Position numbers and translations under genes: made by a program
Origin: a virus
Length of the DNA: 39,443 nt
Reading direction: 5' to 3' (one strand)
Virus record (IMG/VR): IMGVR_UViG_3300042564_005117
Span: 1-39,443 of that record
Notes under the pieces: generated by a model
The model's database searches: none
Told to the model about the DNA's origin: nothing
Seen by the model: the letters and a program-made list of their open reading frames with translations, nothing else
In this document: in pieces, positions 1 through 39,443 of the stretch
Layout of the letters: every line of letters begins with the position of its first letter
How positions within the stretch are numbered: position 1 is the stretch's first letter

Positions 1-2276
1 CTATGATCTTGGAAGTTAATACCTGGAGTTGCAAATACGTTAATATCTACCGCTTCAGGGTTAGCATATGTTTCAATACCTTGTAAATAAGCATAATAAT
101 CAGAATTAGCAAAATCTGCTAACGCACTGAATACACCACCATTTACTGTGTGTCCTGATTTGTAAATATTTTTACCAAATATATAGGCATCTGTATTTGT
201 TCTTGTTCTTCTGTAAATATCCCAACCGTCTCTACCACCATAAACCGCGAATGTAAACTTACGATAGTTAATGTTTGTCAATTTGTTAGTTTCTTCTTCA
301 CTTTGACCTTCTAAGTCATAAGGTGTTGTGTAATATGCAAAACCTGTGGTATTTGTATAACCATTTTGACCGAACACATCTTGTAATGTTAATCCCAATG
401 AGTTTGTTGTAACGTTAGTTGCACCTGTAATTGTTGCGGCATTTTTAGATAGGTGGAAACCTGTTGTTTCAGTATTACCACTTGCACCTTTATACTTTAA
501 TAGATCGTAGTCAAATCCAACTGTGCTGGATAAACCTAACATTACTTTTCTTACCTTATCGCCAGATTCGATGTTTGGTGCACCTGAAGCATCGTATGTT
601 TCAACATCACCCGCATCAAAGTATTTTGTTTTAAAGGTAACACTACCTAAAGTATCATTGTCAGCACCGAAGTTTTCATTATTAGCAAATCCTTTAAAAC
701 CAGCAGGAACTGCGTCAACTGGTGCATCTAACGCCATAATTAACATAATTCTTTTTGATACTAACGCATATTCACCATCGGAAGTACCAATTTTTCTTGC
801 CACATAACCTGGCATATCTGGGTTCATCGAACATCTTGAGTATTTTTCAAGAGCAACTTGATTATCATCAGTGTCGTTGAAATCACGAACAACTAAATCA
901 AATTCCATTGTTTCCAAATTGATGTTTTGAATATTAATCTTAACTTGGTAGTTAGCAGCCTCACCATCAGAGATAGTTTGGACCTGGAATAGGTCAGCAA
1001 CTTTTCCACCACGTACCTCAGAAACAACCATTGGAGAAATTGTTGTATCCCATTGTCCTAAGAAATTTTCACCTTCTAATTCATATGACGGATCTAATTG
1101 AATACCTCTTACTAAACCTCTTTCATAAGCAGATTTCAAGTAATTAGGATAAACTTCATGAACATAAACAGGATAATCTCCGTTGTCTTTATCAAAAACT
1201 TCTGTTCCTAATACCTTACTGATATATTTTGTTGATGATTTATCAAAACTACATGTAAATTCTTTCGGACCTTCGCTGAACCCAACAACATTAATTTTAA
1301 ATTCACCTAGCGGATTTGTATCGATGGTTTGACCCGTAATTGAAGACATTGTAAATCCAGTATCTTCTTTTACTTCGTGAATTAATGTCTGACCACTATA
1401 AAATCCTCTTGATCTGATTGCGGCAACAACCACATTATGATAATCTGTGGCCAATTTAGCGTCCCAATCATATTGTGTAATTTCCCACGTATCGGTTCCA
1501 TTTGTAAATTTAAATAAATAAGAGAAAACACCATTAACGGTATCTCCACTTGGTGGAGTCACCAAACCACTAGCTTCGTGATGCATAGTATTCCACCACT
1601 CTTTTGTGTTATTATTATTTTCATATAATTTTTCGGTTAAAGGTGATACTAATTCTGTACCGCTTGGTATGGATACATCATCAGGTAATCTACCAATTAT
1701 GAAATATTCATTTGTTGATCCATTATTAGAACCTGTGTAACCACCGTATCTTGACTTTAAATAACTTACAATATCGGTTCCAAGATATGATGTAACCCCT
1801 GACAAATGTTTTAAAATATTATTTAAACTACTACCTGTTTGTGTTGTGGTAATACCCGTTGTTGTAATTGTTACTTCAATTACGTCAGCACTTTCCGTGA
1901 TACCGGTATAAGGTGCGACATGTTCAAATATAACACCTCCGCTAGTTTTAATACCGAAAGTCTTATATGGTTTATATCCTGTAAGACCTAATACTCTTGT
2001 TACGAATAATTGATTTGATTCTTGTAAATATGATTTTGCAACATATCCTAATTCATACTTTGGGTTACCATTACCATCTTTTTCAGGTGATGTTGTACCA
2101 AAATACAATTTAAAATCGTCAAAATCTGAAATTAAAATTGGTTCGAAAGCTGGACCTTTTAAGGTTTCACCCACTAAACCTAATGTCGTAACACCTACAC
2201 TCTGTGCTACAAATGTTAAATCGAGCTCAGATGTGTAAACACCCGGTGACACGAATACTCTGTTATTACTTGCCAT
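1..2276 (-). CDS. 18: Tail sheath protein (gp18-like), 3' end beyond window
   Basis: This is the contractile sheath subunit that surrounds the tail tube of a myovirus. The frame is open from an ATG at 2276 to the left edge, so about 758 residues are visible and the C-terminus is missing. The N-terminus reads ASNNRVFVSPGVYTSELDLT; the VSPGVY segment is the classic start of phage sheath proteins. It is followed by LGLVGETLKGPAFEPILI, which is also typical of the family. Middle and later parts are beta-rich with many T/G/N residues, and a stretch near residue 690 (YRKFTFAVYGGRDGWDIYRR) fits the conserved sheath core. The gene lies downstream of the gp14-like and gp15-like genes on the same strand, as in T4 gene order, but has its own upstream A/T motif at 2314-2323. 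T4 gp18 is 659 residues, so this one is longer and probably carries extra surface insertions. The family call is firm; the domain borders are not. Confidence 0.9.
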   Translation of the reverse strand, partial: MASNNRVFVSPGVYTSELDLTFVAQSVGVTTLGLVGETLKGPAFEPILISDFDDFKLYFGTTSPEKDGNGNPKYELGYVAKSYLQESNQLFVTRVLGLTGYKPYKTFGIKTSGGVIFEHVAPYTGITESADVIEVTITTTGITTTQTGSSLNNILKHLSGVTSYLGTDIVSYLKSRYGGYTGSNNGSTNEYFIIGRLPDDVSIPSGTELVSPLTEKLYENNNNTKEWWNTMHHEASGLVTPPSGDTVNGVFSYLFKFTNGTDTWEITQYDWDAKLATDYHNVVVAAIRSRGFYSGQTLIHEVKEDTGFTMSSITGQTIDTNPLGEFKINVVGFSEGPKEFTCSFDKSSTKYISKVLGTEVFDKDNGDYPVYVHEVYPNYLKSAYERGLVRGIQLDPSYELEGENFLGQWDTTISPMVVSEVRGGKVADLFQVQTISDGEAANYQVKINIQNINLETMEFDLVVRDFNDTDDNQVALEKYSRCSMNPDMPGYVARKIGTSDGEYALVSKRIMLIMALDAPVDAVPAGFKGFANNENFGADNDTLGSVTFKTKYFDAGDVETYDASGAPNIESGDKVRKVMLGLSSTVGFDYDLLKYKGASGNTETTGFHLSKNAATITGATNVTTNSLGLTLQDVFGQNGYTNTTGFAYYTTPYDLEGQSEEETNKLTNINYRKFTFAVYGGRDGWDIYRRTRTNTDAYIFGKNIYKSGHTVNGGVFSALADFANSDYYAYLQGIETYANPEAVDINVFATPGINFQDH

Positions 2277-2313
2277 TGATTTTTGTTTGGTTAAATTATT
2301 TTTATTACTTATC

Positions 2314-2323
2314 TAATAAATAT
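2314..2323 (-). promoter_or_regulatory. Putative late promoter motif upstream of tail sheath gene
   Basis: The coding-strand sequence is GATATTTATTA, ending 37 nt before the sheath ATG. It belongs to the TATTTATA/TATTTATT series found upstream of many virion genes in this window. Its overlap with a 7-bp inverted repeat (ATCTTTG / CAAAGAT, 2322-2342) may be chance in such AT-rich DNA. Confidence 0.5.
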
Positions 2324-2357
2324 CTTTGTTTTTATCAAAGATTTCCATACTTTTATT

Positions 2358-2381
2358 AAAAAGATAGTTATTTATCTTTTT
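2358..2381. terminator. Weak AT-only hairpin, possible terminator
   Basis: The arms AAAAAGATA (2358-2366) and TATCTTTTT (2373-2381) pair perfectly around a 6-nt loop, giving a U-rich 3' side in both directions. It sits between the gp15-like gene and the sheath promoter on the minus strand, where a terminator would make sense. It also lies just upstream of the small plus-strand gene at 2393. The stem has only one G-C pair, so it is a weak candidate. Confidence 0.3.
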
Positions 2382-2392
2382 ATATCTTTTAT

Positions 2393-2551
2393 ATGGAAAA
2401 TACCCAAAAAAACGTCAAAATTAGTGATAAGCATCATCAAATGTTAAAGATACACTGTGATAAAAATGGACTTAAAATGTATAAAGTCCTAGAAAAATTT
2501 ATCGAAGAATATTGTAAACCTAAAAAGAAAGACATCTACGGAGATGATTAG
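2393..2551 (+). CDS. Small ribbon-helix-helix-like protein (52 aa)
   Basis: This is a short frame of 52 residues starting MENTQKNVKISDKHHQML and ending KKKDIYGDD. The pattern is a short beta strand (NVKISD), a helix (KHHQMLKIHCDKNG) and a second helix (KMYKVLEKFIEEYCK), followed by a basic tail. This is the layout of Arc/MetJ-type ribbon-helix-helix DNA-binding proteins, in which a beta strand enters the DNA major groove as part of a dimer. It lies antisense between two minus-strand tail genes, and its stop overlaps the stop of the gp15-like gene by 4 bp. The helical regularity and base use argue that it is real. The function as a small repressor is inference from the predicted fold only. Confidence 0.6.
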   Translation: MENTQKNVKISDKHHQMLKIHCDKNGLKMYKVLEKFIEEYCKPKKKDIYGDD

Positions 2552-3807
2552 TAAAGATAGACAAAGTCGATTCTTGAACCATTAACCGGAGCACCAGTAA
2601 GTGTTACCTCATTCTTATCCGTTAATTGATAGTTTTCTTCCTCAAATTCAATTAATCCGTTTGTTGCTATACTAATAACCGTATTTATTTTTTGACTTAA
2701 AGTAAATGAAAGGTCGTTTCCATTATATGTGAATGTTTCACGACCAACTTGCAATTCATTACCAAACTGATCATACATTTTATCATTTTTACCTTTGTAG
2801 TAATTTACGGTAACAACATCCCCCATTGATGGGGTACCCGCTAAATCAAATATTATATTAGATGTTCCACCTAAATGTCTATAATGAACATTTTTCTCCT
2901 GTACGATACCATTAATTGCAACGTTAAATAACACATTAATACTTTCCCCCACGGTGAATATTGTTTGGTTTTCTCCGGCCACGATTGTTGAAATGACAAC
3001 ATCTATTGTTTTGGCTATATATCTCTTTTTGAAAGTAGCACCACCTAACGATTCATTAACAAGAAACGATCTAGATATTGCCGGTTTAACCTCAAACTCG
3101 TCACTATCAATTAGAAATCCTAACATAATGAACTTATATGTTTGCATATAAAATCTACGTCCATCCATTGTTTCCATTGGAGTATTATCCTCAATACTAT
3201 TCAAAATGATTGGAATATAATGTCCTTTAACTTTTGTATATGCTTGTCTTGAAGTAAAATGTTGTAAAACAATTTTATTGAACTTATTTAAATCTCTAAA
3301 CTTATTACAAACAATCGTAATATCATATGTTATATCACATGGGATTGGTTGTGGTATCTTATAAATGTCAGCACCCATAGCCGTACCATCCCACGTTGGT
3401 ACTGTGGCATAATGAAATTGATGCCTTTCAGGTATTGTTCTTTGTATTGATGGGTTTGTACCAAATTGTACGTCAGGTTTTCTAATAATCGCAATAAACG
3501 GCAGTTTAACATTACCATCCCCGTCAGAAAACTCCCAATTTGCGGTAAACTCCCCCCACCTTTGAATTGTAAGTATTTTTTCAATAATTGGTATTTGAAC
3601 TCCGTCAGAAACAACCATAAACGTTTTTTTAACATAATCCAACATACCCTTATCTAGATCATCGTGTAAAATAGAATCCGGAAGAAATGAATCTGACTTG
3701 GTTATCATATCCAATAACTCTTGTCTTCTTTTTCCTACGTGTTCACCTTGATAGGTGTCCTTTTTTCCGTAAACATTGATCATGTTTTTTCTTTTCGGTA
3801 TTCCCAT
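2548..3807 (-). CDS. Tail completion / sheath terminator protein (gp15-like, tentative)
   Basis: The product is 419 residues starting MGIPKRKNMINVYGKK. I chose this ATG at 3807, not the longer frame from 3846, because it follows the upstream stop by one base and is preceded by GAGGAG at good spacing. The first about 265 residues contain a segment, CDITYDITIVCNKFRDLN followed by KIVLQHF, that resembles in layout the central part of T4 gp15: a strand, then a helix, then a strand ending before MLGFLIDS. The C-terminal 150 residues are two copies of a beta module, each with an alternating strand, an AINGI or ATNGL motif, and a GAPVNGS- or GTPSMGD-like turn before the last strand. Position just before the sheath gene supports a neck or tail-end role. 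A gp15 identity is inferred from order and layout, not from clear identity. Confidence 0.55.
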   Translation of the reverse strand: MGIPKRKNMINVYGKKDTYQGEHVGKRRQELLDMITKSDSFLPDSILHDDLDKGMLDYVKKTFMVVSDGVQIPIIEKILTIQRWGEFTANWEFSDGDGNVKLPFIAIIRKPDVQFGTNPSIQRTIPERHQFHYATVPTWDGTAMGADIYKIPQPIPCDITYDITIVCNKFRDLNKFNKIVLQHFTSRQAYTKVKGHYIPIILNSIEDNTPMETMDGRRFYMQTYKFIMLGFLIDSDEFEVKPAISRSFLVNESLGGATFKKRYIAKTIDVVISTIVAGENQTIFTVGESINVLFNVAINGIVQEKNVHYRHLGGTSNIIFDLAGTPSMGDVVTVNYYKGKNDKMYDQFGNELQVGRETFTYNGNDLSFTLSQKINTVISIATNGLIEFEEENYQLTDKNEVTLTGAPVNGSRIDFVYLY

Positions 3808-3808
3808 A

Positions 3809-4321
3809 TTAAACTCCTCTAAATTCTCCTTCTTGTGTAGGGGCACAAACTATATTTCGATAATGTGGTTTGTATCCAAACATTTTATGTTTATTATCAG
3901 ATGTTACTCTACCGTCGTTGGTAACTGTGTAATATCTCAATTTTTCTTCTGAATCAGCATATCCAATATAATCACCATATCTAATATCAATCCCCAATTC
4001 GTTAAGGTGCGTAATGTAAACCGATAATGTCATATTACCAGGTTCATTATATCTCATAAGACCTTTGGTGTAAGTTGAATTTTTAGGCTCATCAATTTTA
4101 ACCAATGCGTTAAACTCAACTGGAGGGAAAAACTTAATTTCATCCATCCCCGCTTCAGCATATACGTCGTCATTATCGGTCTTTTGTCTATCAACACGAT
4201 ATAAGACCAATTTCATATTTAAATCCCCGTGTAAGTACTCCTGACCCATTTGAATATTAATATCAAAGTCATCCTGTGAGAAGAACTTACCCAAACGAGT
4301 AATTGGTAGTTTATTGTTCAT
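3809..4321 (-). CDS. Neck protein (gp14-like, tentative)
   Basis: The product is 170 residues starting MNNKLPITRLGKFFSQDDFD. The second half has the segment LGIDIRYGDYIGYADSEE, then YYTVTNDGRV, then MFGYKPHYRNIVCAP. It reads as a compact beta domain of the kind annotated as the gp14 neck or head-closure protein in environmental T4-like phages. It is the first gene of a minus-strand unit that continues with the gp15-like protein (1 base apart) and the sheath, which fits T4 order 14-15-18. An A/T motif lies 4 nt before its ATG. The assignment rests mainly on order, size and remembered sequence flavour, so it is tentative. A virion structural role is more secure than the gene number. Confidence 0.5.
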   Translation of the reverse strand: MNNKLPITRLGKFFSQDDFDINIQMGQEYLHGDLNMKLVLYRVDRQKTDNDDVYAEAGMDEIKFFPPVEFNALVKIDEPKNSTYTKGLMRYNEPGNMTLSVYITHLNELGIDIRYGDYIGYADSEEKLRYYTVTNDGRVTSDNKHKMFGYKPHYRNIVCAPTQEGEFRGV

Positions 4322-4325
4322 ATCC

Positions 4326-4335
4326 TAATAAATAG
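4326..4335 (-). promoter_or_regulatory. Putative late promoter motif, gp14-like operon
   Basis: The coding strand has CTATTTATTA ending 4 nt before the ATG at 4321. It belongs to the close-spaced class of the repeated TATTTATW element. Confidence 0.5.
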
Positions 4336-4362
4336 TTTAAATATACATTCTATTTAGTTATA

Positions 4363-4372
4363 TTATTTATAA
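4363..4372 (+). promoter_or_regulatory. Putative A/T promoter motif upstream of SNF2 helicase
   Basis: The coding strand has TTATTTATAA ending 4 nt before the ATG at 4377. The whole 4322-4376 gap between the divergent genes is almost pure A/T. This is the least certain member of the series, because a helicase would not be expected to be a late gene. Confidence 0.35.
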
Positions 4373-4376
4373 TACG

Positions 4377-6128
4377 ATGGAAAGAAAAATACCCGAGATT
4401 GAAGCAAGGGAAATATTAAATGAATATGATGGATCAAATAATGTTTTATTAGAATACAAACGTAAGTTTGTTGAAGTTAAAAACTTTAAATTGACTCGTC
4501 CACAATCGGAGTATGTTATCAAATATAAAGATACTACCCCTAAGGTTGCACGTAAACATATCAGTATCGTATCTACATTTGGTGAAAAGTTAATGGAGGA
4601 CATGTTATTGCCGTTACCTCCCGAAAAAGTGTGGTGTGAAAAATTGCTATGTGAATCGGATAAAGCGTATCACATTTGGGGTAAGATAATTGATAGCCAG
4701 CAAAACCACGCAATGTGGTTACCCAAAGCCGCGATTGTTCAAGAAGAAAAGAAATTAAATAGAGTTATCGATTATAGCCCATATGATGTTCGTCCACCTA
4801 TGGAACATCAGAAAGTGGCAATTGAAAAATTATTAGCAAATGACAAGTTCATTCTTGCTGACGATATGGGTTTGGGAAAAACCACATCTGCAGTTATTGG
4901 CGCATTAGAAAGTGGAGCAAAAAAAGTTTTAATTGTTTGTCCGGCATCACTTAAAATTAACTGGCAAAGAGAAATTGCTAATTACTCGGATAGACGTGTC
5001 TTAATTGTTGAAGGTCGTAAATGGGGATCTACATTTGATTTTTATATAATCAATTATGATATCATTAAAAATTACCACACAACAGATAAGAGTGAAGATA
5101 GTGATGATTATAAATTATTAGTAAATGAAAAATTTGATTTGGCGATTGTCGATGAAGCGCATTATATATCTAATACCACAGCTAATAGAACTCGTTTACT
5201 TAATGACGTTTTAGAGCAAATACCTAAAGTATGGTTATTAACAGGAACGCCGATGACCTCAAGACCCATCAATTATTTTAATCTATTAAAGATTGTAGAT
5301 TCACCTTTAACATTGAATTGGCAGTCTTATGTTCGTAGATATTGTAAAGGTTATCAATTTACCGTTGGAAATAGAAAAGTGTGGAATACAAGTGGTGCAA
5401 GTAATTTAGATGAATTACGCGAAAGAACTAAATCATATGTTCTTCGAAGAATGAAAACTGATATCCTTGATTTACCTGAAAAGATTGTTACGCCTGTGTT
5501 TGTGGAACTTACAAGTAAAATGTACGACGAAGAATTAGAAGAGTTTACACGCATTACTAACGATAAGAAAAACGATGAAACAATTAGTGTTACATTAAAT
5601 CGTTTAATGAAAATTAGACAACTTATTTCTTATGAAAAAATACCATACACTTGTGAACTGATTGATAAATGTTTAGAACAAGGAAAGAAAGTTATAGTGT
5701 TAACAAACTTTACCATGACACTTGATATGTTACATGATAAGTACAAAAAGAATTCAGTAACACTTGATGGTCGTATGTCTAAAGATAAAAGACAAGATGC
5801 GGTAGATAGATTTCAAAATGAAGATAAGGTAAAAGTATTCATTGGTAACATTAAAGCTGCCGGTGTAGGTATTACATTAACCGCAGCTGAGGTTGTTATT
5901 ATGAATGACTTATCGTTTGTTCCCGCAGATCACTCTCAAGGTGAGGATCGTGCATATCGTTACGGACAAAAGAATAGTGTTTTAGTTTATTATCCCGTTT
6001 TTGAAAATACGATTGAAAAGGTAATTTACAATATTTTACAAAAGAAAAAGAACGTTATTGACCAGGTAATGGGCGATGGAGAATATTCTGAATCGTTTAG
6101 TAAAGACCTACTTAAAAGTCTCCTTTAA
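4377..6128 (+). CDS. SNF2-family helicase (HARP/SMARCAL1-like; UvsW-type role)
   Basis: This 583-residue superfamily 2 ATPase has every core motif in order: Walker A ADDMGLGKTT (residues about 161-170), the Ia region VLIVCPASLKINWQ, Walker B VDEAH (about 258), LLTGTPMTS (about 288), then the C-terminal lobe with LDGRMSKDKR (about 463), GVGITLTAA (about 497) and the arginine-finger motif EDRAYRYGQ (about 523). This compact arrangement without long insertions resembles the single-chain SNF2 annealing helicases. In T4-like phages the related job, branch migration and fork regression, is done by UvsW. It probably remodels replication forks and recombination intermediates in the host cytoplasm. 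The N-terminal 140 residues show no domain I recognise. It lies head-to-head with the gp14-like gene, and its 3' end overlaps the small minus-strand gene by 21 bp. Confidence 0.9.
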   Translation: MERKIPEIEAREILNEYDGSNNVLLEYKRKFVEVKNFKLTRPQSEYVIKYKDTTPKVARKHISIVSTFGEKLMEDMLLPLPPEKVWCEKLLCESDKAYHIWGKIIDSQQNHAMWLPKAAIVQEEKKLNRVIDYSPYDVRPPMEHQKVAIEKLLANDKFILADDMGLGKTTSAVIGALESGAKKVLIVCPASLKINWQREIANYSDRRVLIVEGRKWGSTFDFYIINYDIIKNYHTTDKSEDSDDYKLLVNEKFDLAIVDEAHYISNTTANRTRLLNDVLEQIPKVWLLTGTPMTSRPINYFNLLKIVDSPLTLNWQSYVRRYCKGYQFTVGNRKVWNTSGASNLDELRERTKSYVLRRMKTDILDLPEKIVTPVFVELTSKMYDEELEEFTRITNDKKNDETISVTLNRLMKIRQLISYEKIPYTCELIDKCLEQGKKVIVLTNFTMTLDMLHDKYKKNSVTLDGRMSKDKRQDAVDRFQNEDKVKVFIGNIKAAGVGITLTAAEVVIMNDLSFVPADHSQGEDRAYRYGQKNSVLVYYPVFENTIEKVIYNILQKKKNVIDQVMGDGEYSESFSKDLLKSLL

Positions 6129-6311
6129 TTCATTAATTTTATCGGTCAAAAGATTCTCTAACTCAGTATCTTCAATATCTGGAATGTTTACCACTATTTT
6201 CTTTGGGTCCAAAGTATAGTCTATATAGTTAGTCTCCCCCTCTTTTTGTAAGTGGAACACGAAGTCGTTAATCCCACAGATACTGAATAATTCGTTTAGT
6301 TTCTCGTTCAT
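6108..6311 (-). CDS. Small hypothetical acidic protein (67 aa)
   Basis: The product is 67 residues, MNEKLNELFSICGINDF and onwards, with an N-terminal helix, a short beta segment (NYIDYTLDPKKIVVNIPD) and a C-terminal helix rich in Glu, Leu and Lys. No family is recognised. It overlaps the end of the SNF2 helicase gene by 21 bp tail-to-tail and shares a 38-bp divergent gap with the gp13-like gene. The sequence is well balanced for a globular protein and fills what would otherwise be a 220-bp hole. For these reasons I keep it, but it has no upstream TATTTATA motif in its own direction. Confidence 0.6.
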   Translation of the reverse strand: MNEKLNELFSICGINDFVFHLQKEGETNYIDYTLDPKKIVVNIPDIEDTELENLLTDKINELKETFK

Positions 6312-6324
6312 AATAGAAATATAA

Positions 6325-6335
6325 GATATTTATAA
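6325..6335 (+). promoter_or_regulatory. Putative late promoter motif, gp13-like gene
   Basis: The coding strand has GATATTTATAA ending 14 nt before the ATG at 6350. It is a strong match to the consensus, in the long-spaced class. Confidence 0.55.
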
Positions 6336-6349
6336 GAATAAATCAAATT

Positions 6350-7465
6350 ATGTCTCAAATTATTTCACAAGCGGAAAAGGATAAATTATATACACAGGTC
6401 TTCCATCTTTTAGGTATGCCGGTTCGTGGTATTGAACTTACGGAAGAACAAATGGATACCTTTATGGAATTGGCTTTATCTGAATACGAACAATACGTTA
6501 GTGATTGGTTGATAGAGTCCCAATGGTCAGCTTTAGCGGGGTTAGATGTGGATACACAATCATTATCGAGAGCATTTACAACAAGAAGTTTAGATTACGA
6601 AACACAATATACCCACTCATATTCCAAAATTGTTGGTTTACAAGCTGGTGGTGATTGGGAATTGAAAAAAGATTATTTTCCTTTAGTTAAAGGACAACAA
6701 GTATATGAAATACCTGCCGGTCGTGAAATTAATGAATTATTATGGTTTAGTCGTGCTGAATTGAATGATTCATTTGTTGATCCGTTTATGGCTGGTTTTG
6801 GCGGCCTTGGTGGTATGGGTATTGGAGGTATGGGCGGCTTTGCTCAAGCCGGTAATGCTGGTTCATATTTTATGATGCCCGCATTTGATTTATTGTTGAG
6901 AATGCAAGATAGATCTATTAAAAATAGATTAATCGGTGGTGATTTAACTTATAGAATTACCGCGGGTCCAGAAGGAAAAAAATTAATACACCTATATAAC
7001 GTACCTGGTGGTAAGTTTGATTTTGGTTCTATTGCACAGAAGAACTATAACGTTTGGTATTGGTATTATGATACTATGGACAGAGACACTTGTCTTAAAG
7101 AAAATAAAGACGTCATTAAATTGCCATCTGACGTAGAAACGGAACCATTAATGTGGGAATCATTAAATAAACCAGCACAAAACTGGGTTAGAAAATATTT
7201 GATTGCTTACGCTAAGGAAGGTTTAGGTCGTATTTGGGGTAAATTCTCTGGTGATTTACAAGTTCCAGATAGTACTGTTAAATTAGATTATTCTTCATTA
7301 ATCACCGAAGGTAAAGATGAGAAATCTAAATTGGTAGAAGAACTTATGAATAGATTAGAAAGACTCCGCCCCGAAAAAATTCTTGAAAGAAAAGGTGCCG
7401 AAGCGGAGAATCTTAATAAAGCTCTTAAATATAGAGCAATGCCATCACCGTTTAATGTGATCTAA
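6350..7465 (+). CDS. 13: Neck / head completion protein (gp13-like)
   Basis: The product is 371 residues; T4 gp13 is 309. Residues 17-40 (FHLLGMPVRGIELTEEQMD) match the family opening, in which a one-to-two residue L-G-x-P-V motif precedes an alternating helix with E-x-Q. The end also fits: YAKEGLGRIWGKFSG, then LDYSSLITEGKDEKSKL and a long charged helix, is the typical C-terminal signature. The protein seals the filled head at the portal and forms the tail docking site. Between about residues 145 and 175 there is a glycine-methionine loop (GFGGLGGMGIGGMGGF) that looks like a family-specific insertion. It is transcribed opposite to the other neck genes, with its own A/T motif. Its stop codon overlaps the DNA polymerase stop in a CTAA tetramer. 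Confidence 0.75.
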   Translation: MSQIISQAEKDKLYTQVFHLLGMPVRGIELTEEQMDTFMELALSEYEQYVSDWLIESQWSALAGLDVDTQSLSRAFTTRSLDYETQYTHSYSKIVGLQAGGDWELKKDYFPLVKGQQVYEIPAGREINELLWFSRAELNDSFVDPFMAGFGGLGGMGIGGMGGFAQAGNAGSYFMMPAFDLLLRMQDRSIKNRLIGGDLTYRITAGPEGKKLIHLYNVPGGKFDFGSIAQKNYNVWYWYYDTMDRDTCLKENKDVIKLPSDVETEPLMWESLNKPAQNWVRKYLIAYAKEGLGRIWGKFSGDLQVPDSTVKLDYSSLITEGKDEKSKLVEELMNRLERLRPEKILERKGAEAENLNKALKYRAMPSPFNVI

Positions 7466-10359
7466 CTTTCTATTGCATGAAATGCATAATCGTGACCATT
7501 TGTTTCGATTATTTCTTCTTCATTTGATTTAGTACTTTCAGCTTGTAGTGTAACAACTTTTCTATTATGTTCCACCCAATATTGATCTGCAAGTTCTAAA
7601 CTATTTTCTACGTACATAAAGTAAGGATCACGCCCAACTCTATTCCAGAATATTACTTCACTATCAGATAATGTCATTACCTCATCTAATTTATCTTGAC
7701 CTTCTTCTTTTAATGGAAAACCATTAACAAGATCACATTGTGCTTTTGTAAAGTATTGTCTATCTTTTGGATCTTCGATTAATATATCTTCTCTGATTGC
7801 CGGATTAAAAACAACTAATAAAGGTTCAACACGTTTGTTAAAGTTATTAAGATAACGAGGAACATTATAATCACCTTTTAAATCAGGATTATTTAATATT
7901 TCTTTTTCATCAATCATATAACAGTTAATCTCGATGTAGTCATTCGGCATAGGATAACCGTTCTTTGCCGTGAATTCTTCTTGTTGTTTCTTTGTTGGTT
8001 TAGTAACCTTCTGTACGTCGCCTGATGATTTTTTAGTACCATTATTAACATAATAAATTGTATCACCTAAACCCGCAGGATAATCACTATTCATAATCAA
8101 TTCCATGTGCGCTTGACGAGACATTAATGAACCAGCTTTAGTAGTTTTAGTTACATACTTTTTATATTCATTAATACTTTGTTTAACACGCGCTTTGTTT
8201 GCAATCTTTGATAATGGAATTTCTTTTTCATAAATCTTTGTTACATAATCGTAATATAATTCTACAAATGAATGTCCATCACCATTTAACAAATATTTTA
8301 AACCTTCATCTAGAAACTCAACAATATATGTTTGTAATTTTTTAGATTTAATTGTGTTACCTGTCAATTTAATTTTCTCTTTACCTTTCTTCATCATTTT
8401 GATGATGTAGTTTTTACGAGAAACATTAATACATGCTGGTGCAACATAGTCAATATCTAAACCCATTTCACCTCTCATGAAAATATCGTTGAACTCCGCA
8501 GTATGTGCTTCAATACCGGTATATTCTTTTCCTTCTCTAACCAATTCATTTAATCCTTTACCAACATACACAGCATCTTTTGCACTTTCAGGAGTTTCGA
8601 AGTTCACACCATCCGTATCCATTACGAGAGGTTTATAACCTTTCTTCATGTAGAACATAATCATCATACGTAAACACTGACGACCAATACAGGTAATGGT
8701 TTCACCTGAATTCATTTCTCCCCATGGGAATACGTGTGGTGCAGATAATGAACCGAAATATGCGTTGATAAAAATCTTAATTGGTAATTGTTTACGATCA
8801 TATACCTCTGACATAACAGGATCACTATTCTTTAATTCACCAGCCAAGTTTTTATATTTAATACGAATATTTCTAAAATATTTTAACATTGATTTCTGTA
8901 CACCCATAACGTCACAATCAGGAAATACATCGTATACTAATTGAATGGATGGGTAGAGTGATGAGTAGTCAAACTTAACAATGTTCTTTGCATAACCTAC
9001 GTTTAATAAACGAGATAAACCTCCCGTGAATGCACGTTTCTCATCCTTTGCTGGTATTGCTAAATTGTGTTCATATGACCACGCTAACATGATAATTTTC
9101 CACAGTGTTGCAGTTCCCATTGTTGCAATCCTTTCATATGTGGTAGGAACCAATTTAGAAAGTAAAAATGTTGATTGAGAGAAACTATCATCTACAATCA
9201 TAGTCTCATACAAATCATCATCTAGATATTGTTCTACAATTTTTCTTCCTGTCCATATCTCAAACTTACCTGGATATTTCTGTGTTAAATTTTCTGTACC
9301 TGGTTCACCAATTTGTTTATATCCACCTGTCTTTGGATTAACATAATAACTTTCATTATCAAGATATATTTTTGAAATCTTTGCGCCATCAACATACACA
9401 CGATTTTCTTTTTCTTTCTCCAAATACTTTGTGATGTATTTCAAACCCCAAGATTTGATTTCGGAATTGATTGCCTGTGCACGTCTTACTGAATGTGCAA
9501 TATCAATAATATTAAATCCCCAAATAACGTGTTGTGTATATGGTTCAACTTCATTTGCAAGTTTTAACATTCCTTCCTTTTCTTTCATTCCTTGTGTTGT
9601 AAAGATTTGTGTTAAACCATCAACATCAACACCAAGTTTTTGTGCACGTTTTAATATAAACGGAAAGTCAAAGAATGCAGAGTTATAACCCGCAACGATA
9701 GTTGGTTTTAACTCTTTAATATATTGGAAAAATCTTTCAATACATTTCTTTTCACCATCGTCACCGAATGCTGGAATAGTCTCTTGTAAACCACGGTTGT
9801 CCTTAACTCCTATCAAAATGATATTACAAGTTTCAGGATCAAGACCAGTGGTTTCAATATCAAAAACAAAACGATGAACTCCACCGTAATCTTCAATACC
9901 CTTAAATAATCTTTTTCTTTTCTGTATAAGATATTGTTCTACTGGGTTTAAGATTGTAAATAAATGTCTACACTTTTCATCCCAAGGATTTAATCCGCCT
10001 AATCTAAAGAACGATACTAAATCTGTATATGATTTAATACTTTTTACGATATGGGTCATACCATTTTCTAAACGTTCGTTATCATGTGTCTCCAATTTTT
10101 CAATTAGAATGCCGAACTCACCCATACGTTTTTTCTGCATCGCCTTTGAATCTCCATAGAAATTCATACCAGTTAAATCACCCACCCATAAGAATGGCGT
10201 AAATGAATCTGGCTTTACGATTTTCCCTTGTTCAGGGTCTTGGATAATTTTAAAGATTGTATTTGTGGGATAGTCGTATTCAACCCCGACGATATACATT
10301 TCATCGTCGCCACCATTGAGGAAGCCTTCAATAACTTCCTGAGAGATAACCTCTTTCAT
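7462..10359 (-). CDS. 43: Family B DNA polymerase (gp43-like)
   Basis: This 965-residue replicative polymerase (T4 gp43 is 898) has both proofreading and synthesis sites. Exo I is FVFDIETTGLD near residue 165, and Exo II is VAGYNSAFFDFPF near 222. Polymerase motif A is FDYSSLYPSIQ near 463, motif B NAYFGSLS near 531, and motif C MDTDGVNFE near 579. The two catalytic Asp of motif C are kept, but the usual DTDS is DTDG here. The N-terminal 110 residues form the expected beta-rich domain with PFLWVGD. No intein or split is present, unlike many phage polymerases. The gene stands alone on the minus strand, convergent with the gp13-like gene, and lacks the late-type A/T motif. That agrees with early or middle expression. 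A 6-bp hairpin lies 32 nt before the ATG. Confidence 0.96.
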   Translation of the reverse strand: MKEVISQEVIEGFLNGGDDEMYIVGVEYDYPTNTIFKIIQDPEQGKIVKPDSFTPFLWVGDLTGMNFYGDSKAMQKKRMGEFGILIEKLETHDNERLENGMTHIVKSIKSYTDLVSFFRLGGLNPWDEKCRHLFTILNPVEQYLIQKRKRLFKGIEDYGGVHRFVFDIETTGLDPETCNIILIGVKDNRGLQETIPAFGDDGEKKCIERFFQYIKELKPTIVAGYNSAFFDFPFILKRAQKLGVDVDGLTQIFTTQGMKEKEGMLKLANEVEPYTQHVIWGFNIIDIAHSVRRAQAINSEIKSWGLKYITKYLEKEKENRVYVDGAKISKIYLDNESYYVNPKTGGYKQIGEPGTENLTQKYPGKFEIWTGRKIVEQYLDDDLYETMIVDDSFSQSTFLLSKLVPTTYERIATMGTATLWKIIMLAWSYEHNLAIPAKDEKRAFTGGLSRLLNVGYAKNIVKFDYSSLYPSIQLVYDVFPDCDVMGVQKSMLKYFRNIRIKYKNLAGELKNSDPVMSEVYDRKQLPIKIFINAYFGSLSAPHVFPWGEMNSGETITCIGRQCLRMMIMFYMKKGYKPLVMDTDGVNFETPESAKDAVYVGKGLNELVREGKEYTGIEAHTAEFNDIFMRGEMGLDIDYVAPACINVSRKNYIIKMMKKGKEKIKLTGNTIKSKKLQTYIVEFLDEGLKYLLNGDGHSFVELYYDYVTKIYEKEIPLSKIANKARVKQSINEYKKYVTKTTKAGSLMSRQAHMELIMNSDYPAGLGDTIYYVNNGTKKSSGDVQKVTKPTKKQQEEFTAKNGYPMPNDYIEINCYMIDEKEILNNPDLKGDYNVPRYLNNFNKRVEPLLVVFNPAIREDILIEDPKDRQYFTKAQCDLVNGFPLKEEGQDKLDEVMTLSDSEVIFWNRVGRDPYFMYVENSLELADQYWVEHNRKVVTLQAESTKSNEEEIIETNGHDYAFHAIES

Positions 10360-10391
10360 GTTTTAATTTTTTTTAATGTGACGTATTAGCT

Positions 10392-10406
10392 TGTAGAAAA
10401 TCTACA
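10392..10406 (-). promoter_or_regulatory. Hairpin in DNA polymerase leader, possible translational operator
   Basis: A perfect inverted repeat, TGTAGA-3 nt-TCTACA, lies 32 nt upstream of the polymerase start. T4 gp43 represses its own translation by binding a hairpin in its leader, so a hairpin here is a reasonable operator candidate. The stem and loop do not match the T4 operator (8-nt loop), and the hairpin does not reach the ribosome site, so this is only a hypothesis. Confidence 0.3.
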
Positions 10407-10450
10407 GTTTGCCTTGTTTACATTAATAATTATAACAAAAAAGGGCGATA

Positions 10451-10807
10451 TTAAAAAATGTTGATGTATAATTTTTCCTTAACGGGTAATATAAGGATAT
10501 TTCCATTATCAAATGAAATGGTTAACTTTCCCTCATATCTTCCCGCTTGTGATGTGTGTTCAGTTGTAAATCTATGAGTAATATAGTATTCGTCGGTCGT
10601 GTAGTTATATTTCTTCGTTCTATTTGTCAAAAGACATTCGGACCCCAATATTAAAGGTTCTTCGGTGGTTGCATTATACATATCAAATGTAATTGTACAA
10701 CCGCTTGCTAACATGTCGTTAAATGATGACTTATCGTTTTTACCGTCGTCAATTATTCTCATCTTTAATATTGGGTCAGTTGCCCCTTGTCTTATATGAA
10801 ATTCCAT
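10451..10807 (-). CDS. BppU-like baseplate/fibre attachment domain protein (118 aa)
   Basis: The product is 118 residues, opening MEFHIRQGATDPILKMRIID. It has the pattern of the N-terminal domain of phage upper-baseplate proteins (BppU type): an RQG-x-TDP start, an alternating pattern ending in CTITFDMYNATTEEPLI, then YYITHRFTTEHTSQAGRYEG and a final FDNGNILILP strand before the end. In other phages this domain anchors receptor-binding parts to the baseplate. Here it stands alone as a complete protein. It is the last gene of a minus-strand unit, 3 nt after the stop of the tail-fibre-like gene, so the two are probably co-translated and interact. Confidence 0.65.
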   Translation of the reverse strand: MEFHIRQGATDPILKMRIIDDGKNDKSSFNDMLASGCTITFDMYNATTEEPLILGSECLLTNRTKKYNYTTDEYYITHRFTTEHTSQAGRYEGKLTISFDNGNILILPVKEKLYINIF

Positions 10808-10810
10808 TTA

Positions 10811-12088
10811 TTAAAAAGTTGTTATTTTAATTTCAAGTTGATCTGAGGATGTTACCGCGAAATTACTTGTAGCGTTAGTTGTTCCCGGACCAGTCCCACT
10901 AGTGGTATAATCCGATTGGATAATTTCATTCACATAATATTCAACTAAATAATTTTCAGTACCCGTAATTTGCATTTGTAAATTATCCCCAACCTGTATT
11001 GTTCCTAATCCTGTTACTGTACTTCCAGATGATAACGGGAATGATTCGTTAAATGTTACACCTGTTGCGGAAAAATTACCAACTATTGGACCATTAATAT
11101 TATTTACGAAAATATTAGATGTTGGTTCTGTCATTATTTTTCCCCATGTCATTCCATTATGAAAATACAAATTAGAACCTGAAACTACTATATCACCTAA
11201 TGTTGATCCTGTTGGTAACTCTGTAACCGGAGATAAAGATATTAAATTATTAATTTTAACACTACCACTGAATTCATATGTATATCCTTCAGTTACAATA
11301 TCTGTATTAAAACCAACTTTTTGATTGTTTAAAATTGATATTTGTGGATTTTGCCAACTATTTGATGTGAATAAGTGTACATGTCCGTGATTAATATCCG
11401 GAGCATCCATAGTACCGATATATAAATCCCTGCCAGCATTATAAAGATAGGCATCATTTTGGTAACCGATGGAAAACTCATTTAAAAATCCACTTGAGTT
11501 AATACCCATATTTACATAATGTATTTCTTCGGTTCCATTATCGGCAGTTGCAACGATATCAGAACTTGCACCTGCACTTGAATTAGTGTTTTGTACATTT
11601 ATTTGTGTATAGTTATCGGTATTTCCTTTTAGATATGCGATATTAAAGCTACCTGAACTATATATGTGTAGCATTTCAGGATCACCAGCAACTAATGAAC
11701 CACTACCAATAATAACCGCATTAGATATTTTAGTTGTGTCGGCAACTACTGATAATACATTTGCATTTTCACTAGCTATGTGTCCGATATATGGATGTAT
11801 ATGGTCTGTTCCATAACCAAACATTACAAACGCAGAACCAGAATCTTGGATACCATTAACAACTAATGTATTCGCTTCGCCAATATCACCTAACCACACA
11901 TTGTCACCAACTTTAAAGTTTTGCACGCTACCTGTGTCAGTAGAAATGAAATATGGTTGTATATTACTACCACTTAATAAATTACTTACAGTAATTTTCT
12001 TTGTTTCACCGCCATTAACAATCGGTAATGTGTCACCAGATAATGGTGATGTAAGTTCGTTTAATTGGGATATTTTTTGATCTGCCAT
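10811..12088 (-). CDS. Tail fibre-like protein
   Basis: The product is 425 residues. The start, MADQKISQLNELTSPLSGDT and then LPIVNGGETKKITVSNLL, is a short module that opens many environmental phage fibre proteins and probably serves to attach or trimerise the fibre. The body is a long series of short beta strands rich in N, S, G and T, for example VNNINGPIVGNFSATGVTFN, as in fibrous beta-helix shafts. Segments such as VVSGSNLYFHNGMTWGKI look like the short fibre repeat found near fibre tips. The C-terminal 60 residues (VEYYVNEIIQSDYTTSG and onwards) may form the receptor-binding tip. No chaperone or peptidase domain is visible. It begins an operon with the BppU-like gene and follows an A/T motif 17 nt upstream. 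Confidence 0.75.
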   Translation of the reverse strand: MADQKISQLNELTSPLSGDTLPIVNGGETKKITVSNLLSGSNIQPYFISTDTGSVQNFKVGDNVWLGDIGEANTLVVNGIQDSGSAFVMFGYGTDHIHPYIGHIASENANVLSVVADTTKISNAVIIGSGSLVAGDPEMLHIYSSGSFNIAYLKGNTDNYTQINVQNTNSSAGASSDIVATADNGTEEIHYVNMGINSSGFLNEFSIGYQNDAYLYNAGRDLYIGTMDAPDINHGHVHLFTSNSWQNPQISILNNQKVGFNTDIVTEGYTYEFSGSVKINNLISLSPVTELPTGSTLGDIVVSGSNLYFHNGMTWGKIMTEPTSNIFVNNINGPIVGNFSATGVTFNESFPLSSGSTVTGLGTIQVGDNLQMQITGTENYLVEYYVNEIIQSDYTTSGTGPGTTNATSNFAVTSSDQLEIKITTF

Positions 12089-12105
12089 TTTATGTTTGTT
12101 TTATT

Positions 12106-12116
12106 TTATAAATATT
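12106..12116 (-). promoter_or_regulatory. Putative late promoter motif, tail-fibre operon
   Basis: The coding strand has AATATTTATAA ending 17 nt before the ATG at 12088. It is preceded by a pure A/T stretch following the stop of the upstream gene. Confidence 0.55.
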
Positions 12117-12140
12117 AATTTATTCTTTGTTATTTTTTTA

Positions 12141-14681
12141 TTAACCAAATGTTATTGATATTGGGTCACCAAATACAAATGGTGCGGATGAATTAACAGT
12201 TTGTGTACACGCGTTAGCCGCAATCATAAAGAACGGACTACCGCCTGCGTTTGTTTCGATATTAAATGAACCCGGAGTTGTACTTGTGTATGTTGCGGTA
12301 TTTCCATTTTGTGAAATAGTAATTGTACCAGTACCGCCTGTGTATCCACTAAATTGTGATGTATAATCAGTTCCAATACTATCTCTAACATTAAAATAAA
12401 GGTAAGTTACACCACCTGATTTATTTGGATTAAATGTCTCAGTGGGACTTCCGGCGTTTATTGTAAATATCACATTACCGTTTGCAGTTGGTGGGCCTAC
12501 ATTTATGGCACCTTCATCGTCACTATAGAAATACCACTCACCTACTCCCGCTCCGCCCCCTGTTGATGTTGGGGTTGGGGTGGGACCCGGTGTTCCACTC
12601 ACCACAACACTTAACGATTTACCTGAACCCCAAGTGTAAGTGTATGTTCCTTGTGTTAAACCTAATGTTGTAAATGTTTGACCTGTGAATGTTTGAGTAC
12701 TTGTAATTTGCGATCCTGACGTATATCCTGTAGGTACAATTAATAGGTATGGTGGAGTACCATCAGTTACAATACCAAAAATATGGCCGCTTGTTGATGT
12801 TGGTGGCGCTCCGCCCCCTGTTCCAAAATTAGAAGGTGTTGTTGTAAATCCACTATACGATTTACCATAACCTCCATTAGCGCCCATTAAGAATGTTGCA
12901 CTAGTTGGACCTATTCCACCACCCATAAATGGACCCCTATTTGAATCAACGAGTGTTAAACCATCTAAATCAATTGTTCCCGATACTGACATAACAACAT
13001 CAGAACCTACTTCACTAAATGTGAGAAATCCTGTTGTTGGTTCACTTGTAGGCGTCGGTGTTGGTTCCACAGGTGTTTCGGTTGGTGTAGGGGTTGGTGT
13101 TGGAGTTGCAGTTGGTTCAGCTGTCGGCGTTGATGTTGGTGCGGACGCACCTCCTATTGTAAAGTCATAATAAACTGATTGATTATATGTGAATGCTGAC
13201 ACAGGTGAACTTTGAACTAACGAAAGCATAGTACCATCAACTTGAAAGTAATCTTCATTCATATTATCTATAAAACTAATTGTTCCTGTTATACCTGAAT
13301 ATACCGCACTATTTTCATCTTGACATACTGTCATCGTAAACGCACTACCTGTAAGATTTCCAAAATATGTTAATCTATCTATTCCATCACTATCGTATCT
13401 ACTAATAAATGTTGGTGGTGCAATTGCTAATTTATTTACTTCATTTGAATATGTTGATGAAGTGCTATTCACCCAAAGAGTATTTCCCGATGTTGGTGGT
13501 AGATATATATTACTTAAATTATATCTAATACCACTACATGAACTAGAAGTGGTTGTTGGTGTTGGTGTAGGAGGCACTTCTGTTGCCGTTGGTGATGGGG
13601 TTTCTGTGGCGGTTGGGGTAGGTGTAGGGGTTGCTGTAGGTGGTATATCAGTGGTTGTTGGTGTAGGAGGCACTTCTGTTGCCGTTGGTGAAGGAGTTGG
13701 GGTTGGTGTATTTGTATCTAATAAAATGTTACTGTTATTTTCTTGTAATAAATTGTCACCGTTTTCCAATAATAAACTATCACCAATTGATGGAACATCA
13801 GTAGGTGTTGGTGTTGGTTCCACAGGTGTTTCGGTTGGTGTAGGGGTAGGACAAATATCACAATCAGTTCTATATGTTGCTGTATTACTACCATTCAAAT
13901 TAACGGTTTTATAGAAACCATTATGAACAATAGTTCCCCAACCATTTAAACTAAATCCATCTCCACTTGTTATAAAAATATTTGATTCACAGAATGTTGG
14001 ACCATCTCCCGTTACATAAAACCTTGGACATTCTCCCACAGAACAATTACAAGTCCCCTCAACGGAGTCCTCTCCCAATATTATTTCACCATAGAATAAT
14101 GTTGATGTTGCTGTCGGTGTTGGGGTTTCTGTATTTGTTGGTACCGGAGTTGCCGTAGGTGGAACATCGGTAGGTGTAGGAGTTGGTGTCGGTTCAATCG
14201 GAGTTGCTGTTGGTGTGATATCTGTCGCAGTCGGCGTTGGTGTGTTTGTTGGTGTTGGAGTAGGTGTTACTGTTGGAAGAGGAGTACTTGTTGGTAATGG
14301 TGTTGTTTGATTTTCACCATACGATGTCCAAAATCCATTATCATTTAACCATATTCTTGCATCGTTACCATCCGTAAACGGTGATAACCCTTCAGTTATT
14401 GGTAATACGTTTACTAAATCTAAAAAAGATTGATCTGTTAATACAGATGATCTCCAAAATCCTAAATAAGCATCGACTTCAACTGGTGTTGAGTGATCTC
14501 CAGTTACAACTTCATGAGCAATAACATAACCCAATTCTTCATCGGGCCCCATCCACCATTTAACATCGCCTGGATTTTGTGAGTAATCTTGGTCAGAAAC
14601 CCCTATCGCGAGATTTCCAATTTGTGTTGTTCCGTCTATCGTGGAACCCGTATTATATGCGAAGGGTCTTGTTGTTGCCAT
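12141..14681 (-). CDS. Large modular surface protein with Pro-Thr linkers (adhesin-like)
   Basis: The product is 846 residues. Residues 1-125 form a compact opening module with KWWMGPDEELGYVIAHEV, which I associate with environmental phage tail proteins. The remainder alternates beta-rich modules with Pro-Thr linkers at about residues 126-192, 275-296, 323-378, 510-548 and 694-709, all built from TPT, EPT and ATP units. The module at about 203-282 is rich in cysteine (TCNCSVGEC, then FCES and TDCDIC). The module at about 380-510 and the C-terminal modules are Ser/Thr/Gly-rich strands, such as SFNIETNAGGSPFFMIAA. The architecture suggests a tail-bound adhesin whose binding modules are spaced by stiff, extended linkers. 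Exact enzyme or lectin families are not recognised. The gene has its own A/T motif and follows a strong terminator. Confidence 0.7.
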   Translation of the reverse strand: MATTRPFAYNTGSTIDGTTQIGNLAIGVSDQDYSQNPGDVKWWMGPDEELGYVIAHEVVTGDHSTPVEVDAYLGFWRSSVLTDQSFLDLVNVLPITEGLSPFTDGNDARIWLNDNGFWTSYGENQTTPLPTSTPLPTVTPTPTPTNTPTPTATDITPTATPIEPTPTPTPTDVPPTATPVPTNTETPTPTATSTLFYGEIILGEDSVEGTCNCSVGECPRFYVTGDGPTFCESNIFITSGDGFSLNGWGTIVHNGFYKTVNLNGSNTATYRTDCDICPTPTPTETPVEPTPTPTDVPSIGDSLLLENGDNLLQENNSNILLDTNTPTPTPSPTATEVPPTPTTTDIPPTATPTPTPTATETPSPTATEVPPTPTPTTTSSSCSGIRYNLSNIYLPPTSGNTLWVNSTSSTYSNEVNKLAIAPPTFISRYDSDGIDRLTYFGNLTGSAFTMTVCQDENSAVYSGITGTISFIDNMNEDYFQVDGTMLSLVQSSPVSAFTYNQSVYYDFTIGGASAPTSTPTAEPTATPTPTPTPTETPVEPTPTPTSEPTTGFLTFSEVGSDVVMSVSGTIDLDGLTLVDSNRGPFMGGGIGPTSATFLMGANGGYGKSYSGFTTTPSNFGTGGGAPPTSTSGHIFGIVTDGTPPYLLIVPTGYTSGSQITSTQTFTGQTFTTLGLTQGTYTYTWGSGKSLSVVVSGTPGPTPTPTSTGGGAGVGEWYFYSDDEGAINVGPPTANGNVIFTINAGSPTETFNPNKSGGVTYLYFNVRDSIGTDYTSQFSGYTGGTGTITISQNGNTATYTSTTPGSFNIETNAGGSPFFMIAANACTQTVNSSAPFVFGDPISITFG
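13057..13847 (-). repeat. 38-bp identical direct repeat in two Pro-Thr linkers
   Basis: The 38 bases at 13057-13094 recur exactly at 13810-13847. Both copies encode the same linker peptide around ETPVEPTPTPT. Exact identity at wobble positions shows a recent copy or ongoing exchange between linkers, because neighbouring TPT codons in the same tracts vary. Confidence 0.8.
13561..13691 (-). repeat. 35-bp direct repeat spaced 96 bp (32 codons) in linker 3
   Basis: The bases at 13561-13595 are repeated exactly at 13657-13691. The encoded peptide, SPTATEVPPTPT, occurs twice, 32 residues apart. This looks like an in-frame tandem duplication that lengthened the linker. Confidence 0.8.
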
Positions 14682-14685
14682 TATG

Positions 14686-14697
14686 TTATATAAATAC
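14686..14697 (-). promoter_or_regulatory. Putative late promoter motif, 846-aa adhesin gene
   Basis: The coding strand has GTATTTATATAA ending 4 nt before the ATG at 14681. The terminator for the upstream unit lies immediately before it, so this motif is well placed to start a new transcript. Confidence 0.6.
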
Positions 14698-14718
14698 TTT
14701 TATTTATCTTATTTACAC

Positions 14719-14757
14719 AAAAAAAATGTGTAATAGGTCTTTAACTATTACACATTT
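14719..14757 (-). terminator. Strong intrinsic terminator
   Basis: The arms AAATGTGTAATAG and CTATTACACATTT form a perfect 13-bp stem with an 8-nt loop, followed in the minus direction by a run of eight T. It ends the transcription unit of the 702-aa and 80-aa genes. The plus direction has no matching U run. Confidence 0.85.
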
Positions 14758-14779
14758 ATAATACACTTCGAGCGTTAAT

Positions 14780-15022
14780 TTACTTAATTGTTAAAATAAA
14801 CTCGTTACCCGATTTGAATGGTGCTGTATCTGTGTCTTTTAATTCCTTTGACATGTAGTAAAATTCTTCTTTTACCACTTCAAACGGAAATCCCAATTCA
14901 CCTTTAATCACACCTTTAATATGTTCTACTGTCATAGATTCGTCAGTTATAAAAGATTTTGAAACTCTTTTAATTTTCTGACCATCTTTTTTTACTATTG
15001 TATTTACATCTAATGTTTTCAT
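14780..15022 (-). CDS. Small hypothetical protein (80 aa)
   Basis: The product is 80 residues, opening MKTLDVNTIVKKDGQKIKRVS. It has a beta strand, a helix (MTVEHIKGVIKGELGF) and further strands, ending in NEFILTIK. No family is recognised. It is the second gene of a unit with the 702-aa protein, 28 nt downstream, and is followed directly by the strong terminator. The position suggests a small partner of the surface protein, perhaps an assembly factor, but nothing in the sequence proves it. Confidence 0.65.
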   Translation of the reverse strand: MKTLDVNTIVKKDGQKIKRVSKSFITDESMTVEHIKGVIKGELGFPFEVVKEEFYYMSKELKDTDTAPFKSGNEFILTIK

Positions 15023-15050
15023 ATTTTTTTATTCTTTTTTAGTTTTGTTA

Positions 15051-17159
15051 TTAGTCATTCCACCAAATATAATCGTTTGCATTAGTTGTCTCATCATAAG
15101 AGTCAAGCTCTACCGAGGTGATAGTATCGTCACTAACCAAATAGTATACATTAGTGTTGGTTTCACTGTTATAGAATTTTACCACAAATCTATCTTTTAC
15201 TCCCCACCAATCGTTGACTGATGTAAAAGTTGTTGACTGACTATTCAATAATGTTCCTGAAAAGTTATATAAATTAATTTTCTTATAGTTATTGTCGTTA
15301 GGGTCAGTATAAACAATCATAATTTTATCTTTACCTACTCTAACCTCGTAAGTATCCATTTCAGGAAGAGTAGTAAGTTCATTACTTATACCCGTTGAAG
15401 TTAGTATTCTACCAAATACACCTCCTTGAGCCAAAAGAAATACCACATCAGGAATTTCTTTATTTTCTGAGCCGAATGTACCAGAAGTTGTTCTGTTAGC
15501 GTAGTAATCAGTTGAGATTATTTCACTACTACCACTATACACGTAAAATGCAATATTGCCATTAGTTGATGTATTAAGTGTCATGTAAGCCACTTCACCC
15601 TCACTATCCATAGATGCGTTATATCCGCCTGTTAATGAATCGGTTACAGTATCGGTAATAACACCAACGGCATTTATGTATGTGTACCTAACATCAGAAG
15701 CGTTATTGGTGAATATCTGTACAAGTGATTTATTATTTAAATAACTGTAACTGAAACTATTAATATCTGATACATTCACACCTGTGCTTTCAATATGAGT
15801 GCTACCTGACATAATAGTTAAGAAAGATAAAAGTCCATCACCATTATCAACTGCCGTTCTAAATATGTCACTTAATTGTCCCCAAGTTGAGATATATTTT
15901 GTTTCGTCATTGGCAAATGTATATGTGCTAAAAGATGATTGATTATCAAACATATATAGAATGTCGCAATATGAAACCTGTGCACCAACGTTGTTACCAC
16001 CTAAATAATTAGAGAAAAAGATAACCACACCGCCGTCATTCTCATTATTAGTTGCTGGGTAAAAGTCAGAATCTCCATTCAAACTAAGGTTATCATATTC
16101 TACACCCTTAACGTGAGATGTTTCAATTGTTGTATCAGTATTACCGTTATAGTGTATGATTTTATAGTCAACCGCATTATCATTACCATCCCAATATACG
16201 GATGTGTATTTGTTTGTGCCGTGGAATAGTTCATCTCTATTAGTATATGTGTTACCTGTTAACGACACTGTTTCTAAAACTGTTCCAGTTAAATCACATA
16301 TTTCAATATTTGTATAAGTATAATTTGCAGCTTGATTTTGTGTTTCAACAACAATAAAGTTAGAACTTGGACTTATTTTGTGCCTAATCGCGGTACCATC
16401 TGTCCAAGTTTTGAATAATGTTGTTGTACCATCTTCTGGATTAACGATGTATGATTGACCATTACCATCATAATTCCATTGACCTCTCTCAAATTTTTTG
16501 ATAATAAATGTACCATCGGACGCCTCTTCATTCCAATCACTTTCTATATCTACGTAATGTGTTGTATCGTCCCAATTATATGTGTATACATTAGTACCGT
16601 CAGAGTATTTTAAAACACCAAGGTCAACGAATTCCGCATACGTCCATTTATTTTGAAGTATACCTCTACTAAAACTATCAGTTGTACCACTATATCTTTC
16701 AATTTCAGTATTTGTTGAATCGGTGAAAATCACTAATCTATCGTCAAGATTGTTTTCGCCTCTAAAATAGTACATAAATCCAGATTCATTTGAAAAGTTA
16801 AGGCTATTATTTTCCCAATCACTACTAAGGACACCTAAATCAATTATTTCCGCAGTAAAATCATTAAAGTTTAATGTTGCCGCACCGTAGTTACCCGATG
16901 TTGTCATTCTATCTACCGCAACGAACATTTGAACACCTTCAAAAGCCGGTTCAGGTACTGTTAATGTATATGTGTAATCATATTCGGCCAAATAAAGCGA
17001 ATAGATGCCGTACGGATGTGTGTTAATATTATTAAATGGGATTACTTTTGTCCCAAGGTTTACTGTTGTACCTGACGTTGTACCGGTATATGGTACAAAA
17101 GTTACCGTTGCGGTTTTTCCACTTAGATTAGTACTTAATATTCTTGCTCCTACTGCCAT
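15051..17159 (-). CDS. Large beta-rich surface protein (fibre or propeller-like)
   Basis: The product is 702 residues. Residues 1-65 are a fibre opening module: ARILSTNLSGKTATVTF, then an TTVNLGTKVIPF stretch, then YGIYSLYLAEYDYTYTLTVP. I recognise it as an N-terminal module common in environmental phage tail proteins. The rest is a long chain of short strands with Asp/Asn/Thr turns, where elements such as IFTDSTNTEIERYSG, VVETQNQAANYTYTNIEICD and YLNNKSLVQIFTNNASDVRY recur about every 45-60 residues. That is how beta-propeller or beta-helix proteins appear. Unlike its neighbours it has no Pro-Thr linkers. Its role in binding host surface sugars is inferred from the cassette. It has its own A/T motif and shares its transcript with the 80-aa gene. 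Confidence 0.7.
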   Translation of the reverse strand: MAVGARILSTNLSGKTATVTFVPYTGTTSGTTVNLGTKVIPFNNINTHPYGIYSLYLAEYDYTYTLTVPEPAFEGVQMFVAVDRMTTSGNYGAATLNFNDFTAEIIDLGVLSSDWENNSLNFSNESGFMYYFRGENNLDDRLVIFTDSTNTEIERYSGTTDSFSRGILQNKWTYAEFVDLGVLKYSDGTNVYTYNWDDTTHYVDIESDWNEEASDGTFIIKKFERGQWNYDGNGQSYIVNPEDGTTTLFKTWTDGTAIRHKISPSSNFIVVETQNQAANYTYTNIEICDLTGTVLETVSLTGNTYTNRDELFHGTNKYTSVYWDGNDNAVDYKIIHYNGNTDTTIETSHVKGVEYDNLSLNGDSDFYPATNNENDGGVVIFFSNYLGGNNVGAQVSYCDILYMFDNQSSFSTYTFANDETKYISTWGQLSDIFRTAVDNGDGLLSFLTIMSGSTHIESTGVNVSDINSFSYSYLNNKSLVQIFTNNASDVRYTYINAVGVITDTVTDSLTGGYNASMDSEGEVAYMTLNTSTNGNIAFYVYSGSSEIISTDYYANRTTSGTFGSENKEIPDVVFLLAQGGVFGRILTSTGISNELTTLPEMDTYEVRVGKDKIMIVYTDPNDNNYKKINLYNFSGTLLNSQSTTFTSVNDWWGVKDRFVVKFYNSETNTNVYYLVSDDTITSVELDSYDETTNANDYIWWND

Positions 17160-17180
17160 TTTGTTTATATTTTTTGTCTA

Positions 17181-17191
17181 TTATAAATACC
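17181..17191 (-). promoter_or_regulatory. Putative late promoter motif, 702-aa surface protein
   Basis: The coding strand has GGTATTTATAA ending 21 nt before the ATG at 17159, in the 64-bp gap after the preceding gene. Confidence 0.55.
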
Positions 17192-17223
17192 TTATTTTAT
17201 TTGTATCTTTTTTATTTTTTATT

Positions 17224-19272
17224 TTATATTGGTGTTGGTGTTGGTTGGTTAAGATAATTTACTTCTAATGTTGCGGTATTACCCGTCACAAATACAATTG
17301 TATTCTGTGAGTTTGCTGCCGGTAAATTAATACCTGTTCCTGACCAATACCAGAAATTACTTGTACCATCTGACGAATTAATCGTGTATTGTTGATTTTT
17401 AACTACACCAGCAGTTACGGTTGATGTATATGTATCACCATCAAAAATAATACTTGGTGTTCCTGGTGGTACTATAATAGTTAAAGTTGCCATTTCTGGT
17501 GTACTTGTTGGTGTTGGTGTTGGTATTGGTGTATCTGTCGAGGTAGGAGTTGGAGTCGGTGTGTCGAAAGTTACAATTGGTTGTGACTCACATAATACTA
17601 TGAATGTTCTTTCATCAGCAATAACAAATGATCCGTCAGCGACTAATAACCAACCATTACCATTTGGTGCTGGACCAGGTCCGTAGAACCATATATGGCC
17701 ATTTGTAAGTTGTCTAACCGTTCCCTGATCATCAACGAAATACCAACCTGGCTGCGGAGCGTTACTTGGATTTTCAAATGATTGTCCTATTGATATGTAA
17801 TTATAGTCATACCCGTTCCACGCAATTCCAGCTTGTTTATAGAAATAATGTGATGTTCCACAATTACTTACACTGAATCCATTATATACCGGTTCAGGGT
17901 ATGGTGTGGCTGTTGGTGTTACGGTAGGTGTTGGTGTTGGTGTTGAAGTTGGTGTAGGGGTTGGTGTTTCTGTAGGCGTCGGTGTTGGTTCCGGAATAGG
18001 TGTTTCTGTCGGTGTAGGTGTTGGGGTTGGTGTCGGCGAATTGCCCATTGATTCATAAATTCTTGATATGAAATTGTCAACCACGGTATTAACCTCACTA
18101 AATGTTACCTCGCCACTATTTGTTTTACTTAACGTTGTTTTAATTGCTAAAATGTTGTTTGTACCATTTCCAGATGCGTAAAGGAATGAACCACATCCTT
18201 GATTACTTGAATCACCACCATAGAAAACATTACCAAATGAAGAATTCCAATCTGGATGTCCTAATAAAATAAACACATCACAAACTGATGGATCACCAGC
18301 ATCATAAGTTTGTCTATAATATGAATGTACTGTGAACCCACTTACTGTATTTCCCGTATAAATGTTTCCTTCTACAAAAGTACCACTACCATCGGCACCA
18401 ATATTACCACCACATTGGAATCCAATAGGTTCTCCTGAGTTTGGTCTTGTTCCAATAACGGTAAGTGGTAAAAGATTTGGACTTTCATAACCCAAACTAA
18501 TATAACTAAAACTTGTATCCATTGTACCGGTAGTTCCGGTGGTTTCATAATTTATCGCATATGGATAATTTGATTCTCCAGAATTATATCCTGTATCACC
18601 TGTGTATGTTACATTTGATAATAACCAAGGGGATGTTGCATTTCCATCATCATACATGTCACTATCATTACCACCATCTGATATATAAAAACCGCTACCA
18701 TCTAATTGATATTCATAAAAATCCGGATTTTTAAAATCGGACATATAATTTCTTAGATATGATGCAATTGTTTCTAAATTTGGTGCTGAGTTTGACATTA
18801 ATACGTTATAATCTAAATCATTATTAGGTATTAAAACATATGTTCCATCGTTATTTGGTATTAATGTAAAAGCAATATCGTTTTCTGGAATAATCACATA
18901 TGAAAGATCATTATTAGGTCTTTCAGGAGATTCAATATCAGAATCAGTCAATTCTTGACCATATTCAACCACCCAAATATTTTGTTGTAAATCTGACCAA
19001 GCAAGAACTTCTTCTATTGTCGTTCCCGTAGAACCAAATGATTTTAAAAAGAAAATACATTGTTGATCGTTATGGGCTACGTGAATACTAGGACCTTGTA
19101 ATAACTTAGTCATGTATATCGTATAACCACCGACAGGTGGCTCAATACCCTTATAAAATCCTGTAATTGATGACGGACCGTAATCGTCAGAACCTTGAAC
19201 TCCAATTTTGAAGTCTTTTCTTACTGCGGCCCTAAGGTAGGTTTCACCGTATTTTAAATAATTTCTTGACAC
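17224..19272 (-). CDS. Modular surface protein with Pro-Thr linkers (682 aa), GTG start
   Basis: The start is GTG at 19272 (GTG TCA AGA AAT), overlapping an out-of-frame ATG four bases upstream; there is no better in-frame ATG nearby. Residues 1-125 are a globular N-terminus (RNYLKYGETYLRAAVRKD and onwards). Near residues 122-156 a short unit of the form Y/F-x-L/I-I-P-x-N-D occurs three times. A domain at about 160-410 contains QGCGSFLYASGNGTNNILAI. The first Pro-Thr linker is at about 411-461 and the second at about 570-590, with a W/G/P-rich module between them (GWYFVDDQGTVRQL, then GHIWFYGPGPAPNG). The last module ends NQPTPTPI, so the chain stops inside a linker-like tail. This could be a natural end or a module lost by recombination. 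A tail adhesin role is inferred from the cassette. Confidence 0.65.
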   Translation of the reverse strand: MSRNYLKYGETYLRAAVRKDFKIGVQGSDDYGPSSITGFYKGIEPPVGGYTIYMTKLLQGPSIHVAHNDQQCIFFLKSFGSTGTTIEEVLAWSDLQQNIWVVEYGQELTDSDIESPERPNNDLSYVIIPENDIAFTLIPNNDGTYVLIPNNDLDYNVLMSNSAPNLETIASYLRNYMSDFKNPDFYEYQLDGSGFYISDGGNDSDMYDDGNATSPWLLSNVTYTGDTGYNSGESNYPYAINYETTGTTGTMDTSFSYISLGYESPNLLPLTVIGTRPNSGEPIGFQCGGNIGADGSGTFVEGNIYTGNTVSGFTVHSYYRQTYDAGDPSVCDVFILLGHPDWNSSFGNVFYGGDSSNQGCGSFLYASGNGTNNILAIKTTLSKTNSGEVTFSEVNTVVDNFISRIYESMGNSPTPTPTPTPTETPIPEPTPTPTETPTPTPTSTPTPTPTVTPTATPYPEPVYNGFSVSNCGTSHYFYKQAGIAWNGYDYNYISIGQSFENPSNAPQPGWYFVDDQGTVRQLTNGHIWFYGPGPAPNGNGWLLVADGSFVIADERTFIVLCESQPIVTFDTPTPTPTSTDTPIPTPTPTSTPEMATLTIIVPPGTPSIIFDGDTYTSTVTAGVVKNQQYTINSSDGTSNFWYWSGTGINLPAANSQNTIVFVTGNTATLEVNYLNQPTPTPI

Positions 19273-19274
19273 TC

Positions 19275-19285
19275 ATATAAATATC
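19275..19285 (-). promoter_or_regulatory. Putative late promoter motif, 682-aa surface protein
   Basis: The coding strand has GATATTTATAT ending 2 nt before the GTG at 19272. This is among the closest spacings in the series. Confidence 0.55.
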
Positions 19286-19302
19286 AATTATTTATGAAAC
19301 GT

Positions 19303-21111
19303 CTATAAAAATTGCCCTTGATACGTACTTAAATTATATTGTAATGATGCTACATGTTCTTGATCCTCACAAGTTTGGGATTGTAATGAAACGTATGTAC
19401 CCAATGATTCCACACCAAATACATTAGTGTAACTAACATTTGTAAATGTATATAAATCAGGTAACGGTATTACAGTACCACCTTTATACATTGTTACTTT
19501 GATAACAACTGGTTGTGATCCTTGATCACCATACCACATTGCATTCATATCGATAGTTATTGTGTTTTCTGATGGAAATTGATTTTTAAATTCAATTAAA
19601 TTAATAAAGACTGACTCAAAACCATTTCCGGTATTATCTCCACCCCAAGTCATAATTGGTGTGAGATTATCATCAATATTTGGGTATGTTTCTAATCTAC
19701 ACCAACCTAAATAATCTGTTTGACCTACATTAGGATTACTAACTCTGGTTCTTGTGTCTAAATCGGTACCATCTGTAAACGAATATGTTACAATTATATA
19801 ATCCGCATTGAAATCAAATACTCCTCCCGTTTGATATGCCGGTGGTGTTGGTGTTATTAATGGTGTTGGGTCTGGAGTATTCGTTGGTGACGGCGTTGAA
19901 GTTGGTGTTGAAGTAGGGGTTGATGTGGGTGTACTAGTTGGTCTATTTGTTGCCGTTGGTGTCGGAGTTGCCGTTGGTGTTGGAGTTGCTGTTGGCGTTG
20001 GTGTAGGTGGTACATATTGATATACATCATCCACACAAGGATCATTACATATTTCAAAATCAAAATCATTTAATCTTGTTCTAAAGTTATGTTTAACATG
20101 AACAAAGTCTAACGGTTCTTCGTAGTATTTTATTGATTTAACAATAAATCCGGTAACCGAGTAAGTGCCGAAGAAGGAATAATCTTGACCACCGCCCCAT
20201 GACTGTACTATATTCTGTTCGTCCCTATATGATGGTATAACCTCTTCCCAATTATGTTCAACGTGAATCAAACCACCATTTAGATAAAATCTTAATTCAC
20301 CTAACCTTTTGTCTCTTTCATTTGACCATTTTTTATTTAACTCCTCAATGTATTCCGTAGTAATCGTCCCACCTGTAACCCAATCACTAATTGTATTAGT
20401 TATTGTATAACCCTCAACTATTTGAGTTGAGGTCATTGCTGTAACACCAGTTAACGGTTTTACATATTCAACAGCATGAGGTCCCTGAATTAAATCGTTA
20501 AATCCACCTTCATTTTCCAAATCACATCCGTCATATTCTTTATATCTATTAAAAACTATCGTTAAATTGAAATCTTTAGTGTCTCCCGTCACACATAATG
20601 TTGGGGTTACACCATTTGACATGTAGTGTGTACCAACATAACCCGAATCTAAATCGCAATATCCAGAATAACGATGCGCCACCCATTTAACCTTACCGTC
20701 GTTAGTAAATTGAAATGATAGGTTATTATCTAAATAATTTGACGAAATAGTATTGTCGTCAGTTCCTAAATAATAAAAAACCTTACCTTCTGACCAGTTA
20801 TTTTCGTCTCTATTAAAAACAAAATCTAATGTCCATCCCTTTTCAGTCCTTCTTCTAATCGTAAAATCACAGGTATCACCTGTATATCTCACATTAATAG
20901 GTATAACCCAAGGCTTTATATTGTTTATATTATCATTTAAACAATTTGAATCAATTATAAGTGAACTATATGTGATCGGGGTGGTTAAATCTAACACATC
21001 CGTATCATAATCAACCTCATTTGTGGTTAATTGATAGTCGTAAAGTTCTGATGAATCTAGTTTTAAATCCAATTTAGATCCATAATAGTTTAAAATATTC
21101 TGTCTATTCAT
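19303..21111 (-). CDS. Modular surface protein with Pro-Thr linker (602 aa)
   Basis: The open frame extends to 21132, but I set the start at the ATG at 21111 (MNRQNILNYYGSKLDLKL). The seven codons before it are occupied by GATATTTATA, the promoter motif used by its neighbours, and the motif then sits 5 nt from the ATG. Residues 1-360 form a large beta-rich part with features of a jelly-roll or lectin fold, for example GWTLDFVFNRDENNWS, FNLTIVFNRY and LGELRFYLNGGLIHVEHNW. These recall laminin-G/concanavalin-type sugar-binding sheets. A Pro-Thr linker of about 55 residues (about 366-421) joins this to a C-terminal module (FDFNADYIIVTYSFTDGTD and onwards). A sugar-binding role is inference from the pattern only. 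Confidence 0.65.
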   Translation of the reverse strand: MNRQNILNYYGSKLDLKLDSSELYDYQLTTNEVDYDTDVLDLTTPITYSSLIIDSNCLNDNINNIKPWVIPINVRYTGDTCDFTIRRRTEKGWTLDFVFNRDENNWSEGKVFYYLGTDDNTISSNYLDNNLSFQFTNDGKVKWVAHRYSGYCDLDSGYVGTHYMSNGVTPTLCVTGDTKDFNLTIVFNRYKEYDGCDLENEGGFNDLIQGPHAVEYVKPLTGVTAMTSTQIVEGYTITNTISDWVTGGTITTEYIEELNKKWSNERDKRLGELRFYLNGGLIHVEHNWEEVIPSYRDEQNIVQSWGGGQDYSFFGTYSVTGFIVKSIKYYEEPLDFVHVKHNFRTRLNDFDFEICNDPCVDDVYQYVPPTPTPTATPTPTATPTPTATNRPTSTPTSTPTSTPTSTPSPTNTPDPTPLITPTPPAYQTGGVFDFNADYIIVTYSFTDGTDLDTRTRVSNPNVGQTDYLGWCRLETYPNIDDNLTPIMTWGGDNTGNGFESVFINLIEFKNQFPSENTITIDMNAMWYGDQGSQPVVIKVTMYKGGTVIPLPDLYTFTNVSYTNVFGVESLGTYVSLQSQTCEDQEHVASLQYNLSTYQGQFL

Positions 21112-21116
21112 TATTC

Positions 21117-21126
21117 TATAAATATC
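21117..21126 (-). promoter_or_regulatory. Putative late promoter motif that decides the 602-aa start
   Basis: The coding strand has GATATTTATA ending 5 nt before the ATG at 21111. It would lie inside the coding sequence if the longer frame were used. Confidence 0.55.
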
Positions 21127-21139
21127 TTTCATAACATTT

Positions 21140-21150
21140 GATATTTATAT
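21140..21150 (+). promoter_or_regulatory. Putative late promoter motif, 248-aa gene operon
   Basis: The coding strand has GATATTTATAT ending 14 nt before the ATG at 21165. Together with the motif at 21117 it makes a compact divergent pair of promoters. Confidence 0.6.
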
Positions 21151-21164
21151 AAAAGTCTATTTAG

Positions 21165-21911
21165 ATGAATAATTTTATAAAACAGGTAATTGAGGAGAAA
21201 TTTGCTTCAAAAGCACAACAAAGGTTCTTCTACGCTAAGGCGAATGAAAAGGGTAAACCTAAGAAAGAAAAGAAGAAATGGTCAAAATGGGCCAAAGAGT
21301 TCTCTGATAAAACAGATTATGATGAAATCCCAGATAAAGTTGAAAAGGAAGTAGATGAAATCGTAGATGAAAGGGGAAACTTTGCTAAAGGTAAAAAGGC
21401 GCCTAATTTCAATAGTAAAGGTACCACATCAAACTCAACAAGTGATGAAGTGGCTTTAACAGGTGCGGGACAATCATCAATTTCACCAAAATTGGGTATG
21501 GGTTATAGAAGATATTGGGGGGAATCTGATATGAGTAAAGCTTTGGGTGCTGAAGATACTATAATGGATGATGCTGGTTATGAAGAAGCAAAAAAGAAGT
21601 TTATTGAATTAGGCATTACCGACCCAAAAGAATTGGAGGATAGATTAGGTCAAATGGGATATGATAAAAACTTACCTGACGATAAAGTAAGGTTAGTGGA
21701 AAACCCTAAAAAATTCATGGAAGAATACATCGACAATCTTTTAAAACAAAAAGGTAAAGACAATGATGTAATCTCAAAAGAAGAAGAGGTTGAGGAAGTT
21801 GAAATCAATCCAATTGTTGCAAAACAAATAAAATCACTTAAAAATAGTATGAAAACTTATGGTCTTAAACCAGATCATATTTTAAAAGGACTTAAAGACG
21901 ATAATGAATAA
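21165..21911 (+). CDS. DUF3008-like N-terminal domain protein, virion-associated candidate
   Basis: The product is 248 residues and strongly charged. Residues 14-55 (FASKAQQRFFYAKANEKG, then KEKKKWSKWAKEFSDKTDY and a DEIPDKVE end) match the pattern of the small DUF3008 family: SKAQQRFF, a basic stretch, a helix, and a LPxKV-like end. The middle has GAGQSSISPKLGMGYRRYWG. The C-terminal half is helical and acidic-basic, ending KNSMKTYGLKPDHILKGLKD. It is the first of five plus-strand genes with similar low-complexity, basic character. The short N-terminal helix MNNFIKQVIEE could act as a targeting signal like those at the start of T4 internal head proteins; that is a guess. Function is unknown. 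Confidence 0.65.
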   Translation: MNNFIKQVIEEKFASKAQQRFFYAKANEKGKPKKEKKKWSKWAKEFSDKTDYDEIPDKVEKEVDEIVDERGNFAKGKKAPNFNSKGTTSNSTSDEVALTGAGQSSISPKLGMGYRRYWGESDMSKALGAEDTIMDDAGYEEAKKKFIELGITDPKELEDRLGQMGYDKNLPDDKVRLVENPKKFMEEYIDNLLKQKGKDNDVISKEEEVEEVEINPIVAKQIKSLKNSMKTYGLKPDHILKGLKDDNE

Positions 21912-22395
21912 AGAATTAAAAAATAGAAGTTTTGATTTGCCACTAGACGTTTTAGAAAAGATCAACCATACGGTTACTGGTCTTAACGGTAAAAACGTAC
22001 ATGGGGTAATGAGAGCAAAGAAACTTTTATCGGATAAAAAAGTTACATATGGTCAACTTAAGCGAATTATTCACGATCTACAAGGTATGGATAAAGTTAC
22101 TGATAGGCTTAAATATGATTTGGCTGGTGGTGATTTAATGGATAATTGGTCAAAACAACATCTTAAAGGTGAAAGAGATTTAATACAGAATAGAAAAGAG
22201 GGTAGAAAACAAGCGGACGATATTTCAAGTACAACTGGGGAAAGAAAAAATAGCTTTTTAAAGAAACATAGAAAAAAATCAAGTTGGTTACCTTCATTTA
22301 AGTTTAACACCAATTCAGAAAAAAATTCAGTATCATCAATAAAATTAACGGGTTTATTTGAACAAGTGGAGAGGATAAAAAAATTAATGTTATAA
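21904..22395 (+). CDS. Hypothetical phage protein with LAGGD motif (163 aa)
   Basis: The product is 163 residues and overlaps the previous gene by 8 nt (ATGAATAA). AAAGGA lies 13 nt upstream. The first 90 residues are a helical domain of conserved environmental-phage type: FDLPLDVLEKINHTV, then GVMRAKKLLSDKKVTYGQLK, then KYDLAGGDLMDNWSKQHL. The remaining part is a basic low-complexity stretch. The last residues, QVERIKKLML, resemble the ends of neighbouring genes (IKNIKRLMFS in the 246-aa protein). The shared tail suggests a common sorting or cleavage signal. The function is unknown. Confidence 0.65.
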   Translation: MNKELKNRSFDLPLDVLEKINHTVTGLNGKNVHGVMRAKKLLSDKKVTYGQLKRIIHDLQGMDKVTDRLKYDLAGGDLMDNWSKQHLKGERDLIQNRKEGRKQADDISSTTGERKNSFLKKHRKKSSWLPSFKFNTNSEKNSVSSIKLTGLFEQVERIKKLML

Positions 22396-22396
22396 T

Positions 22397-23089
22397 ATGG
22401 CAACAAAGTTAGATCAAATATCAGAACAGTTTAGAAAAGAATCTATTACAAGAAATTCTTATAATGAAAAGAATTTATATAATAGTCAAAATATTAACGC
22501 ATTGTCAAACGGCGATGAAAAAGGAAAAGGCCAAAGAGGAGAAACGGGTACTGTTGGTTCATCTGTTGACATACAAAATAGAATTTCTAATATGGTTAAA
22601 AACCCATATAACGAAAATAATCAGTATAGTGTTACAAACTTAAACGCATTATCTGATGGAGACGAAAAAGGTAGAGGACAAAAAGAAGATAATGTCAATA
22701 TCGGGACTTCTATTGATATTGCTAATAGAAACTTATTATTAGGTAAAAATAAATATGGAATGCAAAACTCTTACAACTCGAATAATCCAAATGCACAATC
22801 AAATGGTGACGAATTTGGTAGAGGTCAAATAGGTGAAACTGGTCAGGTTGGAACAAAAACCGATATATTAAAAAGAACTGAAAATCTAATAAAAAATAAA
22901 TTTAAAAAAGATAATCAATATAAAAAAACACATCCTAACGCTTTATCTGATGGCGATGAATTTGGTAAAGGTCAAATAGGAGATAGTGGATCGGTTGGTT
23001 CAAAAACAGATATAACAGAAAGAACTAATAATGTGGTTAAAAACGCTTACGGAGCTAAAAAACCATATAATAGAAATCCCGCAACATAA
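22397..23089 (+). CDS. Tandem 49-residue repeat protein, virion-associated candidate
   Basis: The product is 230 residues and starts one base after the previous stop. After a 19-residue lead it consists of four repeats of exactly 49 residues (20-68, 69-117, 118-166, 167-215) plus a 15-residue start of a fifth. The shared core is Y-x4-N-A-x-S-[ND]-G-D-E-[KF]-G-[KR]-G-Q, then six or seven residues, [VI]-G-[ST]-x2-[D]-I-x2-R. The Asp/Asn-Gly-Asp-Glu part could bind divalent cations. The repeat length is unusually regular. The set of helix (R..N..K) and loop (DGDE) elements suggests a rod or a chain of identical binding sites, for example along DNA or capsid subunits. No family is recognised. Confidence 0.7.
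   Translation: MATKLDQISEQFRKESITRNSYNEKNLYNSQNINALSNGDEKGKGQRGETGTVGSSVDIQNRISNMVKNPYNENNQYSVTNLNALSDGDEKGRGQKEDNVNIGTSIDIANRNLLLGKNKYGMQNSYNSNNPNAQSNGDEFGRGQIGETGQVGTKTDILKRTENLIKNKFKKDNQYKKTHPNALSDGDEFGKGQIGDSGSVGSKTDITERTNNVVKNAYGAKKPYNRNPAT
22454..23041 (+). repeat. Four 147-bp coding repeats (49 codons each)
   Basis: The four copies of the 49-residue unit span 588 bp. They are diverged at DNA level but identical in length, with no insertion or deletion. Confidence 0.85.
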
Positions 23090-23829
23090 TGAGTTTTACA
23101 AATACCATCTTCCTAATACTTGAGGAAGAAGCCATATTAAGGACAACCAAAACAAAACCTATTGTTGATGCTATCAAAAATAGGAAGAAAATTACATTTT
23201 ATTATTCAGGACCAAGGAAGGGAAAACAAAAAGTTAAATCTGGAAAAAGAGTAGATGCTGAAGCAGTTGCTATAGGTCTAAGTAAAAGAGGAAATCTTAT
23301 TGTAAGAGCATATGTACAAAAACCATCAGTTTCTTTAAAGGGATTTGATAAAACCGGTTGGAGGACTTTTATGGTTTCTAGAATGGGAGATGTACAAATT
23401 AGTGACGAAACTTTTGATGAAAAAAGACCCGAATATGAAGAAGGTCCAGATAAATCGATGACGGTAACATATGTTAGATCAGATTGGATTAAGAAACCAA
23501 AAATTAAAAAGACTAAATCCGTTAAACCCGCAGAACCAACCCCAAGTAAAACAACTGTCGAACCAACTGTCGAACCAACTGTCGAACCAACAACAACTAC
23601 TCAGGAACCTAAAACAACTGAATTGCCGCAACCAAAAGCTCAAACCAAACCTGAAAAATTGGTGGGACCAACAAAACCAGAACCTCAAACGGCAGAACCA
23701 GAACAAAAACCTGAAGAATTGCCACAGCCAAAATCAACAGAAAAGCCTGTCGCAAATCCTGAGGAAGATGAAGAAAATAAAAACTTACAAGAAAGTATAA
23801 AAAATATTAAGCGTTTAATGTTCTCATAA
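23089..23829 (+). CDS. WYL-like domain protein with Pro/Glu/Thr tail
   Basis: The product is 246 residues; its ATG shares one base with the previous stop. Residues 22-125 read like a WYL-type domain: KITFYYSGPRKGK at the start, then RVDAEAVAIGLSKRGNLIVRAY, then a GWRTFMVSRMGDVQISDETF segment. In bacteria WYL domains sense ligands or bind nucleic acids, usually in regulators. Here there is no helix-turn-helix, so the role may be different. Residues about 150-225 are an E/P/T/K/Q-rich linker that includes VEPTVEPTVEPT. The end, LQESIKNIKRLMFS, matches the tail of the 163-aa protein. Context suggests a virion-associated protein. The WYL call is from pattern and should be tested by profile search. 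Confidence 0.6.
   Translation: MSFTNTIFLILEEEAILRTTKTKPIVDAIKNRKKITFYYSGPRKGKQKVKSGKRVDAEAVAIGLSKRGNLIVRAYVQKPSVSLKGFDKTGWRTFMVSRMGDVQISDETFDEKRPEYEEGPDKSMTVTYVRSDWIKKPKIKKTKSVKPAEPTPSKTTVEPTVEPTVEPTTTTQEPKTTELPQPKAQTKPEKLVGPTKPEPQTAEPEQKPEELPQPKSTEKPVANPEEDEENKNLQESIKNIKRLMFS
23557..23592 (+). repeat. Three 12-bp tandem repeats in Pro/Glu/Thr linker
   Basis: GTCGAACCAACT is repeated three times, with the last base changed in the third copy. It encodes VEPT units. Perfect short tandem repeats are prone to slippage, so copy number may vary between relatives. Confidence 0.85.
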
Positions 23830-23850
23830 AAAACGTTATTATTAAATAAA

Positions 23851-23860
23851 ATATTTATTA
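23851..23860 (+). promoter_or_regulatory. Putative late promoter motif, 193-aa gene
   Basis: The coding strand has ATATTTATTA ending 2 nt before the ATG at 23863. It is another member of the close-spaced class. Confidence 0.5.
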
Positions 23861-23862
23861 TT

Positions 23863-24444
23863 ATGTCACAAGGTCAAGGTGCAATATCACAAAACGATTT
23901 AATGAAAAAGTTAGTCCAAGCGAAGAAAGTTATGAATAAAGTTGATGGTGGAAATTATGAAAGAGGTCATGTAAATGAGTCTATGTTATTATCTGACCCA
24001 TCTGAATTGATGGAGTCGCAAACACCACAACAAGTAAACACAAGACCAGTGGGTGGAAATATGAACGTAGATAAAATACAAAATTCAAAATTGCCAGACG
24101 CAATAAAAAGAGCAATGATCGAACACCCTATAGAGCAAATGCAATCAATATCATTAAACGAAACTTTAGATATGGATTTTGTTAAAGGAGCAAAACGTTT
24201 AATGGAACAAGAAGGCGTATCACCAAAAAAATCACAACCACAACAAAGACAGCCATCAGGTGGCAATATCGATATGAACGCTATTGCTGTTTTAATCGAA
24301 AATACCGTTCGTAAGGTTATGGATGAAAAATTAAATCAAATTCTTTCAGCATCAACAACATCTTCAATCAACGAAAATTTGGTATTAAAGGTTGGTGATT
24401 CAATATTTAAAGGTAAAATTACTGGTGTAAATAAAGCAAAGTAA
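23863..24444 (+). CDS. Hypothetical virion or scaffold-like protein (193 aa)
   Basis: The product is 193 residues. It starts MSQGQGAISQNDLMKKLVQAKK and has a helix pair at about 75-110 (LPDAIKRAMIEHPIEQ and DFVKGAKRLMEQEGV), a Gln/Pro-rich hinge, and a further helix (NAIAVLIENTVRKVMDEKL). It ends with a small beta unit, LVLKVGDSIFKGKITGV, like an SH3-type barrel. I have no family name. It closes the five-gene cluster and has its own A/T motif, so it may be made at a different level from the four genes before it. Similar layout to phage core or scaffolding proteins is noted but not proven. Confidence 0.6.
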   Translation: MSQGQGAISQNDLMKKLVQAKKVMNKVDGGNYERGHVNESMLLSDPSELMESQTPQQVNTRPVGGNMNVDKIQNSKLPDAIKRAMIEHPIEQMQSISLNETLDMDFVKGAKRLMEQEGVSPKKSQPQQRQPSGGNIDMNAIAVLIENTVRKVMDEKLNQILSASTTSSINENLVLKVGDSIFKGKITGVNKAK

Positions 24445-24496
24445 TTTTGTTTTATCATTTTTTTTAGTTATATTTTGGATATATAATTAAATTTAA

Positions 24497-25717
24497 ATGT
24501 CGAAAATTAGAATTTTAGCAATCCCCTCGGATAAACATGGTGTAGGTAAATTTAGGATGATGGATCCATTTGTGTTCATATCAGATAAGCACTCGGATGA
24601 CGTTCACGTTGATATAACCTACAACGCGGAAGACAGAGATGATTATTTTTTAAGTTACGACATTGTTGTATTCCATACTTTTATTCATCAAACAAATCAC
24701 GAACATAACATTAAGAGAATTAATTGGTTAAAATCAAAAGGTATTATTACCGTTATGGATATCGATGACTTATGGTTTGTGGACCAAAGACATCCAATGT
24801 ATCACGCGATCAAAATGAATAAGGTCGGTGAAATGAAAATTGACATGTTAAAAACCGTCGATTACGTTTCAACAACCACAAAAATATTTGCGCAGACAAT
24901 TAAAGATAGATTAAAAATTAAAAATGTAGTCATTTTTCCAAACGCAGTAAATGAAGATGAACCACAATTTCAAAATAAACTAACTAAATCAGATAAGGTT
25001 AGATTTGGTTGGTTAGGTGGATCCTCACATCTATATGATTTAGAGTTAATGTCAAACGGTATTTCCGCAACTTACAATTCGTTTAAAGACAAAGTTCAAT
25101 TTGTTTTATGTGGATTCGATACCAGAGGTAGCGTTACGATGATTGACCAAAACGGTAAACAACAACAAAGACCAATCCAACCAACGGAAACGGTTTGGTA
25201 CAAATATGAAGGGTTTTTTACTGACGATTTTAAAGTATTAAGTCCAGAATATAAAAATTATCTAGGCGCATTTACTGAAGGTAATTATGATGATACTAAT
25301 GAACCATATAGAAGAAGATGGACTAAAGATATTAACACATATGCAACAAACTATAATACGTTTGATGTATCTCTAGCACCATTAGTTGACTCTGTTTTCA
25401 ACGCAAATAAATCACAATTGAAAGTAATTGAAGCTGGATTTTTTAAGAAAGCAATTATTGCAAGTGATGTTGATCCTTTCACTATTGATTTAATATCTGC
25501 CGTTGATGAAGGTAAATTTAATGATAAGGGAAATGCATTATTAGTAGGGTCAAAAAAGAATCATAAGGATTGGGCAAAGCATATGAAGCGTTTAGTTGAA
25601 AGTCCTAATATGATTGAGGATCTAGGCAATCGTTTATATGAAACAGTTAAAGATACATACTCATTAAAGAAAGTATGTAAAGACAGAGTAGAATTTTTTA
25701 AATCAATAATAAAATAG
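24497..25717 (+). CDS. Glycosyltransferase, GT-B fold (family 4-like)
   Basis: The product is 406 residues. It begins KIRILAIPSDKHGVGKFR, a first Rossmann strand with a glycine loop, as in GT-B enzymes. VVFHTFIHQTNHEHN and KGIITVMDIDDLWF fit the acceptor domain, and VRFGWLGGSSHLYDLEL begins the second, donor domain. The C-terminal part holds SLAPLVDSVFNANKSQLKVIE (near residue 291) with GFFKKAIIASDVDPF. That is the family 4 sugar-nucleotide site with an Asn-Lys-Ser in place of the usual E-x7-E, plus the P-E-x-like turn. It would move a sugar from a nucleotide donor to an unknown acceptor such as DNA, virion protein or host glycan. It is the first of three glycosyltransferases in this plus-strand block. 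Confidence 0.8.
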   Translation: MSKIRILAIPSDKHGVGKFRMMDPFVFISDKHSDDVHVDITYNAEDRDDYFLSYDIVVFHTFIHQTNHEHNIKRINWLKSKGIITVMDIDDLWFVDQRHPMYHAIKMNKVGEMKIDMLKTVDYVSTTTKIFAQTIKDRLKIKNVVIFPNAVNEDEPQFQNKLTKSDKVRFGWLGGSSHLYDLELMSNGISATYNSFKDKVQFVLCGFDTRGSVTMIDQNGKQQQRPIQPTETVWYKYEGFFTDDFKVLSPEYKNYLGAFTEGNYDDTNEPYRRRWTKDINTYATNYNTFDVSLAPLVDSVFNANKSQLKVIEAGFFKKAIIASDVDPFTIDLISAVDEGKFNDKGNALLVGSKKNHKDWAKHMKRLVESPNMIEDLGNRLYETVKDTYSLKKVCKDRVEFFKSIIK

Positions 25718-25724
25718 AAACAAC

Positions 25725-25961
25725 ATGCATTATTTAGTTACAATCGGTTACGAAACCGAACAAATGGACAGAGCAGGAAACCCTCGTTTACAAAAATTGA
25801 AATACATTATTGAAGCGGAGACTGTAGAAGAGGCAACTATTGTTGCGTCAAAATACAGAGCAGGAGATGTTCGTTCAAGCGAAAGTATCTCGGTTGCAAA
25901 AATGGCAATTGAGTGTATTATCGACTCCAAGAACACGCCTGAGTATTACAAAGGCAAATAA
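25725..25961 (+). CDS. Small hypothetical protein (78 aa), possibly DUF4494-like
   Basis: The product is 78 residues starting MHYLVTIGYETEQMDRAGNP. It has a strand, a short basic loop, then YIIEAETVEEATIVASKYRA and a second half ending in a helix with IECIIDSKN. The pattern of a strand followed by E-A-x-T-x-x-E-A resembles the DUF4494 family found in Bacteroidetes and their phages, but the match is weak. It lies 7 nt after the glycosyltransferase. Function is unknown. Confidence 0.55.
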   Translation: MHYLVTIGYETEQMDRAGNPRLQKLKYIIEAETVEEATIVASKYRAGDVRSSESISVAKMAIECIIDSKNTPEYYKGK

Positions 25962-25980
25962 CAAATAAACACCAACTGAT

Positions 25981-26196
25981 ATGGAATTTTATAGTCGCGA
26001 AATACAAATTATGCGCCAATCTCAAAGTAAAATGGCGCTAGACTATGTCACATCAGTTGGTGTTAAAGTTACTGTCGAAGAATTGATACGGATAACAGAG
26101 TTATTCGTGGAGGTTTGTTTAAGACCTCAAGACGATAACCTTAAGCAAAGAATTAAGGCGTTAGATAAATGGTTAGAAGAAAAGAAAAACAAATAG
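25981..26196 (+). CDS. Small helical hypothetical protein (71 aa)
   Basis: The product is 71 residues, MEFYSREIQIMRQSQSKMAL and onwards, almost entirely helical, with VTVEELIRITELFVEVCL and a basic C-terminal helix. No family is recognised. It lies one base before the dUTPase start and is likely co-translated with it. It could be a small partner of a nucleotide or replication enzyme, but nothing specific supports this. Confidence 0.6.
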   Translation: MEFYSREIQIMRQSQSKMALDYVTSVGVKVTVEELIRITELFVEVCLRPQDDNLKQRIKALDKWLEEKKNK

Positions 26197-26197
26197 A

Positions 26198-26833
26198 ATG
26201 GAAAAAGAAGATGTTGAAGGATATATTAAAAAATTAGAAGAGTTAGAAAAAACAATAGGTACCGAGGGTGATAATGACGACGATGGCGTTGATTTAAATT
26301 TTATGACTGAACTAAATGAGTTGTTGGGTAAGCTACAAGAAGATTTCTCAGTTCCAACTAACGAGCAACCAAATATATTTGCAGCACAAAATACAATGAA
26401 AGAAGGGGTATTAGTTAAAGTAAAAAAATTAGTTCCTGAAGCTGTGGTCCCATCTTATTCAAAGGTAGGTGACGCTGGTATGGATTTAACAATAACTAGA
26501 GAAATTGAAAATACAACTTTTAGTGTGTCGTATGGATTCGGTATTGCAATGGAAATCCCTAAAGGTTATGTTGGTTTAGTTTTCCCAAGATCTTCAGTTA
26601 GAAATACCGATTTAATTCTTAGTAATTGTGTTGGTGTTATTGATAGTGGTTATCGAGGAGAAATTATGGCAACATTTAAAAAAACCAGTGGTTTAGATTC
26701 TATAAAATATAAAGTAGGTGAAAGAGGTGCACAGATTATCATATTACCATATCCTACCATATATATGACTGAAGTTCCTGAGTTATCGGATACTGAAAGA
26801 GGTACTGGTGGATTTGGTTCTACGGGAAAATAG
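26198..26833 (+). CDS. dut: dUTPase (dUTP diphosphatase) with N-terminal extension
   Basis: All five trimeric dUTPase motifs are present: DAGMDL (about residue 92), PRSS (about 130), GVIDSGYRGEI (about 146), GERGAQIIIL (about 175) and RGTGGFGSTGK at the C-terminus (about 200). The Asp in motif 3 and the Phe of motif 5, which closes over the base, are kept. The enzyme hydrolyses dUTP to dUMP and keeps uracil out of phage DNA. The first about 70 residues are an acidic helical extension (MEKEDVEGYIKKLEELEK and onwards) not seen in the basic enzyme. It may serve another purpose, such as binding a partner. The start is one base after the previous stop. Confidence 0.95.
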   Translation: MEKEDVEGYIKKLEELEKTIGTEGDNDDDGVDLNFMTELNELLGKLQEDFSVPTNEQPNIFAAQNTMKEGVLVKVKKLVPEAVVPSYSKVGDAGMDLTITREIENTTFSVSYGFGIAMEIPKGYVGLVFPRSSVRNTDLILSNCVGVIDSGYRGEIMATFKKTSGLDSIKYKVGERGAQIIILPYPTIYMTEVPELSDTERGTGGFGSTGK

Positions 26834-26834
26834 A

Positions 26835-26845
26835 GATATTTATAA
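26835..26845 (+). promoter_or_regulatory. Putative A/T promoter motif upstream of phoH-like gene
   Basis: The coding strand has GATATTTATAA ending 31 nt before the TTG start of the PhoH-like gene. The distance is large enough for an ordinary leader. Confidence 0.45.
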
Positions 26846-26876
26846 ACAATAAACGGATCATTTAAAACTATCAATT

Positions 26877-27605
26877 TTGGCGTATAAAGCAAAAACTAAA
26901 TCAGTCCAACCACCGGTATTAGTAGAAGAGAAAAGAATATCACATAAAGATAAGATTAGACAAATTATTAAACGACCTAAAGAAAAGTTCCTAACCAAAA
27001 ACCAAGAAACCTATTGGAATATTCTTGGCGAAAATCAAATAACACTATGTTTTGGTCCTGCGGGTGTGGGTAAGTCCTACATAGCAATGAAACGTGCTGT
27101 AGACCTATTATACGACGATTCTAACAAGTATGAGAAGATTATCATAGTTAGACCTGCTGTTGAAGCTGAAGAGAAATTAGGGTCACTTCCTGGTGGTTTA
27201 GAAGAGAAATTAGATCCGTACATATATCCGTCATATTACCTATTGAATAAAATTATCGGCAAAGAAGCTAGAGAAGAATTAAAAGATCAAGGATATATTG
27301 AGGTTGCCGCACTTGCATACATGAGAGGTTGGAACGTAGATAATACTATTCTTGTTTTTGAAGAAGCACAAAACGCAACTCCCGCTCAAATTAAATTATT
27401 ATTAACGCGTATTGGGTTCAACTCAAAGTTCTTTTTATCAGGTGACCTTGAACAGTCAGATAAGTTTAGAGATAAAACTAAATCGGGTTTATTTGATGCA
27501 AAGAAAAGATTACAAGATGTTAAAGGAATTGGCATTTTTGAATTCGGAATGGAAGACATCGTAAGAAATCCAATTATTGGTGAAATATTGAATAGATACG
27601 ATTAG
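26877..27605 (+). CDS. phoH: PhoH-like P-loop ATPase
   Basis: The product is 242 residues, starting at TTG (TTG GCG TAT AAA). The next in-frame ATG is deep in the P-loop region and cannot be the start. Walker A is FGPAGVGKSYIA (about residues 59-70). RPAVEAEEKLGSLPGGLEEK is the hallmark PhoH motif, and Walker B is ILVFEEAQNAT (about 157-167), followed by LSGDLEQSD as the sensor. The family is an RNA- or DNA-associated ATPase related to superfamily 1 helicases. It is very common in marine and freshwater phages, but its phage function is not settled. It follows the dUTPase gene by 43 nt, with an A/T motif in the gap. Confidence 0.92.
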   Translation: MAYKAKTKSVQPPVLVEEKRISHKDKIRQIIKRPKEKFLTKNQETYWNILGENQITLCFGPAGVGKSYIAMKRAVDLLYDDSNKYEKIIIVRPAVEAEEKLGSLPGGLEEKLDPYIYPSYYLLNKIIGKEAREELKDQGYIEVAALAYMRGWNVDNTILVFEEAQNATPAQIKLLLTRIGFNSKFFLSGDLEQSDKFRDKTKSGLFDAKKRLQDVKGIGIFEFGMEDIVRNPIIGEILNRYD

Positions 27606-27642
27606 TATTTACTTATAAACATAACCATTGTATATTTTTACA

Positions 27643-28329
27643 ATGGAAATATATATCAGTATTGACGGTGTTTTAAGAAATACCATACAAAAATTAGACT
27701 ATCATTACAATGAAGCTTTTTTTAATAGCGACGTTATAATCGAAGAAGAAGAAAAAAACGATTTTGAATATGGTGTTACTGAACCTATTCAAAATGACAA
27801 TTTATTAAACTCGTATAAGTTTCAATCAAAAGAAGAATTTGAAAACTTTATTTTTATTGAATACCCGATTGAAATATTTGGCCATGCAGGACTAAGTTAT
27901 TCAACAACATTTACCGATTTACATAAACTTTTATTTGATAACCCGGAACATAACTTTACGTTAATCGGGTTAGATGAATTGGGTAAAGCAAAACCCGCGT
28001 CTCTTTTCTTCCTTTCGAAAAACGGTTTTTTAGGTAATAATATTAAATTCATTAGAAGTGTTGATATTAAAGATCATTGGAATAATTGTGATATGTGGAT
28101 TACAGATTCTAAAAACATTTTAGATATGTGTCCTGAAAATAAAATCGCCATTAAATTTAACACCACTTATAACCAATACTTTACTTATAATAAAGAAATT
28201 GCTAAATTAATTGAAATACAAGAAATATGGTTGAAATCTTTGGAAAATCCTACTACATTGACCTTGACGGAATCACAGAAAAATGTAGAACCGGAAATAA
28301 CATCACCGATGAAGATGGAGGAGAAGTAA
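27643..28329 (+). CDS. HAD-like protein with altered nucleophile position (tentative)
   Basis: The product is 228 residues from the ATG at 27643; a TTG five codons upstream is less likely. The start MEIYISIDGVLRNT fits a HAD motif I (hhhhDxDG[VT]) in which the first, nucleophile Asp is Ser. Near the C-terminus DMWITDSKNILDMCPENK resembles a HAD motif region of phage 5'-nucleotidase-like proteins, followed by a final YNQYFTYNKEIAKL strand-helix. A missing nucleophile would suggest a non-catalytic relative or a binding protein. The last 103 nt overlap the next gene in another frame. The HAD link is an inference from two motifs. Confidence 0.6.
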   Translation: MEIYISIDGVLRNTIQKLDYHYNEAFFNSDVIIEEEEKNDFEYGVTEPIQNDNLLNSYKFQSKEEFENFIFIEYPIEIFGHAGLSYSTTFTDLHKLLFDNPEHNFTLIGLDELGKAKPASLFFLSKNGFLGNNIKFIRSVDIKDHWNNCDMWITDSKNILDMCPENKIAIKFNTTYNQYFTYNKEIAKLIEIQEIWLKSLENPTTLTLTESQKNVEPEITSPMKMEEK

Positions 28330-28511
28330 CTGAAGTAAACATATTCAAATACGAAGTTATAAAAATGTGTTTGGATAGAATATTAGGTGAAATAGATGAG
28401 GTGGATGAAGAGTTAGGAAAATTTGCACAAGAAGGAACGTCAGTGTCTTTCAAAATCGCATTTAACACATTAATAAAAAATCAAATTTTAATAGAAGACG
28501 AAGATGAATAA
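28227..28511 (+). CDS. Hypothetical acidic helical protein (94 aa)
   Basis: The product is 94 residues beginning MVEIFGKSYYIDLDGITEKC. Then come VNIFKYEVIKMCLDRILGEIDEVDEELGKF and VSFKIAFNTLIKNQILIEDEDE, which read as a real helical domain. It overlaps the preceding gene by 103 nt in a different frame; its 3' end overlaps the next gene by 8 nt. A shorter start (MCLDRI) would lose only the overlapping part, but YYIDLDGIT looks coding. No family is recognised. Confidence 0.6.
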   Translation: MVEIFGKSYYIDLDGITEKCRTGNNITDEDGGEVTEVNIFKYEVIKMCLDRILGEIDEVDEELGKFAQEGTSVSFKIAFNTLIKNQILIEDEDE

Positions 28512-29559
28512 AGAAAACATAGAAAAACTTGAATCAGCCTTAGGTAGGTTAGAAACAAAAGAAAACGTTATATATTTTTTAACGTATGACACAAAAAATA
28601 ATGCTCGTGCGTCTGTAAAACATATTTACGACATGGCATTAACACTAAAAGAAAACGGTAATATTACTAAAATTTTAGTGGAAGATAAAACATACACAAA
28701 ACCAGAATGGTTAGGTGAAAGTTATGATCAAATTGAAGTTGTTTCAATTAAAGAAGATAAAATTAATATCTTGATCGACGACGTAATTGTTGTTCCAGAA
28801 TATTATTCAAATGTTTTACAACAGTTATCAAACGTTAGATGTACTAAAGTTATGTTAGTACAACAAAAAGAATTTATTTTTGAAACATTACCAGTTGGTA
28901 GTAGATGGAGTGATTATGGCTTTGATCGTGTTATTGTTACCACAGAAGAAGCTAAAAAATATGTTATGGAGATATTTCCAGAATCTTTAGTTCACATTAT
29001 CCCGCCAATTATTGGTGACAACTTTAAACCTACAGAAGGTATTGTAAAACCTTATGTTGCAATTAGTTGTAGAGATAGAGTGAAACATAGAAAATTAATT
29101 TCCGAGTTTTATTTAAAGTTTCCACATTTACGATGGATCACCTTTAGAGATATGGTACAAATGTCTTATGAAGAATTTTCGGAAGGGTTAAAAGAATGTA
29201 TGGTTTCATTATGGGTTGATGATGAAAGTACTTTCGGTACATTTCCATTAGAATCTATGAAATCTGGTGTTCCTGTGGTTGGTAAAATACCAAATACAGA
29301 ACCTGATTGGTTGAGCGAGAATGGAATGTGGACTTATGATGAAAATAAAATTGTGGATGTATTGGGGACATTTGTTTTAGCTTGGTTAGATGGTGTTGAA
29401 TTGACAAATGAAGTAAAAGATAAAATGAAAGAAACGCTTTTACCGTATAATACAGACATAACTAAAAATAATATTTTGTCAGTATTCAGTTCGTTTACAA
29501 ATAAAAGAATTGAGGCGCTTTCGAAAGCATTAGATAATTTAAAAAAAGAAGGAGAATAG
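28504..29559 (+). CDS. Glycosyltransferase, GT-B fold (family 4-like)
   Basis: The product is 351 residues. ENVIYFLTYDTKNNARASVKHI opens a first Rossmann unit, and the middle has NILIDDVIVVPEYY. The donor-binding half contains YVAISCRDRVKHRK and, near residue 240, DDESTFGTFPLESMKSGVPVVG. In family 4 enzymes this is the E-S-x-F-x-x-x-P-L-E motif that holds the nucleotide sugar. Acceptor and sugar are unknown. It is followed at once by a second, different-fold transferase after a clear Shine-Dalgarno sequence (AAGGAG). Confidence 0.82.
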   Translation: MNKENIEKLESALGRLETKENVIYFLTYDTKNNARASVKHIYDMALTLKENGNITKILVEDKTYTKPEWLGESYDQIEVVSIKEDKINILIDDVIVVPEYYSNVLQQLSNVRCTKVMLVQQKEFIFETLPVGSRWSDYGFDRVIVTTEEAKKYVMEIFPESLVHIIPPIIGDNFKPTEGIVKPYVAISCRDRVKHRKLISEFYLKFPHLRWITFRDMVQMSYEEFSEGLKECMVSLWVDDESTFGTFPLESMKSGVPVVGKIPNTEPDWLSENGMWTYDENKIVDVLGTFVLAWLDGVELTNEVKDKMKETLLPYNTDITKNNILSVFSSFTNKRIEALSKALDNLKKEGE

Positions 29560-29560
29560 T

Positions 29561-30340
29561 ATGAAAAATATAACGATAATTTTACCAGTACATAGAATTG
29601 AAGATAATTACCGAGTTATGTTTGAAAACGCGGTTAAATCAGTTGAGCAGTTTCATAATGATGTTAAATTGATGATAGTTTGTCCGGCAAATGTTAAATC
29701 TGAATTTGCAAATATTTCAGACACATTAGAAGTGAATATTGTTACAAACAATACAAAAACCGATTTTTGTTCTCAAGTAAACTTGGGCATTGAAAATTGT
29801 GATACTGAGTGGTTTTCAATTTTAGAAATTGATGATGAATACAAATCAATTTGGTTAAAATCAATAAATGAATATGTAAATACCTATAGTGATATTGATG
29901 TATTTTTACCTGTGGTAAAAGACATTAATACCGAGGGTAACTTTGTAAGCTTCACCAACGAATCTACGTGGGCTTATGGGTTCACAGAGAAACAGGGCGT
30001 ATTGGATAATGAGGTCTTATTGGATTTCCAAAACTATCAAATTAGCGGCGGACTTTATAAAACACAAGTTGTAAAGGATAACGGCTCATTAAAAGAAAAT
30101 ATCAAATTGACGTTTGGTTATGAGTTTTTATTAAGATTAACACATAACAATGTTAAAATAATGACAGTTCCAAGAATCGGTTACCAACACTTAAACTTCA
30201 GAGAAGATTCTTTATTTTGGTTATATAAAAATGATGACACTAACAAGATTAGTGAAGAAGAGGCTAAGTTTTGGTTAGAGACAGCAAAGAAAGAATTTTT
30301 CTTCAAAAATAAACGAGATGTAAATTATGAAGTAGTTTAA
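29561..30340 (+). CDS. Glycosyltransferase, GT-A fold (family 2-like)
   Basis: The product is 259 residues starting MKNITIILPVHRIEDNYRVM, a typical family 2 opening. The sequence has FENAVKSVEQFHND, then DTEWFSILEIDDEYKSIWL, where IDDE stands in the place of the metal-binding DxD that coordinates the sugar-nucleotide phosphates. GGLYKTQVVKDNGSL and TFGYEFLLRLTHNNVKI follow in place of the acceptor region. AAGGAG lies 9 nt before the ATG, so this gene is likely translated strongly. Its stop shares a base with the sigma gene start. Acceptor is unknown. Confidence 0.78.
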   Translation: MKNITIILPVHRIEDNYRVMFENAVKSVEQFHNDVKLMIVCPANVKSEFANISDTLEVNIVTNNTKTDFCSQVNLGIENCDTEWFSILEIDDEYKSIWLKSINEYVNTYSDIDVFLPVVKDINTEGNFVSFTNESTWAYGFTEKQGVLDNEVLLDFQNYQISGGLYKTQVVKDNGSLKENIKLTFGYEFLLRLTHNNVKIMTVPRIGYQHLNFREDSLFWLYKNDDTNKISEEEAKFWLETAKKEFFFKNKRDVNYEVV

Positions 30341-31041
30341 TGCCAAGACCAAGAACCCAGAAAATATATTTTGGAGAGGATCAAGAGAAGGCGGTAGTCA
30401 ATTATCTAGAAAGTACTGACGAGGCGGAAAAAAATAAGATATTCAACGAATATTTACGTGAACCCCTAATTATAATGGTCGAATCAATTATTCGACGTTA
30501 TAAACTTTACAGAAAAGACATGGAGTTTGAAGAAATTCATACCGATACTATGTCTTTTCTTATTACCAAGATCAATAAGTTTGACCACACAAAAAATACT
30601 AAAGCTTATTCGTACTTTGGTACCATCTGTAAAAATTACCTAATGGGTGCCATACAGAAAGATACTAAAGAACAAAATAGACAAGTTTCATATGATGACA
30701 TATCTTCCGATTTTGAAGATAGTAAAGACTTGTCATATGTGATTGATGAGTTTGTTATTGACTATAGTTCGGTTATCACAAAACTTACGATTGATTTAGA
30801 AAATTTTATAGAAAAAGAAAAAAACATAACCGATAACGAAAGAAAATTAGGTTATGCGTTACTTGAGATATTCAGCAATTTTGATAAGATATTTCAAGTA
30901 GGTGACGGTAACAAGTTCAATAAGAACCTTATTTTACTCTCATTACGTGAAATGACCTCTTTATCAACAAAAGAGATTAGAGTCTCCCTAAAACGTTATA
31001 AAAAACTATATGACGGTATTTTGGGTGGGTTTTTAGAATAA
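30340..31041 (+). CDS. 55: Late transcription sigma factor (gp55-like)
   Basis: The product is 233 residues; T4 gp55 is 185. Residues about 75-110 read FDHTKNTKAYSYFGTICKNYL, the sigma region 2.2-2.4 type segment in which an aromatic-rich helix contacts the -10 element. The order AYSYFG then KNYL is characteristic of gp55-like factors of T4-like phages. FEEIHTDTMSFLITKINKF, just before it, corresponds to the core-binding helix. A second helical region at 180-225 (LGYALLEIFSNF, then KEIRVSLKRYKK) may contact DNA or the sliding clamp. There is no -35 reading domain visible. It would direct host RNA polymerase to late promoters, which here would be the TATTTATA series. It sits just upstream of the baseplate genes. 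Confidence 0.8.
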   Translation: MPRPRTQKIYFGEDQEKAVVNYLESTDEAEKNKIFNEYLREPLIIMVESIIRRYKLYRKDMEFEEIHTDTMSFLITKINKFDHTKNTKAYSYFGTICKNYLMGAIQKDTKEQNRQVSYDDISSDFEDSKDLSYVIDEFVIDYSSVITKLTIDLENFIEKEKNITDNERKLGYALLEIFSNFDKIFQVGDGNKFNKNLILLSLREMTSLSTKEIRVSLKRYKKLYDGILGGFLE

Positions 31042-31043
31042 AT

Positions 31044-31052
31044 CTATTTATT
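31044..31052 (+). promoter_or_regulatory. Putative late promoter motif, baseplate operon
   Basis: The coding strand has CTATTTATT ending 3 nt before the ATG at 31056. It lies directly after the sigma factor stop and would start the virion operon. Confidence 0.5.
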
Positions 31053-31055
31053 GAT

Positions 31056-31433
31056 ATGAGAACACAAAGAAACAATATTACATTAGATGTTGATTCGGCG
31101 TTAGCCTTAATGCAGGAGATCTACAACGATGTCGTTGAGAATAGAAACACTGCGTCTACCATTTTGAGAAAAATGATGAGTTTTATGAAGGACGCCGAAG
31201 ACATGAGTACAATTGGACCTGTTATTAAAGAACAACAGAAGATCCTTAACGATTGTACCGAGAAGAAGATTTCATTAGTTAAATTACAAAGTGTTTTACT
31301 TAAACAAACCACGGGCGGATCTGGTGGTGGAGGCTCTATGGGTAAATTGACATTATCTGACGAAGATCGCGAGATTTTAGATAGATTAGTTAATGACGGA
31401 AATGACAATAAATCAACTAACTATTCATTATAA
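31056..31433 (+). CDS. Small helical virion-operon protein (125 aa)
   Basis: The product is 125 residues. Residues 1-90 are helical (DVDSALALMQEIYNDVVENR, then MMSFMKDAEDMSTIGPVIKE), followed by a Gly/Ser-rich hinge (TTGGSGGGGSMGK) and a short C-terminal helix. The hinge is like the flexible linkers used in engineered proteins, but here it is natural. The length and the helical pattern would fit a small terminase subunit or a baseplate helper. I cannot choose between them. Its stop shares a base with the next start. Confidence 0.6.
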   Translation: MRTQRNNITLDVDSALALMQEIYNDVVENRNTASTILRKMMSFMKDAEDMSTIGPVIKEQQKILNDCTEKKISLVKLQSVLLKQTTGGSGGGGSMGKLTLSDEDREILDRLVNDGNDNKSTNYSL

Positions 31434-33409
31434 TGGCGTTTGAGAAATTAAAAACACAGATTGACATTATTCAAAAAACCTTAGATCAGGAAAGGCACGC
31501 AAAACTTGAAATAAGTCCAGAAGATGCGTTAAAGAAATTTCAACCCAATTTACCAAACCTCAATACCAAATTAGAACAATTAAAATCTAAGTTAGCAAAA
31601 AAAGAGGCCAAATTAAATAAGCAACAAAACAAAAAAAACATATTTGACGAGGTTTTAAGTGTTGTTAATAAGTTTTTAGAAGCTGGTAGACCTGTTAACG
31701 ATCCAGATAGATTTCAATCCACACAAAGACTTAGACAACATGTTTTAGATTCGATTGATATAACTAAAAATTCGGCAAGACAAATATTGATGGATTGTGT
31801 TAAAAATGCATTTTTTGCTAATGATGGAATTTGTGGTGCAGATCAATTCATGACAGGAGAACAAATGAATAGTGTTTTTGTCTACCCAAAAGAGATTGAT
31901 TTTTTAAATATGTTTAAAGTATCACCAGATAGTGATTACGGTAAGATAATGTATGAAAATCCAAAAAGAACATACGGAAATAAAGTTCAAATTAATTATA
32001 GTTTATATAATACATTTATTGGGTCGGGTAATACAACCCCAATCGGAACACAATTTCAATATGACACACCAGGTAATAAAACTTTATTTATATCCGATTG
32101 GGACGTTTCAAATCAAAGATTCAATATTACAGATTTAACTCAACCAATAAAAATTGGGGGAGTTGTTACATCATATGGAAAAGTAAATGTTGGTGATTTT
32201 TTTAATGATTATTATTCAAATATGGAAATGCCGGATTTGAATGAGATTGTTAAAAAAGCAATGTTAATGACATTAAAGGCGTGCAGCGCTTCCGTTGATA
32301 AAACAGGAGTTAATATTGGAGGTTCATTTACTGGAATGGAAAATTCGTTAGATTTTGCACCTTCATTAGATGAAGCGATTAACAATTTAGAAAGAATGTT
32401 AAATAAACTATTCGCTTTCTGTAATAATGGTCCTATAACAGGTATAACCCCAACAAATTTGTTTCATGATCAAGAAGAAGACGAAGAATTTTATTTTGAT
32501 TTTGATGATGTTGAAGGTATAGATCTTGATGATGAGGACGCAAGAAGAAGAAAAGTTTTAAAATTTAAAGATTGTAGTAATTATGAAGTTCCATATAATA
32601 CAGTACACATGGAAGATTTTGTGTATTTGGAGGGAAAAGTAGATAGAAGATCGTGGATTGACGGCGCATTAAATAAGGCAGCATCCGATGCATATGAACA
32701 ATCTAATTTCGCTATTGATTTACCAAGCTTTCAAATATCACTCAATTTATCATTTATCCTAAACATACCAAAGGCGATGATAATGAGTGTTATTTCACCA
32801 AAAATGTTTTTACCACTTGTCATAATTTACAAACAATTTGTGGCATTAGCAAAAAATGCAATTATAGATGTAAAGGAATTAATGAAAAAAATTAAGAAAA
32901 TTTTTATTTGTCTTATAAAAGAATTATTTTGGAAATTTATAAGAGAATTTTGGAAAAGAGTTAAAGCAGACTTAAAAAATTTCTTAAAAAGAATTATAAG
33001 AAAAATAATAAGAGATAAATTAAAAAGATATCAATTGGTTATTGGTGCTTTAATTGGTTTACTAATACAAATATTAGAAACTGGATTAGATAGTTGTGAG
33101 GCATTAATTGCGGCAATTGGTGCGGCAATTAATGGTGCGCTTGATGCTGGAGGTTTAAATATTCCAAACCCTTTATTGGCGTTAGCTGGTAGATTACCTG
33201 GATTTAGTGCAGTTAAAACAACCATGGATATAACTGAAAAAATGCAAAATATGGGAATCCCGACGGGAGATGTAAACGGAGAACCAAATTACCACGTTCT
33301 TTCAGCATCAGCGCAAGTACAAGGATTTGCAGATAATTTAGCAACAACTCCATTTATGTCAATACAAGGACCACCGGGTTCCGTTGGAGGGGCATTAATG
33401 AAAACATAA
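31433..33409 (+). CDS. Virion protein with membrane-active central region (658 aa)
   Basis: The product is 658 residues. Residues 1-75 are a coiled coil (LEQLKSKLAKKEAKLNKQQN). Residues 85-340 form a globular part with QRLRQHVLDSIDITKNSA and RTYGNKVQINYSLYN. A very acidic stretch lies at about 345-365 (DQEEDEEFYFDFDDVEGI). Residues about 437-575 are striking: hydrophobic helices (LSFILNIPKAMIMSVISP, MFLPLVIIYKQFVAL) come first, then a lysine- and arginine-rich amphipathic part (KKIFICLIKELFWKFIREFW and KNFLKRIIRKIIRDKLKRY), then LVIGALIGLLIQIL and an Ala/Gly-rich helix. Such a part could insert into the host membrane on DNA entry. It opens the baseplate operon; hub, tape-measure-like or baseplate-plate roles are all possible. 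Confidence 0.65.
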   Translation: MAFEKLKTQIDIIQKTLDQERHAKLEISPEDALKKFQPNLPNLNTKLEQLKSKLAKKEAKLNKQQNKKNIFDEVLSVVNKFLEAGRPVNDPDRFQSTQRLRQHVLDSIDITKNSARQILMDCVKNAFFANDGICGADQFMTGEQMNSVFVYPKEIDFLNMFKVSPDSDYGKIMYENPKRTYGNKVQINYSLYNTFIGSGNTTPIGTQFQYDTPGNKTLFISDWDVSNQRFNITDLTQPIKIGGVVTSYGKVNVGDFFNDYYSNMEMPDLNEIVKKAMLMTLKACSASVDKTGVNIGGSFTGMENSLDFAPSLDEAINNLERMLNKLFAFCNNGPITGITPTNLFHDQEEDEEFYFDFDDVEGIDLDDEDARRRKVLKFKDCSNYEVPYNTVHMEDFVYLEGKVDRRSWIDGALNKAASDAYEQSNFAIDLPSFQISLNLSFILNIPKAMIMSVISPKMFLPLVIIYKQFVALAKNAIIDVKELMKKIKKIFICLIKELFWKFIREFWKRVKADLKNFLKRIIRKIIRDKLKRYQLVIGALIGLLIQILETGLDSCEALIAAIGAAINGALDAGGLNIPNPLLALAGRLPGFSAVKTTMDITEKMQNMGIPTGDVNGEPNYHVLSASAQVQGFADNLATTPFMSIQGPPGSVGGALMKT

Positions 33410-33413
33410 TAAT

Positions 33414-33617
33414 ATGGAAAGTCAAAAATTAATTGAAATAGCGAACGATGTACAAAATAAATCTAATAAAGATTTACTCATTGTTGCAGATGAATTGAAT
33501 GAAGAGTTTGAAAAAACAAAAGAATTGATCATTGATTTAACGCGTCATTTAGATGGTGTTGAAAGTTTATATAATAAGGTTAATAAGGAATTAGAAAAAA
33601 GATATACTGGTAAATGA
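33414..33617 (+). CDS. Small coiled-coil protein (67 aa)
   Basis: The product is 67 residues, fully helical, with a heptad pattern: LIEIANDVQNKSNKDLLIV and LNEEFEKTKELIIDL. The start is 4 nt after the previous stop and its stop overlaps the next ATG (ATGA). Position between two virion genes suggests a structural or assembly partner of the hub protein. No family is recognised. Confidence 0.65.
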   Translation: MESQKLIEIANDVQNKSNKDLLIVADELNEEFEKTKELIIDLTRHLDGVESLYNKVNKELEKRYTGK

Positions 33618-35137
33618 AAATAATTGATATTGGTAAATGTATTGATAATGTTGACCCATTGGGTATAGGTAGAATACGTGTTAGTAGATATAACGATTAT
33701 ACTGGTCAAAAAGAAAAAGCCATTGATTACGAACCATGGAGTGATAGAGATTTGTTTATTGCTAACCCATTTTTACCGAACAATCTAAACTTTATACCGG
33801 AGATAAATCAATCGGTTAAAATAATACAATACAATTCTGAAAAAGATACAGTAAACGTAGAATATATCGCAGGACCGTTTACCACAATGTATGATTATAA
33901 TGGTCAAACATTTTCACAACAAATTGCAAACACAACATATGGTACAAGTGTAAAACGTAAACCAAAAATACGTAATTCAACCGGCGAATACATAAACAAA
34001 AAGTCAGAAAATACTTTTGCCAATGAAAGAGATTTTGCCATTTACGGTAAAAATGGTTCCGATGTTTTATTTACGGAAAATGGATTACAATTAAGGGGAG
34101 GTAAATTACTATCCAAGGAGGCAGCAAGTCAAACAAATAAAACAACTGCTTTAGATTATCCCATAATGGCGAAAAAATCTTCGAGAATATATCTTAAAAA
34201 GTTCCCGAAAAAAATGACATTAGAAGAAGTTGTGGTTAAAAGTAATGTTTCGGATAATAAGGATTTAAAATATATTATTGAATATGATGTTGATAAATTG
34301 ACAGGTTTATCTGATGAAACCCCTGCGGAAATAAATCTATATGTAAAAAAAGTAGTAAGTCCATTTGGTGAAGAATTTAAAACTAATTATTTTACTGAAC
34401 ACTCCACTGTAAATGAAGCATTGGTTAAATTGATTAACACCGAGAATGACAACACAACACCAACATATACTATTACCGCAAGTTCGGTAAATGACATATA
34501 CAGAGAAATACGTGATAAAATATTCTTAATACATGACAAAGGATTAAACGAATTGAACGGTCAGTATGAAGCTGATGACGTTCATCCATTTTTCTTTAGA
34601 CCAAAAAAATCATTTAAAACCAATACCTTAGGAACTCAAGATGAAAGGGATAATAGACAATTAATATTAAATAATATTAATGTTTTAAGAATTGGTCCAT
34701 CGAGTGGTTTAATTTGGTCTAAAACCAAAGCTAAACTTGAAGTAAAGGAAGTTGAATCTATTGAGAAGAGAATTAATATTGACCCCAATTCTCCCGAACA
34801 AACGTTTGGGACAGTTATGGCAGATAAGATTTACTTTCTATCCACCGATTTAGGTACAAATGAATCTAAAGATCCTGTACCATTTTCTGATTTGAACGGA
34901 TATGATTTAACACAACAGGATTATATTAAAAATATTGACCCAAAAACATTCTCGACAGTTAGAGGTGAAAACCTTTTGGCCTTACTTAGTAAAATGATTC
35001 AGGTTATTTTTACACATAGACATAACCCACTAATGCCGATTTCGGGACAATATGATTACAATGAGGGTAATGAATTGAAGGAACTTTTTAAAACAATTGA
35101 AAATGACATATTAAATAAATCGATTAGAATCAACTAA
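33614..35137 (+). CDS. Baseplate hub/spike protein with N-terminal OB-type domain (gp5-like, no lysozyme)
   Basis: The product is 507 residues. It begins DIGKCIDNVDPLGIGRIRVS, the opening strand pair of the OB-fold domain at the start of gp5-type spike proteins; INQSVKIIQYN closes this domain. The centre is beta-rich with GKNGSDVLFTENGLQLRGGK, a spike-like repeat that sits on the hub. Near the C-terminus there are FGTVMADKIYFLSTDLGTN and LLALLSKMIQVIFTHRHNPL, a helix with a His-rich turn. In T4, gp5 also carries a lysozyme domain, but here there is no lysozyme signature and the length is short of it. The hub would bind the tube end and pierce the host envelope. It follows the coiled-coil gene with a 4-nt overlap. 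Confidence 0.65.
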   Translation: MKIIDIGKCIDNVDPLGIGRIRVSRYNDYTGQKEKAIDYEPWSDRDLFIANPFLPNNLNFIPEINQSVKIIQYNSEKDTVNVEYIAGPFTTMYDYNGQTFSQQIANTTYGTSVKRKPKIRNSTGEYINKKSENTFANERDFAIYGKNGSDVLFTENGLQLRGGKLLSKEAASQTNKTTALDYPIMAKKSSRIYLKKFPKKMTLEEVVVKSNVSDNKDLKYIIEYDVDKLTGLSDETPAEINLYVKKVVSPFGEEFKTNYFTEHSTVNEALVKLINTENDNTTPTYTITASSVNDIYREIRDKIFLIHDKGLNELNGQYEADDVHPFFFRPKKSFKTNTLGTQDERDNRQLILNNINVLRIGPSSGLIWSKTKAKLEVKEVESIEKRINIDPNSPEQTFGTVMADKIYFLSTDLGTNESKDPVPFSDLNGYDLTQQDYIKNIDPKTFSTVRGENLLALLSKMIQVIFTHRHNPLMPISGQYDYNEGNELKELFKTIENDILNKSIRIN

Positions 35138-35140
35138 TTT

Positions 35141-35151
35141 GATATTTATAA
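35141..35151 (+). promoter_or_regulatory. Putative late promoter motif, 460-aa virion gene
   Basis: The coding strand has GATATTTATAA ending 10 nt before the ATG at 35162. It is a strong match to the consensus. Confidence 0.6.
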
Positions 35152-35161
35152 TAAAAAAAAG

Positions 35162-36544
35162 ATGTCATATATACGTTCCTATTTTGAGAAGAACAACACA
35201 ATTATAAAGAACTCTCAGGTTAATACGGCTAAAAATCCCACAACCGAGATATATTATGGTGGTGGATTTTCTAAATTCATATTTAAAGTAGACTTTACCG
35301 AACTTAAAAGAAGATATGATGCCGGTGAATTTTCATTGGTAACACCAGTAAAACATACGTTACATTTAACTAATTGTATTTTTGGGGACGAAGGATTTAA
35401 AGGTCAATTACGAGCTACTGGTAGAGATAGAGCAGCATCATTTGATTTAATATTATTTAAAATTACAGAATACTGGGATGAAGGTCTTGGATTTGATTAT
35501 ACGAATACTAACCCCGACAATTTACTAGGTAATAAAACATTTGACCAAAGACCATCTACGTGGTACGATAGAACTACTTTAGATAGTTGGGCAACCTCGG
35601 GTATTTATGCTGAAAACCCAACAATAATTAAGACTATTCACTTCGATAATGGTAATGAAGATATTAATGTTGATATTAGTACATACGTGAATCAAATGTT
35701 ACAATTTAACACTATCGGATCGGATCAAGGAATGGGATTGGCATTTTCGGTACCGTACCAAGATTTAACACCAGAAAAAGAACAATCCGTTTCATTTTTT
35801 ACAAAATATACACAAACATTCTTTGAACCATACATTGAAACATTTATAGACGATAGAATAGATGATAATCGTCAAAATTTTGCTGCCGGTGTTTTTAATA
35901 ATCTTTATTTATACGTTACGAAGGGTACAAATTTCTATAATTTAGATGATATGCCAAGAGTAGATATATTAGATTCTACGGGAACGATTATTGAAGGTTT
36001 AGGTGAAATACAATTAGTATCCTTGGTAAAAAAAGGTGTTTACAAAGTGACATTGGGAATTGATGGATCATTATGTGATGGTAAAAGATTTTTCTATGAT
36101 CGTTGGACAAACCTTTCAATTGATGGTATTGAACTTGATGACATAAGACAAAAGTTTGTTCCAAAACCGTTTACATCACGATATACAATAGGTGAAAATC
36201 AAACCGAATTGCAACGTTATAAAATACAATACTTTGGAATTAAACAAGGTGAAAAAATTAAACGTGGAGATATTAGAAAGGTTGTAGTAACATTTAAATC
36301 ATTGGATGTGCCGAAATCGGTATTATTTAACGAGGTTTATTTTAGGTTATTCATTAAAGAAGGTACTGTGGATGTAAATGTTCATGATTGGACATTAATA
36401 GATAAAACTAACGAAAATTCTTTTTATTTAGACACATCTAACTATATCCCAAGAGAATACCATTTGGAGATAAAAGCAAAAACACATACTGAAGAGATTT
36501 ATTACAACGAATCAATTAAGTTTGAAATATTATCTGAAAAATAA
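35162..36544 (+). CDS. Virion structural protein (460 aa, baseplate candidate)
   Basis: The product is 460 residues and mostly beta-strand. The first half has TEIYYGGGFSKFIFKVDFTE, then LHLTNCIFGDEGF and FDLILFKITEYWDEG, which look like a carbohydrate-binding or jelly-roll sheet. The centre has TQTFFEPYIETFIDDRIDDN, then RQNFAAGVFNNLYLYV. The C-terminal half has three short Ig-like strands series (VYKVTLGIDGSLCDGKRF, RKVVVTFKSLDVPKSV, YHLEIKAKTHTEEIYY). I have seen this kind of protein annotated only as virion structural. It sits between the hub and two small basic proteins and has its own A/T motif. It could be a wedge component or a long tail fibre base. Confidence 0.65.
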   Translation: MSYIRSYFEKNNTIIKNSQVNTAKNPTTEIYYGGGFSKFIFKVDFTELKRRYDAGEFSLVTPVKHTLHLTNCIFGDEGFKGQLRATGRDRAASFDLILFKITEYWDEGLGFDYTNTNPDNLLGNKTFDQRPSTWYDRTTLDSWATSGIYAENPTIIKTIHFDNGNEDINVDISTYVNQMLQFNTIGSDQGMGLAFSVPYQDLTPEKEQSVSFFTKYTQTFFEPYIETFIDDRIDDNRQNFAAGVFNNLYLYVTKGTNFYNLDDMPRVDILDSTGTIIEGLGEIQLVSLVKKGVYKVTLGIDGSLCDGKRFFYDRWTNLSIDGIELDDIRQKFVPKPFTSRYTIGENQTELQRYKIQYFGIKQGEKIKRGDIRKVVVTFKSLDVPKSVLFNEVYFRLFIKEGTVDVNVHDWTLIDKTNENSFYLDTSNYIPREYHLEIKAKTHTEEIYYNESIKFEILSEK

Positions 36545-36546
36545 AA

Positions 36547-36556
36547 CTATTTATAA
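36547..36556 (+). promoter_or_regulatory. Putative late promoter motif, 142-aa gene
   Basis: The coding strand has CTATTTATAA ending 3 nt before the ATG at 36560, in the close-spaced class. Confidence 0.55.
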
Positions 36557-36559
36557 GTT

Positions 36560-36988
36560 ATGAAAGTTATTAAATTAAAAGAATCCGATCTTAAAAAATA
36601 TATCTCCAAATTATTAAAGGAGAATGAAATGTCAGAAAACTATATGTTTTTTAGTAACCTTAAGCAAATTCATAGACAATGTGAAATGTTATTGAAAATG
36701 GACCCTAAAGAATTAGATAACATTATAAAGAATGGTCACGATTGGGCTGATGATCATGTTTCTGAAGCAAAAAATAATATGGACCAAGTATTTGATTTCT
36801 TTATGAACGAAACTAAAGGAAATAAACAAAGTCCAGTTTCTGCCGATGTTGATCAGTTTAGTTTAAATGAAGATGGTAAAATGGAAAGTGGTGAAAAAGA
36901 TCCTTGTTGGAAAGGTTACGAGATGGTCGGTAAGAAAAAGAAAAACGGTAAAGAAGTACCTAATTGCGTTCCAAAAAAGAAAAAATAA
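36560..36988 (+). CDS. Small protein with candidate head-targeting N-terminus (142 aa)
   Basis: The product is 142 residues. Residues 1-23 (MKVIKLKESDLKKYISKLLK followed by ENE) form an amphipathic helix ending in acidic residues. Many environmental phage proteins open this way, and it recalls the capsid targeting sequences of T4 internal proteins that are cut by the head protease. The end (DPCWKGYEMVGKKKKNGKEV, then PNCVPKKKK) is a short Cys-x-Cys unit with many lysines and is also seen in other phages. The middle is helical. A packaged head protein is a reasonable guess. Its stop overlaps the next start by one base. Confidence 0.65.
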   Translation: MKVIKLKESDLKKYISKLLKENEMSENYMFFSNLKQIHRQCEMLLKMDPKELDNIIKNGHDWADDHVSEAKNNMDQVFDFFMNETKGNKQSPVSADVDQFSLNEDGKMESGEKDPCWKGYEMVGKKKKNGKEVPNCVPKKKK

Positions 36989-37380
36989 TGATAATAACAA
37001 TAACAGAAGATCAATTCGAAAGACTATTCGAATATAATGAACAAACTCCCGTATTGATTTACGAAGACGAAGATGGTTCAGTGCAAAACACAAATTTTGA
37101 ATCCAATAACATGTTGAATGAAGCCGAATACCAAGGACGTAAAGTTCAATTAGGTAAAATCATGCAAGGAGATGTTAAGAAATTTAAAGTTTACGTTAAG
37201 AATGATAAAGGTAAAGTTGTTAAAGTAAACTTTGGTTTTGGTGGTAAATCTGCTAAAGGTAAAAGAATGGTTATTAAAAAGAATAACCCAAAAAGACGTA
37301 AATCATTTAGAGCAAGACACAATTGTAGTAATCCAGGTCCACGTTGGAAACCAAGATATTGGGCTTGTAGAACTTGGTAA
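36988..37380 (+). CDS. Conserved small basic protein with RARHNC motif (130 aa)
   Basis: The product is 130 residues from the ATG at 36988, which shares its A with the previous stop; the longer frame from a TTG at 36964 lies inside the previous gene. The first 18 residues (MIITITEDQFERLFEYNE) are a short targeting-like helix. Residues about 50-130 form a domain shared by many phages: GDVKKFKVYVKNDKGKVVKV, then NPKRRKSFRARHNCSNPG, then WKPRYWACRTW. His, Cys and Trp positions suggest a metal or aromatic cluster. The basic nature would fit DNA binding in the head or a capsid-decoration role. Function is unknown. Confidence 0.7.
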   Translation: MIITITEDQFERLFEYNEQTPVLIYEDEDGSVQNTNFESNNMLNEAEYQGRKVQLGKIMQGDVKKFKVYVKNDKGKVVKVNFGFGGKSAKGKRMVIKKNNPKRRKSFRARHNCSNPGPRWKPRYWACRTW

Positions 37381-37381
37381 T

Positions 37382-37678
37382 TTAAATTAATTTCTGATTA
37401 GAAATAAAATATATCCTATTTGAAGCATAGAGGCCTTTATACGAGGCCTCTTTCTTTTCTACTAACTTACCCATTTGTATTAAATGAGGGCCGTTTTTGA
37501 GGTCTACACCCACCAATAATCTACCTTGCCACTTTTCATAGGTAGTCTCACGAACATATTTACCCTCGTCGTCCATTTTGAGGTGTTCGATCATCACATC
37601 TTTCTTATTTTTACACGTAATCCCCCTCTCATCGATGAGTTTGGTTAATACGTCCATTCTTAGATTTTCATAATCCAT
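37382..37678 (-). CDS. Small SAP-like DNA-binding protein (98 aa)
   Basis: The product is 98 residues from the ATG at 37678; the TTG five codons upstream is part of the promoter. Residues about 4-36 (NLRMDVLTKLIDERGITCKN, then KKDVMIEHLK) match the pattern of a SAP domain, a short two-helix DNA-binding module with an L-x-x-L-x-x-R-G-x centre. The second half has WQGRLLVGVDLKNGPHLIQM, probably beta. It is convergent with the preceding plus-strand gene, with one base between their stops, and lies downstream of the capsid gene with its own host-type promoter, suggesting early expression. The SAP call is from the motif only. Confidence 0.65.
   Translation of the reverse strand: MDYENLRMDVLTKLIDERGITCKNKKDVMIEHLKMDDEGKYVRETTYEKWQGRLLVGVDLKNGPHLIQMGKLVEKKEASYKGLYASNRIYFISNQKLI
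37429..37458 (+). terminator. Intrinsic terminator of plus operon inside convergent gene
   Basis: AGAGGCC (37429-37435) pairs with GGCCTCT (37445-37451) around a 9-nt loop, and the plus strand continues TTCTTTT. It lies 48 nt after the stop of the 130-aa gene, within the coding sequence of the convergent SAP-like gene. The minus direction has no U run, so it acts on plus transcripts only. Confidence 0.7.
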
Positions 37679-37682
37679 AATG

Positions 37683-37713
37683 CAAATATACAATTTTATT
37701 TGGAATATACCAA
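37683..37713 (-). promoter_or_regulatory. Bacteroidetes-type primary promoter for SAP-like gene
   Basis: On the minus strand TTG (37711-37713), a 20-nt spacer and TATATTTG (37683-37690) match the TTTG/TAnnTTTG promoter used by the primary sigma factor of Bacteroidetes. The -7 box is 4 nt before the ATG at 37678, so any leader would be very short. Confidence 0.5.
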
Positions 37714-37717
37714 TAAT

Positions 37718-37746
37718 AAAAAACCCCCGATTTCTCGAGGGTTTTT
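37718..37746. terminator. Terminator after the capsid gene
   Basis: AAAAACCC and GGGTTTTT arms with an inner CGA/TCG, one mismatch and a short loop form a hairpin between the capsid gene and the SAP-like gene. A run of five or more T follows in both directions, so it can act on either strand. Its main job is likely to end the capsid transcript. Confidence 0.8.
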
Positions 37747-37764
37747 CTATTGATAATATTAAGA

Positions 37765-39443
37765 TTATCTTAATGTATCTAATCCGAAAGATTGAATACC
37801 TTGAACATCGATGATACCAAAGTAACGGTTGTTCACCATTTTCTTTGCGTAACGAGTCATGATACCTTTGATCGGAGTCATGTTGAACGGATTGTACATT
37901 GTAGGAGTTAATTGTAATGGCACATATGGTGCGTATACATAACCAGCATCTAACAAAGACTTACCTTTATGACCAATCAAGATCTTGTTCGCTGGGAAGT
38001 AAGGATCACGGTACACTTGGTAACGACCACCTACTGTACCGATTTTCTCGATACCCATGTTGTATTGATCTTGCTCTGGTTCTGCGTTAGAAACGTGGAA
38101 ATACTCTAAATCATCAAATACTGCAGAAACTTCTGAAGAAACAACGATCCAGTTAGCACCACCTCTTAACGTAGTTTTGTGGATTTGAGCTGAAATTTGG
38201 TTGATCTTTGTAACCAATGTTTGGTTCCAATCTTTTTGTGTGTAACCTTGTAAAGTTGCACCGTTAGTACCACCGTATTTCCACTCATTGTAATCCCATT
38301 TAGCTTTCCATGCAGCACCTTTACGTAAATCACGTAAGATTTCACGGTCAACTTCAGCAGCGATTTGCTCTGATAATAAAGCTGTCAATTCAGCTTCAGC
38401 ATCGATGTTGTGGAATGCACTAACATCTTGTGCTAATTCTGGAGACCAGCTCGCTCTTAATTTTCTTTCAGTTACAGAAACTGTTACTGATTCTAAATCA
38501 AAAGATACTTCACCAATTTGCTCTTCAAATTCTAAACTTTCGTACTTACGATATTTAGCATTGAATTCTGTTTTAGCTAATGCAGATGCAGTAATTTCGT
38601 AATCAGAAAAACCTGAAGCTGGATCGTAAGCTTGTAAATCTACTTGTACATAGATCTTACCGTCAGAATCACAAATATCATAATAGTTTTGTGTTGCGTT
38701 AGTTGTTTTAGCACCGTATTCTACGATACCTTTACCGTACTTTTGAGTAACGATATTAATTGGTAATGATGTACCAGTTGTAGCACCTAAGTGAGTTAAC
38801 AAATCAGCATCTGAAGTGAAAACTTCTAATGAAGCTAAGAATTCTTCAGAATCCATTTCATTACCGTCTGGTCCTTTCAATTTACCAGCACCAGCTTGTG
38901 TGAAACCTGATAATTCTAAAACTACATATGATTTAGATGTACCTGTTGCAATTGAAGCTGCAGGTGAACTAACTACGCCATTAGAGAAAGTAGTGAAACC
39001 GTTTACTGTTAAACTAACTTCAGAAAAAGCGCCTTTTGAATAATCAAAAAGACCTTGATCTAAACCGTCGTTAGCTTCGTAGAAACGATCATATAAACTT
39101 CTCTTTCCAGCAGGATAGCTAGATGTTTGGCTAGTTGGTAAGCCTAAATCGTTGTTTGCACCACCATAAGGTGAGTAGTGACCATTACCATCTCTTTCCT
39201 GAATTTTAGGAATGAAATAGAATAATTTACCGATTGGTAAGTTCATAGCTTGTACAGATACGATATCATTAGCTAATAATTTAGAGAATACACGACGAAT
39301 GATAGGGAAAACTACTGTCTCGAAAGAACCAGACGCATCAGCTACTGCTGCTTCGTTGATTAAGTAAGACGCTTGGTTTTCATATAATTGCGCGATGTTA
39401 TCTTTTTGGTGACCGTCAAGACCTTCTAAAAAGCCTAAGTCAT
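37765..39443 (-). CDS. 23: Major capsid protein (gp23-like), 5' end beyond window
   Basis: The frame is open from the right edge to a stop at 37765, so about 559 residues are visible and the start is missing. The first in-frame ATG in the window (39246) is internal: upstream in-frame codons give FPIIRRVFSKLLANDIVSVQ, then AMNLPIGKLFYF, which is the conserved gp23 segment R-R-V-F-x-x-L-x-A-x-x-I-V-x-V-Q-P/A-M. Downstream, LRASWSPELAQDVSAFHNID and AELTALLSEQIAAEVDREIL match the gp23 region of the coat-protein fold. NWIVVSSEVSAVFDDLEYF and VYRDPYFPANKILIG match the later conserved parts. Codon choice is more restricted than in neighbouring genes, as expected for the most abundant virion protein. 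The protein forms the hexameric shell and would be cut by the head protease at its N-terminus, outside the window. Confidence 0.93.
   Translation of the reverse strand, partial: DLGFLEGLDGHQKDNIAQLYENQASYLINEAAVADASGSFETVVFPIIRRVFSKLLANDIVSVQAMNLPIGKLFYFIPKIQERDGNGHYSPYGGANNDLGLPTSQTSSYPAGKRSLYDRFYEANDGLDQGLFDYSKGAFSEVSLTVNGFTTFSNGVVSSPAASIATGTSKSYVVLELSGFTQAGAGKLKGPDGNEMDSEEFLASLEVFTSDADLLTHLGATTGTSLPINIVTQKYGKGIVEYGAKTTNATQNYYDICDSDGKIYVQVDLQAYDPASGFSDYEITASALAKTEFNAKYRKYESLEFEEQIGEVSFDLESVTVSVTERKLRASWSPELAQDVSAFHNIDAEAELTALLSEQIAAEVDREILRDLRKGAAWKAKWDYNEWKYGGTNGATLQGYTQKDWNQTLVTKINQISAQIHKTTLRGGANWIVVSSEVSAVFDDLEYFHVSNAEPEQDQYNMGIEKIGTVGGRYQVYRDPYFPANKILIGHKGKSLLDAGYVYAPYVPLQLTPTMYNPFNMTPIKGIMTRYAKKMVNNRYFGIIDVQGIQSFGLDTLR

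Follow-up and report, generated by a model that had tools for sequence, protein, structure and literature searches.

A conserved four-cysteine protein encoded beside a gp5-like spike gene is a candidate tail-hub component in an uncultured clade of T4-superfamily phages

We analysed a stretch of viral DNA of 39,443 bases (virus record IMGVR_UViG_3300042564_005117, here called the window), the source of which is, judged by its gene content, a T4-superfamily myovirus. The major capsid protein was recognised via its similarity to T4-like phages, and inspection of the translations by eye identified a sheath, neck-like proteins, a DNA polymerase, PhoH and dUTPase. The gene under study encodes a protein of 658 aa, and its ATG shares one base with the TAA of the preceding gene, which encodes a 125-aa protein (Table 1). 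That the reading frame is a genuine gene, as assumed in the original prediction, was confirmed.

Table 1. Genes and protein features at the locus, with positions in the window.
Feature	Position	Strand	Basis or conservation
gp55-like late sigma factor	30340..31041	+	phrog_234, E 3.9e-4
125-aa neighbour, adjoins late sigma gene	31056..31433	+	upstream in 140/140 testable loci
Studied protein, 658 aa	31433..33409	+	single ATG ORF, intact
Invariant Cys134 codon	31832..31834	+	145/145
Invariant Cys330 codon	32420..32422	+	145/145
Acidic stretch, residues 341-372	32453..32548	+	net -15 to -2 in 145 members, median -7
Invariant Cys381 codon	32573..32575	+	145/145
Hydrophobic helices, residues about 441-469, with invariant Lys457	32753..32839	+	KD19 >=1.6 in 92/145 (region 432-472); pLDDT 91-94 (441-470)
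Cationic amphipathic helix, residues 481-533	32873..33031	+	charge, model, family alignment
Second hydrophobic stretch, residues 534-552	33032..33088	+	KD19 >=1.6 in 75/145 (region 526-560); pLDDT 42-55 (531-560)
Invariant Cys555 codon	33095..33097	+	145/145
Gly/Ala-rich helix, residues 555-575	33095..33157	+	sequence; pLDDT 51-55 (551-570), 37 (571-580)
67-aa protein, between 658-aa gene and spike gene	33414..33617	+	homologue in 25/25 loci examined
gp5-like spike / hub protein, 507 aa	33614..35137	+	weak gene 5 matches; downstream in 141/141 testable loci
Probable wedge-associated protein, 460 aa	35162..36544	+	profile matches immuto gene; 137/137 testable loci

Gene order around the 658-aa gene was constant wherever a locus was long enough, for the 125-aa, gp5-like and wedge-associated neighbours alike. 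These counts were made over 144 distinct full-length proteins with the window left out, using neighbour profiles of 24 or 25 rows, which with one exception came from the counted loci themselves. The 507-aa protein resembles a gp5-type spike on scores that are weak yet mutually consistent. Its profile, searched at E up to 1, gave one short match in T4 and one in S-MbCM100, both inside gene 5 (E 0.0046 and 0.003, respectively), while 4 of the 25 members of its family matched the gp5 PHROG 430 (best E 0.0069) and one of the 25 matched the Pfam injector OB domain (E 0.02). The same genome search returned zero matches in immuto, Microcystis phage Mel-JY01 and LR756508.1, and a search of the PDB with the 507-aa protein was without match. 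The profile of the 460-aa protein matched the next gene after gp6 in immuto (E 2.5e-4); the immuto phages are distant relatives of the clade and infect Flavobacterium. The constant gene order makes a tail-hub role for the 658-aa protein likely. Not all neighbours of the 658-aa gene are structural, since the same operon also holds genes for sigma, PhoH, dUTPase and glycosyltransferase-like proteins; the original label of a virion operon is supported by the synteny with the gp5-like gene.

Relatives of the 658-aa protein, with identities to it from 80% down to about 20%, were taken from IMG/VR. Once identical proteins, fragments below 600 aa and the window's own copy had been removed, and with the window itself counted, the family comprised at least 145 distinct members (down to 17% identity with the window, effective number approximately 80), with full-length members of 627-716 aa. 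An earlier set of 91 rows, in which the window is counted twice, split into two main subfamilies, of 48 and 42 rows, plus a single outlier; a further group of 690-716 aa joined the family later. Among the matches listed, one of the four closest relatives sits in a 335-kb contig (G001). The family is that of an uncultured clade of T4-superfamily phages. A tblastn search of INPHARED (50,697 phage records) with the window protein, part of the relative L004 and two distant members gave zero relatives, as did two scans of GTDB via short peptide patterns, which distant relatives could escape. The family profile had no match in the genomes of Mel-JY01, immuto, T4 (searched whole) and S-MbCM100, and a match in LR756508.1 that covers part of the profile (positions 17-125, E 0.014) was set aside as similarity of the N-terminal coil. 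When the family was compared by hhalign with 285 ORFs of at least 120 aa, drawn from stretches of five phage records, probabilities did not exceed 2.0%. Pfam searches with 62 members produced DUF6594 in five (best E 7.8e-4), one portal match (E 0.0077) and other scattered matches.

The four cysteines listed in Table 1 are spaced by 196, 51 and 174 residues, and 76 of the 145 members contain exactly four. D156, E175, K457 and G608 were also found in all 145 members. Lys457 sits at the centre of the first hydrophobic stretch, and Pro456 beside it is kept in 128 members; K511 is kept in 136 and position 513 is acidic in 133 (Asp in 113, Glu in 20). A cysteine site has a precedent in the lambda tail-tip protein gpL, which is reported to have four conserved cysteines and a [4Fe-4S] site (PMC10721106). 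The gpL cysteines lie within 40 residues, in contrast to a span of 421 in the 658-aa protein, and metal binding by the latter would be a guess from conservation.

Between subfamilies, identity was 18-22% for the 658-aa protein, 21-24% for the spike and 46-53% for the 125-aa protein, the most conserved of the three neighbours that were aligned (the other two gave 37-41% and 21-24%). The 125-aa protein shared 46-100% identity with the window copy among 24 aligned relatives, and its position beside gp55 suggests what we take to be a late-transcription partner such as gp33. The operon that carries PhoH, dUTPase and the late sigma factor includes three glycosyltransferase-like genes between 24497 and 30340 (that at 24497 strong, those at 28504 and 29561 weak by profile), and the two nearest the sigma gene were retained in all 22 loci shown. 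On the minus strand, positions 10811-21132 hold a cluster of large proteins, probably fibre or adhesin genes, three of which (12141, 17224 and 19303) bear long Thr-Pro repeat linkers between domains; linkers of the same type were seen in G001 near 240 kb. The protein at 36560-36988 has a C-terminal motif, CWKGYEMVGKKKKNGKEVPNC, within a part with matches to six PHROGs that differ in length (best E 1.7e-8). This part may be a mobile module; the CWKGYEMVGKKKKNGKEVPNC-type pattern occurs once in the window and once in G001. By eye, the otherwise unrelated ORFs at 36560 and 36964 and several in G001 have similar short leaders of the form MK-hydrophobic-TEEQL-II-E, and a narrow pattern for this leader picked out 4 of 424 ORFs, some of them doubtful. 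We presume that these leaders may be capsid-targeting, like those of T4 internal proteins.

Hydrophobicity was assessed with Kyte-Doolittle windows of 19 residues (KD19), and a value of 1.6 was used as the threshold for a segment. The window protein reached 1.81 at both 448-466 and 534-552, while the Gly/Ala-rich stretch at 557-575 was weaker, with a peak of 1.52. Residues 437-575 contain 18 K, 6 R, 5 D, 5 E, 2 W and 8 F. Net charge was +15 in the 50-residue window starting at 483, a value reached by 0.04% of 5000 residue shuffles (p=0.0004), and among 320 G001 ORFs of at least 100 aa just two had a 50-aa window of +14 or above, one of them the orthologue of the 658-aa gene. The composition originally proposed for residues 437-575 was therefore found in its two hydrophobic stretches and its charge, and less so in its Gly/Ala helix. 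Amphipathicity, which had also been pointed out, was ordinary: the sequence includes an amphipathic 36-mer (492-527), but 31 of the 320 G001 ORFs had a helical hydrophobic moment within 0.02 of that of the 658-aa protein or above it.

These properties were not equally shared across the family. At least one segment was present in 123 of the 145 members and 22 had none; the Gly/Ala region (552-592) passed the threshold in just nine. The charge of residues 481-533 ranged from 0 to +15, with a median of +6, and was +10 or more in 28 members. In the 91-row set this region averaged +10.6 with 1-3 Trp in subfamily A (48 rows, the window counted twice) and +5.4 with zero Trp in the 43 rows outside it. 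From these counts, the cysteines are a core trait of the family and the hydrophobic helices a common one, whereas a strong positive charge is not typical of the family. We also considered a charge pairing of the acidic stretch (341-372) with the cationic helix (481-533). The two charges were correlated over the 91 rows (Spearman -0.73), but the correlation disappeared inside each group (-0.06 and -0.04) and so reflects only the subfamily split.

AlphaFold2 was run on 62 sequences, an earlier run with 12 having given a poor model (pLDDT 47.6). The mean pLDDT was 71.5 and the pTM 0.70. Residues 401-520 had pLDDT values of 78-94 in blocks of ten, so that confident folding is predicted for the first hydrophobic region and for most of the cationic helix. 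Values fell to 37-57 for residues 521-590, where both the second hydrophobic stretch and the Gly/Ala-rich helix lie. For residues 401-520 the prediction comes near to the soluble fold that had been named as evidence against a membrane-active peptide; for 521-590 it is of low confidence. Covariation paired residues 476-530 most often with 577-640 (11 of the top 150 pairs), which we take as weak support for contacts because the signal is weak at an effective number of about 80 and blends contacts with ancestry. Foldseek against BFVD found two similar fold models, both of uncharacterised proteins: A0A6J5L7A7 from an uncultured Caudovirales phage (E 2.5e-17, TM-score 0.61 by query length, 695 columns, 16% identity) and A0A8S5L9E5 from Myoviridae sp. 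ctPuP5 (E 1.8e-8, TM-score 0.48 by query length, 544 columns, 14% identity). In the PDB there was no match by sequence profile (best E 0.5) or by fold (Foldseek best E 3.3; VIA-align best Z 3.9, helical arrangements), though a known fold is still possible. The hub assignment thus has no confirmation from a known hub protein.

The tape measure of the clade was identified in G001, where the tail module reads sheath, tube, hub gene, 623-aa protein, 1578-aa protein, LysM-like protein and 1947-aa protein, with hub and wedge PHROG matches. The slot of the tape measure, after the tube and hub genes, is filled by the 623-aa protein, and homologues of 614-665 aa (some near-identical) were present in all 13 family genomes searched. 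It is homologous to the tape measure of Mel-JY01 (hhalign 95.3%, genome search E 5.9e-7). The immuto tape measure ranked second of 135 ORFs in hhalign at just 15.7%, and a search of the immuto genome with the 623-aa profile found no match at E up to 1. T4 gp29 scored 0.1% against this profile; a short match in T4 with an internal stop codon (E 0.0028) was taken as chance. The tape measures of all 13 family genomes (L263-L275) had zero KD19 segments at 1.6 or above (highest value 1.23), versus six in the Mel-JY01 tape measure, ten in the immuto protein in the same slot and one in T4 gp29, a comparison of one clade with three phages. Within the listed subset of G001 tail proteins that was compared, the 658-aa protein had two such segments, and otherwise a single protein, of 1130 aa, had one.

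We asked whether the 658-aa protein could itself be a tape measure, as the tape-measure PHROGs 4200 (best E 7.2e-6) and 167 (best E 1.8e-5) drew matches from as many as 8 of 62 members. Like the tape measures of Mel-JY01, immuto, T4 (gp29) and TP901-1, it has helical parts and hydrophobic stretches. However, a separate tape-measure gene is present in 13/13 family genomes, and the profile comparison showed no relation of the family to the tape measures of Mel-JY01, immuto and T4, the first two being absent from the 15 best of the 285 ORFs. At an E limit of 10, phrog_4200 matched the 658-aa protein in two of nine family genomes and gave matches in 6 of 14 control genomes; it matched the genuine Mel-JY01 tape measure (3.6e-9), but also another ORF of the family genome G006 (2.0e-11) and, by position, gp5 of S-MbCM100 (2.2e-8). 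Because of these matches at unrelated places and in controls we discounted the PHROG matches and rejected a tape-measure identity, which is a judgement, the control comparison having covered phrog_4200 of the two profiles.

We consider that the 658-aa protein is best explained as a folded component of the tail hub beside the gp5-like spike, with a site built from its cysteines, and give this an even chance of being right. It would be produced together with the spike and most likely assembled adjoining it in the virion. Its N-terminal part would be Lys-rich and helical, its middle a mixed alpha/beta domain and its C-terminal part a helical domain, and the cationic helix would pack against the remainder of the protein. 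From their conservation, the four cysteines probably link domains through a metal or an iron-sulphur cluster. The T4 hub proteins gp26, gp27, gp28, gp29, gp48 and gp54 would likely occupy the same neighbourhood of the particle, but have no profile similarity to the family. The constant position two genes ahead of the spike gene would also suit a chaperone or hub-assembly factor that helps to build the spike or hub without being part of the virion, and the T4 protein gp51 carries the annotation of baseplate hub assembly chaperone. We regard such a role as unlikely: the protein is large and diverges at about the rate of the spike, while the small 125-aa neighbour diverges far more slowly, though divergence alone is not decisive. 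A free cationic pore-forming or fusion peptide, as first proposed, has in its favour the exceptional charge and the amphipathic 36-mer. The charge, however, belongs mostly to one subfamily, Trp is missing from residues 481-533 outside subfamily A, an acidic residue is mostly kept at 513 within the helix, comparable moments recur in other G001 proteins and the confident fold of residues 401-520 speaks against a free membrane-lytic peptide. This reading is very improbable.

The main alternative, doubtful but possible, is that the protein is ejected. Folded in the virion, it would refold once the spike pierces the envelope, and its helices would enter the inner membrane and guide the DNA. The inserting helices would then, with similar doubt, be 441-469, 481-533 and 534-552, taking on a task that in other phages has been ascribed to hydrophobic tape-measure segments. 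The contrast between the tape measures of the clade, which lack hydrophobic segments, and the stretches of the 658-aa protein is the main pointer to a membrane role; it may be a single event, seen in one clade against three phages, with homology to the immuto protein weak. A soluble fold is compatible with later insertion, since the putative membrane regions of the T7 ejection protein gp16 are described as folded in the virion before ejection (PMC8954989). That protein differs in being a head-internal protein of a podovirus, and its likeness to the 658-aa protein is by description. Against ejection, the cationic charge and Trp vary across the family, an invariant Lys457, mostly preceded by Pro456, lies within the first hydrophobic stretch, some members have no hydrophobic segment and the tape measures of Mel-JY01 and immuto are not among the best matches of the family. 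In TP901-1, moreover, the hydrophobic regions of the tape measure may instead serve chaperone binding (PMC5099701).

Taken further, the clade may have moved the membrane-crossing task of the tape measure to a separate four-cysteine hub protein, leaving the tape measure as a ruler only, with the helices delivered as the spike is shed; we consider this speculative and unlikely to be correct. To our knowledge, how phages with a contractile tail get their DNA across the inner membrane is poorly understood. Should the membrane idea prove wrong, the 658-aa gene is still a conserved member of the spike module that encodes four invariant cysteines and for which we found no relative of known function. 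If the idea is true, the clade would allow the ruler and membrane functions to be tested apart.
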